Shown: in pieces, positions 1 through 64,000 of the stretch | Layout: each line of letters begins with the position of its first letter | How positions within the stretch are numbered: the first letter of the stretch is position 1 | Assembly: GCF_009687885.1 (NCBI RefSeq) | Contig: NZ_BLAF01000005.1 | Coordinates: forward strand, 38,529-102,528 | DNA: 64,000 nt | From: Acrocarpospora pleiomorpha | GTDB lineage: Bacteria > Actinomycetota > Actinomycetes > Streptosporangiales > Streptosporangiaceae | Direction: 5' to 3' | Notes under the pieces: generated by a model | Database searches by the model: none | Told to the model about the DNA's origin: nothing | The model's input: only the letters and a program-made list of their open reading frames with translations | Translations under genes and position numbers: made by a program

Positions 1-123
1 TGGCGGGGCCGGGCGGAGCCCGGGGGAAACAAAGGGAGGGTGGGTGGGAGAACCACGGTCCTCTTCACGAGTTCACATTCGCGCGTCCACCTTGCGAGGA
101 CCTGCGGTGATGTTGTGTTCGGT

Positions 124-951
124 GTGAAGGTGGGCTTGGGGGAAGGGGAGAATCGAGGTGGGCGGGTTCCCTCGCCGGTACCGTGGCAGGGTTGGTGGGA
201 GAGGGCCGAGGCGGCCATAGAGGAGTGGGACGTGCGTGACGCCACGCGGCAGACCGTTGTATGGGACGCGCTTCGCGTCGCGCTGGCCGGGCGGGAGACC
301 GCGACCGGGCGGGAGGCGCTGGACATCGTGGACGCGGGAGGGGGCACCGGGGGGTTCGCGGTGCCGCTGGCGCGGCTGGGGCATGCGGTGACGGTGGTCG
401 ATCCGACGCCTGACTCGCTGGCGGCGCTGGAGCGGCGGGCCGCTGAGGCGGGTGTGGCGGTCAAGGGGATCCAGGGGGATGCGGGAGATCTCGGGGAGCT
501 GCTTTCGCCCGGGAGCGCCGATCTGGTGCTCTGCCACAGCGTGCTGGAGTATGTCGAGGATCCGGCGGCGGCGCTGGCCGCGATCGGGGGGTTGCTGCGG
601 GCGGGCGGGGTGCTGAGCGTGCTCGCGGCCAATCCGGTGGCGACGGCCATTCACCGGGCGGTGGCCGGGAACTTCGGTGAGGCCCGCCAGGTGCTGGCCG
701 ATCCGGCGGGACGCTGGGGCGAGAAGGATCCGACGCCGCACCGGTTCACGGCGGCGGGGCTGACGAGCCTGCTGGGGAGCGCGGGGTTCACGGTGGGGGA
801 GACGCACGGGGTGCGGATCTTCGCGGACCTGGTGCCGAGCCGGTTCGCCGAAGGGGATCCGGACGCGCTGGTGGCGCTGGAACAGGCCGCGGCCACCCAT
901 CCGGTGCTACGTGACATCGCCACCCAACTGCACCTCCTGGCATACCGATAA
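124..951 (+). CDS. SAM-dependent class I methyltransferase
   Basis: Predicted cytoplasmic methyltransferase of unknown substrate. A Rossmann-type AdoMet site is visible: motif I is DIVDAGGGTGGFAVPLA, followed by an acidic strand end (VVDPTPDS), an acidic GDAGDLGELL loop and the LCHSVLEYVEDP motif typical of class I enzymes. The conserved part begins around PWQGWW (near base 183), so the start is uncertain. In-frame GTG codons at 124 and 130 are plausible, and the frame stays open back to a GTG at 40. No convincing ribosome binding site decides it. It lies upstream of dinB, as in many actinomycetes, separated by a tandem repeat. Family assignment is secure; the substrate is unknown. Confidence 0.8.
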   Translation: MKVGLGEGENRGGRVPSPVPWQGWWERAEAAIEEWDVRDATRQTVVWDALRVALAGRETATGREALDIVDAGGGTGGFAVPLARLGHAVTVVDPTPDSLAALERRAAEAGVAVKGIQGDAGDLGELLSPGSADLVLCHSVLEYVEDPAAALAAIGGLLRAGGVLSVLAANPVATAIHRAVAGNFGEARQVLADPAGRWGEKDPTPHRFTAAGLTSLLGSAGFTVGETHGVRIFADLVPSRFAEGDPDALVALEQAAATHPVLRDIATQLHLLAYR

Positions 952-957
952 GCGGCT

Positions 958-1148
958 CGCGCCTGTGTCTGGACCGAGAAGTGCGGGTCGTGAACCGACT
1001 ATGGGCAATCTCCGCGCCGTAGGTCGTGCGTCGCGGCTTGCCGTGCCTGTGCCTGGATCGAGAAGTGCGGGTCGCGAAGCAACTATGGGCAGCCTCCGCG
1101 CCGTAGTCGTATGCCCCGGCTTGGCCGCGCCTGTGTCTGGACCGAGGG
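958..1148. repeat. 84-bp tandem repeat, about 2.3 copies
   Basis: Two full units (958-1041 and 1042-1125) and a truncated third (from 1126) start with variants of CGCGCCTGTGTCTGGACCGA. Full units differ by scattered substitutions only, with no gaps. The unit length is a multiple of three, so the short open frame over it (911-1162, plus strand) would encode a 28-residue repeat, but that frame has no recognisable features. From 1149 to 1259 I see no gene; the segment should hold the dinB promoter. Confidence 0.85.
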
Positions 1149-1259
1149 ACGCCGGGGAGTGACGTGACCCGGAGTGGCGAGGGAAGACGCAAGCTGAAGG
1201 TCGGGCGATTCGGGGGATTGGCTATGAGCATAGAACGGATGTTCGGATAGGCTGAGATT

Positions 1260-2492
1260 GTGTCCAGGAAACAGGTGCGGCCGGGTGGTGGGGGCGGTCT
1301 CGCGGATGACGCGGGGTGTCCGATCCTGCACGTGGACATGGACGCGTTCTTCGCCAGTGTGGAGCTGGTCGATCGGCCCGAGTTGCACGGGCTTCCGGTC
1401 ATCATCGGGGCCGCGGGGGCGCGCGGTGTGGTGCTCAGCGCCACCTATGAGGCCCGGCGGTTCGGTGTGCACTCGGCGATGCCGATGACCAGGGCCAGGC
1501 GGCTGTGCCCTCAGGCCGTGGTGATCCCCCCGAGCCACGGGAAGTATGGCGCGATCTCCAAAGGTGTGATGGAGATTTTCCACGCGATCACCCCCGAGGT
1601 GGAGCCGCTCTCGGTGGACGAGGCCTTTCTGGACGTGGGCGGGGCCAGGCGCAGGCTCGGTTCCCCGGCCGGGATCGCGGCCATGATCCGCGAACAGGTG
1701 GCCGAGCGGTTCTCGATCACCTGTTCCGTCGGGGTGGCCAGCACCAAGTTCGTGGCCAAGCTGGCCTCCCGCGAGTGCAAGCCGGACGGCCTCCTGGTGG
1801 TCGCCGCCGACGGGGTGGCGGAGTTCCTGCACCCGCTGCCCGTGGCGGCCCTGTGGGGCGTAGGAGAGCGCACCGAGCAGGCCCTGACGCGGCTGGGCAT
1901 CAACACGGTCGGCGATCTCGCCCAGGTGCCCGTGACGACCCTGCGGCGGGAGTTCGGGGTGGCCGGGGAGCACCTGCACGCGCTGGCCTGGGGCCGGGAC
2001 GAGCGCCGGGTGGTGCCGCATACACCGGACAAGAGCATCGGCAACGAGGAGACGTTCGCCCAGGACGTGGACGATCCCGAGGTGATCGAGCGGGAGTTGC
2101 TGCGGCTGTCGGAGCGGGTGGCCTCCCGGCTCAGAGCGGCGGATCTGGTAGGGCGTACAATCAGTGTGAAACTACGCCGATCGGATTTCACCACGATCAC
2201 GCGGTCTCGCACCCTGCGCGAGGCCACCGACGTGGCCAAGGAGATCCACGCCACCGCCTGCGACCTCTACCGGGCCGCGGGCCTGCAGCGGATTCGGCTG
2301 CGGCTGGTGGGAGTCCGGATGGAGAATCTCCGACCGGCGGGCACCGCGACCAGGCAACTGGGCCTCGGTGAGAAAGAGACCGGCTGGCGGGAGGCTGAAC
2401 AGGCGATGGACAAGGCGATCCAGCGTTTCGGTCCGGATGCGGTGCGCCCGGCATCGCTTGTTCGCCGACCGTTTGGTCCAATGGATCTATGA
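1260..2492 (+). CDS. dinB: DNA polymerase IV (Y-family)
   Basis: Error-prone translesion polymerase, 410 residues from a GTG start. The palm motif with the first catalytic Asp is ILHVDMDAFFASVE (about residues 23-36). The second acidic pair is in LSVDEAFLDV (about 118-127). YEARRFGVHSAMP and the CSVGVASTKFVAKLAS segment are also characteristic of the family. The little-finger region runs from about residue 240. A beta-clamp-binding-like QLGLGE lies near residue 367, and the protein ends about 40 residues later. It is a single gene between the repeat region and the DUF3040 gene. I see no obvious LexA box in the short upstream region. Confidence 0.95.
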   Translation: MSRKQVRPGGGGGLADDAGCPILHVDMDAFFASVELVDRPELHGLPVIIGAAGARGVVLSATYEARRFGVHSAMPMTRARRLCPQAVVIPPSHGKYGAISKGVMEIFHAITPEVEPLSVDEAFLDVGGARRRLGSPAGIAAMIREQVAERFSITCSVGVASTKFVAKLASRECKPDGLLVVAADGVAEFLHPLPVAALWGVGERTEQALTRLGINTVGDLAQVPVTTLRREFGVAGEHLHALAWGRDERRVVPHTPDKSIGNEETFAQDVDDPEVIERELLRLSERVASRLRAADLVGRTISVKLRRSDFTTITRSRTLREATDVAKEIHATACDLYRAAGLQRIRLRLVGVRMENLRPAGTATRQLGLGEKETGWREAEQAMDKAIQRFGPDAVRPASLVRRPFGPMDL

Positions 2493-2651
2493 CGTCACCT
2501 CCGGTTTGTACCGCGCTTGTGGACGTTGTGACCGTTTTCTTTCGTCTACGTCTACAGACTCGTATTCTGGGGATAACCGACCGCAGGGTTCGGACACCCC
2601 GTGTCGTCCGTTGCCGTCTTCCCCGTAGTGGGGCTGTCCTTGGGAGGCGCC

Positions 2652-3044
2652 GTGCCGCTGTCTGAGCACGAGCAGCGCTTGCTCGACCAGATCGAGCAGG
2701 CGCTCTACGCCGAGGACCCGAAGTGGGCTAATACCGTCCGGATCAGTGATCCACGCAGCCATTACAAGCGCCGCCTGGTGAAAGCCTCCATTGGCTTCAC
2801 GCTCGGCGTCGTCCTGTTGATGGTCGGCGTCGTGTCGAACACTATCTGGCTCGGCGTCGCCGGCTTCGTGGTCATGCTCGCGACCTGTCTGTGGGGTCTG
2901 TCCAGCTGGAAACGCATGAACGGTTTCGGCGGAGAGACCACGTCCCCGGCCGCTCCTCCCCAGGGCGGTCGCCGTGGCGGACGCCGGCCGGGCTTCATGG
3001 AGCGCATGGAAGAGCGCTGGCGCCGTCGTAACGACGAGAGATAA
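2652..3044 (+). CDS. DUF3040 small membrane protein
   Basis: A 130-residue protein starting VPLSEHEQRLLDQIEQAL, the usual N-terminus of actinobacterial DUF3040 proteins. The GTG at 2652 was chosen on this basis and because GGGAGG lies just upstream; an upstream in-frame start at 2601 would add an atypical extension. Two adjacent transmembrane helices lie at about residues 45-85, followed by a Gly/Arg-rich basic tail (GGRRGGRRPGFMERMEERW). The function is unknown. It is conserved between dinB and the transglutaminase operon in actinomycetes. The 159-bp gap before it contains a TATTCT hexamer at 2563 but no clear -35 partner. Confidence 0.88.
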   Translation: MPLSEHEQRLLDQIEQALYAEDPKWANTVRISDPRSHYKRRLVKASIGFTLGVVLLMVGVVSNTIWLGVAGFVVMLATCLWGLSSWKRMNGFGGETTSPAAPPQGGRRGGRRPGFMERMEERWRRRNDER

Positions 3045-3049
3045 CGAAA

Positions 3050-3077
3050 GGCCCGGGGGTTCGAAAACCCCCGGACC
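3050..3077. terminator. Bidirectional hairpin terminator
   Basis: GGCCCGGGGGTT (3050-3061) pairs with AACCCCCGGACC (3066-3077) across a CGAA tetraloop, with one mismatched position. It sits between the convergent DUF3040 gene and the transglutaminase gene, so it can serve both strands. Confidence 0.8.
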
Positions 3078-3107
3078 TTATCGAACTAGATATCGAGCCA
3101 GGTCGAA

Positions 3108-5639
3108 TTAGCGCCGAGTCCCGGCCAGCGGGCGTTCCGCTGTGGGCTCGGCCTTCTCTGTCCGACCAGCCTTCCCAGCGCGGCGGGGCCGCCAGCCGAT
3201 TCCCTCCAGCCGGTCGAACCCGTCCAGCAGCCCTTCGCCGATCGCCCTGAGTCGCAGCAATGCCGACACGGGCGTCAGCAGGGCGCCGATCCTGCGCTGC
3301 CAGGAGACGGTGGCGGCCAGCGCGCTCCTGGCCGTCTGGAGGTCGCTGACCAGCGGACCCGAGACAGCGGGGACCCGGGCGTACCGCAGCCGCTCCTCGG
3401 CCGAGGAGATCCTGGCGATGGCCGCCGCGGCCTCCCGGTCCAGCTCGTACCGCTCGGTGAGGCGGCGCCCGAGCGCCCGCGGGGTCTCGCTGGTCTGCCG
3501 GGCCATGCCCAGGTCGGTCAGCGTGTCGCAGAGCTCGGCCCAGGCCGCCTCCACCGCCGGGACGGTGAACTTGGCCGGATCCACGACGGGACGGTCGTCC
3601 GGATCGGCGGCGGAGCCGATCTCGTCACGGGTCCACCCGTCCGATTCAGGTTCTTCTCGTGTGCTCGATTCGATGGACCCAAATCCCGCCGCCCGGTTCA
3701 CGATCCGCCGCCGCCACAGCCACAGGATCAACCGCAGCAGCGCCGGGATGAGGGACAGCAGCAACGCCACGCCCACCCCGATGAGGATCTTCACGATGAG
3801 CGGCAGGCCCGGATCGACCGCCGCCCCCGACGTGCCGGCGAACGGGTCCTCCAGCTCGCGGATGTTCCTGGCGGCCTCGGAGTTCGCGCCGGCCGGGTCG
3901 GTCGCCCCCGTCGACGGGTTGACCGAGGCCGTCGCCGTCGGGCCGGCCGTCGGGGTCACCGGCAGCGAGTACTGCGGCACCCGGGCGGTCGCCTGCCCGC
4001 CGCCGCCCGCCGGGGTCGGCTCGAACCTGAGCCAGCCCGCGCCCTCGAAGTAGAGCTCGGGCCAGGCGTGCGCGTCGTGGGTGCGCACCACCCAGCGGCC
4101 GTCGATCTTCGAACCGCCGGTGTAGCCGATCGAGACCCGGGCCGGGATGCCCAGCAGCCGGGCCATCACGGCCATCGCGCTGGCGAACTGCTCGCAGTAG
4201 CCGGTCCTGCTGTTCAGCAGGAACTCGGCCAGCGCCTCGTTCCCCGAGCCCCGGGTGGTCAGGCTGTAGGCGAACTGCCCGGTCTTGGTGAACCACTCCT
4301 GCAGCTTCACCGCCTGCTGGTACTGCGAGGACGCCCCGTCGGTCACCTCCATCGCCAGATCCATGATCCGGGGGTCGAGCCCGCGCGGCAGCGCCAGGAA
4401 GCGGGACTGCACCTCCACCGGCGCCACCGGCGCCTGGTCCAGCGTCTCGAACGTCGGCCGCAGGTCCATGCCGGTCACCTGGTATTCCAGACCGGCCGCC
4501 TCGTCGCGGGTGGAGAAGACCATCAGCGTGCTCCGGTCCGCCCGCCAGTCGCCGTCCACCGCCACCTGGGTGGCCGGGTACGGCAACGGCAGGAACCGCA
4601 GCTCCTCGATCTCGTCGCTGATCTGGATGGTGGTGGAGGTCCTGGTGGTCGGCGTGGTCGGGGACAGGCCCGGCACCGGCGGCATCGGTCCCTCGTCCAC
4701 TTTGTCCTCCGGGCGCCCCTTCAGCGAGCTCGGCTTGAACTGCCGCCCGTCGAACACGTCCAGCGAGTAGATGCGCAGGTAGCGCGGGGTGTCGTCGGCC
4801 GAGGTGTAGCTCATCACGGTGGCGTTCACCGGCTGGGTGAGCTGCCCGCTGAGCTTGGCCACCGCGTCCGGGATGCCGACGTTGTTGCCGCCGTCGCCCA
4901 GGCCGTTGCCGACGCCGAAGCCGAACAGCGGGTCCGGGGTCAGCGTCGGGATCAGCGCGGGGATGGCGATCGACAGCGCGATCGCGGTCACGCCGACCCG
5001 CTTGCCCGACAGCGCCAGCCGCCCGGCGTCGGCGGTGGTCGTGGTCTTGGACCGGCGCACCAGCACGGCCCGGCCCCAGTGGCTGACCCGCTCCCGCCCG
5101 TCGGCGACCAGCAGCCCGACGTACCCGAGCGCGCCGATCACGAACGCCGGCCAGCCGATCGGCTCGTTCAGCACGGCGGCGGGCACGGTGAACAGGGCCA
5201 GCAGCGGCAGCCCGGCCAGGGCCGCCCGGCGCGCCCGCACCGCGAACAGGTCCACCAGGACCGCGATCAGGCCGGCCCCGCCCGCGGTGAGCAGGGTGAT
5301 GCCGGGGTTGGCGGGCACCGGGGCCGCGTACTGCTGGATGTCGTCGAAGCCTTCCACCAGCAGGCCGGCCAGGGCCAGCACGGAGTCCTTGGTGGGGATG
5401 ACCGCCAGCCAGGCGTCGTCCCTGGCGTACACCACGGTCAGGAAGATCCAGATGCCGCCGAGCATGCCCACGGGGGCCAGCCAGTCCGGGAGCGCCAGGC
5501 GGGTGATCAGCGTGGCCACCAGGGTTGTGACGATCAGCACGCCCAGGCTGGTCCAGAACCAGGCGCCGTCGGCGAACAGCGGGTAGAGGGTGAGCGAGAC
5601 GGCTCCGGTGGCCAGTCCCGCCGAGATCGGCAGCCTCAT
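3108..5639 (-). CDS. TgpA-like transmembrane transglutaminase
   Basis: An 843-residue membrane protein of the transglutaminase-like family (TgpA N-terminal domain, transglutaminase core, DUF4129-like tail). About six N-terminal helices fill roughly residues 5-225, beginning MRLPISAGLATGAVSLTLYP. The periplasmic core shows the Cys-His-Asp-type signature: nucleophile in RTGYCEQFASAMAVMARLLG, His in THDAHAWPEL, then GWLRFEPTP. A further helix follows at about 640-665, then a cytoplasmic tail. The ATG overlaps the stop of the upstream DUF58 gene by one base (TGATG), and the gene is last in a MoxR-DUF58-transglutaminase operon. That trio is common in actinobacteria; a role in envelope protein maturation is presumed but not shown. 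Confidence 0.9.
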   Translation of the reverse strand: MRLPISAGLATGAVSLTLYPLFADGAWFWTSLGVLIVTTLVATLITRLALPDWLAPVGMLGGIWIFLTVVYARDDAWLAVIPTKDSVLALAGLLVEGFDDIQQYAAPVPANPGITLLTAGGAGLIAVLVDLFAVRARRAALAGLPLLALFTVPAAVLNEPIGWPAFVIGALGYVGLLVADGRERVSHWGRAVLVRRSKTTTTADAGRLALSGKRVGVTAIALSIAIPALIPTLTPDPLFGFGVGNGLGDGGNNVGIPDAVAKLSGQLTQPVNATVMSYTSADDTPRYLRIYSLDVFDGRQFKPSSLKGRPEDKVDEGPMPPVPGLSPTTPTTRTSTTIQISDEIEELRFLPLPYPATQVAVDGDWRADRSTLMVFSTRDEAAGLEYQVTGMDLRPTFETLDQAPVAPVEVQSRFLALPRGLDPRIMDLAMEVTDGASSQYQQAVKLQEWFTKTGQFAYSLTTRGSGNEALAEFLLNSRTGYCEQFASAMAVMARLLGIPARVSIGYTGGSKIDGRWVVRTHDAHAWPELYFEGAGWLRFEPTPAGGGGQATARVPQYSLPVTPTAGPTATASVNPSTGATDPAGANSEAARNIRELEDPFAGTSGAAVDPGLPLIVKILIGVGVALLLSLIPALLRLILWLWRRRIVNRAAGFGSIESSTREEPESDGWTRDEIGSAADPDDRPVVDPAKFTVPAVEAAWAELCDTLTDLGMARQTSETPRALGRRLTERYELDREAAAAIARISSAEERLRYARVPAVSGPLVSDLQTARSALAATVSWQRRIGALLTPVSALLRLRAIGEGLLDGFDRLEGIGWRPRRAGKAGRTEKAEPTAERPLAGTRR

Positions 5640-6871
5640 CACGCCGCGCTCCTCTTGTATGCCGCGTCCGGCCAGACCGCGGCCAGCGACGTCCCGGCGG
5701 GCAGGCGCAGCACCCGCCAGCCCGTTCCGGTCAGTACGGCTTGCGCCTGCTCGAACCGCTCGTCGCTCGCGCGGGACTGCTCCCAACTGGCCACGTCCAG
5801 CATGACGGCGACGCCGGTCATGTGCCCGTGCCTGAGGCGGGCCAGCGCCTGCGCCTCCTCGGGGTCGATCGCGCCCAGCACGGCCACGATCAGGCCGTCG
5901 CCGCCGCCCTGGCGGAGCGCCGCGACGCCCTGCTCCAGGCTGCGCGACTGGCTCTGCCGCACCACCGCGAGGGTGTCGAGCAGCGACCAGGAGACGCCCT
6001 TGTCGGTGAGGTGCTGCGGCCCCTGGTCGGTGACCAGGCGCAGGCCGAGACCCTCGTGGGCCAGGTGCACGCCAATGGACGCGGCGGCCGAGACGGCCAC
6101 CTCGAACGAGGAGCGCGGCCCGTCGCCGCGGTGGGCGGGGCGGCGGGTGTCCAGCAGCAGGGCGCCGCGGCTCTGCCACTGCTGCTCCTCCCGGCGCACC
6201 ATCAGCTCGCCGTACCTGGCGGTGGAGCGCCAGTGCACCCGGCGCAGGTCGTCGCCCTGGCGGTACTCGCGCGGCGCCACGTCGTCGTCGCCCGCCGCCG
6301 CCACCGACCGGGTACGGCTGTCGCCCCCGCCGGTCCACTCCCCGGACAGGCGCACCGGCGGCAGCGGGATCACCTGCGGGGTGACCACCAGCGAGTCGGT
6401 CACGGTGAACGTCCTGGCCAGCTCGACGAGGCCGAACGGGTCGGTGATCCGGATCGCCAGCGGGCCGATGGTGAACCGGCCGCGCAGGTCGGAGCGGACC
6501 TTGTAGTCGATTTCGCGGACGCCCTTGGCCTCCACCCGGTCCAGCACGAAGCGGGGGCGGGTGCCCAGCGCGTACTGCAGGGTGTCCTCGATCAGGAGCA
6601 GGCCGGTGGGCAGCCGGGTGACGTTCTCCAGGCGGAGCGTCACCGTGCTGTCGCTGCCCGCCTCGACCCTGGCCGGGTCGAGACGGCGGGCGCAGCTCAG
6701 CCGGTACCTGGTCCTGGCCACCACCATCGCGGCCAGCAGCGGCAGCGCGGCGATCAGCACGGCCACCCGGAGCAGGTCGTGCTCGCCCAGGAAGAAGGCG
6801 CACAGCAGGGCCGCGAAACCCGAGGCCAGGAACGAGCGGCCCCGGGAGGTGAGCGCCTTGAGCCCGGTCAT
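5639..6871 (-). CDS. DUF58 domain protein
   Basis: A 410-residue protein starting MTGLKALTSRGRSFLASG. Two N-terminal transmembrane helices (about residues 12-50) precede a beta-rich region and the DUF58 signature DDVAPREYRQGDDLRRVHWR, followed by STARYGELMVRREEQQ. The C-terminal half resembles the von Willebrand A-like fold of the family. The start codon overlaps the moxR stop (ATGA) and its own stop overlaps the next start. MoxR ATPases and DUF58 proteins are usually co-encoded and thought to form a chaperone-like assembly, here probably acting on the membrane transglutaminase downstream. That role is inference. Confidence 0.9.
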   Translation of the reverse strand: MTGLKALTSRGRSFLASGFAALLCAFFLGEHDLLRVAVLIAALPLLAAMVVARTRYRLSCARRLDPARVEAGSDSTVTLRLENVTRLPTGLLLIEDTLQYALGTRPRFVLDRVEAKGVREIDYKVRSDLRGRFTIGPLAIRITDPFGLVELARTFTVTDSLVVTPQVIPLPPVRLSGEWTGGGDSRTRSVAAAGDDDVAPREYRQGDDLRRVHWRSTARYGELMVRREEQQWQSRGALLLDTRRPAHRGDGPRSSFEVAVSAAASIGVHLAHEGLGLRLVTDQGPQHLTDKGVSWSLLDTLAVVRQSQSRSLEQGVAALRQGGGDGLIVAVLGAIDPEEAQALARLRHGHMTGVAVMLDVASWEQSRASDERFEQAQAVLTGTGWRVLRLPAGTSLAAVWPDAAYKRSAA

Positions 6872-7854
6872 TTGCTGTCCGGCACCGGCACGCGCCGGAC
6901 CAGCTCGGTCATCACCTGCTCGGGGTGACGGCGCTGGCCCTGGGCCTCCAGGCTGGGCAGCAGCCGGTGCGCGAGCACGGGGACGGCGAGCTCCTGCAGG
7001 TCGTCCGGGATGACGTAGTCCCGGCCCGACAGCGCGGCGTGCGCGCGGGCCGCCCGGACCAGGTGCAGGGTGGCCCGGGGGGAGGCGCCCAGGCGCAGGT
7101 CGGCCGAGTGCCGGGTGGCGCCGACCAGGTCGATCGCGTACTTCTTGACCGACTGCGAGACGTAGACCGCGCGGACGGCCCGGATCAGGGCCTGCACCTC
7201 GGCGGTGCTGGCCACCGGGTCCAGCTTGCCCAGCGGCTGCGGCGCGCCGTGCACGTCGAGCATCTCCAGCTCGGCGGCCGGTTCCGGGTAGCCCATCGCG
7301 ATCTTCACGGTGAACCTGTCCCGCTGTGCCTCCGGCAGCGGATAGGTCCCCTCCATCTCGATCGGGTTCTGGGTGGCGATGACCATGAAAGGCGACTCCA
7401 GCGTGTACGTCACGCCGTCCACGGTCACCTGGTGCTCCTCCATGCACTCCAGCAACGCGGACTGGGTCTTCGGGGAGGCCCGGTTGATCTCGTCCCCGAC
7501 CACGATGTTGGCGAACACCGGGCCCGGCTTGAACTCGAACTCCCGGGTCTGCTGGTTGTACGCGCTGACGCCGGTGATGTCGCTGGGCAGCAGGTCGGGG
7601 GTGAACTGCACGCGCCGGACGGGACAGTCGATGGATCGTGCCAGCGCTTTCGCCAGCATCGTCTTGCCGACCCCCGGCACGTCTTCGATCAGGAGGTGGC
7701 CCTCCGCGAGGAGAACTGTCAAGGTGAGCCGGACAACGTCGCTCTTGCCCTCGATAACCGATTCGATCGCGGTGCGGATCCGGTGCGCGACCTCGACCAG
7801 ATCCTCAAGCCGTTCCGCGTCGACATCGGTGTCGGCGCCGTGTGTTACTGCCAC
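6868..7854 (-). CDS. MoxR-family AAA+ ATPase
   Basis: A 328-residue cytoplasmic ATPase. Walker A is EDVPGVGKTMLAKALA (about residues 58-73), and the Walker B region is IVVGDEINRASPKTQSALLECMEE. Sensor 1 is MVIATQNP, followed by the arginine-bearing YPLPEAQRDRF segment, all diagnostic of MoxR. The start is GTG at 7854 with GGAGG a few bases upstream. It is first gene of the leftward MoxR-DUF58-transglutaminase operon. Members act as chaperones for assembly or metal insertion of partner proteins, usually VWA-fold partners such as the adjacent DUF58 product. The substrate is unknown. Confidence 0.92.
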   Translation of the reverse strand: MAVTHGADTDVDAERLEDLVEVAHRIRTAIESVIEGKSDVVRLTLTVLLAEGHLLIEDVPGVGKTMLAKALARSIDCPVRRVQFTPDLLPSDITGVSAYNQQTREFEFKPGPVFANIVVGDEINRASPKTQSALLECMEEHQVTVDGVTYTLESPFMVIATQNPIEMEGTYPLPEAQRDRFTVKIAMGYPEPAAELEMLDVHGAPQPLGKLDPVASTAEVQALIRAVRAVYVSQSVKKYAIDLVGATRHSADLRLGASPRATLHLVRAARAHAALSGRDYVIPDDLQELAVPVLAHRLLPSLEAQGQRRHPEQVMTELVRRVPVPDSK

Positions 7855-7920
7855 CAGGCCTCCAGAGGCGTGCCGTATTACTGGGGGTTTGCCATTCCTT
7901 ATCCATTGTGTGTACCGACA

Positions 7921-8073
7921 CTATGCCGCGATGGGTTCCTGAGCGACTTTGTGCGAAACAACCGGGAACTGCCCCACAGTGTCGTGAACTTGCTTCTCGA
8001 TCGGGTGGTACGGATGTCCAAATTCCGTGACATCGGGCCATCCGTTGCTGGTAATGGCCTTGATCCCCTCCAT
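7921..8073 (-). CDS. Putative 50-residue protein upstream of moxR
   Basis: A short open frame begins MEGIKAITSNGWPDVTEF and ends VSHKVAQEPIAA. The ATG at 8073 follows GGTGGAG with a 5-base spacing, a good ribosome binding site. The sequence is mixed in composition with no transmembrane segment, cysteine or recognisable domain. It would be read in the same direction as moxR, 66 bases upstream of it. It could be a true small protein, a leader peptide, or chance in a segment less GC-rich than its surroundings. The rest of 7855-8336 holds only the hairpin, promoter and operator listed separately. Confidence 0.4.
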   Translation of the reverse strand: MEGIKAITSNGWPDVTEFGHPYHPIEKQVHDTVGQFPVVSHKVAQEPIAA

Positions 8074-8097
8074 TACGCTCCACCCTGACCCGCCGGG

Positions 8098-8116
8098 AAC
8101 CCCCGCGATCGGGGTT
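8098..8116. terminator. Possible intrinsic hairpin with T-run
   Basis: AACCCC (8098-8103) pairs with GGGGTT (8111-8116) across a 7-base loop and is followed on the plus strand by TTTTCG. It resembles a terminator, but no plus-strand gene clearly ends before it. On the minus strand it would sit in the leader of the small frame at 7921-8073. Confidence 0.35.
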
Positions 8117-8244
8117 TTCGTGTCAAGTAGCGCCCGCGACACGCCCAAACACGGGGCACGGGCCGCACCCCGCCCCACTTTGCTCCACCCTTTCTGACCT
8201 GCGGAAACGCGAATTTAGCGCCGTCTCCATACCGTTTGAATCAG

Positions 8245-8272
8245 TTGACGGTGGGGAGAAGTGGAGTATGGT
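8245..8272 (+). promoter_or_regulatory. mraZ promoter
   Basis: TTGACG (8245-8250) and TATGGT (8267-8272) are 16 bp apart, matching housekeeping sigma elements. The MraZ boxes overlap the spacer and the -10 element, consistent with autorepression of the cluster. Confidence 0.7.
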
Positions 8273-8294
8273 GGAGCCCAGTGGAGGGCCGTGG
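8251..8294 (+). promoter_or_regulatory. MraZ operator: GTGG boxes every 10 bp
   Basis: GTGGGG at 8251, then GTGGAG at 8261, 8271 and 8281, and GTGG at 8291 lie at exactly 10-bp steps on one face of the helix. MraZ is known to bind short G-rich repeats in front of its own operon through a ring-shaped oligomer, so this is the expected autoregulatory site. It ends 42 bases before the chosen mraZ start. Confidence 0.85.
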
Positions 8295-8336
8295 CTGCAG
8301 AGCTAGGTGTTCCGCAAGGTACGGGAGGTGGGGCCG

Positions 8337-8768
8337 GTGTTCCTCGGCACCCATCAGCCGCGCCTCGACGACAAAGGACGACTGTTCCTGCCGGCGAAGT
8401 ATCGCGAGGAGCTGGCGGAGGGTCTTGTGATCACCAAAGGCCAGGAGCGCTGCCTCTACGTCTTCCCCGTAGAGGAGTTCCAGCGGCTCACTGAGGCTTT
8501 GCGCACCGCGCCGGTGACAGCCAAGGCCGTCCGCGACTACAGCCGCGTCTTCTTCGCCAGCGCTTCCGACGAAACGCCCGACAAGCAGGGGCGGATCACC
8601 ATCCCCCCGAGCCTCAGGCAATACGCGGGACTGGAACGTGACTGCGTCGTCATCGGAGCCAACACCCGACTGGAGATCTGGGACGCCCGAGCCTGGGAGA
8701 CCTACCTGGCCGAACAGGAGCCGGCGTTCGCCGATCTGTCGGAGGAGGTGTTGCCCGGAGTCCTGTAA
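8337..8768 (+). CDS. mraZ: Transcriptional regulator MraZ
   Basis: DNA-binding regulator at the head of the dcw cluster, 143 residues. The family N-terminus is [19 protein letters not shown], and the second half of the tandem AbrB/SpoVT-like fold contains [18 protein letters not shown]. The GTG at 8337 was chosen because it gives the standard MFLGTH-type N-terminus and has GGGAGGTGGGG upstream; a GTG at 8307 would add ten atypical residues and falls too close to the operator. The phased GTGG boxes and promoter directly upstream imply autoregulation. Confidence 0.93.
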
Positions 8769-9063
8769 CCGGCGATCAGCCGTCCCTGGTGGGGTTATCG
8801 GGACAAAACCGATTGACCACACCATCGGCCGTACTGATCTTATTGTGACCCGTCGGTGACGTTCGGCGAGGTCTCCACCCGCACCCATCCGGCAGCTGAT
8901 GCACCTTCCCCGGTGTCAGGTGCCGAGCAGCGGTCTGCGGATGGGGACCTGGCCGGACGGGTCGGCTCCCCGCCTGGGGCCGATCAGGGTGGGGACTAGA
9001 TCATCGAGGGTGTGCGCCGCGTATCCGCGAGCCTAGAAGCGGCAGTCCGTTGGGGGTTGAACG
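8769..9063 (+). other. Spacer between mraZ and rsmH
   Basis: A 295-bp stretch without a credible gene. It may carry a second promoter for rsmH and the cluster; GACCGATTGACCACACC (around 8808-8820) contains TTGACC, but no good -10 partner could be placed. No repeat or strong hairpin was seen. Confidence 0.4.
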
Positions 9064-10029
9064 ATGTCTGAGGAGCGTCAGCAGCCGGGGGGTCACGTCC
9101 CGGTCCTGCTGGATCGTGTGCTGGAGCTGCTGGCCCCGGCGCTGACCGGGCCAGAGCCGGTCGTCGTCGACGCCAACCTCGGCCTCGGCGGGCACGCGGA
9201 GGCGCTGCTCGCCGCCCACCCGGCGCTGCACCTGATCGGCATCGACCGCGATCCCGTGGCCATCGAGCGATCCACCGCGCGGCTGGCGCCGTTCGCGGAG
9301 CGGGTCACGATCGTGCGCGCGGTCTCCGACGAGCTGGCCGGGGTGCTGGCCGATCTCGGCCGCCCGGTCGTCAACGGGGTGCTCTTCGACCTGGGCGTGT
9401 CCTCGCCCCAGCTGGACGAGGCCGAGCGCGGGTTCGCCTACTCGTACGACGCCCCGCTGGATATGCGGATGGATCGGGAGCAAGATCTTACCGCGGAAAA
9501 AGTGGTGAACACGTACCCGCCGGGCGAGCTCACCCGGATCCTGCGCGACTACGGCGAGGAGCGCTTCGCCTCCCGGGTGACCGGGCTGATCGTCAAGGAG
9601 CGGGCCAAGGAGCCCATCACCTCGACCAAGCGGCTCGCCGACCTGGTCAGGCAGGCGATCCCCGCGGCCACCCGGCGTACCGGGGGAAACCCCGCAAAAC
9701 GAACTTTTCAGGCATTGCGCATCGAGGTGAACGCGGAGCTGTCGGCGCTGGAGACGGCGCTGCCGGCCGCGCTCGACGCGTTGGCCGTCGGCGGGCGCGT
9801 GGTCGTGCTCGCCTACCACTCCTTGGAGGACCGGCTCACGAAGCAGGTGCTCACGGCGCGGACCAGGGACACCGGCCCACCAGGGCTGCCGGTCCCGCTG
9901 GAGGCCCACCAGCCTCGGTTCCGCCTCCTGACGAGGGGAGCAGAGCTCCCGGACGACCACGAGGTGGCCCGCAACCCGCGGGCGGCCTCGGCCCGGATGC
10001 GGGCGGCAGAGAGGATCCGCCAGGGATGA
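9064..10029 (+). CDS. rsmH: 16S rRNA (cytosine-1402-N4)-methyltransferase
   Basis: A 321-residue AdoMet-dependent enzyme that N4-methylates C1402 of 16S rRNA in the decoding centre. Visible family features are [16 protein letters not shown] (AdoMet loop), [12 protein letters not shown], the signature [33 protein letters not shown], and near the end [14 protein letters not shown]. The ATG at 9064 is used. Its stop overlaps the next start (ATGA), coupling it to the FtsL-like gene. Position after mraZ is standard for the cluster. Confidence 0.95.
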
Positions 10030-10691
10030 CGACCGACCAGGACAACCGGCGTGCCGGCACCGACATCCGGACCCGGGCACGGGTGCCGGGGCGGATGGTC
10101 CCCCCGCCGAAGCAGGCGCCCAAGCCGCAGCCTGCGCAGGTGCCCAACCCGGTGCCGAAGCAGACGCCCAAGCCGCAGCCGGAGCCCAAGGCGCCGCGAC
10201 CGGCGAAGCCGCAGGCGACCCCCAAGGCTCCGCAGCCGCGGCCCCAGCCGAAGCGGCCGCAGGAGGCCGCGGCGGCCAAGCCCGTGCCGAAGCCGGTGGC
10301 GGCGCGGCTGGGCGACCGGCGGCCGCCGCGGGCGCCGTTCGTGCTGCTCGTGGTCGGGCTGCTCGGCGGCGGCCTGGTGAGCCTGCTGCTGCTGAACACC
10401 GTGCTCGCCCAGGACTCCTTCAAGTACAACGAGCTGCGCCGGGTCACCGAGCAGCTGCACCAGCAGGCCAACCAGGAGGAGGGCCGCATCCGCGACGCGC
10501 AGCAGCCCTCCGGCCTGGCCGAGCAGGCGGACGAGTTCGGCCTGCGGCCCGACGACTCGGCGCCGGAGTTCGTCGGCGAGGGGCTGCACCCGGCCAGCCT
10601 GGGCGAGCGCATCGCCGAGCCCACCGCCGACCCCGCCGCCGAGTCCGGGGCGCCGAGCCCCGCCGCCACGACGGAGGGCACGGTCCGGTGA
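10026..10691 (+). CDS. FtsL-like septal membrane protein
   Basis: A 221-residue bitopic protein in the ftsL position between rsmH and ftsI. The first ~95 residues are a cytoplasmic Pro/Lys/Ala/Gln-rich region with repeated PKP and KPQP units. One transmembrane helix follows (about 101-120, [20 protein letters not shown]). The extracytoplasmic part begins with a coiled-coil-like stretch ([20 protein letters not shown]). FtsL/FtsB proteins form the FtsQLB complex that activates septal peptidoglycan synthesis. Sequence conservation is low, so the assignment rests on topology and position. Coupled at both ends (ATGA and GTGA). Confidence 0.82.
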
Positions 10692-12832
10692 AAGACGGCG
10701 GCGGCCGGCCGCCCAGCGCCGGCCGCGGCGGCCCGGGAGGCGGTTCCCCGGGCGGCCCCCGCGGTGGTCCTGGGAGCGGTTCTGGAGGCGCTCGCCGCAC
10801 TCCCGGCCGCCCGAGGCCGCCCCTGCCGCCCCAGCCGCGCCCGGGGCTCCCACGCGAGCCCCGGCCCGCCCCGGGGCAGCCTCGCCCTGTCCAGAATCCG
10901 CCCCAGAACCCCGCTCAGCGCAAGGACGGTCCGAACAAGGACCCGCAGAACAAGACGGCACAGAACAAGACGGCACCGAGCAGGACGGCACAGGGCCGGG
11001 ACGTCCGGGGCCGGGATACGCGCGACGCTCAGGGGCGTACCGTGCCGATCGGGCCGGGCAAGGGACGGGCCGGGGGCCCGCCGCGCCCGCCCGCGCGGCC
11101 CCCGCGCCCGCCCGCCATGCTGCGCCTGGGCGATCCGTCCCGGCGGATCAACGTCGCGCTGGTGGTGATGGCGTTCGTGCTGTCCCTGTTCGCCGGGCGG
11201 CTGGTCCAGCTGCAGGGCCTGGACTCCAAGTCGTTCCAGGCCAAGGCGGCCCAGCAGCGGGTGCAGCCGGAGACGCTGCCGGCCAGGCGCGGGCCGATCA
11301 CCGACGTGAACGGCTACGAGCTGGCGCTCACCTCCGACGCCCGCGAGATCTACCTCGACCCCTACGAGGTCAGGCCCGCCCAGCGGGACATGATCGCGAC
11401 CACGCTCGCCGCCGAGCTGGGCCGGCCCAAGGAGGAGATCGCCGCCAAGCTGGCCCAGGCCGACAAGCGCTACCTGGTGGTCGCCAAGGACGTGGACCCG
11501 CTCCGGGCCCGCAAGATCATGGGCCTCGGCTTCCGCGGGGTCGGCTCCAAGGCCACCTACCGGCGGCTCTACCCGGGCGGTTCGCTGGCCGGCGGCCTGG
11601 TCGGCTTCGTCGGCGACGAGGGCTTCGGCCTGGAGGGCCTGGAGCAGGCGCACAACAAGCTGCTGTCCGGCCAGGACGGCCAGCAGAGCATCGAGATCGG
11701 CCGCGACGGCCAGCGCATCCCGATGACCCGCAGCACCAGGGTCGCCCCCGTGCCCGGCCGCGAGCTGCGCCTCACCATCGACCGCTACATCCAGTGGGCC
11801 GCCCAGCAGGCCATCGCCAAGCAGGTGAAGGCGACCGGCGCGCGCAGCGGCAGCGTGATCGTGATGGACACCAAGACCGGGCAGATCATCGCGATGGCCA
11901 ACGCCCCCGAGGTGGACCTGCGCAGCTGGCAGAAGGTCCCGGCCGAGCAGCGCGGCAACCGCGCCGCCGCCGAGGTGTTCGAGCCGGGCAGCACCAACAA
12001 GGTCATCACCGCCGCCGCGGCGCTGGAGGCCGGGGTGGTCGCCCCGCAGACGATCTTCACCGTGCCGGACCACATCCAGTGCGCCGACCGCACGCTGCGC
12101 GACGCCCACCCGCACGCGACCGAGCAGATGACCTACGCGGAGATCCTCGGCGAGTCCAGCAACGTGGGCACCATCCTGGCCGGGCAGAAAATCACCAACC
12201 AGCGCCTGTACGACATGTTCCGGTCGTTCGGCTTCGGCGCCAAGAGCGGCAGCGCCCTCCCGGGCGAGGAGGCCGGGCTGCTGCCCAAGTGGCAGGACTG
12301 GAGCGGCAGCCAGCGCTGCACCATCATGTACGGCCAGGGCATCTCGGTCACCGCCCTCCAGATGGCCAGCGTCTACCAGGCCATCGCCAACGGCGGCGTC
12401 AGGATCGCCCCCACGGTCGTGGCCGGGACGACCGACCAGCACGACCGGCTGGTCCCGGCCCCCCTCGGCAAGTCCACCCGGGTGATCAGCGACCTGACCG
12501 CCAAGCAGCTCACCGCGATGCTGGAGGGCGCGGTCTCCGGCACGGACGGCACCGGCAACGCCGCCGCCATCGACGGCTACCGGGTGGCGGGCAAAACCGG
12601 CACGGCAATGCGGTATGACCAGAAATGCGGAGGCTACTGTGGCTACACGGCCACTTTCGTCGGCTTCACGCCGGCGGAGGCTCCCCGGTTGCTGGCGCTG
12701 GCCGTGATCCAGGACCCGAAGAAGGACCACTACGGCGGGACGATCGCCGCGCCCGTGTTCAAGGACGTCATGACATTCGCGTTGAAGACCAAGAAAATCC
12801 CGCCTACCGGCTCGACGAGCGTTCTGCCGTGA
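10688..12832 (+). CDS. ftsI: Septal penicillin-binding protein (FtsI/PBP3 class B)
   Basis: Division-specific transpeptidase that cross-links septal peptidoglycan with FtsW. 714 residues from a GTG overlapping the previous stop. The first ~145 residues are a low-complexity Gly/Pro/Arg- then Asn/Lys/Thr-rich cytoplasmic tail. A transmembrane anchor follows at about 152-172 (VALVVMAFVLSLFAGRLVQL), then the PBP dimerisation domain (RRGPITDVNGYELA) and the transpeptidase domain. Active-site motifs: S435-T-N-K, S490-S-N, K636-T-G. The N-terminal tail is much longer than in E. coli FtsI, as is usual for actinobacteria, but is at the long end here. Confidence 0.95.
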   Translation: MKDGGGRPPSAGRGGPGGGSPGGPRGGPGSGSGGARRTPGRPRPPLPPQPRPGLPREPRPAPGQPRPVQNPPQNPAQRKDGPNKDPQNKTAQNKTAPSRTAQGRDVRGRDTRDAQGRTVPIGPGKGRAGGPPRPPARPPRPPAMLRLGDPSRRINVALVVMAFVLSLFAGRLVQLQGLDSKSFQAKAAQQRVQPETLPARRGPITDVNGYELALTSDAREIYLDPYEVRPAQRDMIATTLAAELGRPKEEIAAKLAQADKRYLVVAKDVDPLRARKIMGLGFRGVGSKATYRRLYPGGSLAGGLVGFVGDEGFGLEGLEQAHNKLLSGQDGQQSIEIGRDGQRIPMTRSTRVAPVPGRELRLTIDRYIQWAAQQAIAKQVKATGARSGSVIVMDTKTGQIIAMANAPEVDLRSWQKVPAEQRGNRAAAEVFEPGSTNKVITAAAALEAGVVAPQTIFTVPDHIQCADRTLRDAHPHATEQMTYAEILGESSNVGTILAGQKITNQRLYDMFRSFGFGAKSGSALPGEEAGLLPKWQDWSGSQRCTIMYGQGISVTALQMASVYQAIANGGVRIAPTVVAGTTDQHDRLVPAPLGKSTRVISDLTAKQLTAMLEGAVSGTDGTGNAAAIDGYRVAGKTGTAMRYDQKCGGYCGYTATFVGFTPAEAPRLLALAVIQDPKKDHYGGTIAAPVFKDVMTFALKTKKIPPTGSTSVLP

Positions 12833-12854
12833 CCGGGAACGATACGCTCTCGCC

Positions 12855-14417
12855 GTGAACCAGCCCGCAGCGCATCCCACGGGCCATCCCGTGGATCACC
12901 CGATGCGCCCGTCCGCCACGCCGGCCCGCCCGCTCTCCGGGCTGGCCACCCTGCTCGGCGCGCCGTCCGCCTCCGGCCGGGTGGCCCGCGGCGTGATCAC
13001 CGGCGTCACCATCGACTCCCGGCGGGTCCAGCGCGGCGACCTCTACGTGGCGCTGCCCGGCAAGGCCGCGCACGGCGCCGCGTTCTCCGCCGCGGCCTGC
13101 TCGGCGGGCGCGGTGGCCATCCTCACCGACGACGCCGGCCGCGACGAGGCCGCCGCCACCGGCCTGCCGGTGCTGGTGCTGCCGGATCCGCGCGCCCTGC
13201 TCGGCCAGGTCGCCGCCTGGGTGTACGGCCAGCCCGCCACCGACATCCTGGTCATCGGGGTGACCGGGACCAGCGGCAAGTCCACCTCCTCGTTCCTGCT
13301 GGAGGCGGGCCTGGCCGCCGCCGGGCACCGGACCGGCCTGGTCGGCGGGGTGGAGATCCACGCCGGGGACATCCGGATCACGCCCGAGCTGACCACGCCG
13401 GAGGCGAGCGATCTGCAGGGCCTGTTCGCGCTGATGCGCGAGCAGGGGGTCACCGCCGCCGCGATGGAGGTCTCCAGCCACGCGCTGGCGCTGGGCCGCG
13501 TCGACGGCATCTTCTACGATGTCGCGATATTTACGAATCTGTCCCAGGATCACCTGGACTTCCACCGGGACTTCGACGACTACTTCGCCACAAAGGCGCG
13601 GCTGTTCACCCCGGAGTTCGCCCGGCTCGGCGTGGTCAACACCGACGACCCGCACGGCCTCGAGCTGGCCGGGTTCGCCAAGATCCCGATCACCACGTTC
13701 TCGCCGGCCGGCGGCCCCGAGGCCGAGTGGCGGGCCGTGGACGTGCGCCTCGGCTCCGACGGCAGCGCCTTCCGCGTGGTCGGCCCCGGCGGCATCGAGG
13801 CCGACGTGTCGGTCGCCCTGCCCGGGCCCTTCAACGTGGCCAACGCGCTGGGCGTGCTGGTCGCGCTGGTCGAGACAGGCGTGCCGCTGCAGACCGCGGT
13901 GGCCGGGGTGAGCGGGTTCGCCGGGGTGCCGGGCCGGATGGAACGGGTGCCGTCCTCCGGCGGTTTCGAGGCGATCGTCGACTACGCCCACAAGCCCGGC
14001 GCGGTCGAGTCGGTGCTGCGCTCGCTCCGCGAGGTCACCGAGGGCACGCTGACCATCGTGCTCGGCTGCGGCGGCGACCGGGACCGGGGCAAACGCCCGC
14101 TGATGGGCGAGGCCGCCGCCCGGCTGGCCGATGTGGCCATCTTCACCAGCGACAATCCGCGCAGTGAGGACCCGCTGGCCATTCTGTCCGCGATGATGGA
14201 CGGGGCGCTGGAGGTGCCGCCGCCGGAGCGGGCCCGCGTGATCGTGGAGCCGGACCGGGCCGAGGCCATCGAGCTGGCGATCTCCCGTGCCCGCGCGGGA
14301 GATGTGGTAGTTGTGGCCGGCAAGGGCCACGAGCAGGGCCAGTATGTCGCAGGCGAGGTCGTGCCATTCGACGACCGCCAGGTGGTCGCCGCCGCCATTC
14401 GCAGGAGGAACGCATGA
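12855..14417 (+). CDS. murE: UDP-MurNAc-L-Ala-D-Glu:meso-DAP ligase
   Basis: ATP-dependent cytoplasmic ligase adding the third amino acid of the stem peptide; 520 residues, GTG start 22 bases after ftsI. The P-loop is GVTGTSGKSTSSFL, the central domain has IFTNLSQDHLDFHRDFDDYF, and the C-terminal domain has DYAHKPGAVESVL and GCGGDRDRGKRPLM. SDNPRSEDP carries the DNPR motif that distinguishes meso-diaminopimelate-adding MurE from lysine-adding forms, so the cell wall is probably of the meso-DAP type. It begins a chain of coupled genes through ftsW. Confidence 0.95.
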   Translation: MNQPAAHPTGHPVDHPMRPSATPARPLSGLATLLGAPSASGRVARGVITGVTIDSRRVQRGDLYVALPGKAAHGAAFSAAACSAGAVAILTDDAGRDEAAATGLPVLVLPDPRALLGQVAAWVYGQPATDILVIGVTGTSGKSTSSFLLEAGLAAAGHRTGLVGGVEIHAGDIRITPELTTPEASDLQGLFALMREQGVTAAAMEVSSHALALGRVDGIFYDVAIFTNLSQDHLDFHRDFDDYFATKARLFTPEFARLGVVNTDDPHGLELAGFAKIPITTFSPAGGPEAEWRAVDVRLGSDGSAFRVVGPGGIEADVSVALPGPFNVANALGVLVALVETGVPLQTAVAGVSGFAGVPGRMERVPSSGGFEAIVDYAHKPGAVESVLRSLREVTEGTLTIVLGCGGDRDRGKRPLMGEAAARLADVAIFTSDNPRSEDPLAILSAMMDGALEVPPPERARVIVEPDRAEAIELAISRARAGDVVVVAGKGHEQGQYVAGEVVPFDDRQVVAAAIRRRNA

Positions 14418-15781
14418 TCCCGTTGCCTTTGGGCCGGGTCGCAGAGATCACCGCGGGCGCCCTGATGGGCCTGACCGACCCCCGGGCCGTGGTGCGGGGT
14501 CCGGTCGTGATCGACTCCCGGGCCGCCGAGCCGGGGTCGCTGTTCGTCGCGCTCAAGGGCGAGCGGGTGGACGGGCACGACTACGCGGTCCAGGCCTGCG
14601 AATCCGGGGCGGTGGCCGTGCTGGCCGCGCGCCCGGTGGAGGCGCCCACCGTGATCGTCGGCGATGTGGTGGGCGCGCTGGCCGAGCTGGCCAGGGCCGT
14701 GGTGGCGGAGCTGCCCGAGCTGACCGTGGTCGGGGTGACCGGGTCGGCCGGCAAGACCTCGACCAAGGATCTGCTGGCCCGGATGACCGCGCGGATCGGG
14801 CCCACGGTCTCGCCCGCCGGGTCGTACAACAACGAGATCGGGCATCCGCTGACCGTGCTCAAGGCGGACGCGGAGACCCGGTATCTGGTGCTGGAGCTGA
14901 GCGCCCGCGATCTCGGGCACATCGCGTATCTGGCCGGGATCGCGCCGCCCAGGATCGGGGTGGTGCTCAACGTGGGCACGGCGCACCTGGGCGTGTTCGG
15001 CGGCAAGGACGTGATCGCGCGGGCCAAGGGCGAGCTGGTGGAGGCGCTGCCGAAGGACGGCGTGGCCGTGCTGAACGGCGACGACCCGCTGGTGGCGGGC
15101 ATGGCGGAGCGCACCGAGGCCAGGGTGACCTGGTTCGGGCGCGGCGCCGGGGCGCACATCAGGGCCGAGCACGAGCGGCTCGACGAGCGGGGGCGGGCCG
15201 CCTTCACGCTGCGCACCCCGACCGGCGCGGCCCCGGTCCGGCTCCGCCTGTACGGCGCGCACGCCGTCGCCAACGCCCTGGCCGCCGCGGCCGCCGCCTA
15301 CGAGCTGGGCCTGCCGGTGGCCACCATCGCCGACGAGTTGTCGCAGGCCGAGCCGCGCAGCCGCTGGCGGATGGAGGTGACCGACCGGGCCGACGGCGTC
15401 ACCGTGATCAACGACGCGTACAACGCCAATCCGGACTCGATGCGGGCCGCCTTCGCCGCGCTGGACGCGATGGCCGCCGGGCGGCGCAGGTTCGCCGTGG
15501 TGGCCGCGCTGCGCGAGCTGGGCGAGGACGGACCCGAGCTGAACGAGGGCGTCGGCCGCCTGGCCGCGAGCGCGGGCCTGACCGCGCTGCTCGTGGTGGG
15601 CGAGAACGCCGGCGAGATCATGGCGGGGGCCCCGGACGCGATCCACGCGCCCGACGTGGAGGCCGCCGCTGCCGAACTCGCCGAGCGGCTCCGCCCGGGC
15701 GACGTGGTGCTGATCAAGGGTCCGCGGGCCGCCGGTCTGGAACGGGTGGCGCAGCGGCTGACAGGGGGTGACGCCCAGTGA
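14414..15781 (+). CDS. murF: UDP-MurNAc-tripeptide:D-Ala-D-Ala ligase
   Basis: Final cytoplasmic stem-peptide ligase, 455 residues. The N-terminal substrate domain contains [19 protein letters not shown], and the ATP loop is [31 protein letters not shown] and [15 protein letters not shown] are MurF-specific signatures. The start overlaps the murE stop (ATGA) and the stop overlaps the mraY start (GTGA), so all three are translationally coupled. Confidence 0.95.
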
Positions 15782-16854
15782 GGGACATCCTCGTCGCCGC
15801 CGCGGTCGGCCTGGTGCTGTCCATGCTCGGCACGCCGCTGGCGATCCGGCTGTTCGCCCGCCGCGGCTACGGCCAGAACATCCGCGAGGAGGGGCCGTCC
15901 GGCCACCACGACAAGCGCGGCACCCCCACCATGGGCGGCACCGTCATCGTCATCGCGGCCCTGCTCGGCTACGGGGCGGCCCACCTGGCCACCCTGCTGT
16001 CGGCCGATCCGGCCCCGCCCACCGCCTCGGCGCTGCTGGTGCTGTTCCTGATGACCGGCCTGGGCATGGTCGGCTTCCTGGACGACTTCATCAAGATCTA
16101 CAAGCAGCGCAGCCTGGGCCTGCGCAGCGGCGCGAAGGCGCTCGGGCAGCTGGTCGTGGGCGCCGTCTTCGCGGTGCTGGTGGTGCAGTTCCCGAACGCC
16201 TACTCGATCACCCCGGCCGAGACCCGGCTGTCGTTCCTGCGCGACTTCGGGCCCCCCATCGGCCTGTTCGGGTTCACCATCTGGGTGCTGATCATGATCG
16301 TCGGGTTCTCCAACGCGGTGAACCTCACCGACGGCCTGGACGGGCTCGCCTCCGGGGCGACCGGGATCGTGCTCGCCTCGTATGTGCTGATCGGCAACTG
16401 GCAGCTGCGTAACAGCTGCACCACCGCGATCCTCGGGCCGAACTGCTACATCGTCCGGGACCCGCTGGACCTGGCGGTGGTGGCGGCGGCTGTGCTGGGC
16501 GCGCTGGTCGGCTTCCTGTGGTGGAACGCCCCGCCCGCGAAGATCTTCATGGGCGACACCGGCTCGCTGGCCCTCGGCGGGGTGCTGGCCGGCCTGGCCA
16601 TCACCACCAGGACCCAGCTGCTGCTGCTCATCCTGGCCGGCCTGTGCGTGGTGATCACCTCCTCGGTCATCATCCAGGTGGGCTTCTTCAAGATGACCAG
16701 GAGACGCATCTTCCGGATGGCCCCGCTCCAGCACCACTTCGAGCTGAAGGGCTGGGCGGAGACCACGATCGTGGTCCGGTTCTGGCTGATCGCCGCGCTC
16801 AGCGCGGCCGCCGGTCTCGGCCTGTTCTACGTGGAATGGATGCCGAAACTGTGA
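15778..16854 (+). CDS. mraY: Phospho-MurNAc-pentapeptide translocase
   Basis: Integral membrane enzyme transferring phospho-MurNAc-pentapeptide to undecaprenyl phosphate to make lipid I; 358 residues, about ten transmembrane helices. Signatures: [12 protein letters not shown], catalytic [42 protein letters not shown] and [11 protein letters not shown]. Length and motifs are normal. The GTG start overlaps the murF stop by four bases. Confidence 0.96.
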
Positions 16855-18245
16855 GGGGCTGCGTCGTCGTGGCCGGGCTCGGTCTGTCCGGCACCGCCGC
16901 CGCGCGCGGCCTGGCCAGGGGCGGGGAGCGGGTGGTCGTGCTGGAGCAGCGCGAGCGCCCGATCCCGGAGATCCTGTCCGAGCTCGGCGTGGAGGTCAGG
17001 TTCGGCGAGCAGGACCTGCCCGCCAGGACCGAGCTCGTGGTCACCTCGCCGGGCTGGAAGCCGGACCATCCGCTGCTGCGGGCGGCCGCCTCGGCCGGGG
17101 TCGAGGTCATCGGTGAGGTCGAGCTGGCCTGGCGGCTGCGGCACGAGGGCGCGGCGCCCTGGCTGGCGCTGACCGGCACCAACGGCAAGACCACCGCGGT
17201 CCGCATGCTCACCTCGATGCTGGCCGCCGCCGGGGAGCGCGCGCTGGCCGTCGGCAACGTGGGCGTCCCGATCGTGGACGCGGTGCTCGACCCGGGCGAG
17301 ACCACCGTGCTCGCCGTCGAGCTGTCCAGCTTCCAGCTGCACTGGTCGGCCAGCCCGGCCCCGAAGGCGGCGGCGATCCTGAACGTGGCGCCCGACCACA
17401 TCGACTGGCACGGCTCGCTGGAGGAGTACGCGCGGGCCAAGGCGCGGATCTTCGCCAAGGCGGAGCGGGTGATCTACAACGCCGACGATCCGTGGGCGGC
17501 GCGGCTGGCGGAGCCGTACCGGGCCAAAGGGGATGGCCGCTCGGTGGGGTGGACGCTGGGGGTGCCGCGGGCCGGGCAGCTGGGCGTGGTGGAGGATCTG
17601 CTCGTCGACCGGGCGTTCACCGGGGACCCGATGCGGTCGGCGGAGGAGCTGGCCGCGCTGTCGGACGTGCACCCGTTCGCGCCGCACAACGTGGCCAACG
17701 CGCTGGCCGCCGCGGCGTTGGCACGGTCCCACGGGGTGCCCGCCAGTGCCGTACGGCAGGGCCTGGCGGACTTCCGCCCCGACCCGCACCGGATCGCCCA
17801 CGTGGCCCGGGTCGGCGAGGTCGACTACGTGGACGACTCCAAGGCCACCAACCCGCACGCGGCGGCGGCCTCGCTGGCGGCCTACCCGTCGATCGTCTGG
17901 ATCGCCGGCGGCCAGCTGAAGGGCGCCGACGTGGAGGATCTGGTCCGGCGGGCCGCGCCCCGGCTGCGCGGCGCGGTGCTGCTGGGCGTGGACCGGGAAC
18001 GGATCGCCGAGGCATTGGCGCGACACGCGGCGAATGTCCCCGTGCTTGAGGTGGCCGGGGACGACACTGGGGTGATGGATCGTGTCGTCACCGCAGCCGC
18101 CAGGCTCGCCTCCCCCGGGGACACCGTGTTGCTGGCCCCCGCCGGGGCCTCCCTGGACATGTTCCCCGGCTACGGCGCGCGAGGGGAGGCCTTCGCGCGA
18201 GCCGTCCGCAATCTGACCGGCCTGACCGGTCTGGTCGAGCGGTGA
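16851..18245 (+). CDS. murD: UDP-MurNAc-L-alanine:D-glutamate ligase
   Basis: Adds D-Glu to UDP-MurNAc-L-Ala; 464 residues. N-terminal Rossmann domain [20 protein letters not shown] loop [27 protein letters not shown] and the C-terminal [15 protein letters not shown]. Two starts are possible. GTG at 16851 overlaps the mraY stop (GTGA), like its neighbours, and was preferred; ATG at 16836 would add five residues. The stop overlaps ftsW. Confidence 0.94.
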
Positions 18246-19507
18246 CGGCCGCCACAGGGCCCGCCACGGAGGCCGCCACAGAAGGAGAGCGGCGCCGTCC
18301 CAGCTGGAGCAGGATCCAGCTGGCGCTGCTGCGCGAGCTGCTGAGCCGCCCGCTCACCTCCTACTACCTGGTCCTGGGCTGCAGCGCGCTGCTGCTCGCG
18401 CTCGGCCTGATGATGGTGCTGTCGGCCTCCAGCATCGAGGCGCTGCAGATCAAGGGCGACCCGTTCTACTGGTTCCTGAAGCAGTCGCTCTCGGTCGCGC
18501 TGGGCATCCCGCTCATGTACGCCTGCAGCAAGTTCCCGCAGCGCTTCTTCCGGCTGGCCGGATACCCGCTGCTGGCGCTGTCCATCATCGGCCTGGTGAT
18601 GGTGATCTTCATCGGCTCCACCGAGCTGGGCGCGCAGCGCTGGATCTACATCGGCAGCCTCACCATCCAGCCGTCGGAACCGGCCAAGCTGGCCCTGGTG
18701 CTGTGGGGGGCCGACATCCTGGCCCGGCACGCGCGCGGCCGCCTGATGGAGTGGCGCAACCTGCTGATCCCGCTGATGCCCGGCGTGGCCATCCTGGCCG
18801 TGCTGGTCATGTGGGGCCGCGACCTGGGCACCACGCTGGTGCTGATGATGATCTTCCTGGCCCTGCTCTGGGTGGTGGGCGCGCCGGTACGGCTGTTCGC
18901 CGGCCTGCTCGGCGTGCTCGCCCTGGCCACCGTCTTCATGATCATCTCAGAGGGTTACCGGTCCGAGCGCATCACCGGCTGGCTCAACACCTGGGAGAAC
19001 GCCCAGGGCTCCGGCTACCAGGCCGCCCAGGGGCAGATCGCGATGGGCTCCGGCGGCTGGTTCGGCCTGGGCCTGGGCAGCAGCAGGCAGAAGTGGGACT
19101 GGGTGCCGCACGCGGAGAGCGACTTCATCTTCTCCATCCTGGGCGAGGAGCTCGGCCTGATGGGCACGCTCGTCGTGATCGCCCTGTTCGGCCTGCTCGG
19201 CTACGCGGGCCTGCGCATCGCGGCCCGGGTCAACGACCCGTTCGTGCGGTTCGCCTCGGCGGCCTCGGTGGCCTGGATCGTCGGGCAGGCCATCGTGAAC
19301 ATCGGTGCGGTCATCGGCGTGCTGCCCATTACGGGCATTCCGCTGCCGCTCGTCTCGTACGGCGGATCCGCCCTGTTGCCGACGCTCGCCGCGCTTGGGA
19401 TGTTGTTGTCGTTCGCGAAACGTGAGCCGGGCGCGGCCGAAGCGTTGGCCGCGCGGGGGCCCGGACCGGCTGCCCGGGCTCTAAGCTGGCTTGGCCTCCG
19501 GGCATAA
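18242..19507 (+). CDS. ftsW: SEDS-family lipid II polymerase FtsW
   Basis: Septal glycan polymerase partner of FtsI; 421 residues, about ten transmembrane helices. Family features are [56 protein letters not shown] and the C-terminal [18 protein letters not shown]. Starts at GTG overlapping the murD stop and ends the coupled murE-to-ftsW chain. RodA is the alternative family member, but context selects FtsW. Confidence 0.94.
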
Positions 19508-19547
19508 TCCGCGACTTGAAACACGCGGCTTTCACATAGGGAGAGAC

Positions 19548-20627
19548 ATGAGGGTGGTCCTCGCCGGCGGCGGGACGGCCGGCCATATTGAGCCGGCGCT
19601 CGCGCTGGCCGACGCGCTTCGTCAGATCGACCCCACGATCGGGATCACCTGCCTCGGCACCGATCGCGGCCTGGAGACCCGGCTGGTGCCGGCCCGGGGT
19701 TACGACCTGCAGCTGGTGCCCGCGGTGCCGCTGCCCCGCGCGATCACCCCGCAGCTGCTCGCGGTGCCGGGCCGGCTGGCCGGGGCGATCAACGCCGCCA
19801 CCGGCATCCTGGACAAGGTCGGCGCCAACGTCCTGGTCGGGTTCGGCGGCTACGTGGCCACACCGGCCTACCTGGCCGCGCGCCGCCGCGGCATCCCGAT
19901 CGTGGTGCACGAGGCCAATCCCCGGCCCGGCCTGGCCAACCGGCTGGGCGCGCGGCTGACCGACCACGTGTTCACCGGCCATCCGGACACCCCGCTGCCG
20001 GGGGCGGTGTGCATCGGCATCCCGCTGCGCCGCCAGGTGGTGGACATGGACCGGTTCTCGCTCGGCGACAAGGCCCGCTCCTACTTCGGCCTGGAGTCGG
20101 ACCGGCCGACGCTGCTGGTGTTCGGCGGCTCCCAGGGCGCCCGGTCGATCAACAAGGCCGCGCTGGACGCCGCGCCCGCGCTGCGCGCCGCCGGGGTGCA
20201 GGTGCTGCACGTGATCGGCCCGAAGAACACGGTCGAGCAGGAGCCCCCGCCCGGCGACCCGCAGTACGTCATCCTGCCGTATGTGGACCGCATGGACCTG
20301 GCGTACGCGGCGGCCGACCTGGTGCTGTGCCGGAGCGGTGCGATGACCTGCGCCGAGCTGACCGCCGTGGGCCTGCCCGCGGCCTACGTGCCGCTGCCGC
20401 ACGGCAACGGCGAGCAGCGCTTAAACGCCCTGCCGATCGTCCAGGCGGGCGGTGGGCTGATGGTGGAGGACGCCGACCTCACCCCCGAGTGGATCATGAG
20501 GGTGCTGGCGCCGCTGCTGAACAACCCGGAGAAGGTGGCCGTGATGTGCGAGGCGGCCCTGCAGATGGGGCGCAAGGACGCCGACGTGACGCTCGCCCGC
20601 AAGGTTCTGGAGATCGCAGCGCGATGA
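19548..20627 (+). CDS. murG: Lipid II synthase (GlcNAc transferase)
   Basis: Peripheral membrane GT28 glycosyltransferase converting lipid I to lipid II; 359 residues, close to the usual length. The N-terminal glycine-rich loop is [18 protein letters not shown]. The C-terminal donor domain has [32 protein letters not shown] and [13 protein letters not shown]. The ATG at 19548 follows AGGGAGAG and gives the standard N-terminus. The stop overlaps the murC start (ATGA). Confidence 0.95.
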
Positions 20628-22018
20628 GTCTGGTGAAACTGATTGAGCCGGTGCCGGCCGAGGAGCTCGGCCGGGTGCATTTCATCGGCATCGGCGGGGC
20701 GGGCATGTCGGGCATCGCCAGGATCCTGCTCAAGCGCGGGGTGGCCGTGTCCGGCAGCGACGCCCGCAGCTCGGACATGCTCACCGAGCTGCGCGAGCTG
20801 GGCGCGACCGTGCACGTCGGGCACGCGGCCTCGCACATCAGGGACGTGAACACGGTCGTGGTGTCCACCGCCATCCGGGACTCCAACCCGGAGCTGGGGG
20901 AGGCGCTGCGGCAGAACGTGCGGATCATCCCGCGCGCGGCGGCGCTGGCGGCGGTGATGACCGGGCGGGTCGGCATCGCGATCGCGGGCACTCACGGCAA
21001 GACCACGACCACCTCCATGCTCACCGTGGCGCTACAGAAGTGTGGCGCGGACCCGTCGTACTGCGTGGGCGGGCAGCTGGTCACCACCGGGCTCGGCGCG
21101 GACGAGGGCACCGGGGACGTCTTCGTGGCCGAGGCCGACGAGAGCGACGGCTCGTTCCTGATGCTGGCCCCCCGGATCGCCGTGGTGACCAACGTCGAGG
21201 CCGACCACCTGGACAACTACGGCGACCCCGAGGCGGTCTACGACAGCTTCAACCGGTTCGTCGAGCGGATCGGGTCCACGCTGGTGCTCTGCGCCGACGA
21301 CCCGGGCGCGGCCAAGCTGGCGCCCGTCGCCCGGGCGCGCGGCCTCAAGGTCGTCACGTACGGCGAGGGTGAGGCGGACGTCCGGGTCGCCGAGGTGCTC
21401 CCGAAGGGCCTGGGCGTGGAGTTCGAGGTGTCCGGGCTCGGCCGGGTCAAGCTCTCGGTGCCCGGGCGGCACAACGCGCTCAACGCGGCCGCCGTGATCG
21501 CCGTGGCGCTCGAGCTCGGCCTGCCGTTCGAGGAGGTCAGGGACGGCCTGGCGGCCTTCACCGGGGCCAAGCGCCGGTTCGAGGCCAAGGGCGAGGCGGA
21601 CGGCGTCAGCGTCTTCGACAGCTACGCCCACCATCCCACCGAGCTCGCCGCCGACCTGGCCGCGGCCAGGGACGTGGTGTCCGGGAGCGGCCGGGTCATC
21701 GCCGTCTTCCAGCCGCACCTGTACTCCAGGACCCGGTTCTTCGCCGCCGAGTTCGGCGCCGCCCTCGGCCTGGCCGACGAGGCGATCGTGCTGGACGTCT
21801 ACGGCGCGCGCGAGGACCCCGAGCCCGGCGTCTCCGGCGCGCTGGTGGCGGGCCAGATCCCGCTCCCGTCGGCACAGGTCTCGTATGCTCCGGACAGGTC
21901 CGCGGTGCCCGCCCTGGTGGCGGGCAGGGCCCGGCCGGGCGACATCGTGCTCACCATGGGCGCCGGCGACGTCACCGAGCTCGGCCCGCACATCGTCGCG
22001 GAGCTGCACGCCCGATAG
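20624..22018 (+). CDS. murC: UDP-N-acetylmuramate:L-alanine ligase
   Basis: First stem-peptide ligase, 464 residues. Signatures: [17 protein letters not shown] (UDP binding), [16 protein letters not shown] (ATP loop), [25 protein letters not shown] and [17 protein letters not shown]. The ATG at 20624 overlaps the murG stop. It is the last gene before a 100-bp spacer filled by a long hairpin; ftsQ follows. Confidence 0.95.
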
Positions 22019-22105
22019 TTAATGAGAAAGGCGTGATCTGGCAGCCGCAGCGGTGAGTCGCCTGGTCGGCGGCTAGGCGGCTGTCGGGGATGGTTTTCTC
22101 GTTAA
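22019..22105 (+). promoter_or_regulatory. Long three-part hairpin between murC and ftsQ
   Basis: Starting one base after the murC stop, nested arms fold on themselves. The outer arm TTAATGAGAAA (22019-22029) pairs with TTTCTCGTTAA (22095-22105) with one G-U pair. The middle CAGCCGC (22042-22048) pairs with GCGGCTG (22077-22083), extendable with wobble pairs. The inner AGTCGCC (22056-22062) pairs with GGCGGCT (22068-22074) over a 5-base loop. The ftsQ ribosome binding site (AGGGAG, 22107-22112) begins immediately after. It could be an attenuator, a translation regulator, an mRNA processing site or a small palindromic insert. Confidence 0.7.
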
Positions 22106-22118
22106 TAGGGAGCCCGCG

Positions 22119-22829
22119 GTGAGGAAGAGCGTCCTTTGGCGTACGGCTGTCGCCACCCTGCTGGCCGGTGGGGTGGTGGCGGTGGCCGGATGGGTGGTGT
22201 TCCTCTCGCCGGTCCTGGGGGTGCGCGAAGTCGCCGTGATCGGCAACCAGCGGCTGCCCGCCGAGGAAGTCCGCAGGGCCGCCGCAGTACCGCCGGACAC
22301 CCCGCTGGTCGGGGTGGACACCGACGCCGTCAGGGCCAGGGTGGCCGCGCTGCGGGCGGTCGAGTCGGTCACCGTGGACCGGGAGTGGCCGGGCACGTTG
22401 CTGATCTCCGTGGTGGAGCGGATGCCGCTGGTGGCGGTGCCGATCAACGGCAGGACGACGGTCGTGGACCGGTTCGGCGTCGTGCTGGACCTGGTGAACA
22501 CCACGGACACCGCGGATCCCGCGGGGGCGGTGGATCCGGTGACCTTGCGGCTGCCCGAGCTGAAGACCAACCGGTTCGATCCGGCCGATCCCGGGATCAA
22601 GGCCGCGCTGGCCGTGCTCGCCAGCCTGCCGGAGAGCCTGTCCCGGCGGGTGCGGCAGGTGAGCGCCGCGTCCGCGGAAACCGTGACGCTGACGCTCGCC
22701 GATGGCCGTACCGTGGTGTGGGGCGGTCCCGAGCGGACCGGGGACAAAGCCAGGATCCTGACCACGCTGCTTCGCGAGAACGCCATGACCTTCGACGTCA
22801 GCTCCCCTGACGTGGTAACCGTCAAGTGA
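22119..22829 (+). CDS. ftsQ: Cell division protein FtsQ
   Basis: Bitopic divisome protein, 236 residues, member of the FtsQLB complex. Short basic cytoplasmic end (VRKSVLWRTAVA), one transmembrane helix (about residues 8-30), then a POTRA domain (VREVAVIGNQRLPAEEVRRA through TLLISVVERMPLVAVP) and the FtsQ C-terminal domain. The GTG start has AGGGAG upstream, directly after the hairpin listed above. Length is somewhat short but all domains are present. Confidence 0.92.
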   Translation: MRKSVLWRTAVATLLAGGVVAVAGWVVFLSPVLGVREVAVIGNQRLPAEEVRRAAAVPPDTPLVGVDTDAVRARVAALRAVESVTVDREWPGTLLISVVERMPLVAVPINGRTTVVDRFGVVLDLVNTTDTADPAGAVDPVTLRLPELKTNRFDPADPGIKAALAVLASLPESLSRRVRQVSAASAETVTLTLADGRTVVWGGPERTGDKARILTTLLRENAMTFDVSSPDVVTVK

Positions 22830-22867
22830 GATGGGCGACACGCCGGACGTGCTTGCGGCGCGGTTAG

Positions 22868-22897
22868 TTGACCCTGGGGGAGGCGCAACCCTACTGT
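22868..22897 (+). promoter_or_regulatory. Probable ftsZ promoter
   Basis: TTGACC (22868-22873) and TACTGT (22892-22897) are separated by 18 bp. It lies in the ftsQ-ftsZ gap, where actinomycetes usually have ftsZ-specific promoters. Confidence 0.5.
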
Positions 22898-22907
22898 CCG
22901 TATCAAT

Positions 22908-22943
22908 CCTCAGGTTGACATAACTCTAAACTTCAACTTGAGG
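22908..22943. promoter_or_regulatory. Inverted repeat upstream of ftsZ
   Basis: CCTCAGGTTGA (22908-22918) and TCAACTTGAGG (22933-22943) are inverted copies with one mismatch (G-U in RNA), separated by 14 bases. It may be an operator or a leader hairpin just downstream of the predicted ftsZ promoter. Confidence 0.6.
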
Positions 22944-22977
22944 GTGAGGGTTTGAACAGAGCGGGCAGCCGTCCGCG

Positions 22978-22993
22978 TTGCGACGCGTCGCAA
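22978..22993. promoter_or_regulatory. Perfect 16-bp palindrome in ftsZ leader
   Basis: TTGCGACGCGTCGCAA is a perfect palindrome 41 bases before the chosen ftsZ start. It is a candidate repressor or activator site; the cognate protein is unknown. Confidence 0.6.
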
Positions 22994-23034
22994 TGACAAC
23001 AGACATATGTAAGCGAGCGGAAAGGCCCCTCGTC

Positions 23035-24522
23035 GTGGCAGCACCGCAGAACTACCTCGCGGTCATCAAGGTCGTCGGCATCGGCGGCGGCGGAGTGAAC
23101 GCCGTGAACCGGATGATTGAGGAGGGACTCAAGGGCGTCGAGTTCATCGCCATCAACACCGACGCCCAGGCGCTGCTGATGAGTGACGCCGATGTGAAAC
23201 TGGACGTGGGGCGTGAGCTCACGCGTGGCCTGGGCGCCGGCGCCAACCCCGAGGTGGGGCGCAAGGCCGCCGAGGATCACCGCGAGGAGATCGAAGAGGT
23301 CATCAAGGGCGCCGACATGGTGTTCGTGACGGCCGGGGAGGGCGGCGGCACCGGCACCGGCGGCGCGCCCGTGGTGGCCAACATCGCCAGGTCGCTGGGC
23401 GCCCTGACCATAGGGGTGGTGACCCGCCCGTTCAGCTTCGAGGGCAAGCGCCGCGCCATGCAGGCGGAGGCCGGAATAGAGAATCTCCGGGCGGAGGTGG
23501 ACACCCTCATCGTCATCCCGAACGACCGGCTGCTGTCCATCTCGGACCGCCAGGTGAGCGTGCTGGACGCGTTCAAGGCCGCTGACCAGGTGCTGCTCTC
23601 GGGTGTGCAGGGCATCACCGACCTGATCACCACGCCGGGCCTGATCAACCTGGACTTCGCCGACGTGAAGTCGGTCATGTCCGGGGCCGGGTCCGCGCTG
23701 ATGGGCATCGGCCACGCCCGGGGCGACGACCGCTCGGTGGCCGCCGCCGAGATGGCGGTCTCCAGCCCGCTGCTGGAAGCCAGCATCGACGGCGCGCACG
23801 GCGTGCTGCTGTCCATCGCGGGCGGCTCCGACCTGGGCCTGTTCGAGATCAACGAGGCCGCCCAGCTGGTCTCCAGCGCGGCCGCGCCGGACGCCAACAT
23901 CATCTTCGGCACGGTCATCGACGACGCGCTCGGCGACGAGGTCCGGGTCACGGTGATCGCGGCCGGGTTCGACGAGCCGGTGCCGGAGAAGCCCGCCGTC
24001 ATGCCGCAGCCGCGCCAGCAGCAGGCCCGCCCCGCCCCCGCCCAGGCCCCGGCCCAGGCCGCCCCGGCGGGCCGGGAGCGTCCCGCGCTGTCGTCCTTCG
24101 TGGCGCCGGCCAAGCCCGAGCCCCGCCATGACTCCCGGCAGGAGTCGCGGCCCGACCCGCGGACGGAGCAGCCGCCCGCGCCGGTGCGCCCGCTCACCCC
24201 GGCGGTCTCGCCGCCGGTCTCGCCCGTGCAGCCGACGCCGCCGATCACCTCGCCCCCGGCCCAGCCGGGGCCGAACCACCCGGCGGCGCAGCCCCAGGTG
24301 GCCTCGGCCGAGCAGGTCGCGCCCGCGGTGCCGTTCGGACGGGAGGGCGAGGCTTCGCGGCCGGACCACCAGGGGGCGTCGGGCACCGGCCCTTTCGCCA
24401 TCCCGCGGCCGACCGAGCCGCCGACTCCGATCACCTCCAAGCTCACCCAGCCGGTCCCCCGGCGCCCGGTGGTCTTCGAGGAGCAGGAGGAGGAGCTGGA
24501 CGTGCCGGACTTCCTGAAGTGA
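23035..24522 (+). CDS. ftsZ: Tubulin-like division GTPase FtsZ
   Basis: Forms the Z-ring; 495 residues. GTP-binding domain: [19 protein letters not shown], the tubulin signature [13 protein letters not shown], and the T7 loop region [14 protein letters not shown]. An unusually Pro/Gln-rich linker of roughly 150 residues runs from about residue 317 to a conserved C-terminal peptide (ELDVPDFLK) that binds SepF/FtsA-type partners. The GTG at 23035 gives the standard N-terminus [15 protein letters not shown]; an ATG at 22993 and a TTG at 22978 are in frame upstream and would put the palindrome in or at coding sequence. Confidence 0.95.
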
Positions 24523-24535
24523 TCCACGGCACGTG

Positions 24536-25249
24536 ATGGACCCGGATCCCCCCGCCGGGCGCCGTATCGAGCTCGCGGCCGCGCTGGCCGACGTGGAGCG
24601 GCGCATCCTGGACGCGTGCCGCGCCACCGGCAGGGCCCGCGAGGAGCTGACGCTGATCGCGGTCACCAAGACGTACCCGGCGGCCGACCTGCGGTTGCTG
24701 GCTGAGCTTGGGGTGCGCGATGTGGGGGAGAACCGCGACCAGGAGGCGGCGGTCAAGGCCGCTGAATGCGCGGATCTCCCTCTTACCTGGCATTTCATCG
24801 GTCAGGTGCAGACGAACAAGGCCAGATCCATCGTCTCGTACGCGGATCTGATCCACGGCGTGGACCGGAGCCGCCTGGTGGCGGCGCTGAGCCGCGAAGC
24901 CGTCCGGGCGGGACGCGAGGTCGGCTGCCTCGTTCAGGTGGCCCTGGACGACCGTCCTGAGCGCGGTGGCGCCCGTCCTGCCGACGTCCCTGCCCTCGCC
25001 GCCGCTCTGGCCGAGGCGCCGGGTCTGCGGCTGCGGGGGGTCATGGCGGTGGCCCCGCTGGGATCTGACCCGGATGTCGCTTTCGCCCGTTTGTTCGACG
25101 TGGCGCAAGCCGTACAGAAGGAGCATCCTGGGGCGGATGTGATTTCTGCCGGGATGAGTGGCGATCTCGCGCAGGCGATAGCGAAAGGTGCGACACACCT
25201 GCGTGTCGGTACGGCGTTGCTCGGCCGCCGGACGCCCTTCGTCAGGTAA
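24536..25249 (+). CDS. ylmE: YggS/YlmE-type PLP homeostasis protein
   Basis: PLP-binding alanine-racemase-fold protein of the YggS/PROSC family, involved in vitamin B6 and amino-acid homeostasis, not racemisation. 237 residues; PLP lysine at K45 in AVTKTYP, then VRDVGENRDQEAAVKA, LTWHFIGQVQTNKAR, and SAGMSGDLAQAIAKGATHLR at the phosphate-binding end. ATG at 24536 or the overlapping GTG at 24533. It starts only 13 bases after ftsZ; the pgeF/ylmD gene usually found between the two is missing. Confidence 0.92.
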   Translation: MDPDPPAGRRIELAAALADVERRILDACRATGRAREELTLIAVTKTYPAADLRLLAELGVRDVGENRDQEAAVKAAECADLPLTWHFIGQVQTNKARSIVSYADLIHGVDRSRLVAALSREAVRAGREVGCLVQVALDDRPERGGARPADVPALAAALAEAPGLRLRGVMAVAPLGSDPDVAFARLFDVAQAVQKEHPGADVISAGMSGDLAQAIAKGATHLRVGTALLGRRTPFVR

Positions 25250-25391
25250 TGTCCCCCGAGTAAAGGTAGAGGTCGATCAGCGGTTCGCCAGTCGGGGGGT
25301 TAGGCTTCCGCCACGGACCTTCAAGGCCCTCGACGGCGCCCGGCACGCTAGGGTGGCCGCAGAGGCACGGTAGACGGAGGACGACGGAGCG

Positions 25392-25898
25392 ATGGCCGGC
25401 GCGATGCGCAAGATGGCGGTCTACCTCGGTCTCGTGGAGGACGACGACCGCTACGACAGGTATCGGGACTACGACGCCGACGATTTCGGCGTGGACCCGT
25501 ATGACGGGCAGGGCGAGGAGTTCGCCGCTGCCGGGACCCACGGGCGCGATGCGGGCGACGACACGCCGGTTCCCGCGCCGAGGCCCTCCACCGCGGTGAT
25601 CGAGCGCCGAACGACGGATCTGGCGCGGATCACCACCCTGCACCCCCGCACGTACAACGAGGCGCGCACGATCGGGGAGCACTTCCGGGAGGGCACGCCG
25701 GTCATCATGAATCTGACCGAAATGGTTGACAGCGACGCGAAACGTCTAGTCGATTTTGCGGCAGGTCTGGTTTTTGGGCTACACGGCAGCATTGAACGTG
25801 TTACCAACAAGGTGTTCCTGTTGTCCCCTGCCAATGTTGAGGTGACCGCGGAGGACAAGGCTCGGATCGCGGAACGCGGCTTCTTCAACCAGAGCTAG
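25392..25898 (+). CDS. sepF: Cell division protein SepF
   Basis: FtsZ membrane anchor and ring organiser, 168 residues. N-terminal amphipathic membrane-targeting segment ([17 protein letters not shown]), an acidic Asp/Tyr-rich linker, and the C-terminal SepF core ([58 protein letters not shown]). RBS GGAGGACGACGGAGCG precedes the ATG. A 142-bp gap before it includes a TAGGGT hexamer at 25369, so it may have its own promoter. Confidence 0.95.
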
Positions 25899-25993
25899 AG
25901 TTCCTTGTATGGACAGTGAAAAGCTGAGCGGTGCCCACGGGGACCGGAGGCGGCGAACCTGGCAGCGGGCCAGGACGGAGGCGGGGCGCGACC

Positions 25994-26287
25994 GTGGGGA
26001 TCGTTAGTGGTGTCTTGGTCTTCGTCCTGTCCCTCTACCTGGTCCTGCTGATCGGCAGGATGATCTTCGAGACGGTGCAGGCGTTCGCCCGGGCCTGGCG
26101 GCCCCGAGGGCCGGTTCTGGTCCTCGCCGAGGCCACTTACACGGCCACGGATCCACCCCTCAAATTCCTCCGCCGTTTCATTCCTCCCCTGAGGTTGGGT
26201 ACGGTGGCCTTTGACCTAAGCTTCACAGTGCTGTTCATTGTGGTCTTGGTCTTGATCCAAGTCGTGTCCGCGTTTGGTCGAGGATAG
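25994..26287 (+). CDS. YggT-family membrane protein (YlmG)
   Basis: A 97-residue protein with two transmembrane segments (about 5-25 and 72-95) and the YggT core FIPPLRLGTVAFDLSF. The GTG at 25994 gives VGIVSGVLVFVLSLYLVLL and follows GGAGG; a start at 25931 would add a non-conserved Gly/Arg-rich tail. Found next to sepF across Gram-positive bacteria; effects on division and nucleoid placement are reported in some systems, but the mechanism is unclear. Confidence 0.88.
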   Translation: MGIVSGVLVFVLSLYLVLLIGRMIFETVQAFARAWRPRGPVLVLAEATYTATDPPLKFLRRFIPPLRLGTVAFDLSFTVLFIVVLVLIQVVSAFGRG

Positions 26288-26332
26288 GTCACTTCTCTCC
26301 GGACAGACTCCAAGCGCGCCAAGGAGACCCAA

Positions 26333-27235
26333 ATGCCGCTGACGCCCGCTGATGTGCGGAACAAGCAGTTCAGTACGACCCGGCTGAGGCCGGGCTACGA
26401 CGAGGAAGAGGTGGACGCCTTCCTCGACGAGGTCGAGGCCGAACTCGACCGCCTCATCCAGGAGAACGAGGAGCTCCGCGCCAAGCTGGCCGAGTGCCTG
26501 CGGGGCAAGGTCCCCGGCGGCATGGCCGGGGGGATGGCGGGAGGCATGGCCGGCGGCATGATGGGCGGCGGCATGCAGATGGCTCCCGCGCCCGTCGCCG
26601 AGCCCAAGCCGGAGATGATGGTTCCGCAGCCGGAGCCGATGCGCCAGCCCGAGCCGGTGCGTCCCGAGCCCGTCCCCGTCGGCATGGGCCTGCCGCCCGC
26701 CGAGGACAACATGGACACCGCGGCTCGGGTGCTGGCCCTGGCCCAGCAGACCGCCGACCAGGCCATCGCGGACGCCCGCCGGGAGGCGGACGAGACCGTG
26801 ACCCGGGCCCGCCGCGAGGCCGACGAGGTGCTGGGCAAGGCGCGCCGCCAGGCCGAGCAGATCATCGGCGACGCCCGTGCCCGCGCCGAGACGCTGGAAC
26901 GTGACGCTCAGGAGCGGCACCGCCAGGCGATGGGGTCGCTGGTGCAGACCAGGGACGAGCTGGAGCGCAAGGTCGAGGAGCTGCGCAGCTTCGAGCGGGA
27001 GTACCGCAGCCGCCTCAAGCTGTACCTGGAGAACCAGCTCGCCGAGCTGAACGTCTCCGCCGAGGGCAGCGGTGGCTTCCCGATCGTGCAGGGTCAGGTG
27101 TCAGGTGCGCAGCAGATGGCGCACGCCATCGCGCCCGGCGGCCAGCAGATGCCCGCGCCGAACCCGTTCGGCGGCGACCCGCAGCACTCGGGCGCGTTCC
27201 AGAACCCCGAGGGCCCGCACGGCGACCGCCGGTAA
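26333..27235 (+). CDS. divIVA: Polar growth determinant DivIVA/Wag31
   Basis: Coiled-coil protein marking cell poles and directing apical wall growth; 300 residues. N-terminal DivIVA membrane-binding domain (MPLTPADVRNKQFSTTRL, then YDEEEVDAFLDEVEAELDRL). A Gly/Met repeat (GGMAGGMAGGMAGGMMGGG, about residues 60-80) and a Pro/Glu linker follow. A long second coiled coil (about 120-250) ends near LKLYLENQLAELN. AAGGAG lies upstream of the ATG. The Gly/Met tract is encoded by a short DNA repeat around 26517-26576 and is likely to vary in length between strains. Confidence 0.95.
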   Translation: MPLTPADVRNKQFSTTRLRPGYDEEEVDAFLDEVEAELDRLIQENEELRAKLAECLRGKVPGGMAGGMAGGMAGGMMGGGMQMAPAPVAEPKPEMMVPQPEPMRQPEPVRPEPVPVGMGLPPAEDNMDTAARVLALAQQTADQAIADARREADETVTRARREADEVLGKARRQAEQIIGDARARAETLERDAQERHRQAMGSLVQTRDELERKVEELRSFEREYRSRLKLYLENQLAELNVSAEGSGGFPIVQGQVSGAQQMAHAIAPGGQQMPAPNPFGGDPQHSGAFQNPEGPHGDRR

Positions 27236-27315
27236 CCTTCCGCGTGGAAGTGTTGTCCGGGTCAGGTGTCCGGTAGGCGTCTGGTCACGCGTTCGGTAGT
27301 TCGGAGATCCCCCCA

Positions 27316-28728
27316 GTGATCCTTGTCAGTGCCGCCCTGGTGCTCGCCGCGATCGTCCTGCTGATCGCGGGCGTCGTCCTGGCGAAGCCGTTCCTCGTGA
27401 TGTGGTCGATCGTGGTCAGCGTGCTGTCCGCGGTCTGCCTGCTGATCGGGGCGTTGCTCAGGCGGCACGAGCTGTTCCCGGCCGGCGGGCGGTCTCCGGC
27501 CGCCACCCCCCAGCCGATGCCCCAGCCCATGCCCCAACTGCCGCAGGGGTTACCGCAGCACGCGCAGCAGCCGATGACGCAGGCCTCCCCCCAGATGGCG
27601 CACTCCGCCGCCTACAGCGGGGGGCCGACGCAGCAGATGGCGAACCCGATGATGGCCGCACCCGTGCCAGGACCGGTGGCGGCCCCTGTGCCTCCCGCGC
27701 CATCGATGGCGACCCAGCAGGTTCCCTTCCCGGGAGCGGCCGGTCAGGAGCCGCCGGAACGGCGGCCACGTCCCCCGATGCCCCGGTCCCTGCCGGGCGG
27801 TGGTCTCGGGCCCGACTCGATCGTGCTGGTCATCCCGGGCCGGAAACGGTTCCACCTGCCCAACTGCCGTCAGCTGGCCGATCGCGAGATCGAAGAGCTG
27901 ACCCTGGAGGAGGCCCGCGAGGAGGGCTTCACGCCGTGCACCGCCTGCGTCGCCGAGAGCGCCGCCCCCGGGCAGCCGGGAGAGCCGGCCGAGACCGCAC
28001 CCGGGCGCGCCGGGTCCGCGTCTCCCGCGGCCCCCACCGGCTCCGCCACGAGCATGGACGCTCCCACGGTCTCCGCGTCGATGCCCCGGCCCGAAACGCA
28101 TCAGCCCGGAGCACCTCGTTCAGAAACGCCCCGGTCTGACGCACCCCGGTCTGACGCGCCCTGGCCAGAATCGCCCCGGTCTGAAAAGCCACGACCTGAA
28201 ACACCACGGTCTGAAACGACACGGTCTGAAACGACACGGTCTGAAACGGTCAACCCGACGGTGTCCGTCCCCGTGCCTCCGGCCTCTGTGCCGCCCGTGG
28301 TTCCGGTGCCTTCGTTCCCCTCGGTGCCGCCCGCCTCGTCTGAATGGTCCGCCTTCTCGCGTCCGTCGCCGACCAAGGCGCCGACTTCGCCCGCGCCCGA
28401 CCCCGAGCCCAGCAAGCCCGAGCCGGTGGTCGCCGAATCCGCGGCGGTCAAGGACGAGAAGCCGCGCCCCTTCGACTCGACGGTCGAGGCCACCCGGCCG
28501 GTCACGGCCAAGGACGACGGCGCCAAGGATGACGGCGAGGACGCCACCCCGGAGAAGGCACCCGAGCGGGCGGACGGCGAGATCGTCCACGTGCTGGTCG
28601 GAACCCGGCGGTATCACCGTGCGGAGTGCTCGCTCGTCGGCGACGACAGCGCCGACATCGAGACCATGACCAAGACCAAGGCCGAAGAAGCCGGTCTGAC
28701 CCCCTGCTCGGCCTGCGCCGAGAGGTAA
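27316..28728 (+). CDS. Membrane protein with two HxxxC...CxxC modules
   Basis: Unrecognised 470-residue protein. Two N-terminal transmembrane helices (about residues 2-22 and 25-46) precede a Gln/Met/Pro-rich region. A first ~42-residue module (about 171-214: RFHLPNCRQL ... GFTPCTACVAE) is followed by a long Pro/Ser/Arg/Glu-rich linker with RSE/SET repeats (about 255-315). A second copy of the module ends the protein (about 425-470: RYHRAECSLV ... GLTPCSACAER). Each module has H-x3-C, then about 22 residues, then TPCxAC, like small zinc-binding domains seen elsewhere. It is downstream of divIVA, same strand, GTG start; its role is unknown. Confidence 0.8.
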   Translation: MILVSAALVLAAIVLLIAGVVLAKPFLVMWSIVVSVLSAVCLLIGALLRRHELFPAGGRSPAATPQPMPQPMPQLPQGLPQHAQQPMTQASPQMAHSAAYSGGPTQQMANPMMAAPVPGPVAAPVPPAPSMATQQVPFPGAAGQEPPERRPRPPMPRSLPGGGLGPDSIVLVIPGRKRFHLPNCRQLADREIEELTLEEAREEGFTPCTACVAESAAPGQPGEPAETAPGRAGSASPAAPTGSATSMDAPTVSASMPRPETHQPGAPRSETPRSDAPRSDAPWPESPRSEKPRPETPRSETTRSETTRSETVNPTVSVPVPPASVPPVVPVPSFPSVPPASSEWSAFSRPSPTKAPTSPAPDPEPSKPEPVVAESAAVKDEKPRPFDSTVEATRPVTAKDDGAKDDGEDATPEKAPERADGEIVHVLVGTRRYHRAECSLVGDDSADIETMTKTKAEEAGLTPCSACAER

Positions 28729-28769
28729 TAGCCGAACAGCCAAAGGTATCGGTGAAACCTCCTTGTCGT

Positions 28770-29657
28770 TCATCCCTTGGTGGCTCCGGCGGTCAGACCG
28801 GCGACGATCCACCGCTGGAGCAGCGTGTACGCGATGAGGATCGGCACGACCGCGATGAGGATCCCTGCGGCCAGGCCGGTGTTGTTGTTGGAGAACTGGC
28901 CCTGGAAGTTGAGCAGCCCGACGGGAAGAGTCTTGTTCTCATCGGAGTTCAGCAGGATCAGGGCGAACAGGAACTCGTTCCACGTGGCCACGGCGTCCAG
29001 GATCAACACGGTGACCAGGGCGGGCGCCGACAGCGGCAGCACGACCCGCCAGAAGATCCGCCAGTCACCGGCGCCGTCCACCCGCGCCGCCTCGACGATC
29101 TCGTTGGGGATCTGCCGGAAGAACGAGTGCAGGACGAGGACCTCGAACGGGATGCCGAAGGCGAGGTAGGGGCCGATCAGGCCGATGACGCTGTCGGTCG
29201 CGCCGACGCTCCGCATCATGATGAACACCGGCACGATCGTGATGTAGATCGGGATCGTCAGCCCGAGGAAGACCCCGAACATCACACTCCGGCGGAACTT
29301 CATCCGCAGCTTCGCCAGGGCGAAGCCGAGCATCGCCGAGATCAGCACGCCGAGCGGTACCTTGAGGATCAGCAGCAGCCCGCTGTTGCCGTAGGTGGTG
29401 GCGAAGTTGCCGATGCCCCAGGCATCGGCGAAGTTCTCCCAGGTGAACGCGGACGGCCAGGACATCGGGCCGTTGCCGACGAAGTCCGCCAGCGGCCGCA
29501 GCGCCGTCACGATGAGCAGGGCCAGCGGCGAGATCCAGAAGACGGCCGCCGCGCTGATCACGATGGTCAGGACGAGGCCGCCCTTGCCCTTCTTCTCGGC
29601 GGGAGGCCGCGCGGAGGCGGCGGCCGGCGTCCTGGTGGCTGGGGCGATCGAGGTCAT
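28770..29657 (-). CDS. Carbohydrate ABC transporter permease (MalG-like)
   Basis: Inner-membrane permease of the CUT1 sugar family, 295 residues, six transmembrane helices. The EAA loop that contacts the ATPase is EAARVDGAGDWRIFWRVVLP. N-terminal 30 residues are cytoplasmic Ala/Pro/Lys-rich. Its ATG overlaps the stop of the MalF-like gene (ATGA). Last gene of a hydrolase - binding protein - permease - permease operon. No ATPase is encoded nearby, so a shared MsiK/UgpC-type ATPase is likely. Confidence 0.92.
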   Translation of the reverse strand: MTSIAPATRTPAAASARPPAEKKGKGGLVLTIVISAAAVFWISPLALLIVTALRPLADFVGNGPMSWPSAFTWENFADAWGIGNFATTYGNSGLLLILKVPLGVLISAMLGFALAKLRMKFRRSVMFGVFLGLTIPIYITIVPVFIMMRSVGATDSVIGLIGPYLAFGIPFEVLVLHSFFRQIPNEIVEAARVDGAGDWRIFWRVVLPLSAPALVTVLILDAVATWNEFLFALILLNSDENKTLPVGLLNFQGQFSNNNTGLAAGILIAVVPILIAYTLLQRWIVAGLTAGATKG

Positions 29658-30577
29658 CGCGCGTGCTCCCTGGTCTGAGAGCGCACGTACGGAATCCCCA
29701 CCGCTATGGCCACCAGGGTGATCACGACGGCGATGGCCGTGCCGTATCCGGCTTGGTAGTACTGGAAGACGTTGGCGTACATCCAGGTCCCCATCACTTG
29801 GGTGGCGGTGCCAGGACCTCCGTAGGTCATGGCGTAGACCAGGTCGAAGACCTTGAAGGAGTCGATCAGGGACAGCGCCAGCACGATGTAGTGCGTCGGG
29901 CGCAGACCGGGCATGGTGACATGCCAGAACTGCTCCCAGCGGGTCGCCCCGTCGACTCTCGCCGCCTCGTAGAGGTCTTTGGGAATTCCTTGCAGAGCGG
30001 CCAGGTAGAGCAACATCGGAAAGCCCGTCCGCAGCCACACCGCCGGCACCATCACCGCCCACAGCGCGGTGGAGTCCTGGCCGAGCCACGGCTGGGCCAG
30101 GCCGTCCAGGCCGATGAGCCGCAGGAAGGAGTTGATGGCGCCGAGGTCGGGGTTGTAGAGCCAGCCCCAGATGGAGGCGATCGAGACCAGCGGCAGCACG
30201 CCCGGCGCGTAGAAGATCAAGCGCAGCACGGGCTTGCCGCGGGCCTTGCCGTTCAGCAGCAGCGCCAGGGCCAGGCCGATCGTCACCGGGAAGACGATCG
30301 TCACCACCGACCAGATGAGATTGTTCTTGCCCGCCGTCAGCACCACCGGGTCGCTGAGCATCCGCGTGTAGTTGTCCAGGCCGACGACATTGTAGGCCGG
30401 GCTGAGGCCGTCCCAGTCGGTGAAGCTGAACCACAGCGACGACAGGGCCGGGTAGACGAGGAAGGCGACGTAGACCGCCAGCGCGGGAAGCGCGAAGAGC
30501 CAGGGCCGCCATCCGCCGTGCTGCCGGTGGCGCCGTATGCCGTGCTGGCCGGCACGCCCGGGGGTCAGAATGGTCAT
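29654..30577 (-). CDS. Carbohydrate ABC transporter permease (MalF-like)
   Basis: First permease of the CUT1 pair, 307 residues, with WLFALPALAVYVAFLVYPAL at the first helix and the EAA loop EAARVDGATRWEQFWHVTMP. The C-terminal half is typical of MalF/UgpA proteins. It follows the substrate-binding protein gene by 13 bases and overlaps the second permease. Confidence 0.92.
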   Translation of the reverse strand: MTILTPGRAGQHGIRRHRQHGGWRPWLFALPALAVYVAFLVYPALSSLWFSFTDWDGLSPAYNVVGLDNYTRMLSDPVVLTAGKNNLIWSVVTIVFPVTIGLALALLLNGKARGKPVLRLIFYAPGVLPLVSIASIWGWLYNPDLGAINSFLRLIGLDGLAQPWLGQDSTALWAVMVPAVWLRTGFPMLLYLAALQGIPKDLYEAARVDGATRWEQFWHVTMPGLRPTHYIVLALSLIDSFKVFDLVYAMTYGGPGTATQVMGTWMYANVFQYYQAGYGTAIAVVITLVAIAVGIPYVRSQTREHAR

Positions 30578-30590
30578 GAACGGCCTCGTG

Positions 30591-31883
30591 TCAGTTACGG
30601 GCCCAGGCGGAGATGATCTCCTGCATCTTCTTGGCCGCCGCGGCCGGCGCCACCTTGCCCTGCAGCAGGTCGCTTTGCACGCTGAAGTACTGGTCGGACT
30701 GCTGCTTGGGGAAGGCCTGATCCTGGATGGTGTAGAAGGGGCTCTCGCCGTGCTTCTGGCCCCACTCCGCCGACAGCGGCAGTTGCCCGGCGTCGGGCTC
30801 CGCGCCCTTGACGGTGGAGGAGGTGATCTGCATGGCCTTCTGGCTGTCCGGCTTCATCAGGAAGTCGATCAGTGCCGCCGCCTTGTCCTTGTTGCCCGAC
30901 CTGGCGTTGATCATGTACCCCTCGACGAACCCGGAGTGCCGGGCGGGAGAATGGCCGGTCGGCAACTGGAAGCTGCCGAACTGCGCGGGGTCCTTCTTGG
31001 CCGCCAGGATGTCGGCCTCGGTCCAGTTACCTTCGATGCCGTAGGCGGCCTTGCCCTGCACGTACGCGCGGCTGACGTCGGCGGGATCGAGGCCCAGCGC
31101 GCCCTCGGGCAGCCACTTGTTGTCCTGCCACTTCTTGAACAGCGTGAACGCCTCGACGACCTCGGGCCGATCCCAGCTCTCCTGTCCCGCCAGCAGCTTG
31201 TCGTGCAGCGTGGGACCCGCGGTGTGCTCCAGCAGGTACTCGAACAGCCGCATGATGTGCCAGCCGTACTTGCCGCCCAGCCCGCACGGCGTCACGCCGG
31301 CAGCCACCAGCCGTTCGTTCATCTGCTCGAGTTCGGCGTATGTCGTGGGCGGGGCGTCGACCCCTGCCTTGGCCAGCAGCTCCTTGTTGTACCAGGCGCC
31401 CACGCCGCGCAGGACGAACGGGACACCCGCCTTGACGCCATCGAACGTCATGCCCTGGATGGCCGCGGCGTTGATGGAGGAGTCCCAGCCGTACTTCTGG
31501 TAGTACGGCGCGAGGTCGGCGGCCTGCTTCGCCTTGGCGAACGGCGCGCCGAGCTGGCCACCCCAGATACGCCAGACATCGGGACCGGCCCCGCCGAGCA
31601 GCTCGGTGCGCAGTTTGTCGGGGAACTGGGCCGCACCCGAGCCCGGCAGGCTGTTGACCGTGGTCGTGGTGCCGTTCTGCTGGTCGAACTTCTGGATCTG
31701 CGCCTTCAGCATGCCGATGGTGGTGTCGTCCTCGTAGGTGAACAGGCGCAGCTTGTTCGAGGCCGGCGCCGTGCTCGCGCCGCCGCTGCCGGAGGTGCCG
31801 GTGCAGGCGCTGACGGCGAGTCCGACGGCCGTGACGGACGACAGCGCGAGGAATCCCCGACGGGTGAATGAACTGCCGGTCAT
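30591..31883 (-). CDS. Sugar ABC transporter substrate-binding lipoprotein
   Basis: Extracellular solute-binding protein (family 1), 430 residues. The signal is a Tat-style lipoprotein leader: RRGFLALSSV, then the lipobox VSAC near residue 27, so the mature protein would be membrane-anchored outside the cell. The body has the usual features (FTYEDDTTIGMLKAQIQKFD, GGAGPDVWRIWGGQ, FVEGYMINARSGNKDKAAAL). AAGGAG lies upstream of the ATG. The adjacent nucleoside hydrolase suggests the cargo may be a nucleoside or ribose-containing glycoside; this is inference. Confidence 0.92.
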   Translation of the reverse strand: MTGSSFTRRGFLALSSVTAVGLAVSACTGTSGSGGASTAPASNKLRLFTYEDDTTIGMLKAQIQKFDQQNGTTTTVNSLPGSGAAQFPDKLRTELLGGAGPDVWRIWGGQLGAPFAKAKQAADLAPYYQKYGWDSSINAAAIQGMTFDGVKAGVPFVLRGVGAWYNKELLAKAGVDAPPTTYAELEQMNERLVAAGVTPCGLGGKYGWHIMRLFEYLLEHTAGPTLHDKLLAGQESWDRPEVVEAFTLFKKWQDNKWLPEGALGLDPADVSRAYVQGKAAYGIEGNWTEADILAAKKDPAQFGSFQLPTGHSPARHSGFVEGYMINARSGNKDKAAALIDFLMKPDSQKAMQITSSTVKGAEPDAGQLPLSAEWGQKHGESPFYTIQDQAFPKQQSDQYFSVQSDLLQGKVAPAAAAKKMQEIISAWARN

Positions 31884-31933
31884 GTCGATCTCCTTGGTCG
31901 GCGGGGCAGGTGGCTCCTCATGTGGAGCGCGCG

Positions 31934-32809
31934 TCAGGCGTGGCCGCGGCCGAAGGCCCGGATCTTGGCGAACATGTCTTCCAGCAGGAAGCGCACGTCG
32001 ACTTCCTCACAAACCCGGATCGGGTGGTTGGAGCCGGGCTGGTAGGAGCCGTCGGCGCCGAAGCGGGGCGCGGGTGTCACGCGCAGGTTGCCGCTCTGGG
32101 GGAAGAGCATCAGCGCGACAGCCGGGGAGTCGCCCAGCGAGCGGGACTCGATGGGCGACGGGTGGTAGGCGGCGTTCCACTCGTGCAGTTGCTTGATCAG
32201 GTAGCGGCCCAGCGGGCCGGCGTCACCGATCTTCTCCTGCAGCTCGGCATAGCTCACCGACACCTTGGTGTAGACGTCGCGGGGCACCTGCCACACGGTG
32301 ATCCCCGAGTCGAACACCACGTTGGCGGCGTGGATGTCGTTGGAGAGGTTGAACTCGACTTCCGTGCCCTCGTCGTAGCCGCGGTATCCGGAGCCGCCGA
32401 TCCAGATCACAACCACCGGCCGCCGGACGAGCTCAGGGTCCAGCAGGACGGCGGCGGCCATGTCGGTCAACGGCCCGAGGAAGGCCACGTGGAGCGGGTC
32501 GTCCTCGCTCGCCAGCATCGACTCCTCGATGATCAGCCGAGCGCCCGGCGAGTCCACCGGGGTCCGCTCGTCCGGCAGTGCCGTCGGCGCGCCGTCGGCG
32601 ACGGGGACGGTCAGCCCGAGCAGGTCGAGCAAGAGGTCGATCTCCTGGCGGGACTCCTGCATGCTGCGCTGCGATCGCCGGGTACCGAAATGGGCCGGGA
32701 TCAGGCCTCGCAGGTCGAAACTGGGTGACAGCAATGCGTGGACGATGGCGAACTGGTCATCGGCTTCGTTCTTGGCATCGGTATTGATGATCACTCTGCG
32801 CTGGCGCAA
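31934..32809 (-). CDS. Nucleoside hydrolase-like protein
   Basis: Inosine-uridine nucleoside N-ribohydrolase superfamily member, about 291 residues. The N-terminal Asp motif of the family, usually DTDPGxDD, reads NTDAKNEADDQFA: calcium-binding Asp residues are retained but the middle differs. Later features are VAFLGPLTDMAAALL-like (HVAFLGPLTDMAAAV), VVIWIGGSG and EFNLSNDIHAANVV. No signal peptide. A TTG at 32809 four bases after GGAGG is the best start; GTG at 32794 is the alternative. It is first in the operon with the ABC transporter, suggesting hydrolysis of an imported nucleoside-like compound. Confidence 0.8.
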   Translation of the reverse strand: MRQRRVIINTDAKNEADDQFAIVHALLSPSFDLRGLIPAHFGTRRSQRSMQESRQEIDLLLDLLGLTVPVADGAPTALPDERTPVDSPGARLIIEESMLASEDDPLHVAFLGPLTDMAAAVLLDPELVRRPVVVIWIGGSGYRGYDEGTEVEFNLSNDIHAANVVFDSGITVWQVPRDVYTKVSVSYAELQEKIGDAGPLGRYLIKQLHEWNAAYHPSPIESRSLGDSPAVALMLFPQSGNLRVTPAPRFGADGSYQPGSNHPIRVCEEVDVRFLLEDMFAKIRAFGRGHA

Positions 32810-32822
32810 GAAGCCTCCAGGT

Positions 32823-32845
32823 GCATAATTATGCGATACTGAATA
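32823..32845. promoter_or_regulatory. Candidate operator of the hydrolase-transporter operon
   Basis: GCATAATTATGC (32823-32834) is a perfect 12-bp palindrome 14 bases before the TTG start. It is next to TATTCAGTAT read on the minus strand (32836-32845), a decamer that recurs upstream of the Sde182-type gene. The CATAAT within it could be the -10 element. Confidence 0.5.
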
Positions 32846-32990
32846 ATCTGTGCCCGTAGATTGGCCGATCCGTGAAGTGCTGTCAATAACTTCATGAAAC
32901 GTTCGCCTGTGAGGGGGTGCTTCTCGCGCGCACCACGAGGGCTTCGCGGCCGAGCCGGCCAGAGGCGGCATTCCGGCTGCACGAGGAGCG

Positions 32991-33189
32991 AACGTCCAGG
33001 CTCCGGGCCTGGTCGGCACGGCTGAGATCCGCCAGAGCCTGATCACCGACGCGGCCATGCAGTCGGTGGCCGAGGAGTGGCAAGCATGCGGCCATCCGCG
33101 CTGCGATCACTGGCGGCTGGGTCAACGTCATCATCACCGACGTCGTGACGGCCAACGCGCTACTCGACGAGGATCAGCTAGTGCCGTAA
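32991..33189 (+). pseudogene. Remnant of a SorC-family sugar-binding regulator
   Basis: Two pieces of a SorC/DeoR-type effector-binding domain are recognisable. 32991-33080 encodes NVQAPGLVGTAEIRQSLITD and on to SVAEEW, which matches the middle of such domains. In the +1 frame, 33082-33189 encodes KHAAIRAAITGGWVNVIITD, then VVTANALLDED and a TAA, which matches the extreme C-terminus. The intervening part, the DNA-binding domain and most of the N-terminal half are missing, so the gene is deleted and frameshifted. It lies divergent to the hydrolase-transporter operon, where its regulator would be expected. The rest of 32846-33369 shows no gene. Confidence 0.65.
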
Positions 33190-33267
33190 GGACCACGTGT
33201 CCTGGCTGACTTGATGAGCCCCGGCCTTTGCTTGATCACGTATCGACGGCCGTCGCTGCCTCATATC

Positions 33268-33282
33268 TATTCAGTATTGACA
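33268..33282 (+). promoter_or_regulatory. TATTCAGTAT box with TTGACA
   Basis: TATTCAGTAT (33268-33277) overlaps TTGACA (33277-33282), a consensus -35, 87 bases upstream of the Sde182-type gene. A convincing -10 was not found. The decamer is identical to the one in front of the divergent operon, suggesting a common regulator. Confidence 0.4.
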
Positions 33283-33369
33283 CGAAACCGGATCGCCGAC
33301 CACCCTGTGAGCGCACAGACATTCGTGTGTGACTAGAAATTCACATCATCTTCACTGGAGAGTCTCGGC

Positions 33370-35211
33370 ATGAGAAGAACGACGGCAGCGTGGGCTCTTA
33401 CGCCACGCCCCGGGCACTCCCTCAGGCGGCGGCGGGTCATCCGCACCATCGGCTTAGCTGGAGCGCTCGGTGCCCTGGCGGTCGGCGGCCTGGCGCCGGC
33501 CCATGCGCAGACCATCGGCAGCATGCACGCGGCCGGCGCACCGATGGCGGCCGCTGGTGAGGTAGCGGCTCTCGCCACGGCTTCGAATCCAGCGGCGACC
33601 AAGACAACCCGGGTGGTCGTGACCACGGACGGTGAGGGCGACGACCAGGCCTCCATGCACCGACTGCTGCTCTACGGGAACGACCTGGACATCGCGGCGA
33701 TCGTCAGCTCCTCCTCCAGATGGCACTGGGCCGGCGACCCGACGGCCAATCCGCCCATCCCGGCCAGACGGTGGTCCGGCACTGCCTGGATTCCCCAGTT
33801 GATCGACGGCGGCTACCGCCAGGTGTACCCGAACCTGATCAAGCAGGATGCGCGATACCCCAGCGCTGACGCCCTGCTGAAGATCGTCAAGGACGGGAAC
33901 GTCACCGCTGAAGGCGAGATGGCGAAGGACACGCCGGGCTCTCTGCTCGTCAAGAGCATCTTGCTGGACAACGATCCTCGGCAAGTGAGTCTGGAGGCGT
34001 GGGGCGGCACCAACACCATCGCAGCGGCGCTTCGATCCATCGAGGATCAGTACGCGAATACGCCGCAGTGGGCCTCCGTCTACAAGAAGATCGTCGCGAA
34101 GGCGAACCTGTACATCATTCAGGACCAGGACTCGACCTACAAGAACTACGTCACGGTCAAGTGGCCGGACCTGAAGACGGTCATGAACCGGGATGAGTTC
34201 GAGGCGTTCGCCTATCGCTGGGAGGGCACGCCGGAACCGATCATCAACGTGTTCCGGAAGGCCTTCGTCAGTCAGTACCTGACCCAGGGCCCGTACATGG
34301 CCAGTTACCCCGTCGCCGCCACTGGTGACTGGTTCTCTGAGGGCGACTCGCCGGCGTTGCTGCACGCGATCCCGACCGGGCTGGGGAACTTCTCCGACCC
34401 CACCTACGGTGGCTGGGGCGGACGGTTCGTCCAGATCAATAAGAACCTGTGGGCGGACGACCCGCGGTACTTGGACGTCGACCAAGACCGCGCCAACGAC
34501 AGCAGCTTGTACGGCTTGACGAAGAGCACCACTCGTGGCCTGTTCACCGTCACCCTGACCGCTGCCGCGCCGGCAGGGACCAGCACCATCACCCTCTCCG
34601 ACAACAAGAGCGCCCACACCTCGGGCATCTGGCGGGTGTCGCAAATCTTCCCCGGGAACGTAGTTACCGTCGGGGTTGGGCCGGCCACCGAGCAGCGCAC
34701 CATCGTGGCCGCCCAGACCACCACTGCTCCGTACACCATCACCCTGGACCAGCCGCTCACGTCGAACCACGCTGTCGGTGACGTCGTGGTCAACTACAGC
34801 AGCCCCCATTGGGCCCAGGCGCGCTGGGACGAGGCGATCCAGCACGACTTCGCGGCTCGCGCTGCCTGGACCACCGCGCGTTCTTACTCAGCGGCGAACC
34901 ACGCACCGGTCGTCAGCATCCGCCACACCAAGATCTCCGCGAAGCCTGGGCAGCGGGTGCTCCTTACCGGCACCGCGAAGGATCCAGACCGCAACGCGCT
35001 GACCTACCAGTGGTGGGACTACCCCGAGGCCGGCACCTACAAGGGTGGCGAGGTCGCCGTCGAAAGTTCTCCGGGGCTGCCTGGCGCGGCATCCTTCGTG
35101 GTGCCGAAGGACGCCAAGAAGGGCGACACCATTCACATCATTCTGCAGGTGAGTGACGATGCTCCACTGAGCCTGACCAGCTACGCCCGTGGGGTCGTGA
35201 CCGTCGAGTAG
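33370..35211 (+). CDS. Secreted Sde182/DUF1593 nucleoside-hydrolase-like protein
   Basis: A 613-residue secreted protein. Signal peptide with an Arg-rich n-region (SLRRRRVIRTIGLAGALGA), probably Tat, and cleavage near AHA-QT. The nucleoside-hydrolase-like domain (about 75-385) begins TRVVVTTDGEGDDQASMHRL and contains LEAWGGTNTIAAALRSI and WFSEGDSPALLHAIP. The C-terminal Sde182-type domain ends with an Ig-like module (VSIRHTKISAKPGQRVLLTG). A roughly 85-residue Thr/Val-rich module (about 395-480) interrupts the family layout just before HWAQARWDEAI. The family is linked to plant polysaccharide degraders, but its reaction is not established. GGAGAG precedes the ATG. Confidence 0.85.
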   Translation: MRRTTAAWALTPRPGHSLRRRRVIRTIGLAGALGALAVGGLAPAHAQTIGSMHAAGAPMAAAGEVAALATASNPAATKTTRVVVTTDGEGDDQASMHRLLLYGNDLDIAAIVSSSSRWHWAGDPTANPPIPARRWSGTAWIPQLIDGGYRQVYPNLIKQDARYPSADALLKIVKDGNVTAEGEMAKDTPGSLLVKSILLDNDPRQVSLEAWGGTNTIAAALRSIEDQYANTPQWASVYKKIVAKANLYIIQDQDSTYKNYVTVKWPDLKTVMNRDEFEAFAYRWEGTPEPIINVFRKAFVSQYLTQGPYMASYPVAATGDWFSEGDSPALLHAIPTGLGNFSDPTYGGWGGRFVQINKNLWADDPRYLDVDQDRANDSSLYGLTKSTTRGLFTVTLTAAAPAGTSTITLSDNKSAHTSGIWRVSQIFPGNVVTVGVGPATEQRTIVAAQTTTAPYTITLDQPLTSNHAVGDVVVNYSSPHWAQARWDEAIQHDFAARAAWTTARSYSAANHAPVVSIRHTKISAKPGQRVLLTGTAKDPDRNALTYQWWDYPEAGTYKGGEVAVESSPGLPGAASFVVPKDAKKGDTIHIILQVSDDAPLSLTSYARGVVTVE

Positions 35212-35267
35212 CAGTGCAACGGCTTCAACCAGGGCTCTGAATCCGGCAAGGCAAGAAGCGAGTAGAC

Positions 35268-35311
35268 AGAAGAGGTCCGCTGCCGTCTCGCGACGGTACC
35301 GGACCTCTTCT
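35268..35311. terminator. Bidirectional terminator
   Basis: AGAAGAGGTCCG (35268-35279) pairs perfectly with CGGACCTCTTCT (35300-35311), and inside it CCGTC (35283-35287) pairs with GACGG (35292-35296) over a TCGC loop. It separates the convergent Sde182-type gene and ileS. Confidence 0.85.
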
Positions 35312-35313
35312 GA

Positions 35314-38300
35314 TCAGACCTTGCGCAGCTGGAAGCTGAGCCCCAGATCGGCGTCCTGGTGCACCACCAGGCCGGTGTCCAGGTCGGCTTCGGCGAACGA
35401 GGTCGCCAGCACCTCCTCGGCCACCGTGCCGCCCCCGCCGCGCAGCGCCTCGGCGAGCTCGTCGGAACCCGCCGCCCAGCGCAGCTCGATCCGGTCGGTG
35501 ATGGCCAGCCCGCTGGCCTTGCGCGCCTCCTGGACCAGCCGGATGACCTCCCGGACCAGCCCGGCCCTGCGCAGCTCGGGTGTGATCGCCAGGTCCAGCG
35601 CCACCGTCTCGCCGGTCCCGGTGTCGACCGCGCCGGTCTCCACCGCCCAGCCCGACTTGGGCTGCTCGGTGACGATCACGTCGTCCGGCCCGACGGTCAC
35701 CGCGCCGAGCTCTCCGGCGTCGAGGGTGGCGGCCGTACCGGCCCTGAGGGTCTGGGCGAGGGCCGCCGGGTCGGCGGCGGTGACGGCGGCGGCGACCAGC
35801 TTGGTCTGGGAGCCGAACCGTTTGCCCAGCGCCCGGAAGTTGGGCTTGACGGTGAACGTCACCAGATCAGCGGAAAAACCGGACATGTCCTCCAAGGCCA
35901 GCACGTTCAGCTCGTCCGCGATCAGGTCGCGCAGCTCGCCGGTGAGCCCGGGCCAGCCCGGCGCGCCGACCAGCGCGCGGCCGAGCGGCTGGCGGGTCTT
36001 GACCGAGGAGGACGCGCGGGCCGAGCGGCCCAGCTCGACCAAGCGGCGGACCAGGGCCATCTGCTCGGACAGGGCTGGGTCTACCAGCTCGGCCTTCACC
36101 TGCGGCCAGGTGGCCAGGTGCACCGAGGAGGGCGCATCCTGGCCGCGCAGCACGTCCCACACGTAGTCGGTGGTGAACGGCACCAGGGGGGCCATCAGCC
36201 GGGTGACCGTCTCCAGGCACTCGTACAGGGTGGCGAAAGCGGCCGGTTCGCCGGTCCAGAAGCGGCGGCGAGAGCGCCGGACATACCAGTTGGACAGATC
36301 GTCCAGGAACTCCGTGATCCGGCGTCCGGCGCGGGCCGTGTCGAAGACGTCCAGGGCGGCCGTGACCTCGGCCACCGTGCGCTGGAGCTCGGCCAGGGCC
36401 CAGCGGTCGATGAGCGGGCACTCGCCGTCGTGGGTCTGCCCGGGCTGCCAGCCGGAGGCGTTGGCGTACAGGGTGAAGAAGGAGGCCGTGTTCCAGTAGG
36501 TCAGCAGGACCTTCCTGACGATCTCCTCCAGTGGGCCGTGGCCGATCCGCCGGGGCGACCAGGGCGAGCCGGAGGTGGCCATGTACCAGCGCAGCGCGTC
36601 CGCGCCGTGCTCGTCCATGAGCGGCATCGGCTGGAGCACGTTGCCCAGGTGCTTGCTCATCTTGCGGCCGTCCTCGGCCAGGATCAGGCCCAGGCAGAGC
36701 ACGTTCTCGTAGGCGGAGCGGTCGAAGACGAGCGCCCCCACGGTCATCATCGAGTAGAACCAGCCGCGGGTCTGGTCGATGGCCTCGCAGATGAACTGGC
36801 CCGGGTAGGAGGCCTCGAAGACCTCCTTGTTGACGTGCGGGGCGCCCCACTGGGCGAAGGGCATCGCGCCGGAGTCGTACCAGACGTCGATCACGTCGGG
36901 CACCCGGCGGGCCTCGCCGCCGCAGTCGGCGCACGCGAACGTGACGTCGTCCACGAACGGGCGGTGCGGGTCCAGCGCGGACAGGTCCTGGCCCGCCAGG
37001 GCGCCCAGGTCGGCGAGGGAGCCGACGCAGGTGACGTGGTCCTCCTCGCAGACCCACAGCGGGAGCGGGGTGCCCCAGTAACGGGAGCGGGACAGCGCCC
37101 AGTCGACGTTGTTGCGCAGCCACTCGCCGTACCGGCCGTGCTTGATGGTCTCGGGGAACCAGTTGGTGCGCTCGTTCTCGGCGAGCAGCAGGTCCTTGAT
37201 CTGGGTGGTCCTGATGTACCAGGAGGGGAGGGCGTAGTAGAGCAGCGGGGTGTGGCAGCGCCAGCAGTGCGGGTAGCTGTGGTCGAAGTGGCTGCCCCGG
37301 AAGAGCAGGCCGCGGGCGCGCAGGTCCGCGGTGAGGCCCTCGTCGGCGTCCTTGAAGAACTCGCCGCCGACCTGGGGGACGTCGGGCAGGAACCGGCCGT
37401 CGGGGCCGATCGGGTTGACCACGGGCAGGCCGTACCGCTTGCAGACGGTCATGTCGTCGGCGCCGAACGCGGGAGCCTGGTGCACCAGGCCGGTGCCGTC
37501 CTCGACGGTGACGTAGTCGCCGAGCACGACGAAGTGCGCGCCGGGGATGTCGACCAGCTCGAACGGCCGCTGGTACGGCGTGTGCTCCAGCTCGGCGCCG
37601 GAGAAGCTCTCCCTGGCCGTCCAGCCCTCGCCGAGGGCGGCGGCGAGCAGCGGCTCGGCCACGATGACCGGGCGCTCGCCGTCCTTCTCGGCCACCACGT
37701 ACGTCACGTCCGGGTGCACCGCCACCGCCGTGTTGGACACCAGGGTCCACGGCGTGGTCGTCCAGATGAGCAGGTCCACGCCCGCGAAACGCCCCGCCGT
37801 GACCGGCATGCGCACGTACACCGACGGGCTGGACACGGTCTCGTAGCCGCCGGGCTGGCCCAGCTCGTGGTCGGACAGGCCGGTGCCGCACCGCGGGCAG
37901 TACGGCGTGATCCGGAAGTCCCGGAACAGCAGCCCCTTGTCCCAGATGACCTTGAGCGACCACCAGACGGCCTCCACGTACGCGGGGTCCATCGTGCGGT
38001 AGGCCTGGGACATGTCCACCCAGTAGCCCATGCGCTCGGTCATCTCTTCGAACGCGTCCACATGCCGGAGCACCGATTCGCGGCATTTGGCGTTGAACTC
38101 CGCGATGCCGTACGCCTCGATCTCGGGCTTGCCGGACAGGCCGAGCTCCTTCTCGACGGCCACCTCGACGGGCAGGCCGTGGCAGTCCCAGCCCGCCTTG
38201 CGGGGGACGTGGAAGCCGCGCATGGACTTGTACCGGGGAAACACGTCCTTGAACACGCGCGCCTCGACGTGGTGCACGCCGGGCATGCCGTTGGCGGTCG

Positions 38301-38454
38301 GGGGGCCCTCGTAGAAGACCCAGGAAGGGCCGCCGGCGTTCTGCTCCAGCGACCGCTCGAAGACCTTGCCGTCGCGCCATCGCTCCAGCACCTCGTGTTC
38401 GAGGGCCGGCAGGTCCACCTGCGCGGGTAGCGAGCGGAAAGAGTGGGAAGACAC
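35314..38454 (-). CDS. ileS: Isoleucyl-tRNA synthetase (IleS2 type)
   Basis: Charges tRNA-Ile; 1046 residues, large eukaryote-like class. The GTG at 38454 gives VSSHSFRSLPAQVDLPALEH and follows GGAGG. The HIGH-equivalent motif is in PPTANGMPGVHHVEAR and reads G59-V-H61-H62 where standard enzymes have HxGH; the KMSKS motif reads KMSKHLGN. Other features: WDCHGLPVEVAVEKELG, editing-domain WTTTPWTLVSNTAVAVHPD, and CPRC, CWRC and CADC cysteine pairs. It is regulated by a T-box leader listed separately. IleS2 enzymes are known for low sensitivity to mupirocin. Confidence 0.96.
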   Translation of the reverse strand: MSSHSFRSLPAQVDLPALEHEVLERWRDGKVFERSLEQNAGGPSWVFYEGPPTANGMPGVHHVEARVFKDVFPRYKSMRGFHVPRKAGWDCHGLPVEVAVEKELGLSGKPEIEAYGIAEFNAKCRESVLRHVDAFEEMTERMGYWVDMSQAYRTMDPAYVEAVWWSLKVIWDKGLLFRDFRITPYCPRCGTGLSDHELGQPGGYETVSSPSVYVRMPVTAGRFAGVDLLIWTTTPWTLVSNTAVAVHPDVTYVVAEKDGERPVIVAEPLLAAALGEGWTARESFSGAELEHTPYQRPFELVDIPGAHFVVLGDYVTVEDGTGLVHQAPAFGADDMTVCKRYGLPVVNPIGPDGRFLPDVPQVGGEFFKDADEGLTADLRARGLLFRGSHFDHSYPHCWRCHTPLLYYALPSWYIRTTQIKDLLLAENERTNWFPETIKHGRYGEWLRNNVDWALSRSRYWGTPLPLWVCEEDHVTCVGSLADLGALAGQDLSALDPHRPFVDDVTFACADCGGEARRVPDVIDVWYDSGAMPFAQWGAPHVNKEVFEASYPGQFICEAIDQTRGWFYSMMTVGALVFDRSAYENVLCLGLILAEDGRKMSKHLGNVLQPMPLMDEHGADALRWYMATSGSPWSPRRIGHGPLEEIVRKVLLTYWNTASFFTLYANASGWQPGQTHDGECPLIDRWALAELQRTVAEVTAALDVFDTARAGRRITEFLDDLSNWYVRRSRRRFWTGEPAAFATLYECLETVTRLMAPLVPFTTDYVWDVLRGQDAPSSVHLATWPQVKAELVDPALSEQMALVRRLVELGRSARASSSVKTRQPLGRALVGAPGWPGLTGELRDLIADELNVLALEDMSGFSADLVTFTVKPNFRALGKRFGSQTKLVAAAVTAADPAALAQTLRAGTAATLDAGELGAVTVGPDDVIVTEQPKSGWAVETGAVDTGTGETVALDLAITPELRRAGLVREVIRLVQEARKASGLAITDRIELRWAAGSDELAEALRGGGGTVAEEVLATSFAEADLDTGLVVHQDADLGLSFQLRKV

Positions 38455-38715
38455 CGGACCTCCACGCTGATTCGACAGGGCGTGGAGGGACGAAGCCACG
38501 CTTGGCTCCGCGGTACCACCCTCCTTGGCCGCCCTCGCGGGGGCCCACTCATTCAGGTCGCGGCCGGGTCTAATAAGCGTCTACCAGAGGTAAAGCCGTT
38601 CTTCCGGCGGCTCCGGGCTGATCTTCCCCCCGCGGCTCGCCCCGGGCTCGCACCGTCCCCGGGTCGCTCGTGCGAGTGGGTGCGGAGGTACTCGTCCCAT
38701 CAACGCCTTGCAGAC
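38455..38715 (-). ncRNA. T-box leader of ileS, translational type
   Basis: On the minus strand AGGGTGGTACCGCGGA (38522-38507) is the T-box sequence that pairs with the NCCA end of uncharged tRNA. Downstream, CCTCCACGC (38491-38483) can pair with GCGTGGAGG (38467-38459), hiding the ileS ribosome binding site GGAGG. That sequestrator hairpin is typical of actinobacterial translational T-boxes. An ATC at 38622-38620 in GGAAGATCAGCC is the likely isoleucine specifier, and upstream GGTGCGAGCCCGG resembles conserved stem I/linker sequence. The 5' limit is approximate. Confidence 0.88.
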
Positions 38716-38872
38716 CTCACGATAACGCAGCGGAGGGCGTCAGGCTTCCCGGTTTCATTCTGGTAGTTCCAGCGGAACACGGGACGGGGTGTTGTTGTTC
38801 AGGATGTACCTGGCATAGGGGGATGAGCATTCCGAGCCTGGTACGGATGGCGTAAATGCATCGGCGAGTCGA

Positions 38873-38901
38873 TTGCCGCGCTCCAATCCGGCACCTATGC
38901 T
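38873..38901 (+). promoter_or_regulatory. Probable promoter of the DksA-like gene
   Basis: TTGCCG (38873-38878) and TATGCT (38896-38901) are 17 bp apart, 37 bases before the ATG of the zinc-finger gene. Confidence 0.55.
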
Positions 38902-38938
38902 GCCCGGACTGCTTGATCACTGTTCATGGGGAGGCCAC

Positions 38939-39382
38939 ATGGCGACGCGCGCGGCGAAGAGCGCCATCACGGGGAACGCCGTCACGGAGGGCTCTGTCAC
39001 GGAGAATTCTGTCACTACTACCGATATCTGGTCCGCCGGCGAGCTCGCCGAGGTGCGCGAGCGACTGCTGGCGGAAATTGACGAACTGCACACCGAGATC
39101 CTGCGGGCCGAGACCGAGCTCGCGGCCGGGAACGCCAGCGAGGGCGCGGGCGACGATCCGGCCGACGCCGGGGCCAAGACCTATGAGCGCGAACGTGAGA
39201 TCGCCCTTACCCTGAATGCGCGCGATGTGCTCGCGCAGAACGAGCGGGCGATCGCCCGTATCGACGCAGGGACGTATGGAGTGTGCGAATCGTGCCAACG
39301 GCCGATCGGCAAGGAACGCCTGCAGGCGTTCCCGAGGGCGACGCTGTGCGTGGCGTGCAAGCAGCGGGAGGAACGCCGCTGA
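38939..39382 (+). CDS. TraR/DksA-type C4 zinc-finger protein
   Basis: A 147-residue protein. After a Thr/Val/Ser-rich head, a coiled-coil hairpin (about 38-105: ELAEVRERLLAEIDELHTEI and YEREREIALTLNARDVLAQN) is followed by the zinc finger CESCQRP ... LCVACKQ. DksA proteins insert the coiled coil into the RNA polymerase secondary channel; actinobacterial members of this short class are mostly uncharacterised. The ATG at 38939 follows GGGGAGG. Conserved upstream of lspA in actinomycetes. Confidence 0.9.
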   Translation: MATRAAKSAITGNAVTEGSVTENSVTTTDIWSAGELAEVRERLLAEIDELHTEILRAETELAAGNASEGAGDDPADAGAKTYEREREIALTLNARDVLAQNERAIARIDAGTYGVCESCQRPIGKERLQAFPRATLCVACKQREERR

Positions 39383-39912
39383 CCGCCGCCGCCGGGGGAG
39401 TACGGGCACGGCGGATCGGGTTGCTCGCCGCCGTGGCCGTGCTCATTTACGTGTTCGATCTGGTGACTAAGTACCTGGTGGTCGAATACCTGGAGAAAGA
39501 CCCTCCGGTCGTGGTCGTGCCGGACGTGCTCGTGATCAATGTGATCAGGAATTCGGGGGCCGCGTTCAGCATCGGCACCGGGATGACCATCATTTTCACG
39601 ATCATCGCCACGGCCGTGGTGATCGCGATCATTCGCACCGCGCGGCAGCTGCGCAGCATGCCGTGGGGGATCACGCTCGGGCTGCTGCTCGGCGGCGCGT
39701 TCGGGAACCTGACCGACCGCATCTTCCGGGCCCCCGCCCCGTTCCAGGGGCACGTGGTGGACTTCATGCAGGTCTTCCCCGCGACCGGGTTCCCGATCTT
39801 CAATGTGGCCGATTCGGCGATCGTGTGCGGCGGGATCCTGGCGGTCTTCCTGGCCTGGCGGGGCTACCAGATCGACGGCACGCGGGAGACGGGGGCCGAG
39901 AAGGATGGGTGA
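39346..39912 (+). CDS. lspA: Lipoprotein signal peptidase II
   Basis: Membrane aspartyl protease removing prolipoprotein signal peptides; four transmembrane helices. Catalytic motifs [12 protein letters not shown] and [12 protein letters not shown] carry the two Asp residues; [15 protein letters not shown] is also conserved. The start is uncertain. GTG at 39346 is used, but CTG at 39379 is seven bases after GGGAGG and overlaps the previous stop, and an ATG at 39283 is also in frame. All of these overlap or abut the DksA-like gene. The 3' end overlaps rluD by eight bases. Confidence 0.92.
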
Positions 39913-40831
39913 CCTGCGCAGCCTGCCGGTGCCGGACGGGCTCGAGGGCGAACGCCTCGACGCCGCGCTGGCCCGCCTGTTCGGCTTCTCCCGGACCAGG
40001 GCCGCCGAGCTGATCGCGTCCGGGGACGTGCTCGTGGACGGCTCGACCCCCGCCAAGTCGGACCGCGTCCGCGGCGGAGCCTGGCTGGACGTCACCATCC
40101 CGCCGCCGCCCGCCGCGCCCATGCCGGTCGCCGAACCCGTCCCCGGCATGACGATCCTGTACGAGGACGACGACATCGTGGTCGTCAACAAGCCGATCGG
40201 CGTGGCCGCCCACCCCAGCGTCGGCTGGACCGGCCCGACCGTGATCGGCGGGCTGCTCGGGGCCGGGCACCGGGTGTCCACCAGCGGCGCGGCCGAGCGC
40301 CAGGGCATCGTGCACCGGCTGGATGCCAACACCACCGGCGCGATGGTGGTGGCCAAGAGCGAGCGGGCGTACACGGCGCTGAAGCGCGCGTTCAAGGAGC
40401 GCACGGTCGACAAGCGGTATCACGCGCTGGTGCAGGGCCACATGGATCCGCTCCGCGGCACCGTGGACGCCCCCATCGACCGGCACCCGTCCGGGGACGG
40501 CCGCTGGGCGGTGGTCGCCGGGGGCAAGGACTCGATCACCCACTACGACACGATCGAGGCGTTCCGCGCGGCCTCCCTGCTGGACATCAAGCTGGAAACC
40601 GGCCGCACCCACCAGATCCGCGTGCACATGTCCGCGCTCCGCCACCCCTGCGTCGGCGACCTGCAGTACGGCGCCGACCCGACCCTGGCGGCCCGCCTCG
40701 GCGTCACCCGCCAGTGGCTGCACGCGGTATCCCTGGCCTTCGACCACCCGGCCACCGGCGAGTGGGTCTCCTTCACGACCGATTACCCGGCCGACCTCGC
40801 CGAGGCGCTCGACCGCGCCGACGACTCCTGA
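39905..40831 (+). CDS. 23S rRNA pseudouridine synthase, RluA/RluD family
   Basis: A 308-residue enzyme. N-terminal S4 RNA-binding domain ([20 protein letters not shown], then SGDVLVDG), then the catalytic domain with [15 protein letters not shown] and the active-site Asp in [29 protein letters not shown] and [13 protein letters not shown] are also diagnostic. The start ATG lies within the end of lspA. Most similar in layout to RluD, the enzyme modifying helix 69, but exact target positions cannot be read from the sequence. Confidence 0.92.
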
Positions 40832-41143
40832 TCACATCCCCAGCAGGCGGGTCGCGGCGGTCACCACCGCCGCCGCGATCAGGATCACCAGGAAGGGCGC
40901 TCTGAGCAGCAGCGCGACCACGGCCGCCGCCATGCCCGCCAGGCGCGCGCCGTCCAGGTGCAGGTCCTGGCCGTGCCCGAAGGTCTGTACGGCGATCAGC
41001 GCCGCCAGCAGCCCGACCGGGACCAGCCTGGCGAAACGCCGTACGCCGGGGTGGTCGAGGACCCGGCGGGGGGCGGCCAGGCCCGCGAGCTTGAGCAGGT
41101 AGCAGCCCAGGCAGGTGACGGCGATCGCCCACCAGACGGTCAT
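40832..41143 (-). CDS. azlD: AzlD-family branched-chain amino acid exporter subunit
   Basis: A 103-residue protein with four hydrophobic segments, starting MTVWWAIAVTCLGCYLLKL. AzlD is the small subunit of the AzlCD exporter for branched-chain amino acids and analogues. Its ATG overlaps the azlC stop (ATGA). Its stop abuts that of the convergent pseudouridine synthase gene with no gap. Confidence 0.9.
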   Translation of the reverse strand: MTVWWAIAVTCLGCYLLKLAGLAAPRRVLDHPGVRRFARLVPVGLLAALIAVQTFGHGQDLHLDGARLAGMAAAVVALLLRAPFLVILIAAAVVTAATRLLGM

Positions 41144-41877
41144 TCCGCAGCCGCCCTCTCCGGGGTTCCAGGGGTTTCGGGGGTGAGCATCACGACCAGG
41201 GCCGCCACCGCGGCCAGCAGGACAGGGACACCGGGCGCGGTGAACGGGGTCGCGAGCAGCGCGATGGCGGCGCCTCCGGCGGCGATCATACGCAACTGGG
41301 CGGTCTCTTGTTGGGAGGTGTTCGCGTCGCCGCGCAGCCGGGGCCAGAGCAGGGCCAGGAAGGTGGCGGGGCCGACCGCGTCCAGGCCGAAGACGGCGGG
41401 GTCGCTGACCTGGGACGCGCCGAACGCGCCGAGCAGCGTGGTCAGGTTCCAGCACAGGTAGATCGCGCCGAAAGTGGTGTAGAAGCCCGCGCGGGCGGCG
41501 GCCGGGGTGGGCTGGGCGAACGCGACGGCGGAGCTCTCGTCGATGACGCCCTGGGCGGTGACCAGGGTGCGCAGCGGGCCACGGGTCCCGCCGAGGACCA
41601 CGGCCAGCCGCAGGCCGTAGAAGCTGTTCCTGGCGCCGAGCAGGAGCGCGCCCGCCGCTCCGGCCACCAGACCGCCACCGGCGCCCACCACGCCCGCGAG
41701 GGCGAACTGGGAGGCGCCGGTGAAGGCGAACAGGCTGAGCGCGCACGCCTGGGCCACGGTGAGCCCCGCCGTGATCGCGGCCGCCCCGAAGGCCACCCCG
41801 GAGACCCCGACCGCGACTCCGACACCGAGCCCGTCCCTGATCGCGGCCCTGCGCTGCTGCCGCTCCGTGTCATGCAT
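41140..41877 (-). CDS. azlC: AzlC-family branched-chain amino acid exporter subunit
   Basis: Large subunit of AzlCD, 245 residues with about seven helices. Family features include FTGASQFALAGVVGAGG, ARNSFYGLRLAVVLGG and TAQGVIDESSAVAFAQ. ATG at 41877 (MHDTERQQRRAAIRDG) was preferred to the frame opening at 41940 because the conserved part starts there; the RBS is weak. Divergent from the response regulator; the 129-bp gap contains CACGGC-N6-GCCGTG at 41938-41955. Confidence 0.88.
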   Translation of the reverse strand: MHDTERQQRRAAIRDGLGVGVAVGVSGVAFGAAAITAGLTVAQACALSLFAFTGASQFALAGVVGAGGGLVAGAAGALLLGARNSFYGLRLAVVLGGTRGPLRTLVTAQGVIDESSAVAFAQPTPAAARAGFYTTFGAIYLCWNLTTLLGAFGASQVSDPAVFGLDAVGPATFLALLWPRLRGDANTSQQETAQLRMIAAGGAAIALLATPFTAPGVPVLLAAVAALVVMLTPETPGTPERAAAE

Positions 41878-42006
41878 GTCGGCAATATTAGGACCTGACA
41901 GGGGTGGGCTTTGCCGGGGTTTTGCCCGGTACGTGGCCACGGCAACTCAGCCGTGTTCGACCTGATCCTGAGCTCGTTTTCAGGAAAGTCACGTACAAAC
42001 CAACGT

Positions 42007-42711
42007 ATGGACGCATCCCTTCCCGCCAAGGTCCTGGTCGTCGATGACGAGCCGAGCATTCGTGATCTCCTGTCCGAGGCGCTGGAGCTGAACGGGTTCA
42101 CCGTCCGGACCGTCTCGTGCGGGCGCGCGGCGCTTCAGGAGGTCGGGAGAGACAGGCCTGACATCGTGGTGCTCGACGTGATGCTGCCCGACATCGACGG
42201 CTTCTCGGTGGCGCGCCGGCTGCGGGAGGCCCGGTGCGGCCCGCCGGTCCTGTTCCTGACCGCGAAGGACGCGGTCGGCGACCGGATCGCCGGGCTGACC
42301 GCCGGTGGTGACGACTACGTCACCAAGCCTTTCAGCCTGGAGGAGGTGGTGCTGCGGCTGCGGGCGATCCTGCGCCGCATCCGGCCGCAGGAGGAGTGGT
42401 TCGACGACGACGGGGTGGTGCGGTACGCGGACCTGGAGCTCGACGAGGAGGCGCACGCGGTGCGGCGGGCGGGGCGGGCGATCCGGTTGTCGCCTACGGA
42501 GTTCGCGTTGCTGCGCTATCTGATGATCAATGCTGACCGGGTGGTCAGCAGGACGCAGATTCTGGAGCGGGTGTGGGATCACGGGTTCGACACCGACAGC
42601 CGGATCGTCGAGTCCTACATCAGCTACCTCCGGCGCAAGATCGACACCGGCGGGCCGCCGCTGATCCACACCCTGCGCGGGGTCGGCTACCGCCTGTCCC
42701 TGACGCCGTGA
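42007..42711 (+). CDS. OmpR-family response regulator
   Basis: A 234-residue transcription factor. Receiver domain with acidic pocket D13-D14, phosphoacceptor D57 (VVLDVMLPD) and K107 (TKPFS), and a C-terminal winged helix (LSPTEFALLRYLMINADRVV, RIVESYISYLRRKID, TLRGVGYRL). ATG at 42007. Its stop overlaps the kinase start (GTGA), and it is followed by the kinase and the VTC-DUF4956-CotH operon, its most likely target. OmpR-type regulators bind direct repeats, as seen at 44060-44103. Confidence 0.95.
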   Translation: MDASLPAKVLVVDDEPSIRDLLSEALELNGFTVRTVSCGRAALQEVGRDRPDIVVLDVMLPDIDGFSVARRLREARCGPPVLFLTAKDAVGDRIAGLTAGGDDYVTKPFSLEEVVLRLRAILRRIRPQEEWFDDDGVVRYADLELDEEAHAVRRAGRAIRLSPTEFALLRYLMINADRVVSRTQILERVWDHGFDTDSRIVESYISYLRRKIDTGGPPLIHTLRGVGYRLSLTP

Positions 42712-44081
42712 AGCGTCCCTGGCCGCTGCGTCTGCGGTTGCTGGCGGCGTTGCTGAGCCTGTCGGCGCTGGGGCTGGCGGTCTTCGCCGTGTCCGGTGTG
42801 CTGGTGCTGGAGCGGTCATTGCTGGCGCGTGCCGACACCCAGCTGCGCGACTTCGCCGTGAGCGTCGCCCTGCGTCCGCCACCACGGGCCGCGCAGCCGC
42901 CGCCACCGGCGAACCTGGAGCTGCCGAGCCAGTTCCGGGTCGCCTTCTACTCCCCGTCCGGTGTGCTGGAACGTCGGATGCCCGCGGCGTCAGGCGACGA
43001 ATCGGTCGTCCCCGCCGAGGCCGTCGCCCGGGCGTCGCACCAGCCGTTCACCGTGGGGGACTGGCGGGTGGTGGTCGAGCGGCTGCCGTCGGGCGGGCGG
43101 GTGGCGGTCGCGATGTCGCTGGAGTCCAGCCAGGTGACCGTGCGGCAGCTGCTGGTCATCGAGACGGTCGCCGGGGTCGTGGTGCTGACGTTGCTCGGCG
43201 CGCTGGCCTGGGTGGTGGTACGGCTCGGGCTGCGGCCGCTGACCAGGATGGAGCGGACCGCCGAGGCGATCGCGGCCGGTGACATCGACCGCCGGGTGGC
43301 CGACGCCGACACGCGCACGGAGGCCGGCCGGCTCGGCGGGGCGCTGAACACGATGCTGGAGCGCCTGGCCTCGGCGCTGCGGGCCAGGGAGCAGTCGGAA
43401 CGGCGGCTGCGGCATTTCGTCGCGGACGCCTCCCACGAGCTGCGCACTCCGCTGACCTCGATCCGGGGCTTCGCCGAGCTCTACCACCACGGGCAGCAGG
43501 CCCGCGATCCGGTGGCCGAGCGGCTGCTCGGCCGGATCGAGAACGAGGCCCGGCGCATGGGGGTGCTCGTGGAGGACATGCTGTTGCTCGCCCGGCTGGA
43601 CCGGGAGCCGGTGCTGGAGCAGGGCACGGTCGACCTGCGGGTCCTGGCCGGTGACGTGGTGCACGCCGCCCGCGCCCGCGACCCCGGACGGCCGATCGCG
43701 CTGGAGGTGCCGGCCGACCCGGTCACCGTGCTCGGCGACGAACACCGGCTGCACCAGGTGATCGGCAACCTGGTCGGCAACGCGGTCACCCACACCACCG
43801 GCAGGGTATCCGTCGAGGTCGCCCGGCCCGACCCGGGCACGGCGCTGGTGGCGGTACGTGACCAGGGCGAGGGCATCGACCCCGCGCACCTGCCGCACGT
43901 CTTCGACCGCTTCTACCGTGCCGACCCCGGCCGGTCGCGCGCCTACGGCGGCACCGGTCTTGGCCTGGCCATCGCCGCCGCACTGGTCGAGGCGCACCAG
44001 GGCCGGATCGAGGTGACCAGCACCCCCGGCGAGGGGACCACGTTCAAGGTCGCCCTGCCGTTCATCTCTGGTTCGTGCTGA
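42708..44081 (+). CDS. Sensor histidine kinase (HAMP type)
   Basis: A 457-residue membrane kinase. Transmembrane helices at about 10-32 and 146-168 flank a ~110-residue extracytoplasmic sensor with a Pro-rich patch (RPPPRAAQPPPPANLELP). HAMP follows, then the H-box with H243 (ADASHELRTPLTSIRGFAEL). ATP-binding motifs are VIGNLVGNAVTHT (N-box), VRDQGEGIDPAHLPHVFDRF and GGTGLGLAIAAALVEAHQG. GTG start overlapping the regulator stop. The sensed signal is unknown; phosphate limitation is one possibility given the PHO-like repeats downstream. Confidence 0.94.
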   Translation: MKRPWPLRLRLLAALLSLSALGLAVFAVSGVLVLERSLLARADTQLRDFAVSVALRPPPRAAQPPPPANLELPSQFRVAFYSPSGVLERRMPAASGDESVVPAEAVARASHQPFTVGDWRVVVERLPSGGRVAVAMSLESSQVTVRQLLVIETVAGVVVLTLLGALAWVVVRLGLRPLTRMERTAEAIAAGDIDRRVADADTRTEAGRLGGALNTMLERLASALRAREQSERRLRHFVADASHELRTPLTSIRGFAELYHHGQQARDPVAERLLGRIENEARRMGVLVEDMLLLARLDREPVLEQGTVDLRVLAGDVVHAARARDPGRPIALEVPADPVTVLGDEHRLHQVIGNLVGNAVTHTTGRVSVEVARPDPGTALVAVRDQGEGIDPAHLPHVFDRFYRADPGRSRAYGGTGLGLAIAAALVEAHQGRIEVTSTPGEGTTFKVALPFISGSC

Positions 44082-44103
44082 GTTCACACATTGTTCCCAG
44101 GTT
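44060..44103 (+). promoter_or_regulatory. PHO-box-like direct repeats (four 11-bp GTTC units)
   Basis: GTTC begins at 44060, 44071, 44082 and 44093, each unit exactly 11 bp: GTTCATCTCTG, GTTCGTGCTGA, GTTCACACATT, GTTCCCAGGTT. Actinomycete PhoP sites are known to be built of 11-bp direct repeats starting GTTCA. The array begins inside the last codons of the kinase gene and ends 13 bases before the VTC gene's likely ATG. Confidence 0.65.
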
Positions 44104-44116
44104 CGTTCTGTCAGAT

Positions 44117-44935
44117 ATGCGCATGCTGCAACGACTCCGCACCCCTGTGGACGACGCCGGGCACCGCCTGCGCGCACCGAGCACGCTGCACGCCTTCAAC
44201 CGCTACGAGATCAAGTACCTGATCGACGTCGATCAGGTCGAGAGCCTGCGGCAGGAGATGGAACGCCGCCTAGACCGGGACCAGCACTGCCCCGACGAGG
44301 GCTACAACATCTGGAGCGTCTACTACGACACCCGTCGGCTGCGCTTCTACTGGGAGAAGATCGAGGGCCTGAAGTTCCGCCGCAAGCTGCGCATCCGCCA
44401 CTACGGCGACCGCTTCGCCGCCACCGGCGACACCCCGGTCTTCGTCGAGATCAAGCAGCGCGTCAACCGGGTCACCCAGAAGCGCCGGGTCCGCCTGCCC
44501 TACGCCGACGCGCTCGGCCTGTGCGACGGCCGGCGCATGGTCGGCCACGAGCCCGGCCAGCGGGCCTTCCTGGAGGAGGTCCTCGACCTGGTGTCCCGCC
44601 TCGACCTGCACGCCACCGCGATGACCGGCTACACCCGCCACGCCTATATGGGGCGCGACGCCGACGTCGGTCTGCGGGTCACCTTCGACCAGCGCGTCCG
44701 GGGCCGGGACCGCGACTTCCAGCTGGGCGCCCAGGCGGAGAACCGGCTCATCGTGCCGGCCCGCAAGGCGATCCTCGAAGTGAAGGTCAACGAGCGGGTG
44801 CCGTACTGGTTCACCGATCTCGCCGCCGCCAGGAACCTGCAGGTCGTGCGGGTGTCCAAGTACTGCCAGAGCGTGGAGGCCTACGGGCTGGCGCCGCGCT
44901 CGATCTTCCATCTGCCCGCTCACTCGGAGGCATGA
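44117..44935 (+). CDS. VTC-domain (polyphosphate polymerase-like) protein
   Basis: A 272-residue cytoplasmic protein of the VTC/triphosphate-tunnel-metalloenzyme fold. NRYEIKYLIDVDQVESLRQE opens the domain; the tunnel is represented by YYDTRRLRFYWEKIEGLKFR, RKLRIRHYG, FVEIKQRVNRVTQKRRVRLP and AILEVKVNERVPYW, with alternating basic and acidic residues. In yeast the VTC domain makes polyphosphate from ATP. Start: ATG at 44117 (another at 44123); GTG at 44147 is possible if the promoter lies over the first codons. Followed four bases later by the DUF4956 gene. Confidence 0.85.
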   Translation: MRMLQRLRTPVDDAGHRLRAPSTLHAFNRYEIKYLIDVDQVESLRQEMERRLDRDQHCPDEGYNIWSVYYDTRRLRFYWEKIEGLKFRRKLRIRHYGDRFAATGDTPVFVEIKQRVNRVTQKRRVRLPYADALGLCDGRRMVGHEPGQRAFLEEVLDLVSRLDLHATAMTGYTRHAYMGRDADVGLRVTFDQRVRGRDRDFQLGAQAENRLIVPARKAILEVKVNERVPYWFTDLAAARNLQVVRVSKYCQSVEAYGLAPRSIFHLPAHSEA

Positions 44936-44939
44936 CCCC

Positions 44940-45617
44940 ATGGACTTCACCTTCCAGGATCTGTCCGGCACGTTCAGCGTGGCCGACATCGCCATCGCCA
45001 TGAGCCTGTCGTTCGTGCTGAGCGCGATGATCGGCTGGATCTACCGGGCGACGCACCGCAACGTCTCCTACAGCCAGTCCTACGTGCAGACGCTGGTCAT
45101 CCTCGGCATGCTCATCTCGCTGATCATGCTGGTCGTCGGCTCGAACATCGCCCGCGCGTTCGCCCTGGTCGGGGCGTTGTCGGTGGTGCGCTTCCGCAAC
45201 GCGATCAAGGAGACCCGCGACGTCGGCTTCATCTTCCTGGTGATGGGCGTCGGCATGGCCGTCGGCACCCGCTTCTACCTGCTGGCCATCGTGGCCGCCG
45301 TGGCCATCTCGCTGATCATCGTGATCATGCACCGGTTCAACTGGTTCCAGCTCAACACCCGCCGCCAGGTGGTCAAGGTGCAGGTGCCCTCCGACGACGA
45401 CTACACCCTCGTCATCCAGGACGTCCTGATCCAGCACACCGACGAGTTCGAGCTGGTCAGCATGGAGTCCATCCGCGGCGGGGCGCTGCTGGAGCTGATG
45501 TACACGGTCAAGATCAAGAAGGGGCACGAGCCGGCGGACGTGATCACCGCCCTGCGCGCGCGCAACCACGGCCAGCCGGTCACGGTCCTGACCGGCTACG
45601 ACCAGACCGACCTGTGA
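44940..45617 (+). CDS. DUF4956 membrane protein
   Basis: A 225-residue protein, about three or four transmembrane helices in the first 130 residues (SLSFVLSAMIGWIYRATHRN, LVILGMLISLIMLVVGSN, LLAIVAAVAISLIIVIM). The conserved GALSVVRFRNAIKETRD lies between helices, and a ~90-residue cytoplasmic domain follows. The function is not known. DUF4956 is repeatedly co-encoded with VTC-domain and CotH proteins and resembles the MgtC/SapB fold in layout. The start has GGAGG upstream; the stop overlaps the CotH start (GTGA). Confidence 0.88.
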   Translation: MDFTFQDLSGTFSVADIAIAMSLSFVLSAMIGWIYRATHRNVSYSQSYVQTLVILGMLISLIMLVVGSNIARAFALVGALSVVRFRNAIKETRDVGFIFLVMGVGMAVGTRFYLLAIVAAVAISLIIVIMHRFNWFQLNTRRQVVKVQVPSDDDYTLVIQDVLIQHTDEFELVSMESIRGGALLELMYTVKIKKGHEPADVITALRARNHGQPVTVLTGYDQTDL

Positions 45618-47221
45618 TCGCCATGGCCCGCCTGAGGCATCGCATCCCGGTCAGCCTCCGCCAGAACTGGAAGCTGGTCGTCGCGTGCGGGGTGTTCCTC
45701 GCGGTGTGCGCCGGAGTCTTCGGCAGCGGGACGATCCGTCCGTACGTGACCAGCGCCCGCGCCGCCTCCGGTGCGACGGTCGTCACCGACCTGGCCGGCG
45801 GCAAGGAACTGTTCGACCCCTCCGCCGCCCACGAGGTGAGGCTGACCTTCACCGACCAGGCGTACGAGGACATGCTGAGCGAGTACTTCAAGAGCGGCGA
45901 TAAGACCTACGTCGAAGCCGACCTGGTCATCGACGGCACCACGATCCCCAGCGTGGGCGTGCGGCTCAAGGGCAACTCGACGCTGTCGGGCCTGACCTGG
46001 AAGGGCGAGTCCCGGCAAGGAGGCCGCGGCGGACCGGGCGGCGGCCAGCGCCCGGAGGGACTTCCCGAGGGTTTCCAGCCCCCGGACGGTTTCCAGCCGC
46101 CTGACGGTTTTGAGCTGCCTGAGGGTGCCGAGCTGCCTGAGGGTGCCGAGTTGCCAGACGGTGCCGGGATGGCGGAAGGCGGGGCTGGTTTCGGCGGGTT
46201 CGGACGGGCGTCGCTGAAGGCCGAGGAACCGGAGAACCTGCCCTGGCTGGTCAGCTTCGACGAGTTCGTCGAGGGCCGCCGCTATCAGGGGCACAGCCAG
46301 ATCGCCGTGCGACCGGTGTCGATGGGCTCCGCGACACTCCTCAAGGAGTCACTGGCGATCTCCATGGTCGGCGCGTCCGGTGAGCCCTCCCAGGGGTACG
46401 CCTACAGTTCCTTCACGGTCAACGGCCGTTCCTCGGCGCCCCGGCTGCTGGTGGAGTATCTCGACGAGGGATACGCAGAAGAGCTGGGTGACGGGGTGCT
46501 GTACAAGTCCCTGGCGACCTCGACCTTCTCGTACAAGGGAGAGGACCAGACCGCCTACACCGACGACTTCAAGCAGGTCAACGCCAAGGGCGAGCAGGAC
46601 CTTCAGCCGGTGATCGATCTGGTCAAGTGGGTGGAGCAGGCCTCGGACGAGGAGTTCGCCTCCGGTCTGGCCGCCCGGCTCGACGTGGAGTCCTTCGCGC
46701 GCTACCTCGCGCTGCAGAACATGTTGCTGAACTTCGACGACATGGCGGGCCCTGGCCGTAACTACTACCTGTGGTACGACCTGAGCGGCAAGAAGTTCAA
46801 AGTCATCAACTGGGACCTCAACCTCGCCTTCAGCGGCGACGCGAGCGCGGGCCCGGACGACGCCCTGAGCATGGGCGGATTCGGCCGACAGCAGCCTGAG
46901 GGGCAGGCCGGTCAGCAGCCTGAGGGGCAGGCCGGTCAGCGGCCCGGTGGCGGTGGCATGCGCATGGGGCACGCGCTGAAGGACCGCTTTCTCGAGACGG
47001 CCGCCTTCAAGGAGGTCTACCAGGAGCAGTACCGGAAGCTTTACCAGGATCTTCTGGCCAGCGGGAAGGCGGAGACTCTCCTGGACCAGGCGGTGGCGTC
47101 CTACCAGGCGAACCAGGGCGCCGACGCCGCCGAGGCCCAGAAGGAGGCCACCACGCTGCGCACGACGCTCGCCACCCGTGCCGAAGCGCTGGGCGAGGCG
47201 TTCGCGGAGCAGGGAAGCTGA
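45614..47221 (+). CDS. CotH-family secreted kinase-like protein
   Basis: A 535-residue protein with an N-terminal membrane anchor (about 20-40, WKLVVACGVFLAVCAGVFGS). The CotH kinase-like core spans VRLTFTDQAYEDML to the C-terminus, with VGVRLKGNSTL, ALQNMLLNFDDMAGPGRNYY and the metal-site-like VINWDLNLAFSG. CotH of Bacillus phosphorylates spore coat proteins. Two low-complexity inserts are unusual: a ~65-residue PEG/PDG repeat (about 135-195) and a shorter QPEGQAG repeat (about 430-450). GTG at 45614; ATG at 45623 is an alternative. Exported, so its substrate would be extracytoplasmic. Confidence 0.87.
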   Translation: MIAMARLRHRIPVSLRQNWKLVVACGVFLAVCAGVFGSGTIRPYVTSARAASGATVVTDLAGGKELFDPSAAHEVRLTFTDQAYEDMLSEYFKSGDKTYVEADLVIDGTTIPSVGVRLKGNSTLSGLTWKGESRQGGRGGPGGGQRPEGLPEGFQPPDGFQPPDGFELPEGAELPEGAELPDGAGMAEGGAGFGGFGRASLKAEEPENLPWLVSFDEFVEGRRYQGHSQIAVRPVSMGSATLLKESLAISMVGASGEPSQGYAYSSFTVNGRSSAPRLLVEYLDEGYAEELGDGVLYKSLATSTFSYKGEDQTAYTDDFKQVNAKGEQDLQPVIDLVKWVEQASDEEFASGLAARLDVESFARYLALQNMLLNFDDMAGPGRNYYLWYDLSGKKFKVINWDLNLAFSGDASAGPDDALSMGGFGRQQPEGQAGQQPEGQAGQRPGGGGMRMGHALKDRFLETAAFKEVYQEQYRKLYQDLLASGKAETLLDQAVASYQANQGADAAEAQKEATTLRTTLATRAEALGEAFAEQGS

Positions 47222-47252
47222 TCAGCCTACCCAGGTCCGGTCCGCGAGCCGG

Positions 47253-47300
47253 AGGTCCGCAGATTCGTCTGCCGGAACGCCGCCTGCTCGCGGCGGACCT
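47253..47300. terminator. Probable terminator after cotH
   Basis: AGGTCCGC (47253-47260) pairs with GCGGACCT (47293-47300) and is followed by TTGTTG. Inside are GCAGA-TTCG-TCTGC (47259-47272) and CGCCGC/GCGGCG (47278-47295), which compete for part of the sequence. Lies between the convergent CotH and kinase genes. Confidence 0.5.
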
Positions 47301-47327
47301 TTGTTGAGCAGGTTCTTTGTCCGGCCA

Positions 47328-49103
47328 TCACGGGCGAAATGTCGTGAGAAATGTGTCGAAGTAGGAGCGGGCGGCTTCCCAGTTGCTTTCGGGGACCTGC
47401 CAGTAGAGGGCGTAGCAGTCGTCGCCGATCCGGAAGGCGCGGTCGATGACACGCTGCCGCCCGGCGGAGGTGGCGAAGGTGAACTCCCAGTCGGCGGCGG
47501 CCACGCCCCGGTATTCCGCGGGTTCGATGCTGATCTTCTCGTACTTCGGCAGCAGGCCCTTCGCGGTGGAGTTGCGCTCCACCGTCTCCAGGGCGGCCAC
47601 GGGGTCGCTCTCCTCCCAGGGCGTGAGGTCGACCTGGAGGTAGCCGGGCATGGCCGGGCCCCGGAACCGGACCCGGGCGGCGTTCGGCACCCGCTCGGCC
47701 TTCCACCCCCGCGGCAGCGCGATCGCGAAGCCGAGCTCGTCCCGGTAGGACCGCCAGCCCGGCGGGAGACGGTTCACGGGCGATGCCGAGGGAGCGGAGG
47801 TCGCCGTCTCCCTGGGCGTCTCTGTGGGCGTCTCCACGGGCGTCCCTGTGGCCGTCACGTGGGATGTCGCGGCGGCGGTCTCCGTCGGGGTCCCGTCGAT
47901 GGTCTCCGTGGGGGTGTCCGCGGTGGGCAGCGTGATGACGCCGGATCCCGGATCACCCGCGAGCTGCTGGTACCCGAACCACCCGGCCACGCCCAGCGCG
48001 ACGACGAGCACGGGAACCAGCACGAAACCAATCAAACGTTTGTTCGATGACGCTGGGCGCGGCTGGGTCGGCACCGGCGGGACGCCCCATTCGCCGCCGC
48101 CCCAGGAGCCCGCCCCGGCCTGCGGCCACCCGGCCTGCGACCACCCGCCCGGCGGTCCGGTCGGACCAGGAGTCGCACCAGGAGTCGCACCAGGAGTCGC
48201 ACCAGGGCCCCACGGAGGCGGCGTTTGAGGCGGCCCAGCCGGTACCGGGGTCTGTGGCGACATAAGTGACATAGGCGACATAGACGGATTGGTTCCGGAA
48301 GCTGCCTGCTTCAGGAGTTCCTGCGCCTCCACGGCGTCGATCCGCCGGCCGGGCTCCTTGCGCAGCAACCCCTCGATCACCGAGGTCAGCGGCCCCGCCC
48401 GGCGCGGCATATCGGGCTGGCTGTGCAGGATGGCCGCCATGCTGGCGATCGGCGTGCCCCGGTCGTACGGCGAGCGCCCCTCCACCGCCGCGTAGATCGT
48501 CGCACCCAGCGACCAGAGATCCGACTCCGGCGTGGCGGGCTGCCCCATCAGGCGCTCCGGCGGCATGAACGCGGGCGTCCCCGTGATGCTCCCGGTCATC
48601 GTGAGCCCCGGGTCCTCCGTCATGGTCGCGATGCCGAAATCGGTGAGCACCACCCGGTTGTCGCCGCTGAGCAGCACGTTCTCGGGTTTCACGTCGCGGT
48701 GCAGGACGCCGGCGGCGTGTGCCGTACACAGCGCGTCCAGGATCTGCAGCCCCATGGCGGCGGCGCGTTCGGGGATGAGCGGCCCGTGCTCGCGCAGGAC
48801 CTGGCCGAGCGAGCGGGCCTGGACCAGCTGCATGACGATCCAGGGGCGGTCGTCCTCCTCGATCACGTCGTGCACCACGACCACGTTCGGATGCGAGAGC
48901 CGCCCGGCGGCCCTGGCCTCGCGGATCGTCCTGCGGTTGAAGGCGACCCGGTCATCCTCGCTCAGCGCGGTGTACAGCACCTCCTTGATCGCGACGGCCC
49001 GGTCGAGCAGGTCGTCGTGGGCACGCCAGACCACGCCCATGCCGCCCCTGCCGATGGGTTCGAGCAGCTGGTACCTGCCCGCCAGGCGACGCGCTTCGTC
49101 CAA
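47328..49103 (-). CDS. Transmembrane Ser/Thr protein kinase (downstream paralogue)
   Basis: A 591-residue PknB-type kinase. Kinase domain about residues 8-270: Gly loop IGRGGMGVVWRA, K40 (VAIKEV), HRDVKPENVLL, DFGIATM and GTPAFMPPERL. A Pro/Gly-rich linker with ATPG repeats precedes one helix (about 356-376, FVLVPVLVVALGVAGWFGY). A Thr-rich stretch and a ~140-residue extracytoplasmic domain follow (LPPGWRSYRDELGFAIALP). No PASTA repeats. TTG start at 49103 with GGAGGGGG upstream. It begins 24 bases after the upstream paralogue, so the two are probably co-transcribed. Confidence 0.92.
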   Translation of the reverse strand: MDEARRLAGRYQLLEPIGRGGMGVVWRAHDDLLDRAVAIKEVLYTALSEDDRVAFNRRTIREARAAGRLSHPNVVVVHDVIEEDDRPWIVMQLVQARSLGQVLREHGPLIPERAAAMGLQILDALCTAHAAGVLHRDVKPENVLLSGDNRVVLTDFGIATMTEDPGLTMTGSITGTPAFMPPERLMGQPATPESDLWSLGATIYAAVEGRSPYDRGTPIASMAAILHSQPDMPRRAGPLTSVIEGLLRKEPGRRIDAVEAQELLKQAASGTNPSMSPMSLMSPQTPVPAGPPQTPPPWGPGATPGATPGATPGPTGPPGGWSQAGWPQAGAGSWGGGEWGVPPVPTQPRPASSNKRLIGFVLVPVLVVALGVAGWFGYQQLAGDPGSGVITLPTADTPTETIDGTPTETAAATSHVTATGTPVETPTETPRETATSAPSASPVNRLPPGWRSYRDELGFAIALPRGWKAERVPNAARVRFRGPAMPGYLQVDLTPWEESDPVAALETVERNSTAKGLLPKYEKISIEPAEYRGVAAADWEFTFATSAGRQRVIDRAFRIGDDCYALYWQVPESNWEAARSYFDTFLTTFRP

Positions 49104-49127
49104 CGCAACCCCCTCCGGGACGAAAGG

Positions 49128-51074
49128 CTACTTGTCCGGCTTGAAGGTGGCCGTGAACGTCTCGAAGTAGTGGAAGTACTTCTTCCAGTCCGAGTCGCGG
49201 GTCTTCCAGAAGATCGCGTACCCGTGCTTCTTGTCGGTGACGAACCCGCGGTTCATGACGTGGCCGGTCGAGCCGCCGGGCTCCCAGGTGAACTCCCAGT
49301 CGGCGGCCTCGTCGAAGTAGTCCACCGACTCGATCTTGATCCGCTTGTAGCCGGGCCAGTTGCCCACGCTCCCCCGCTCCTGCTCCTTCCAGTCCTTCAC
49401 CGCGTCCTTCCTCGGCGAGCTGGTGAACCCGATCTGGAGGTACGCCCCCTCCAGCGGCCCCCGGAAGAACACGCCCATGCTGTTGCGATTGTCCTGCTTC
49501 CAGCCCTTGGGGAGGGCCAGCGAGAAGCCGCTGCTGTCCTTGTAGCGCTTCCAGCCGTCCGGAAGCGCGTCCCCGGATGATTCGGGCTTGGGCGACTCGG
49601 CCGCCTTGGAGGGTTCGGCTGAGGGCTTTTCAGCGGTCGGCTCCGCGCTGCCCGACGGCGGGGCGGAGCTCGGGGGCGCGGACCCGGCGGCGGTGGCCGC
49701 CGGAGAGCCGCCCTCGTCGTCGGCCTGCTGAGCCCCCAGCCAGACGCCCACACCCGCGATGAGCAGCAGCACGGGCACGATCACCAGCGCCGCCCTGACC
49801 GCCAGGGGCCGCCGCTCCGGCGGGTTGATGTTCCAGTCCGGATACGACACGGGCAGCTTCGACCGCGCGGTGTCGGCCCCGTCGCCGGCGCTCCAGCTCG
49901 GCTCGGCCGGCGGCTCCTCCTCGCGCTTCCATTCCGCCGGTACGGCCCGAGCCCCCGTCTCCACCGGATACGGGTCCTTCCGGACGGCGGCGGCCGGGAC
50001 CGGGCTGCGCCTCGGCGTCTCCTCCCGATCCGCGGCCTCCTCGGGTTCGACCTGGGGCTTCGGCTCGGGTTTCGGCTCGGGCTTGGGTTTGGGCTTGGGC
50101 ACCGGCTTGGGCGTCGGCTTGGGCACCGCCAACGATCGCGGCGGCTCGGCGCGCTTGGGTTCCGGCCGCTGCGGCGGGACCGGCGCCTCGACCGGCAGTT
50201 CGACCGGACCGGTGTCGGCCTCGCTCGCCTTGACCGCCTGGAAGGCCTTGGTGGGCGGGGGTTCGGTCTTGGCGCGGCGCAGCAGCCGGACCGTCTCGTC
50301 GTAGCTCGGGCGGTCGCCGGGCTCCTTGACCAGGAGCCGGTCCAGGACCACGCCCAGGCGGCCCGCGTGCACGGCGGGGTCGGGCTGGTCGTTCAGCACG
50401 GCGTGCATGGTCGCCATCGCCATGCCCTTGTCGTGCGGTGGGCGCCCCTCCACGGCCGCGTAGAGGGTCGCGCCCAGCGACCACAGGTCCGACTCGCGCT
50501 GGGCGGGACCGCCGCGTAACCGTTCCGGCGCGATGAACGCGGGGGTGCCCACGAGCCCGGTCCTGGTCATCGTCGAGTCGGTCTCCACCCGGGCGATGCC
50601 GAAGTCGGTCAGGACCACCCGGCCGTCCTCGGTGAGCAGAACGTTCTCCGGCTTTACGTCCCGGTGCAGCACCCCCTGGCCGTGCGCGGCGCGCAGCGCG
50701 TCCAGGACCTGCAGCCCGATGTCGGTGACCCGGGCGGGCGGCAGCGGCCCGTCCTCGCGGATCACCTGCCCGAGCGAGCGGGACTCCACCAGCTGCATGA
50801 TGATCCAGGGACGGCCGTCCTCCTCGATCACATCGTGCACCACGACCACGTTCGGGTGGGTGAGCCGCCCGGCGGCTCTGGCCTCCCGCATGGTCCGGCG
50901 GTTGAGCTCCTCCAGCTCGTCGCCCATGGCGCTGTCGTACCTGACCTCTTTGACGGCGACCGTGCGGTCCAGCAGCTCGTCGTGGGCCTTCCACACGATG
51001 CCCATGCCTCCCCGGCCGATGGGCTCGATCAGTTGGTACCGGCCTCCGACGAGTCGGCCTTCCGCGTTCGACAT
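49128..51074 (-). CDS. Transmembrane Ser/Thr protein kinase (upstream paralogue)
   Basis: A 648-residue kinase of the same architecture: IGRGGMGIVWKAHDELLD, VAVKEVRYD, HRDVKPENVLL, DFGIARVE and GTPAFIAPERL. A long cytoplasmic linker has a KP/EP repeat (about residues 310-345, VPKPKPKPEPKPEPKPQ). One helix lies near 430-450, and the extracytoplasmic domain begins LPDGWKRYKDSSGFSLALP, clearly related to that of the downstream kinase. ATG at 51074 is preferred over the GTG two codons upstream because of the AGAGGGG spacing. Its promoter would lie in the 116-bp gap before it. Confidence 0.92.
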   Translation of the reverse strand: MSNAEGRLVGGRYQLIEPIGRGGMGIVWKAHDELLDRTVAVKEVRYDSAMGDELEELNRRTMREARAAGRLTHPNVVVVHDVIEEDGRPWIIMQLVESRSLGQVIREDGPLPPARVTDIGLQVLDALRAAHGQGVLHRDVKPENVLLTEDGRVVLTDFGIARVETDSTMTRTGLVGTPAFIAPERLRGGPAQRESDLWSLGATLYAAVEGRPPHDKGMAMATMHAVLNDQPDPAVHAGRLGVVLDRLLVKEPGDRPSYDETVRLLRRAKTEPPPTKAFQAVKASEADTGPVELPVEAPVPPQRPEPKRAEPPRSLAVPKPTPKPVPKPKPKPEPKPEPKPQVEPEEAADREETPRRSPVPAAAVRKDPYPVETGARAVPAEWKREEEPPAEPSWSAGDGADTARSKLPVSYPDWNINPPERRPLAVRAALVIVPVLLLIAGVGVWLGAQQADDEGGSPAATAAGSAPPSSAPPSGSAEPTAEKPSAEPSKAAESPKPESSGDALPDGWKRYKDSSGFSLALPKGWKQDNRNSMGVFFRGPLEGAYLQIGFTSSPRKDAVKDWKEQERGSVGNWPGYKRIKIESVDYFDEAADWEFTWEPGGSTGHVMNRGFVTDKKHGYAIFWKTRDSDWKKYFHYFETFTATFKPDK

Positions 51075-51190
51075 CCACACCCCTCTCGAAACCCAAGAAT
51101 CGTCCCACGGATGGCAAATGGATCAAACGAGAGACCACTGCCCTAATCCTGCGATGTGAGACAGAACATTCTCAGGCCGGGGGAACCGGG

Positions 51191-52609
51191 TCAGCTGAGC
51201 GTATCCGGTGCGGGCCGGGCCGCGGGCTCGGCAGCGCGCTCGCTTAAGGCACGGCGCATGCCCACCACGCGCCAGCCGACCGCGATGGCGATCGCGAGCA
51301 CGGGGATCAGGAAGAAGGCGACCCGCTGGTCGGGGTCCGCGAACGGCATCAGCACCAGGATCAGCGCCAGGAAGGCGAGGCCGACCCAGTTGCTGACCGG
51401 CGAGCCCGGCATCCGGAAGGACGGGCGCTCGATCTCGCCGCGCAGGCAGGCCTCGCGCAGTTTGATCTGGCAGTAGAGGAATGTCCCCCAGGTCGTGATC
51501 ACGCCGAGCGAGGAGACGGCGATCGCGATGTTGAACGCGCGCCCGGGAAGGAAGTAGTAGAGCGCCACCCCGGCGAGCAGGACGACGGCGGTGAACACGA
51601 TGCCGCCGGCGGGCACCTGCCGCCTGCTCATCGCCCCCGTGAACGCCGGGGCCTCGCCCTTGAGCGCCATCGAACGCAGGATGCGGCCGGTCGCGTACAG
51701 CCCGGAGTTGCACGACGACATGGCGGCGGTGATCACCACGAGGTTCATCACGTCACCCGCCCCCGCGAATCCGATGTGGGAGAAGACGGTGACGAACGGT
51801 GATTCGCCCGCGCTGTAGGCCGTCCACGGCAGCACCATGGCGAGCAGGATCACCGACCCCACGTAGAACACCGCGATCCGCCACATCACGCTGTTGACGG
51901 CCCTCGGCATGACCTTGCGCGGCTCCTTGGTCTCCCCGGCCGTGATGCCGACCATCTCGATCGCCGAGTACGCGAACACGACCGCCTGCAAACTCACCAG
52001 AACCGGGCCGAACCCCGTGGGAAAGAACCCCCCGTGCGTGACCAGGTTCCCGGCCCCCGCGCCGTTGACCGAGAACAGCACGAGATAGAGCCCGACCACC
52101 AGGAACGTGATGATCGCCATGACCTTCAGCAGCGCGAACCAGAACTCCAGCTCGCCGAACAGCCGCACCGAGACCAGGTTGACCGTCAGGACCAGGCCCA
52201 GCGCGATCAGCGCGGTGAGCCAGCGGGGAAAGTCGGGCGCCCATTTCGCGATGTAGATGGCGACGGCCGTCAGCTCGGCCACGCCGGTGGCGGCCCAGTT
52301 CACCCAGTACATCCAGCCGGTGGCGAACCCCGCCCACGGCCCGATGAACGTCGTCGCGTACTCCACGAAAGAGCCTGAGACCGGTCGGTACAGGACGAGT
52401 TCTCCGAGGGCGCGCATCACGAGAAAGGCGGCCACGCCCGCCAGCGCGTACGAGATGATCAGGCCGGGACCGGCGGCGGCGAGCCTGCCGCCGGCGCCCA
52501 GGAAGAGCCCGACGCCGATCGCCCCGCCGATCGCGATCATCTGCACCTGGCGGTTCCCGAGCGCGTGCTTGTAGCCCTCGCCGGTCTCGCCTCTGGTCTT
52601 CTCGTCCAC
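51191..52609 (-). CDS. APC-family amino acid permease
   Basis: A 472-residue secondary transporter with twelve helices, amino acid transporter subfamily (GabP/AnsP/ProY-like). Conserved start of helix 1 is QMIAIGGAIGVGLFLGAGG; also VEYATTFIGPWAGFATGWMY, VFAYSAIEMVGITAGETKEP and MSSCNSGLYATGRILRSMA. GTG at 52609 follows GGGGGGAG and gives VDEKTRGETGEGYKHALG, the usual N-terminus. The substrate cannot be assigned. Same strand as the kinases but with its own spacing. Confidence 0.92.
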   Translation of the reverse strand: MDEKTRGETGEGYKHALGNRQVQMIAIGGAIGVGLFLGAGGRLAAAGPGLIISYALAGVAAFLVMRALGELVLYRPVSGSFVEYATTFIGPWAGFATGWMYWVNWAATGVAELTAVAIYIAKWAPDFPRWLTALIALGLVLTVNLVSVRLFGELEFWFALLKVMAIITFLVVGLYLVLFSVNGAGAGNLVTHGGFFPTGFGPVLVSLQAVVFAYSAIEMVGITAGETKEPRKVMPRAVNSVMWRIAVFYVGSVILLAMVLPWTAYSAGESPFVTVFSHIGFAGAGDVMNLVVITAAMSSCNSGLYATGRILRSMALKGEAPAFTGAMSRRQVPAGGIVFTAVVLLAGVALYYFLPGRAFNIAIAVSSLGVITTWGTFLYCQIKLREACLRGEIERPSFRMPGSPVSNWVGLAFLALILVLMPFADPDQRVAFFLIPVLAIAIAVGWRVVGMRRALSERAAEPAARPAPDTLS

Positions 52610-52718
52610 CCGGACATCTCCCCCCGAAGATCGTGGCCACGCTACCGGCCAACTCCTGGGGTCCCTGCCAGCCACTCCTAAATATGGGGATTCCTTTGGA
52701 CAATCGCGGTGAAAACGC

Positions 52719-53636
52719 TCAGCCCACGTTGAGGCGGAAATAGGGGATCAGGGAGCGCAGCACGACGGCCGCGTGCCAGGCGGCGGTCGCCTGCTGGCTG
52801 TCGTCCTTCCGTTGATCGTCCTTCCGCTGGTCGGCGTTGTCGCTGATGCCGCGCACCACGGCCCAGCCGCGGACCGGGCTCGACCGCTCCCGCTCGTGGA
52901 AGGCCTGGGCGAGCCCGCCCGCCTCCATGTCGACCGCCAGGATCTTGTCGTTGACCGCGCGCAGGTGGTGGACGATCTCCGAATCCGCGTCGGCGATCAC
53001 GGCCTCGCCGGAGCCGATCGGGCCGTGCAGGACCCGGTGGCCGCGGGAGACGCCGCGGGCGTCGGCGGTCTGGAAGCGCGCCGGATCGCCGTAGTCGGTG
53101 AAGAAGCAGTTCACCGCGTGGGTGATGGTGGCGGGGGAGGACTGCTCCGAGGTTCGGCGGCGGATCTCGAAGGCGGTTTCCTTGCGCAGGTCGTAGTAGA
53201 CCACCTCGGTGGAGACGGCGACGTCGCCGATCGCGATGTGCGGGTTGACCCCGCCCGCGATGCCGCTGATGACCACGATCTCCGGCGCGTACTGCTGGAC
53301 CAGCCGGGTGAACGCCATGACGGCGGAGCGCTGCCCCTGGCTGTGGGCGCGCAGCGCGGCCACCCGCGTGGAGGTGCCCCTGACGTGCACGGTGCCCTCG
53401 TAGAAGGGCGTGCCGCCGGTCATCGCCAGGGTCAGGTCGAGCACGTCGCGCACCGCGCCCATCTCGACCGGCAGGATCGTGATCACCCCGATGTCCGCCT
53501 GGCGCTCCGGGCGGGGATCGGCCCGGGGCCCGGTGGAGGTCTGGACGGTCGCCCCCGTGCCGACCGCCGACCCCGTGATGTTCGCGGTACCACCGCCGAT
53601 GACGATGCCGCTGTTGGTGCTGACGTCGCCGTTCAC
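52719..53636 (-). CDS. Nucleoside phosphorylase/nucleosidase with N-terminal shared motif
   Basis: A 305-residue protein. Residues 8-31 (NSGIVIGGGTANITG, then SAVGTGATV) match, without gaps, the C-terminus of the neighbouring membrane protein. From about residue 47 a PNP/MTAN-fold domain follows: DIGVITILPVEMGAVRDVLD, VISGIAGGVNPHIAIGDVAV, the catalytic-Glu motif VDMEAGGLAQAF and RGISDNAD. The expected reaction is cleavage of a purine nucleoside-type substrate; key residues are present so it may be active. Such domains also occur as effectors in bacterial conflict systems. GTG start with GAGGAG upstream, 19 bases after the membrane protein gene. Confidence 0.82.
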   Translation of the reverse strand: MNGDVSTNSGIVIGGGTANITGSAVGTGATVQTSTGPRADPRPERQADIGVITILPVEMGAVRDVLDLTLAMTGGTPFYEGTVHVRGTSTRVAALRAHSQGQRSAVMAFTRLVQQYAPEIVVISGIAGGVNPHIAIGDVAVSTEVVYYDLRKETAFEIRRRTSEQSSPATITHAVNCFFTDYGDPARFQTADARGVSRGHRVLHGPIGSGEAVIADADSEIVHHLRAVNDKILAVDMEAGGLAQAFHERERSSPVRGWAVVRGISDNADQRKDDQRKDDSQQATAAWHAAVVLRSLIPYFRLNVG

Positions 53637-53655
53637 CGCGCGCTCCTCACGCTCG

Positions 53656-55230
53656 CTATTCCTCGAAGGTGGTGCCGCCGGCGTGGACCCGGGCGTTGGC
53701 CCCGACAGCCGACTGGTTCATGTCGATCTTGCCGCCCATGTTGAGCACACCCAGGTTGTTGATGATGCTCGCGGCCCCGCGCCGGAACGACACGGGATCG
53801 AGCCCCGCCGACGCCAGGAACTCCTCCGTCGCCGTGAGCAGCAGCCGCTCGATGATCTTCAAGTGATCCTGGATCAAGGTCTCGTCCAGACGCGCGTCTG
53901 CCCACGGGACGCTCGCCCAGTCCTCCCGGACGCTGCGCCGCGTGCCTATTGTCCCCCCACGCCGGGGCACCAGCGTACGATCCCGCCCCGCCAGTATCGC
54001 CCCGATCACCAGCCCCGGCGCCGCCACCAGCCGCCACACCCCGGCCACCTGGCCGGGCAGCTCGCCCACCCCGCGCGCGACGGCCCGCACGACCGCTCCG
54101 GGCCCGTTCTCCGCGTACGCCTCGACCTGCTGGAACTCCGGCGGCGTACGGGTGAGCGCGCAGGTGACCAGTTCCAGGCTGAGCGTGCGCGCCTTGACCG
54201 TGGCCCGCAGGAACACCGTGACGACGACCTCCTCGGCCACGTGTGTGGTGATCTCCAGGAAGTGCCGCACCCGGCCGAAGGGGTTGTCGACGACCGTGTC
54301 GATCTCCTCCTGGCCGGGCCGGATCCGCAGGAAGTCCCGGTCGCCGAGCACGTCCTCCTCGGCGACGTAGAGCCGGTCGCGGAGCTCGAAGCCGGGCAGC
54401 TCGGCCAGGGGTTCCAGGACGTCCTTGAGCCGGGCGACCAGCGCGGAGGCGCGCACGTGCGGGGTTTCGTCCGGCTGGAGCGCGTCGGCTCGTTTCAGCG
54501 GGACCCCCATCGCCCACCGGTGGACCAGCTTGCCGCTGCCCACGAAGAGCTTGTCGGCGCCGGTCCGCCGGTAGACGACGTAGGGGTACCGCTGCTGCCG
54601 GTCGATCTCGTGCAGGCGCGGGCCCCCGCGCCGCACCCGCATCGAGCTCGCCCAGTAGGTCTGGTTGAGCGCCTGCTGCCGCAGCCCGCCCGCGAGGCCC
54701 GCCACCACGGCCAGCAGGATCCCCATGCCGCCGGCCGTCCGCCCCAGCTCCCCGAGCGGCGTCCGCACGGCCTGGGCCACCACGGGCGGGACGAGCGCGA
54801 ACAGCAGGCAGCCGGTCACGCCGAGCCGCAGGAGCCGCGTCCGCCCCGGCGTCACCTCGCCGCGGCGCGGCCGACGGTGTTCCCGCGCCTTGACGGCCCC
54901 GCGGACGGTCAGCCGGGCCAGGCCCCAGAAGCCGAGCCCCCCGGCCACCACGATCGTCGCCGGGGCGTTCCTGGCGAAGCAGGCGGCCAGCAGGCCGAGC
55001 AGCGCGACCTGCTGACCGGTCTCCAGCACCCAGGCCCGCCAGGCGTGCCGTACGACCGGGACGAGGTCGAACCCGTAGGAGGGCGCGATCCGGTGCTTGC
55101 TGTCGTTGTGGACCTCGCGGAGGACGTTCCCGCGGAATTCCCGATCGAGGTAGGTTCCCGCGCAGAGGTGGCGGGTGGTGGCGTCGAGCCGGAACGCGGT
55201 GAGGTCCCGGCCTGCCGGAATGTGGGCCAT
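53656..55230 (-). CDS. Membrane protein of unknown function with C-terminal shared motif
   Basis: A 524-residue protein not recognised as a named family. An N-terminal soluble segment (MAHIPAGRDLTAFRLDATTR, then CAGTYLDREFRGNVLREVHN) precedes three or four hydrophobic segments (about residues 85-200). A long soluble middle region (PYVVYRRTGADKLFVGSGK; VRHFLEITTHVAEEVVVTVF) and one more hydrophobic stretch near 400 follow. The final 33 residues carry N492-L-GVLNMGGKIDMNQ-SAVGANARV, the motif also at the N-terminus of the downstream phosphorylase. ATG at 55230. First gene of the pair, divergent from the NrtR-like gene across a palindrome. Confidence 0.8.
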   Translation of the reverse strand: MAHIPAGRDLTAFRLDATTRHLCAGTYLDREFRGNVLREVHNDSKHRIAPSYGFDLVPVVRHAWRAWVLETGQQVALLGLLAACFARNAPATIVVAGGLGFWGLARLTVRGAVKAREHRRPRRGEVTPGRTRLLRLGVTGCLLFALVPPVVAQAVRTPLGELGRTAGGMGILLAVVAGLAGGLRQQALNQTYWASSMRVRRGGPRLHEIDRQQRYPYVVYRRTGADKLFVGSGKLVHRWAMGVPLKRADALQPDETPHVRASALVARLKDVLEPLAELPGFELRDRLYVAEEDVLGDRDFLRIRPGQEEIDTVVDNPFGRVRHFLEITTHVAEEVVVTVFLRATVKARTLSLELVTCALTRTPPEFQQVEAYAENGPGAVVRAVARGVGELPGQVAGVWRLVAAPGLVIGAILAGRDRTLVPRRGGTIGTRRSVREDWASVPWADARLDETLIQDHLKIIERLLLTATEEFLASAGLDPVSFRRGAASIINNLGVLNMGGKIDMNQSAVGANARVHAGGTTFEE

Positions 55231-55246
55231 AGTGCCCCCCGCAGAC

Positions 55247-55271
55247 TATTAAGGTAAGGATGACCTTAATA
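55247..55271. promoter_or_regulatory. Perfect palindrome between NrtR-like gene and membrane-protein operon
   Basis: TATTAAGGT (55247-55255) and ACCTTAATA (55263-55271) are exact inverted copies with a 7-base spacer, 17 bases from one start codon and 46 from the other. It is a strong candidate operator for the adjacent NUDIX-HTH regulator, controlling both directions. Confidence 0.7.
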
Positions 55272-55316
55272 CGCGGAAGGGCTTTTGGTCAAGTTGACGT
55301 TTAGTAGGGTGGAGCG

Positions 55317-56060
55317 GTGATCGGTACGACCGGGCATGACCCGGAGGTGTCCCTGCTGGCCGTGACCGTGGACTTGGTGATCTTCACGGTTCGTGGGGAT
55401 GAGCTGCACATTCTGGTCATAGAACGGGGGAATGCGCCATTCCTGGGGGTCATGGCACTGCCTGGGGGATATGTGCGGCCGGGGGAGACGCTCGATGAGG
55501 CCGCGGAGCGGGAGTTGCGCGAGGAGACCTCCCTCGATGGGAGCGCTCTCCATCTGGAACAGCTGCGCGCCTACAGCGAACCGGAACGCGACCCGCGCGG
55601 GCGCGTGATCACCGTCGCCTACCTGGCGCTCGGCCCGGATATGCCGCCGCCGGTGGCGGGGACCGACGCGCGGGAGGCCGTCTGGGTGCCGGTCGCCTCG
55701 ATCCTCGGGGGAGGTACCGAGCTTGCCTTCGACCACGCCACGATCCTGCGAGATGCGCTCGAGCACGCCAGATCGCAGCTGGAGCACACCACGGTCGCGG
55801 CCAGGTTCTGCCCCGAGCCGTTCACGGTGGGCGAGCTGCGCCGGATCTACGAGGTGGTGTGGGGGTTCAAGCTCGACCCCAGCAACTTCCGCAGGAAGAT
55901 GACACGCGCGGAGGCGTTTCTGGAGCCCACCGGGGAGCAGCGGTTCCCCGACGTGGGCCGGCCGGCGGCGCTGTACCGGCGCGGCAGCGCGCGTTTCCTG
56001 GTCCCGCCGCTGCTGCGCACCGCCGCTTCGCACGATGACGCCCGCGTTCACCCTGGGTGA
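55317..56060 (+). CDS. NUDIX domain regulator, NrtR-like
   Basis: A 247-residue protein. The N-terminal NUDIX domain has the box GYVRPGETLDEAAERELREE, ending TS where the consensus has a Gly, so catalysis may be weak. The C-terminal ~90 residues form a winged-helix typical of NrtR (FTVGELRRIYEVVWGFKLDP, NFRRKMTRAEAFLEPTG). NrtR proteins repress NAD-related genes and are released by ADP-ribose or related nucleotides. GTG at 55317 with GGTGGAG close upstream. The gene is divergent from the membrane-protein/phosphorylase pair, so those are its likely targets besides itself. Confidence 0.87.
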   Translation: MIGTTGHDPEVSLLAVTVDLVIFTVRGDELHILVIERGNAPFLGVMALPGGYVRPGETLDEAAERELREETSLDGSALHLEQLRAYSEPERDPRGRVITVAYLALGPDMPPPVAGTDAREAVWVPVASILGGGTELAFDHATILRDALEHARSQLEHTTVAARFCPEPFTVGELRRIYEVVWGFKLDPSNFRRKMTRAEAFLEPTGEQRFPDVGRPAALYRRGSARFLVPPLLRTAASHDDARVHPG

Positions 56061-56149
56061 CGACATATTCGGGTTCGGTGACGCCTTGTGTTACGTTGAC
56101 GCTGCATGCGCTCCCCCTGGTCGTTTCATGGTCGGCGAGGGGAACTGCG

Positions 56150-58426
56150 ATGGCGCGGGTTGGCGCTGCGGGCGGGCTGGCGTTGTGCGGGGCGGTCGGC
56201 GGGCTGCTGGCGGCCGCGGTGGCGGTGCCGGCGGTGGTCGGGGCCGGTGTCGTCGGCAACGCCACGGCCGAGACGTTCACCGAGCTGCCACCGCCGCCCC
56301 GGGAGGAGCCGCTGCCCGAGCTCACCCGGATCCTGGACAAGAACGGCAAAAAGATCGCCCAGTTCTACTACCAGAACCGCAGATCCATCCCGATCGGCCA
56401 GGTCTCCCGGCCGATGCGCAACGCCATCATCGCCATCGAGGACGCGCGCTTCTACGAGCACGCCGGGCTTGACGTCAAGGGCACCCTGCGCGCGCTGGTG
56501 GCCAACGCCCAGGCGGGCGGCATCAAGCAGGGCGGCAGCTCGCTGACCCAGCAGCTGGTGAAGAACATCCTGGTCAACCGGGCCGAGTCGGAGCGGGACC
56601 GGGACTCCGCCCGGGTGCAGAGCATCCGCCGCAAGCTCGCCGAGCTGCGCTACGCGCTGTCCCTGGAGGAGGTCTACACCAAGGACGAGATCCTGGAGCG
56701 CTACCTGAACATCGCCTACTTCGGCGCGGGGGCGTTCGGCGTGCAGGCCGCCGCGCAGCGGTTCTTCGGCGTGGACGCGGCCCGGCTCACGCTCGTTCAG
56801 GGGGCGACGCTGGCGGGGGCGGTGCGCACGCCGTACTGGACTGATCCGTCGCTGGGGAAGGAGCAGCAGGCGCGGCTGCTGGAGCGGCGGAACCTGGTGC
56901 TCGAACGGATGGAGCAGCTGCGCATGGCGACGCCGCAGGAGGCGGCGCGGGCCAAGGCGGAGCCGCTCGGCCTGCGCATGCAGGCCGAGGGGGGCGGCTG
57001 CGGGGCGAGCCGGTTCCCGTACTTCTGCGCGTACGTCCAGGCGGAGATGCTGACCAGCTCCGCCTTCGGCTACTCCAAAGCCGACCGGGAGCGGCGGCTG
57101 CAGCGCGGCGGCCTGACCCTGCGCACCACCCTCGATCCGATCGCCCAGGAGGCCGCGGAGCGGGCCATCTCCGCCCGGGTCGCGCCCAAGGACACCGAGG
57201 TGGCCGCCGAGGCCATGATCCAGCCGGGCACCGGCCAGATCCGCGCGCTGGCCGCCAGCAAGCACTACGGCCGCAACCCCAACCGGGCGACCAGCATCAA
57301 CCTGCCCGCCGACCGGGAACACGGCGGCGGCATGGGCTTGCAGGCCGGGTCCACCTTCAAGATCTTCACGCTGGCCACCGCGCTGGCCAAGGGCTGGCGG
57401 TTCGGGCAGGGGTTCAACACCCCGGGCGCGTACGTCCCCTCGGAGGGGTTCACCAACTGCGCGGGCGACAAGGTCAACGCCCCCAACGCCACGATCTACA
57501 ACGCCAGCGGCGAGGGCAAGGGCGGCCCCTACAGCCTGGAGCTCGGCACCTGGAAGTCCTCCAACATCTTCTACATGATGCTGGAGCGGGACGTCGGCCT
57601 GTGCGACGTGGTGAAGACCGCGCGGGCGCTGGGCGTCAAGCGGGCCGACGGCGGGCCGCTGGCCGAGGTGCCCACGTTCACGCTCGGCGTCAACGAGATG
57701 GACCCGCTCACCGTGGCCGCCGCCTACGCCACGTTCGGCGCGCGCGGGCGCTACTGCCGCCCTGTCGCGATCACCGAGATCATCGAGCGGGACGGGCGCA
57801 AGGTGAGCGTGCCGCCGAGTTGCTCGCAGGCGATCGAGAAGCCGGTGGCCGACGCGGTCAACCGGGTGTTGTCGGGGGTGTTCACGCAGGGCACCATGCG
57901 GGGCCAGTCGATCGGGCGGCCCGCCGCCGGGAAGACCGGCACCAACAACAGCTACACCTCGGCCTGGTTCGCCGGGTACACGCCGGATCTGGCGGCGGCG
58001 GTGAGCGTGGGGGACATCCGGGGGTCGTACAAGTATCCGCTGACCGGGGTGCAGATCGGGGACTCCTACTACGGCTCGGTGCAGGGGGCGTCGCTGCCGG
58101 GGCCGATCTGGGTGGACTCCATGCAGTCGGCGCTGCGCGAGACCGCTGCGACCTCCTTCGTGGCGCCGGACATGTGGCGGTTCGGCGGTGGTTACACGCC
58201 GGGGTTGAAGGAGCTCATCAAAGCCCAGGAGCGGCAGGAACGGCGGCGGGAGCGGCGCGCCCGCGAACGCGACGAATTCGGCGATTACCCCTACGAGGAT
58301 TACGGGGACTACTTCGACGAGCCTGACACCCGTAGCAACCCCGACAACCGCGACACCCGTGGCAACCCTGACACCCGCGCCAACCCCGGCGGCCGTGGTG
58401 ACGCCGGAAACGCCGGGGGCTGGTGA
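56150..58426 (+). CDS. Class A penicillin-binding protein
   Basis: Bifunctional glycosyltransferase/transpeptidase, 758 residues. Short N-terminus and one membrane helix (about 7-35). GT51 domain: E97 in IEDARFYEHAGLDVKG, GGSSLTQQLVKN and RYLNIAYFGAGAFGVQAAAQ. Transpeptidase: S401-T-F-K, KSSN and K595-T-G. The C-terminal tail is Arg/Glu- then Asp/Tyr-rich and ends in NPDTR-type repeats. ATG at 56150 (MARVGAAGGLALCG) follows GAGGGG; an upstream in-frame start at 56057 would spoil the signal anchor. A PonA-like housekeeping enzyme. Confidence 0.94.
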   Translation: MARVGAAGGLALCGAVGGLLAAAVAVPAVVGAGVVGNATAETFTELPPPPREEPLPELTRILDKNGKKIAQFYYQNRRSIPIGQVSRPMRNAIIAIEDARFYEHAGLDVKGTLRALVANAQAGGIKQGGSSLTQQLVKNILVNRAESERDRDSARVQSIRRKLAELRYALSLEEVYTKDEILERYLNIAYFGAGAFGVQAAAQRFFGVDAARLTLVQGATLAGAVRTPYWTDPSLGKEQQARLLERRNLVLERMEQLRMATPQEAARAKAEPLGLRMQAEGGGCGASRFPYFCAYVQAEMLTSSAFGYSKADRERRLQRGGLTLRTTLDPIAQEAAERAISARVAPKDTEVAAEAMIQPGTGQIRALAASKHYGRNPNRATSINLPADREHGGGMGLQAGSTFKIFTLATALAKGWRFGQGFNTPGAYVPSEGFTNCAGDKVNAPNATIYNASGEGKGGPYSLELGTWKSSNIFYMMLERDVGLCDVVKTARALGVKRADGGPLAEVPTFTLGVNEMDPLTVAAAYATFGARGRYCRPVAITEIIERDGRKVSVPPSCSQAIEKPVADAVNRVLSGVFTQGTMRGQSIGRPAAGKTGTNNSYTSAWFAGYTPDLAAAVSVGDIRGSYKYPLTGVQIGDSYYGSVQGASLPGPIWVDSMQSALRETAATSFVAPDMWRFGGGYTPGLKELIKAQERQERRRERRARERDEFGDYPYEDYGDYFDEPDTRSNPDNRDTRGNPDTRANPGGRGDAGNAGGW

Positions 58427-58429
58427 CAC

Positions 58430-58467
58430 GGGAACGGTCCGGCCGGTCCAGCGGCCGGACCGTTCCC
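58430..58467. terminator. Strong bidirectional terminator
   Basis: GGGAACGGTCCGGCCG (58430-58445) and CGGCCGGACCGTTCCC (58452-58467) are perfect 16-bp inverted copies with a 6-base loop, between the convergent PBP and murA genes. Confidence 0.9.
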
Positions 58468-58471
58468 GCGA

Positions 58472-59773
58472 TCAGCCTCGGCGGATCTTCAGGCCGAGCG
58501 AGGTGAACTGGTCGAACGGGCGGTGGTAGCCGCGCTCGATGTGGTTGACGCCGCGCAGCGTCGAGGTGCCGTCGGCCACGGCCGCGGCCAGCACCGCCGA
58601 GAACCCGGCCCTGATGTCCGGCAGCGTCACGTCCGCGCCGCGCAGCTTGGACACCCCGCGCACCACCGCCGAATGTTTGGCGTTGGTGTCGTGGTAGCGG
58701 CAGGCGGGCCCGCCCAGGCACTGCGCGAACACCTCGATCTCGCAGCCCATCTTCTGCAGCGCCGGCACATACACCAGGCGGTTCTCGAAGACCGTCTCGT
58801 GCAGCACCGACATGCCCTCGGCCCGGGTGAACAGCACCATCAGCGGCGTCTGCCAGTCGGTCATGAACCCGGGATGGGTGTCGGTCTGCACGGCCGCCGC
58901 GCGCAGCCCGTCGGGGGCGGAGGCGGTCAGCCAGTCGTCGGTGATGTCGAACCGCGCCCCCATCCGGGCCAGCGTGGTGATCGCGGTCACCAGCCGGTCC
59001 TGCGGGCAGCCGTGCACCCGCACCTCGCCCCCGGTGACCAGGCCGGCCACCAGATACGAGAAGGCCTCGATCCGGTCCCCGGCCAGCCAGGTGGACGCGC
59101 CGCGCAGCCGCTCCACGCCCTCGATCACGATCCGCCGGTCCGGGCTGAGCTCGATCATCGCGCCCATGCGCTGCAGGAACAGCGCCAGCTCGACCACCTC
59201 GGGCTCCATCGCGGCGCCCTTGATGACCGTCTTGCCCTCGGCCAGCACGGCCGTCATCAGGATCGTCTCGGTGGCGCCGACGCTCGGATACGGCAGCGTG
59301 ATCCGGGTGCCGTGCAGCCGGGTCGCCTTCGCGGTGATGCCGTTCTCGTCCTCGATGATCTCCGCGCCCATCGAGCGCAGCGCTTCCAGGTGGAAGTTGA
59401 CCGGCCGCCGCCCGATCGGGTCGCCGCCCACCATCGGGACGAACGCCTCGCCCGCCAGGTGCAGCAGCGGGCCCAGCATGAGGATCGGGATGCGGTTGAG
59501 CCCCGTGTACTTCTCCGGCACCCGGGGACGGATCTCCGGGCCCTGCTCGATGGTGATCTCCCCGTCGGTGATCTCCACGTGGATGCCGAGCGCTTCCAGC
59601 ATGGCGGCCGTGAGGCCGACCTCGCCGACCTCGGGGGCATTGTGCAGCGTGCTCGGGCCGGTGCCCAGCATCGCCGCGACCATGTGCTTGGAAACCGCGT
59701 TCTTGGACCCTCGGACCTCGACGTCCCCCCGTAGCGGGCCGGAGGGTTCGATATGCCACGCCTCTTCGTTCAC
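58472..59773 (-). CDS. murA: UDP-GlcNAc enolpyruvyl transferase
   Basis: First committed step of peptidoglycan synthesis, 433 residues. N-terminus GDVEVRGSKNAVSKHMVAAM includes the conserved Lys-Asn; TLPYPSVGATETILMTAVLA and PDIRAGFSAVLAAAVADG are MurA features. The active-site loop reads GGDPIGRRP, with Asp118 where E. coli has the catalytic, fosfomycin-alkylated Cys115. Mycobacterial MurA is a known natural example of this change, linked to intrinsic fosfomycin resistance. GTG start at 59773 with a weak ribosome binding site. Whether it is the only MurA in this genome cannot be seen here. Confidence 0.92.
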   Translation of the reverse strand: MNEEAWHIEPSGPLRGDVEVRGSKNAVSKHMVAAMLGTGPSTLHNAPEVGEVGLTAAMLEALGIHVEITDGEITIEQGPEIRPRVPEKYTGLNRIPILMLGPLLHLAGEAFVPMVGGDPIGRRPVNFHLEALRSMGAEIIEDENGITAKATRLHGTRITLPYPSVGATETILMTAVLAEGKTVIKGAAMEPEVVELALFLQRMGAMIELSPDRRIVIEGVERLRGASTWLAGDRIEAFSYLVAGLVTGGEVRVHGCPQDRLVTAITTLARMGARFDITDDWLTASAPDGLRAAAVQTDTHPGFMTDWQTPLMVLFTRAEGMSVLHETVFENRLVYVPALQKMGCEIEVFAQCLGGPACRYHDTNAKHSAVVRGVSKLRGADVTLPDIRAGFSAVLAAAVADGTSTLRGVNHIERGYHRPFDQFTSLGLKIRRG

Positions 59774-59873
59774 GGAGCAATGCTAACGGCGGGCGGACCC
59801 GGCGGGGCAGCACGGAAGACGACGCGTCGGCGGGCCCGTGGGATCCGCGCGGGATCTCTGTACTATCGGGACG

Positions 59874-60353
59874 GTGCGGCAGTTCAAGTACTTCGCGGGA
59901 ACCGTCCTGGTGCTGGCGGTTCTGGGGGCGGGCGCGGGGCTCGCGTGGTCGGCCCTGGCGCCGCGCACCCGGTACGCGCTCGTCGAGGGCCGGTGGCTGC
60001 TCGCCGACCCGAACACCCAGACGCTGATCGCCGCCGACGGCTGGTTCGCGCTCATCGCCGCCGCGTTCGGCCTGGTCTGCGGCCTGGTCGCGTACCGTTT
60101 CTCGGGCGAGCACGCCATCGCCTCGGTGGCCGGGCTGGGCGTGGGCGGGATCGCCGGCGGCCTGGTCGCCTACCTGATCGGCTCCTCCACGGCCGGCGAG
60201 GTCGTGCAGGCCGCCGCGGCGGGCGGGTTCGCCACCCAGGACCGGCTGGGGCTGACCGCCTTCGGGGTGATCATGTTCTGGCCGGTGGTGGCCGCGGGCA
60301 CGTTCTGGGCGCTGGAGTTCGCGATCACCTACCGGGAACGCCGGGAGTCGTGA
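59874..60353 (+). CDS. Small four-helix membrane protein (DUF2567-like)
   Basis: A 159-residue protein with about four transmembrane segments (residues 7-27, 53-73, 80-103, 130-150) and the soluble stretch YALVEGRWLLADPNTQTLIA between the first two. The layout resembles actinobacterial DUF2567 proteins; function unknown. GTG at 59874 is preferred, directly after TACTATCGGGACG, which could be a -10 element for a leaderless or short-leader message. Its last 29 bases overlap the convergent amidase gene. Confidence 0.72.
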   Translation: MRQFKYFAGTVLVLAVLGAGAGLAWSALAPRTRYALVEGRWLLADPNTQTLIAADGWFALIAAAFGLVCGLVAYRFSGEHAIASVAGLGVGGIAGGLVAYLIGSSTAGEVVQAAAAGGFATQDRLGLTAFGVIMFWPVVAAGTFWALEFAITYRERRES

Positions 60354-61716
60354 CCCGGCCGAATCCGGTGGCCCGCTCGAACGCGTGGCCCAGGCGCAGC
60401 ACGTCCAGGTCGGCCCACGGGCGGCCGATGATCTGCACGCCGACCGGCAGGCCCGCCGAGGTGAAGCCGCAGGGCACCGAGAGCGCGGGCCCGCCGAGCA
60501 CGCTGATCCAATAGCAGGAGCGCATCCAGGCCAGGTAGTCCGGCATCCGCTGCCCGTTGATCTCCGTGACGTACGGCTGGCCGACCGGGAACGGCGGGAC
60601 CTGGCTGACCGGGGCCACCAGGAAGTCGTACCGGTCGAAGAAGGCGTTCATGCGGTGATAGAGGGCGGTGCGCAGGCGTTCGGCCCTGGCCAGATCCTCG
60701 CCGGTGACCTTGCGGCCCTGCTCGACGTTCCACGCCACGTTCGGGCCGACGCCCGCCAGGTCGCCGAAGTTGAGCGCGTAGTACCAGGAGCGGTAGATCC
60801 GGAACGCGTCCTCGGCGCCGTCCAGGTCCGGGTCTTCGTGCTCGACGGTCGCGCCCAGGCCGGTCAGCACGCCGACCGCGTCCGCCGTCACCCTGGCCGT
60901 CTCGGTGTCGACCAGCAGGCCGCCCAGGTCCGGGCTGAACGCGATCCTGGTCCCGGCGAAGTCGCGGTCGAGGGAAGCCGCGAAGAGGTCGCCGCCCTCC
61001 CGGACGGCGAGCGGGGAGACCGGGTCGAAGCCGGCGATGGCGGTCATGAACAGGGCCACGTCGGCGACCGTGCGGGCCATCGGCCCGGAGACCCCCAGCG
61101 TGTACCAGGCGGCCGTGGCCGACTTCGCGGGCACCCGGCCCGGGGTGGGGCGCAGGCCGACGATGTTGCAGAAGGAGGCCGGGTTGCGCAGCGAGCCGCC
61201 CATGTCGGAGCCGTCGGCCAGCGCCAGCATGCCGGTGGCCAGGGCGGCGGCGGCGCCTCCGCTGCTGCCCCCGGCGGACTTGCCCAGATCGTACGGATTG
61301 CGGGTGGCCCCGAACACCTCGTTGACGGTGTGCGACCCGGTCCCGAACTCGGGCGTGTTGGTCTTGCCCAGCATCACCCCACCGGCCGCCCGCACCCGCG
61401 TCACCAGCAGGTCGTCCTCCTCCGGCACGTGCTCGGCGAACACCGGCGAACCGTAGGTGGTGCGCACCCCCGCCGTGTCCACCAAGTCCTTGTGCCCGAC
61501 CGGAAGCCCGTGCAGCGGCCCCCGCCAGGGCCCCGCGTCCAGCTCGGCCGCCTGCTTGAGCGCCCGGTCGGCGACCAGCGTGACGATCGCGTTGACCGCC
61601 GGATTCACCGCCTCGATCCGCCGCAGATGCGCCTCGGTCACCTCGGCCGCGCTCACCTGCCTGCCGCGCAGCAACTCCGACAACTCCACCGCGGACGCCT
61701 CGTGCAACGTGCTCAT
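60325..61716 (-). CDS. Amidase signature family hydrolase
   Basis: A 463-residue enzyme. Ser-cisSer-Lys triad: K76 in LPVGHKDLVDT, S151 in GKSAGGSSGGAAAALA and nucleophile S175 in GSDMGGSLRNPASF. Related to fatty-acid amide, glutamyl and indoleacetamide amidases; GatA is unlikely because no GatB/C is nearby and the C-terminal half differs. The substrate is unknown. ATG at 61716 (MSTLHEASAVELSELLRGR). It is divergent from the SEC-C gene with only 31 bp between them. Confidence 0.92.
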   Translation of the reverse strand: MSTLHEASAVELSELLRGRQVSAAEVTEAHLRRIEAVNPAVNAIVTLVADRALKQAAELDAGPWRGPLHGLPVGHKDLVDTAGVRTTYGSPVFAEHVPEEDDLLVTRVRAAGGVMLGKTNTPEFGTGSHTVNEVFGATRNPYDLGKSAGGSSGGAAAALATGMLALADGSDMGGSLRNPASFCNIVGLRPTPGRVPAKSATAAWYTLGVSGPMARTVADVALFMTAIAGFDPVSPLAVREGGDLFAASLDRDFAGTRIAFSPDLGGLLVDTETARVTADAVGVLTGLGATVEHEDPDLDGAEDAFRIYRSWYYALNFGDLAGVGPNVAWNVEQGRKVTGEDLARAERLRTALYHRMNAFFDRYDFLVAPVSQVPPFPVGQPYVTEINGQRMPDYLAWMRSCYWISVLGGPALSVPCGFTSAGLPVGVQIIGRPWADLDVLRLGHAFERATGFGRVTTPGVPGR

Positions 61717-61747
61717 CCGCCCATAGTGCCAGCGGTAGGGTGCTCTG

Positions 61748-62590
61748 GTGCTTCCCGACCACCTCTTCCAGCCGCTCGACCTGGACCGGGCCCTCGACCG
61801 GGCGTACGACCGGGGGGAGGAGCGGGCCGCCTGGGACCTGCTGGCCGACGCGCTGCTGGACCCGAGGGCGCGCGGCGACGCGGGGCTGCGGGCCTATGTC
61901 GAGGTGCTCGTGGACGAGTACACGCTGGACGGCTGGGAGCGCGACACCCTGGCGGTGCTGGGCGAACTCGCGGACGCCGAGCCCGGGTTGCGGGGGGCGC
62001 TGCGGCTGCCGATGGCGGAACTGCACGCGCAGCTCGGCGAACAGGAGTCGGCGCTGCGGCTGCTGCGGGCCCGGCAGCGGGAGCTGGCCGGGCTGCCGGA
62101 GGCTGACCGGGACGAGGAGTTCTATCCGGCGGCGGCCATGGTCGCCGGTGCCGCCGATCCGCGGTTCGCCCGGGCGCTGCTGGACGAGGGGCTGGCGCTG
62201 GCGATGGGCCTGCGCCGCCCGGAGGCGACCGTGCGCTACCTGAGCCTGCTGCGCAACCGGTTCGGGGGCGCGCAGGACCCGGCCGTCGCGGCTTATCTGG
62301 CCGGGTCGGCCGAACCGGAGCCGGAACGGCCGCGTCCGGTTCAGCCGGAGATGGCGCGCAAGCCCACGGTGCGGATGCCGTACCCGCCCGGGGCGGATCT
62401 CAAGGCGCTGGAGAAGGGCTTCCGGGAGGCCGACCTGGAGGCGAGGGTGGCGGTGGTCAGGATCGCCGCGGGCGGGTCCGTGGAGGATGCCGATCCGGCG
62501 GGTGACCTTGCCTGGCCGCCCGGGCGCAACGATCCCTGCTGGTGCGGGAGCGGGCGCAAGTACAAGAAATGTTGCGGGTCGCCGGTCTAG
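61748..62590 (+). CDS. SEC-C motif protein
   Basis: A 280-residue protein. The first ~190 residues are Leu/Ala/Glu-rich helices, probably TPR-like, with LAELHAQLGEQESALRLLR-type pattern. The C-terminal 24 residues are a zinc-binding SEC-C motif: GRNDPCWCGSGRKYKKCCG. This motif in SecA binds SecB or ribosomes; in stand-alone proteins its role is unclear. GTG start at 61748. The stop (TAG) shares the palindrome CTAG with the stop of the convergent ybaK. Confidence 0.85.
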   Translation: MLPDHLFQPLDLDRALDRAYDRGEERAAWDLLADALLDPRARGDAGLRAYVEVLVDEYTLDGWERDTLAVLGELADAEPGLRGALRLPMAELHAQLGEQESALRLLRARQRELAGLPEADRDEEFYPAAAMVAGAADPRFARALLDEGLALAMGLRRPEATVRYLSLLRNRFGGAQDPAVAAYLAGSAEPEPERPRPVQPEMARKPTVRMPYPPGADLKALEKGFREADLEARVAVVRIAAGGSVEDADPAGDLAWPPGRNDPCWCGSGRKYKKCCGSPV

Positions 62591-63078
62591 CCGCGGGAGA
62601 TCGGGGCGGTGACCGCCTGGGTGAGCCGGACCAGGTTGCCGGGCGCGGTCTCGATCTGCAGGCCGCGCCGCCCGGCCGAGAAGTAGATCGTGTCGAAGCC
62701 GAGCGCCGACTCGTCCACCACGGTGGGCAGCCGCTTGCGCTGGCCGAGCGGGCTGATGCCGCCGACCACGTAGCCGGTCACCCTCTCCACCTTGGCGGCC
62801 TCGGCCATGGCCGCCTTCTTGCCCTTCAGCGCCGCCGCGAACGCCTTCAGGTCGAGCTTGCCCGCCACCGGCACGACCGCGACCGCGAGCCCGGCCTCGG
62901 TCTCGGCCACCAGCGTCTTGAAGATCCGCTCGGCGGGCACTCCGAGCGCGTTCGCGGCCTCCTCGCCGTACGCCTCCGCGCTGGGATCATGATCGTACGG
63001 ATGCAGGATGAACTCCGCCTTCGCCTGGGTGAGGGCCACCGTCGCCGGGGTGCCCTGCCCGCCCTTGGTCTTCGCCAC
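62587..63078 (-). CDS. ybaK: Cys-tRNA(Pro)/Cys-tRNA(Cys) deacylase YbaK/EbsC
   Basis: A 163-residue trans-editing enzyme that hydrolyses mischarged Cys-tRNA(Pro). Features: EEAANALGVPAERIFKTLVA with the conserved Lys, VAVVPVAGKLDLKAFAAALK, and GYVVGGISPLGQRKRLPTVV. GTG at 63078 gives VAKTKGGQGTPATVALTQA, the usual start. It lies five bases after the CHAT-domain gene, same strand, so they are probably co-transcribed. Confidence 0.92.
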   Translation of the reverse strand: MAKTKGGQGTPATVALTQAKAEFILHPYDHDPSAEAYGEEAANALGVPAERIFKTLVAETEAGLAVAVVPVAGKLDLKAFAAALKGKKAAMAEAAKVERVTGYVVGGISPLGQRKRLPTVVDESALGFDTIYFSAGRRGLQIETAPGNLVRLTQAVTAPISRG

Positions 63079-63083
63079 GGCCC

Positions 63084-64000
63084 TCAGCCTAATGCGGTGG
63101 ATCCCGCGCCCAGGCAGACGAACCCGGCCGCCGCCACCCCGCCCGCCCGCTCCTGGGCCAGGGCCAGCGCGCTCGCGGCGGGGTGGCCGTCGGCGAGCAG
63201 GCCGTGCAGGCCGACCATCAGCGGGGTGGTCTGCGCGTCCGGCACCGGGACCAGGGAGGCGATGATGCAGCGGGTGCCCAGCGCGAGGAAGGTGGCGCTC
63301 AGGCCGAGCAGCTCGTCCCCGGCCCTGACCACCGAGCGCCCGCTCTCGCAGGCGGCCAGGATCACCATCCGGGGCGGCTCGGCCAGGCGTTCCAGGTCGT
63401 AGACGGTGAGCGGGCCGTCGGCCAGGCTCAGCGCGGAGAACAGCGGGTTGGTCAGGTTGACCCGGCCGTGCGCCGCCAGGTGCGCCAGACCGGCGCCGTC
63501 CAGCGCGGCCAGCGCCGCCTCCGCGGTGGCGTCCTCGCCGGTCAGCGCCTTGGCCCCGTGCAGGGCCGCGACCGCGACCGCCTCCTCCCGCGCCCCCGGC
63601 AGGCCGGGCCCGGCGACCGCCGACACGTGCCCGCCGCCGTCGCGCCCGCTCGCGGTGTGCCACAGGCTCGCCGACGGCGCGACGCTGACCGCGCGCCCGG
63701 CGCACGAGGGGAGCACCGACCAGGGCAGGAACTGCAGCGGACCGGTGGGGATCAGCACCAGCGGCCGGTCTCCGAGCTCGGCCGCCAGCGGCGCGAGCAG
63801 CAGCGCGTCCAGCCGGTCGGCGGCGTGCCTGACCATGACGGCGGCGGCGGAGGAGTCGGCCCTGGCCAGCCGCCGCAGCGCGAACGGCAGCCGCTCCACC
63901 AGGTCCCTGATCGGCGCCAGCGGGCCCAGCGGGTGCAGCCTGGCCCGGCCCGCGGTCACGGTGACGGCGTGCAGCTGGTCGTCCAGCTGGACGTACTCCA
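63084..64000 (-). CDS. CHAT-domain (caspase-like) protein, truncated by window edge
   Basis: C-terminal part of a CHAT-domain protein; the frame is open to base 64000, so the N-terminal part lies outside. Caspase-like dyad: His in AHLAAHGRVNLTNPLFS and Cys in MVILAACESGRSVVR. Also PLVLIPTGPLQFLPWSVLPS and VSVAPSASLWHT, diagnostic of the family. CHAT proteins usually carry N-terminal TPR repeats. They occur as proteases in bacterial conflict or signalling systems, but many actinobacterial members are uncharacterised. The following gene is ybaK. Confidence 0.88.
   Translation of the reverse strand, partial: EYVQLDDQLHAVTVTAGRARLHPLGPLAPIRDLVERLPFALRRLARADSSAAAVMVRHAADRLDALLLAPLAAELGDRPLVLIPTGPLQFLPWSVLPSCAGRAVSVAPSASLWHTASGRDGGGHVSAVAGPGLPGAREEAVAVAALHGAKALTGEDATAEAALAALDGAGLAHLAAHGRVNLTNPLFSALSLADGPLTVYDLERLAEPPRMVILAACESGRSVVRAGDELLGLSATFLALGTRCIIASLVPVPDAQTTPLMVGLHGLLADGHPAASALALAQERAGGVAAAGFVCLGAGSTALG

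Follow-up and report, generated by a model that had tools for sequence, protein, structure and literature searches.

A sensor-linked VTC-DUF4956-CotH gene cluster outside Pel loci in Acrocarpospora pleiomorpha: a candidate envelope phosphate module

In Gram-positive bacteria, Pel loci have been described to carry accessory genes for a CotH protein, a poly-phosphate polymerase and a DUF4956 protein, and this trio lies next to pelDEADAFG in streptococci, clostridia and bifidobacteria (PMC7112168). In Streptococcus intermedius, deletion of the DUF4956 gene increased the amount of Pel and deletion of cotH decreased it, aggregation of either mutant in artificial sputum medium fell by more than 50%, and the VTC mutant had no reported change in Pel or aggregation; in that study the three genes were seen together at Pel loci only (PMC12345266). 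Trio-like genes are also present in the NELoc-2 locus of Clostridium perfringens (PMC2879425). As regards the individual families, Lys458 was named the catalytic residue of yeast Vtc4, and an acidic patch absent from Vtc4 was defined for hydrolytic tunnel enzymes (PMC4641920), while mutation of D228 and D251 inactivates CotH of Bacillus subtilis (PMC7821199).

The window analysed here, a stretch of 64,000 nucleotides from Acrocarpospora pleiomorpha, carries the same three families next to a two-component system (TCS). The module, already published but still unexplained, gains here a variant that is linked to a sensor pair and free of Pel.

Organisation and occurrence of the cluster

The open reading frames and their Pfam matches define a compact cluster of five genes on the plus strand, at 42007-47221. 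The first encodes an OmpR/PhoB-type response regulator (RR; 42007-42711, Response_reg and Trans_reg_C, 2e-29 and 9e-28) and overlaps by the bases GTGA with the second, which encodes a membrane sensor histidine kinase (HK; 42708-44081) with HAMP, HisKA and HATPase_c domains. After 35 bases follows the gene of a VTC-type triphosphate tunnel protein (44117-44935; PF09359, 1.2e-44), for which an alternative earlier GTG start exists at 44075. A gap of 4 bases separates it from the gene of a DUF4956 membrane protein (44940-45617; PF16316, 8.9e-22), whose end overlaps, again by GTGA, the gene of a CotH-family kinase (45614-47221; PF08757, 1.2e-30). The initial annotation had described three tightly coupled genes behind an RR/HK pair, and their coordinates, gap and overlap were verified, as was the Pfam support for both upstream genes. 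Its family names VTC, DUF4956 and CotH stand, while 'MgtC-like' is reduced to a distant similarity, since the MgtC family model PF02308 scores 20.4 bits (7e-4) on DUF4956, below its cut-off of 31.4. Identification of the RR as PhoB and of the HK as MtrB was rejected, the best NCBIfam models being PhoB with 210.7 bits (cut-off 296.2) and MtrB with 246.9 bits (cut-off 450).

The Acrocarpospora genome (11.76 Mb) holds one VTC, one DUF4956, one CotH and one PPK1 gene; with PPK1 present, VTC is not the sole candidate enzyme for polyphosphate (polyP) in this organism. The DUF4956 protein shares 99% identity with its counterpart in Acrocarpospora macrocephala. Two adjacent Ser/Thr protein kinase-like genes, alike in layout, lie on the minus strand at 47328-51080, convergent on the end of the CotH gene, and a Sde182-like cellulose-binding protein resembling nucleoside hydrolases is encoded upstream at 33370-35211, some 7 kb from the cluster.

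The distribution of the three families was compared across genomes. Among 60 relatives, DUF4956 occurs in 17 and VTC in the same 17, and all 18 places with a VTC gene adjoin DUF4956. The two were likewise found in the same 16 of 149 phylum-wide genomes, with 17 adjacent pairs, and of 14 control genomes the same 3 gave matches to both. The genome of Corynebacterium glutamicum gave matches to all three families. CotH is present in 12 of the 60 relatives, 10 of which carry the pair, with CotH close by in 10, and in 13 of the 149 phylum genomes, all of which carry it, with CotH close by in 11; this concentration in pair-bearing genomes gives Fisher p values of 1e-5 and 3e-16, respectively, with shared ancestry ignored. 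VTC and DUF4956 are a near-obligate pair and very probably act together. The co-occurrence expected for all three families therefore holds as identical genome sets for this pair, CotH being a frequent but optional third partner rather than a constant member.

In all 80 loci nearest to the window by DUF4956 similarity, VTC, DUF4956 and CotH follow one another on one strand, with -4 to +10 bases between the last two. These loci come from Streptosporangiales, Micromonosporales, Pseudonocardiales, Streptomyces and MAGs and, being picked by DUF4956, measure conservation within the window's own lineage only. In a second lineage the order is DUF4956-VTC, with or without a differently placed CotH. Recurrence of the trio in the 80 loci, together with the identical genome sets in two samples, indicates that the clustering is not due to chance. 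Its recurrence in bacteria at large, also claimed initially, extends to Planococcus and Pseudobutyrivibrio, and all three families are found on an Enterococcus faecalis plasmid. A scan of viral contigs yielded one locus: on an IMG/VR contig (L128, 7248-8603) VTC and DUF4956 are paired next to phage-like genes and an ORF resembling mutS, which may mark the border between a prophage and its host. On psymA of Sinorhizobium meliloti (L124, 6281-8651) DUF4956, with no VTC detected, adjoins a caspase-domain (Peptidase_C14) protein.

PelG is absent from the Acrocarpospora genome and 59 relatives, and a Pel origin of the cluster was rejected for the Acrocarpospora genome on this ground. With no PelG in the 60 genomes, the window locus and its relatives are counterexamples to Pel-only occurrence, so that Pel cannot be the only role of the trio. 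The initial statement on its function was incomplete, as the trio and the phenotypes of its mutants had already been described for Pel loci (PMC7112168, PMC12345266).

A broader link to exopolysaccharides is possible, if doubtful. A matrix polysaccharide would then be tuned or modified by DUF4956 and CotH, the latter acting as a kinase on glycans or matrix proteins, while VTC would have a minor or conditional part. The position beside pelDEADAFG (PMC7112168) and the altered Pel and aggregation of the mutants (PMC12345266) agree with such a role, as do the glycosyltransferases that accompany the trio in Planococcus, in Pseudobutyrivibrio and in NELoc-2 of C. perfringens (PMC2879425); the Acrocarpospora genome and 59 relatives, however, lack PelG, and no glycosyltransferase is found among the sampled flanking genes of the window. 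In Paenibacillus (L121, 12694-14592) the gene after VTC-DUF4956 encodes a Cthe_2159 carbohydrate-binding protein, not CotH, which also favours a polysaccharide connection, but the recurrent non-TCS neighbours of the 80 actinobacterial loci, only partly annotated and for the most part in small clusters outside the Pfam annotation, include no shared synthase or other biosynthetic gene. The structural model of CotH resembles Fam20 secretory kinases weakly (Z about 10), whereas by sequence the protein is nearer to the TCS-linked CotH of Enterococcus (31% identity) than to the glycosyltransferase-linked ones (18 and 15%).

Conserved residues and predicted structures

The VTC domain scores 153 bits against a cut-off of 23, and a profile built from nine bacterial VTCs matches yeast Vtc4 structures at 6e-15. 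Residues were mapped by sequence alignment against chain 8i6v. R29, K33, R92, R94, E111, K113, R174, R187, E221, K223 and K248 of the window protein are identical to R196, K200, R264, R266, E279, K281, R361, R373, E426, K428 and K458 of Vtc4, and the twelfth mapped residue, K455, is replaced by Arg (R245). No substitution at the mapped positions was found in 80 rows, one of which is gapped at the N-terminal positions. The loss of tunnel residues that the initial annotation had considered is thus not observed, and a degenerate VTC is ruled out at the residue level. The conserved residues fit a Vtc4-like tunnel, short of proof for polymerase activity, and on this basis polymerisation of phosphate is slightly favoured.

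The DUF4956 protein matches its family with 78 bits (cut-off 30.6). Its AF2 model, built from 29 sequences, is of moderate quality (mean pLDDT 69.7, pTM 0.50) and places helices at residues 14-38, 46-65, 69-82, 92-109 and 113-132, a predicted membrane part that is followed by a C-terminal ferredoxin-like domain. Residues 138-223, to which the fold comparison was limited and which have no bearing on the fold of the membrane half, resemble ACT and other ferredoxin-like domains with Z of about 9-10, a common arrangement. ACT-like domains often bind small ligands. The layout of SIR_1592 of S. intermedius, four TM helices plus an ACT-like domain, is alike (PMC12345266). H39, R40, R84, R86, K90, R93 and D94 are invariant in the alignment and could, speculatively, meet a polyanion. 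The moderate model gives no evidence of a channel, and conduction of polyP by DUF4956 appears rather unlikely; the moving or sensing of polyP that the initial annotation proposed for this protein stays speculative.

Some features of both proteins would suit a different division of labour, in which VTC is a tunnel hydrolase or a phosphate or nucleotide sensor that regulates an MgtC-like DUF4956 in phosphate/ATP homeostasis, with CotH as the output. In the window VTC an invariant carboxylate, E31, occupies the position of Vtc4 Thr198, and essentially all sampled bacterial VTCs have RxE/DxK where Vtc4 has RxTxK (one odd row caught a different motif). The E31 position is presumably that of a metal-binding Glu in hydrolytic tunnel enzymes, so that an activity other than polymerase is possible. 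The weak MgtC similarity and the ACT-like fold, a domain type commonly associated with small ligands, point in the same direction. When the acidic patch of the hydrolases (PMC4641920) is equated by motif spacing, however, the equivalents of E2 and E171 are basic (R29 and K223), as in Vtc4, that of E4 is kept as E31, and that of E90 is not securely aligned; moreover, the position corresponding to catalytic Lys458 does not vary. A hydrolase or sensor is judged unlikely. The motif at the tunnel mouth (44117-44935; VTCs of loci L021-L029, L120, L121, L127 and L128) may represent a hybrid of polymerase and hydrolase fingerprints.

For CotH, an AF2 model with pLDDT of 80, mostly above 90 in the kinase core, was obtained. 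It matches Bacillus cereus CotH (5jd9/5jda) with Z of 31.9-32.1 over 336 aligned residues, the next best match having 12.2. The protein is predicted to consist of a basic N-terminal tail, one TM helix at about residues 19-36 and an extracytoplasmic kinase domain. In the alignment D375 and D401 fall on D224 and D247 of the B. cereus protein (5jd9) and, through this structure and the equal spacing of 23 between the two Asp in both Bacillus proteins, correspond to the B. subtilis residues D228 and D251 required for activity (PMC7821199). Both are kept in 79 of 80 CotH rows, the remaining row being gapped there, and a pseudokinase is ruled out at the residue level. The predicted anchor, the Asp pair and the fold uphold the original description of an exported, kinase-competent CotH, and the protein is reasonably likely to be an active kinase.

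Actinobacterial CotHs have in common the basic tail RHRIPVRxRHxWKL, which precedes the membrane helix, as well as two PEG-rich inserts that are disordered. In the window protein the first is a Pro/Glu/Gly/Phe repeat of PEGFQPPDG-like units at about residues 140-196 (46031-46201), recognised by sequence, low pLDDT and comparison with relatives; the second, the QPEGQAGQQPEGQAGQ region at residues 420-449 (46871-46960), is supported by sequence, relatives and the AF2 model. The inserts, with PEGFQPP- or PEGMQLP-like units, vary in length by genus, the first of them across 31 relatives, and are present in most relatives. The Enterococcus CotH has a lipoprotein-like start.

Linkage to two-component systems and proposed mechanism

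RR or HK genes are enriched just ahead of the trio: each of the two nearest 1-kb bins on the upstream side contains them in 39-40% of the loci, compared with 4-5% beyond 4 kb; downstream the values are 0-9%. An RR or HK lies within 1 kb in 44 of the 80 loci and none was detected in 36, these counts being approximate as a result of crude gene calling in GC-rich loci. These genes vary in kind and orientation and include NarL-type pairs. Outside this set, the order in Acetoanaerobium is RR-HK-VTC-DUF4956, in Paenibacillus a divergent HK-RR pair adjoins VTC-DUF4956, the E. faecalis plasmid carries all five families as VTC-DUF4956-RR-HK-CotH, and in Hymenobacter a TCS is located about 5 kb from DUF4956. 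On the VTC and DUF4956 trees the Firmicutes with a linked TCS form one group (99/99 and 98/95), but the trees do not fix how this group joins the actinobacterial clade. An alignment of upstream regions for an RR site gave a short conserved block only, approximately TAGAAC and roughly 9-12 bases before the RR start (41965-42010; loci L040-L070), which in several Streptosporangiaceae suggests a leaderless promoter.

Judging from this linkage, the TCS probably regulates the module. It is improbable that the TCS came to lie there by chance and was merely inherited within this family, the trio working independently: 36 loci without a detected TCS and others with differently oriented or NarL-type pairs would allow it, but upstream enrichment is about eight-fold over background and the association recurs in three Firmicutes (Acetoanaerobium, Paenibacillus and E. 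faecalis).

The best reading of the five genes, put forward tentatively, is that of an envelope phosphate module under sensor control, in which HK and RR would direct the operon in response to some extracytoplasmic cue. VTC, in view of its conserved Vtc4 residues, would be a cytoplasmic tunnel enzyme converting ATP to polyP or a related phosphate chain. DUF4956, its dedicated membrane partner as the observed pairing suggests, may dock the tunnel at the membrane and gate it through the ACT-like domain, filling the place of the membrane regions of yeast VTC. CotH, predicted to be anchored by one TM helix with its kinase outside, may phosphorylate a cell-surface protein or glycan. The opposite effects of the S. 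intermedius DUF4956 and CotH mutants on Pel amount, together with the silent VTC mutant, count against an envelope phosphate module, and the 36 loci without a detected TCS within 1 kb count against sensor control.

A bolder, speculative version, in which VTC and DUF4956 make and export polyP and the anchored CotH, under sensor control, uses it as the extracytoplasmic donor for surface proteins or glycans, is very improbable, as is the feeding of CotH by polyP in itself. The absence of a Pel phenotype in the S. intermedius VTC mutant weighs against VTC-made polyP being needed for the CotH effect there. The bolder version, if true, would constitute an ATP-free kinase pathway outside the cell. 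The proposed envelope phosphate module bears on the supply of phosphate donors to extracytoplasmic bacterial kinases and on the role of bacterial VTC beside PPK1, and five closely packed genes, among them an enzyme and its nearly obligate membrane partner, offer a direct test case for both questions.

Comparison with described systems

The S. intermedius genes SIR_1594-1593-1592 (cotH-PPP-DUF4956) share with the window the same three adjacent families, an exported CotH and a DUF4956 with four TM helices plus an ACT-like domain. The window differs in having no Pel locus, in the order VTC-DUF4956-CotH behind a TCS, and in a CotH that begins with a basic tail, has a signal anchor and contains repeat inserts.

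In C. perfringens NELoc-2, a gene annotated as tubulin/FtsZ is taken here to be the likely DUF4956 equivalent. With this assignment, NELoc-2 (PMC2879425) and the Planococcus plasmid cluster contain VTC, DUF4956 and CotH in the same order as the window, but there the trio precedes genes for a HEAT-repeat protein and a GT2 synthase, and the Planococcus stretch is without a TCS.

Yeast Vtc4 belongs to the same tunnel fold family as the window VTC, with 11 mapped residues identical and one Lys present as Arg. Unlike Vtc4, the window protein consists of the tunnel domain only, has Glu at the Thr198 position and has DUF4956 as its membrane partner. Bacillus CotH (5jd9/5jda) and the window CotH have a common fold (Z about 32) and both catalytic Asp residues, whereas the window protein, with 16-17% identity, is predicted to be membrane-anchored outside the cell, carries disordered inserts and is encoded away from any spore coat context.

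What the first reader, a model, noticed from the sequence alone, without database searches (positions are those of the whole stretch)
53656..55230. Two adjacent proteins share an ungapped 24-residue glycine-rich motif
The C-terminus of the membrane protein (residues 492-515) and the N-terminus of the phosphorylase (residues 8-31) align over 24 positions with no gap: N-x-G-x4-GG-x6-SAVGxxAxV, 10 identities and several conservative changes. The motif is terminal in both and not part of the catalytic fold, so it may be an oligomerisation or docking tag joining a membrane sensor to a nucleotide-cleaving effector. Paired terminal adaptor motifs with nucleosidase effectors are a hallmark of bacterial conflict systems. 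I do not recognise this one as described.
Basis: partly seen in the sequence, partly recalled or inferred. Interest (0 to 1): 0.85.

Follow-up and report, generated by a model that had tools for sequence, protein, structure and literature searches.

The report
Matched tags join membrane sensor, nucleosidase
Neighbouring genes for a four-helix membrane protein and a nucleotide-cutting enzyme carry the same short Gly/Asn-rich tag, and across dozens of actinobacteria the two tags change together and are lost together, which points to a prion-like plug that couples a membrane sensor to an effector without the usual NLR receptor.

Summary
In the window alone the match is modest (BLAST E 0.07; shuffle p 0.004). 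Relatives settle it. All 32 homologous loci of the family that encode both proteins carry a tag on both. A 25-residue tag profile, run on 101 whole genomes, hits only these two neighbouring genes at E < 0.02. Across 62 loci the two tags of one locus resemble each other far more than tags of different loci (score 72 against 37; 0 of 5000 permutations), while control segments do not. In more distant actinobacteria the same membrane protein pairs with tagged DUF5955-like, EAD1 or other nucleosidase proteins. Three congeners keep the enzyme gene in place but have lost the membrane gene, the tag and the enzyme's catalytic Glu. Best reading: a membrane protein recruits or activates a nucleosidase by homotypic, probably amyloid-like, tag assembly. 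It works like the NLR/effector amyloid-motif systems (BASS, fungal PUASM) but has no NLR. Polymerisation, substrate, trigger and a defence role are inferred, not shown. I found no description of this membrane family in the sources searched.

The parts
53656..55230 (-). Membrane protein, 524 aa: conserved N-terminal segment (TRHLCAGxYLDRxFR...APSYGFDL), four predicted TM segments (about 75-183), cytosolic alpha/beta domain (about 215-478), C-terminal tag
   Evidence: alignment A1; model, mean pLDDT 81.7; hydropathy; no Pfam, NCBIfam or PADLOC family
53686..53757 (-). C-terminal tag, residues 492-515, NLGVLNMGGKIDMNQSAVGANARV
   Evidence: pLDDT < 50 in the monomer model
52719..53636 (-). PNP/UDP-superfamily nucleosidase (MTA/SAH-nucleosidase-like), 305 aa from GTG; E57, E237 and D265 (P0001 numbering, first Met not counted) conserved in the family
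   Evidence: PF01048 E 5e-23; NCBIfam MTA/SAH nucleosidase models; PDB MTA/SAH nucleosidases E 1e-20; PADLOC PN-superfamily effector E 1e-20
53544..53615 (-). N-terminal tag of the nucleosidase, residues 8-31, NSGIVIGGGTANITGSAVGTGATV
   Evidence: absent from the three orthologues that have no membrane partner
55317..56060 (+). Divergent NUDIX + NrtR-type winged-helix gene, probable regulator of the module
   Evidence: PF00293 and PF21906; next to every locus with a nucleosidase partner (34 of 34), none of the DUF5955/EAD1 loci
55288..55298 (.). Operator-like element GTCAAGTTGAC between the divergent genes; consensus AGTCAAGNTGACCTTTAG near the same place in most loci
   Evidence: 5-bp gapped palindromes of this element recur in 5-6 of 33 loci, against at most 2 in 30 shuffles
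55248..55270 (.). Second inverted repeat ATTAAGGT-AAGGATG-ACCTTAAT, possible second operator
   Evidence: Read from the sequence; related gapped repeats recur in other loci

Best explanation
The two genes form a receptor-effector pair joined by a homotypic tag. The membrane protein sits in the membrane by four helices with both ends in the cytoplasm, a soluble domain and a flexible C-terminal tag of about 25 residues. The nucleosidase carries the same kind of tag on a flexible N-terminal arm. When the membrane protein is triggered and its tags cluster, they template the same beta-structure in the nucleosidase tags (most likely amyloid-like beta-arches), so the enzyme is gathered at the membrane and activated and cleaves a nucleotide or nucleoside, probably stopping growth or killing the cell. 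The divergent NUDIX-winged-helix gene probably represses the module through the operator-like elements and may sense or clear the product. Shown here: the tags, their pairwise matching, their exclusivity, their joint loss, the conserved catalytic residues and the NUDIX association. Inferred: physical contact, polymerisation, direction of signalling, substrate, trigger and defence role.
For: Both members tagged in all 32 nucleosidase loci of the family. Cognate tags are more alike than non-cognate (30 loci, 0 of 20000 permutations; 62 loci, mean 72.0 vs 37.3, 0 of 5000; against the nearest relative by membrane core 48 of 62, Wilcoxon 3e-8; control segments not elevated). The tag profile hits only these genes in 101 genomes. 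The same receptor family pairs with other tagged partners: DUF5955-like, EAD1 (four loci), other PNPs (L146, L155). Congeners L231-L233 lost membrane gene, tag and catalytic Glu together. Tags are rich in Gly and Asn (17.6% and 13.6% vs 6.6% and 2.3%) and poor in charge and Pro. Tandem tags occur in partners L206, L208, L209, as in HET-s. Some tags resemble fungal PUASM, an amyloid motif shown to form fibres and tied to PNP_UDP effectors (PMC9815663): GVQNIGSGNLTIGD vs GIQHTGSGNFSVGN. Catalytic residues conserved. The NUDIX gene accompanies every nucleosidase locus and no other.
Against: No contact, fibre or activity was shown. Monomer models leave the tags unstructured, which neither supports nor excludes beta-arches. 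The window's own pair is weakly matched (rank 25 of 30), and the close relative L034 has a proline and an insertion in its tags; with three of the five genomes of this genus having lost the membrane gene at this site, the module may be decaying here. The window locus is not beside recognisable defence genes. In three loci the tag match goes down to synonymous codons, so part of the likeness arises by DNA copying, not selection alone.
Confidence: 0.65

Rival explanations
1. The tags are a docking element that forms a small stable complex (for example one beta-strand of each added into a shared sheet), without templated polymerisation. The membrane protein may tether or inhibit the enzyme at rest.
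For: All the co-variation and co-loss evidence fits any specific homotypic contact. Catalytic residues decay where the tether is lost, so the enzyme may be useless rather than dangerous without its partner.
Against: Like-for-like matching, low-charge Gly/Asn-rich composition, tandem copies in some partners and resemblance to PUASM favour self-assembly. A heteromeric dock would usually evolve complementary, not identical, halves.
Confidence: 0.25
2. The tags have no joint function. They are a mobile or converting low-complexity segment that copies itself between neighbouring genes.
For: In L055, L058 and L146 the tags are nearly identical also at synonymous sites, rare codons included; L073 and L151 also share unusually many codons.
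Against: In most loci codon identity at matching residues is near background (0.52 vs 0.485 non-cognate) while the proteins still match, so likeness is kept at protein level. The tag occurs nowhere else in the genomes searched, always at the same termini of specific proteins, and disappears with the membrane gene.
Confidence: 0.04
3. The module works as a receptor-effector pair but in metabolism or development (for example NAD or ADP-ribose homeostasis set by the NUDIX regulator), not in conflict. This is an alternative for the role and is compatible with the tag mechanism.
For: NUDIX + NrtR-type winged helix next to every nucleosidase locus with conserved operator-like elements; the window neighbours are ordinary genes.
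Against: Patchy presence (membrane-family match in 71 of 201 genomes) and loss within a genus; partner exchange including EAD1, a domain of described conflict systems, and TIR or NB-ARC proteins with EAD1 in the same genomes; closest PADLOC profiles include a PN-superfamily effector.
Confidence: 0.3

Closest known systems
Bacterial amyloid signalling sequences (BASS1-10), NLR plus BELL/CHAT/TIR effector pairs (Dyrka et al. 2020, as reviewed in PMC7889193; models in PMC8086366)
   Same: Adjacent or overlapping genes, short motif terminal in both proteins, matching within the pair, large variety of motif families, filamentous actinobacteria
   Different: The receptor here is a four-TM membrane protein with no NB-ARC/NACHT domain; the motif sits at the receptor C-terminus and effector N-terminus (BASS: NLR N-terminus, BELL C-terminus); effectors are nucleosidases, DUF5955-like and EAD1 proteins
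PUASM, fungal Pnp_Udp-associated amyloid signalling motif (PMC9815663)
   Same: Same effector superfamily joined to a receptor by a shared short motif; tags of L060, L063 and L064 resemble the PUASM peptide
   Different: Fungal NLR receptor; pattern FxGxGxQxxGxGxF not met by the window tags; similarity could be convergence
PNP-superfamily ATP-nucleosidase immune effectors (Cap17 in CBASS, Detocs, pAgo, DRT8 and NLR-like systems; table in PMC10952713 citing Rousset et al. 2023)
   Same: PF01048 enzyme as effector; PADLOC PN-superfamily profile matches (E 1e-20)
   Different: No CD-NTase, two-component or NLR partner here; activation through a tag is proposed; substrate unknown
EAD-mediated effector coupling (Kaur et al. 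2020 PMC7159879; 2021 PMC8195603)
   Same: Short adaptor shared by regulator and diverse effectors; some tag partners are themselves EAD1 proteins
   Different: The tag is about 25 residues, not a globular EAD; neither window protein has an EAD

Membership tests
BASS / NLR amyloid signalosome | Receptor is an NLR (NB-ARC or NACHT STAND NTPase) | tested here: not met
   No such domain in Pfam, NCBIfam or PADLOC scans of window and relatives
BASS / NLR amyloid signalosome | Shared terminal motif in two adjacent genes, alike within each pair | tested here: met
BASS / NLR amyloid signalosome | Motif belongs to one of BASS1-10 | not testable with these tools
   The BASS profiles are not held
BASS / NLR amyloid signalosome | Motif forms amyloid and cross-seeds | not testable with these tools
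   Needs peptides or cells; composition is only compatible
PUASM | Pattern FxGxGxQxxGxGxF | tested here: not met
   Absent from both window tags; only partial likeness in L060, L063, L064
MTA/SAH-type nucleosidase (PNP superfamily, PF01048) | Fold profile and catalytic Glu, Glu, Asp | tested here: met
   PF01048 E 5e-23; E57, E237, D265 conserved in 24 relatives; PDB MTA/SAH nucleosidases E 1e-20
MTA/SAH-type nucleosidase (PNP superfamily, PF01048) | Being the housekeeping MTA/SAH nucleosidase itself (NCBIfam equivalog cut-off) | tested here: not met
   63.2 bits against a cut-off of 73.8, and 78.1 against 169
Cap17-type ATP nucleosidase effector | Hydrolyses ATP/dATP on activation | not testable with these tools
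   Profile likeness only
START/Bet v 1-like fold in the soluble domain of the membrane protein | Helix-grip fold | tested here: inconclusive
   Best VIA-align Z 6.8, rmsd 3.2 over 116 residues, below the level that separates relatives; Foldseek E 0.03 or worse
EAD-containing conflict systems | EAD domain in the protein | tested here: not met
   Window proteins have none; EAD1 only in distant tag partners L133, L139, L143, L147

The most novel reading that the evidence does not exclude
A large class of NLR-independent prion-like signalling systems in actinobacteria: one membrane receptor family, many exchangeable effectors (nucleosidases, DUF5955-like helical bundles, EAD1 adaptors), with insulation between systems kept by rapidly diversifying homotypic tags that are rematched by protein-level coevolution and occasional DNA copying of the tag between receptor and effector genes.
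Probability: 0.45. Interest if true: 0.88.

Novelty: new variant of a known kind. Interest (0 to 1): 0.78.

Why it matters
A 2021 review (PMC7889193) asks whether bacteria have signalling amyloids in pathways that do not depend on NLRs. This family is a concrete, widespread candidate with a membrane receptor, a likely enzymatic output and natural controls (congeners that lost receptor and tag together). It gives dozens of matched and mismatched tag pairs with which to test how homotypic tags keep parallel pathways apart.

Tried and rejected
Tag search of the own genome with one 36-residue sequence found only itself; a profile was needed. Genome-contig scan with the membrane protein found only the near-identical Acrocarpospora macrocephala locus. 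PDB sequence search with the membrane family: nothing. Fold searches with the membrane model: only weak START/Bet v 1-like, KA1-like and other middling matches, no clear relative. Monomer model of a tandem-tag partner, made to see stacked arches: tag region pLDDT < 50, helical domain confident; inconclusive. Library search for DUF5955: no paper. Chance likeness rejected. Pure DNA copying rejected as the main cause. A housekeeping MTA/SAH nucleosidase is rejected by the NCBIfam cut-offs. Two calls failed on coordinates, and some distant loci (e.g. L127, L128, L129, L149) gave no tagged partner with my simple ORF search; it is not known whether they lack one.

Full report
1. Observation. The membrane protein (53656-55230, minus strand) ends with NLGVLNMGGKIDMNQSAVGANARV. 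The nucleosidase gene begins 19 bp downstream, and the protein starts with NSGIVIGGGTANITGSAVGTGATV at residues 8-31. Alone it is modest: E 0.071 in a single BLASTP comparison and 0.42% of shuffles as good.

2. Relatives of the pair. A search of 201 genomes of the family found close relatives of the membrane protein in about 30 of them, and shorter or weaker matches in others (71 genomes in all at E 1e-5). I fetched the loci and found the neighbouring enzyme in 32 of them, the window included. Both proteins carry a tag in the same places: the C-terminus of the membrane protein and the N-terminus of the enzyme, ahead of the catalytic domain. A 25-column profile of the tag, run on 101 whole genomes of the family, gave hits below E 0.02 only in these two adjacent genes; the window's genome has exactly two. 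The profile was built from relatives of both sides, so finding those is expected. The finding is that nothing else is hit.

3. Matching within a pair. If the two tags had merely descended from one ancestor, a tag would be no closer to its own partner than to the partner of another species. It is closer. In 30 nucleosidase loci the mean score is 71.8 for cognate and 52.9 for non-cognate pairs, with 0 of 20000 permutations as high. With distant loci added (62 in all) it is 72.0 against 37.3, 0 of 5000. The cognate partner beats the partner of the nearest relative (by membrane core) in 48 of 62 (Wilcoxon 3e-8), and segments outside the tags show no such effect (26.1 vs 25.6, 1181 of 5000). In the distant loci the partner was chosen as the best-scoring ORF just downstream, which inflates those scores somewhat; the nucleosidase set was chosen by whole-protein homology and is free of this. 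The sequences are not independent, so the permutation numbers are not exact probabilities. Examples: L058 GGTNDFTNTTFGDQAQVQNHGS / GGTNSFTNTTFGDQAQVQNHGS; L063 GSGDVQIGNANTIGS / GTGNLTIGDGNRIGS; L146 ATFHGGRHSFSGSTFGSGDIHHHTPP / ATFHGGRHSFSDSTFGSGDIHHHTPP; L135 GAVGIGDNNTITN / GAFAIGDNNTVTN.

4. How matching arises. At identical residues, cognate tags use the same codon in 0.55 of cases, 0.52 without three loci, against 0.485 for non-cognate pairs. In L055, L058 and L146 the tags agree down to synonymous sites, which looks like recent copying of the tag from one gene into the other. In most loci the match is kept at protein level only.

5. Other partners. In other families of the class and phylum the same membrane family (profile A1) is followed by different tagged proteins: about 115-145 aa DUF5955-like helical proteins (PF19380 E 8e-8 and 1e-5 in two cases, the first above and the second just below the curated cut-off, others weaker), EAD1 proteins (PF19955; L133, L139, L143, L147), and other PNP-superfamily enzymes (L146 by Pfam; L155 by its similar sequence). 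The genomes with EAD1 partners hold 7-12 EAD1 matches each, some fused to TIR or NB-ARC. Three partners (L206, L208, L209) carry two tags in tandem. A model of one shows a confident helical domain and unstructured tags.

6. A natural experiment. In the genus of the window (five genomes held), A. macrocephala-like G107 keeps the pair. In G080 and G027 the NUDIX gene, the enzyme gene and the amino-acid permease are still in place, 81-87% identical in DNA, but the membrane gene is missing. G128 keeps an enzyme remnant and the permease at this site without the membrane gene, and has a complete but only 47% identical pair elsewhere. In all three, the enzyme left behind has no tag and has lost the catalytic Glu of VDMEAGG along with other active-site stretches. 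Neither G027 nor G080 has any tag hit. Since the complete module is found in many other genera in the same order, loss is the simpler reading. Receptor, tag and active site went together.

7. Anatomy. The membrane protein has four family-wide hydrophobic peaks at 75-109 and 136-183, a basic loop between the second and third (9 K/R, 2 D/E), and both ends probably in the cytoplasm. The model (mean pLDDT 81.7) shows long membrane helices, a soluble alpha/beta domain and a disordered tag (residues 494-524 below 50). Structure searches give only weak START/Bet v 1-like matches, so a ligand-binding sensor domain is a guess. The enzyme matches MTA/SAH nucleosidases of the PDB (E 1e-20) and retains E57, E237 and D265 in all 24 relatives aligned; that these are the catalytic residues of MTA/SAH nucleosidases follows from established knowledge of that family. 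Its substrate is unknown. PNP-superfamily effectors of defence systems degrade (d)ATP (PMC10952713), and PADLOC's PN-superfamily effector profile matches at 1e-20.

8. Regulation. A NUDIX + NrtR-type winged-helix gene accompanies all 34 loci with a nucleosidase partner and none of the DUF5955/EAD1 loci. In the divergent intergenic region a palindromic element, consensus AGTCAAGNTGACCTTTAG, recurs at about the same place (window 55288-55298). It probably binds the NUDIX protein. A third gene of about 220 aa without a Pfam family is conserved in 20 loci but absent here.

9. Comparison with what is known. The nearest known kind is the two-gene amyloid signalosome: an NLR and an effector share a short terminal motif (BASS in bacteria; HET-s, sigma, PP and PUASM in fungi). 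PUASM is tied to the same enzyme superfamily and its peptides form amyloid (PMC9815663). Tags of L060, L063 and L064 resemble the published PUASM peptide (best of 124 comparisons, so only suggestive). The defining NLR is absent here, the termini are reversed, and the BASS profiles could not be run. I therefore say that it works like an amyloid signalosome, with the polymerisation step inferred, and that it is not a member of the NLR-based class. A review asked in 2021 whether signalling amyloids exist in bacteria outside NLR pathways (PMC7889193). I found no description of this membrane family in Pfam, NCBIfam, PADLOC or the papers searched; subscription papers are not held, so prior description is not excluded.

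10. Verdict. A real, specific, coevolving tag pair in a widespread receptor-effector family. Confidence is about 0.95 that the tags are a functional pair, about 0.65 for homotypic recruitment and activation with probable beta-templating, and lower for a defence role.

Noticed in passing
L035-L058 and L062 (20 loci with L146, L155), about 0.8-1.05 kb after the membrane gene in most: A third conserved gene of about 220 aa (MDAFxLGVVSSLLATALTV...) with no Pfam family accompanies many nucleosidase modules; in L146 and L155 it lies upstream. It is missing at the window locus.
   Followed up: partly
L063 and L064, between NUDIX and membrane gene: An extra 173-aa gene with hydrophobic segments, in line with the other genes; these two loci also have some of the most aberrant tags.
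   Followed up: no
L231:2174-2896, L232:8911-9675, L233:1567-2181: Nucleosidase remnants without tag and catalytic Glu still have open frames with strong third-position GC bias, so they may serve as non-enzymatic proteins rather than being plain pseudogenes.
   Followed up: partly
L117, L122, L131, L134-L137 and other loci of the f18/g85 genomes: A further downstream gene beginning about WNxETQRWExG, proline-rich, recurs next to the DUF5955-like partner; function unknown.
   Followed up: no
L065, L066, L068, L070, L073, L126: A second subfamily of the membrane protein has zinc-ribbon (CxxC) proteins on the opposite strand just beyond the tagged partner.
   Followed up: no
window 47328-49103 and 49128-51080: Two adjacent, clearly related Ser/Thr kinase-like genes with similar C-terminal extensions, probably a tandem duplication.
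   Followed up: no
L055, L058, L146: Tags of the two neighbouring genes are nearly identical at DNA level including rare codons, with the identity ending at or near the tag limits: apparent recent tag copying between adjacent genes.
   Followed up: partly
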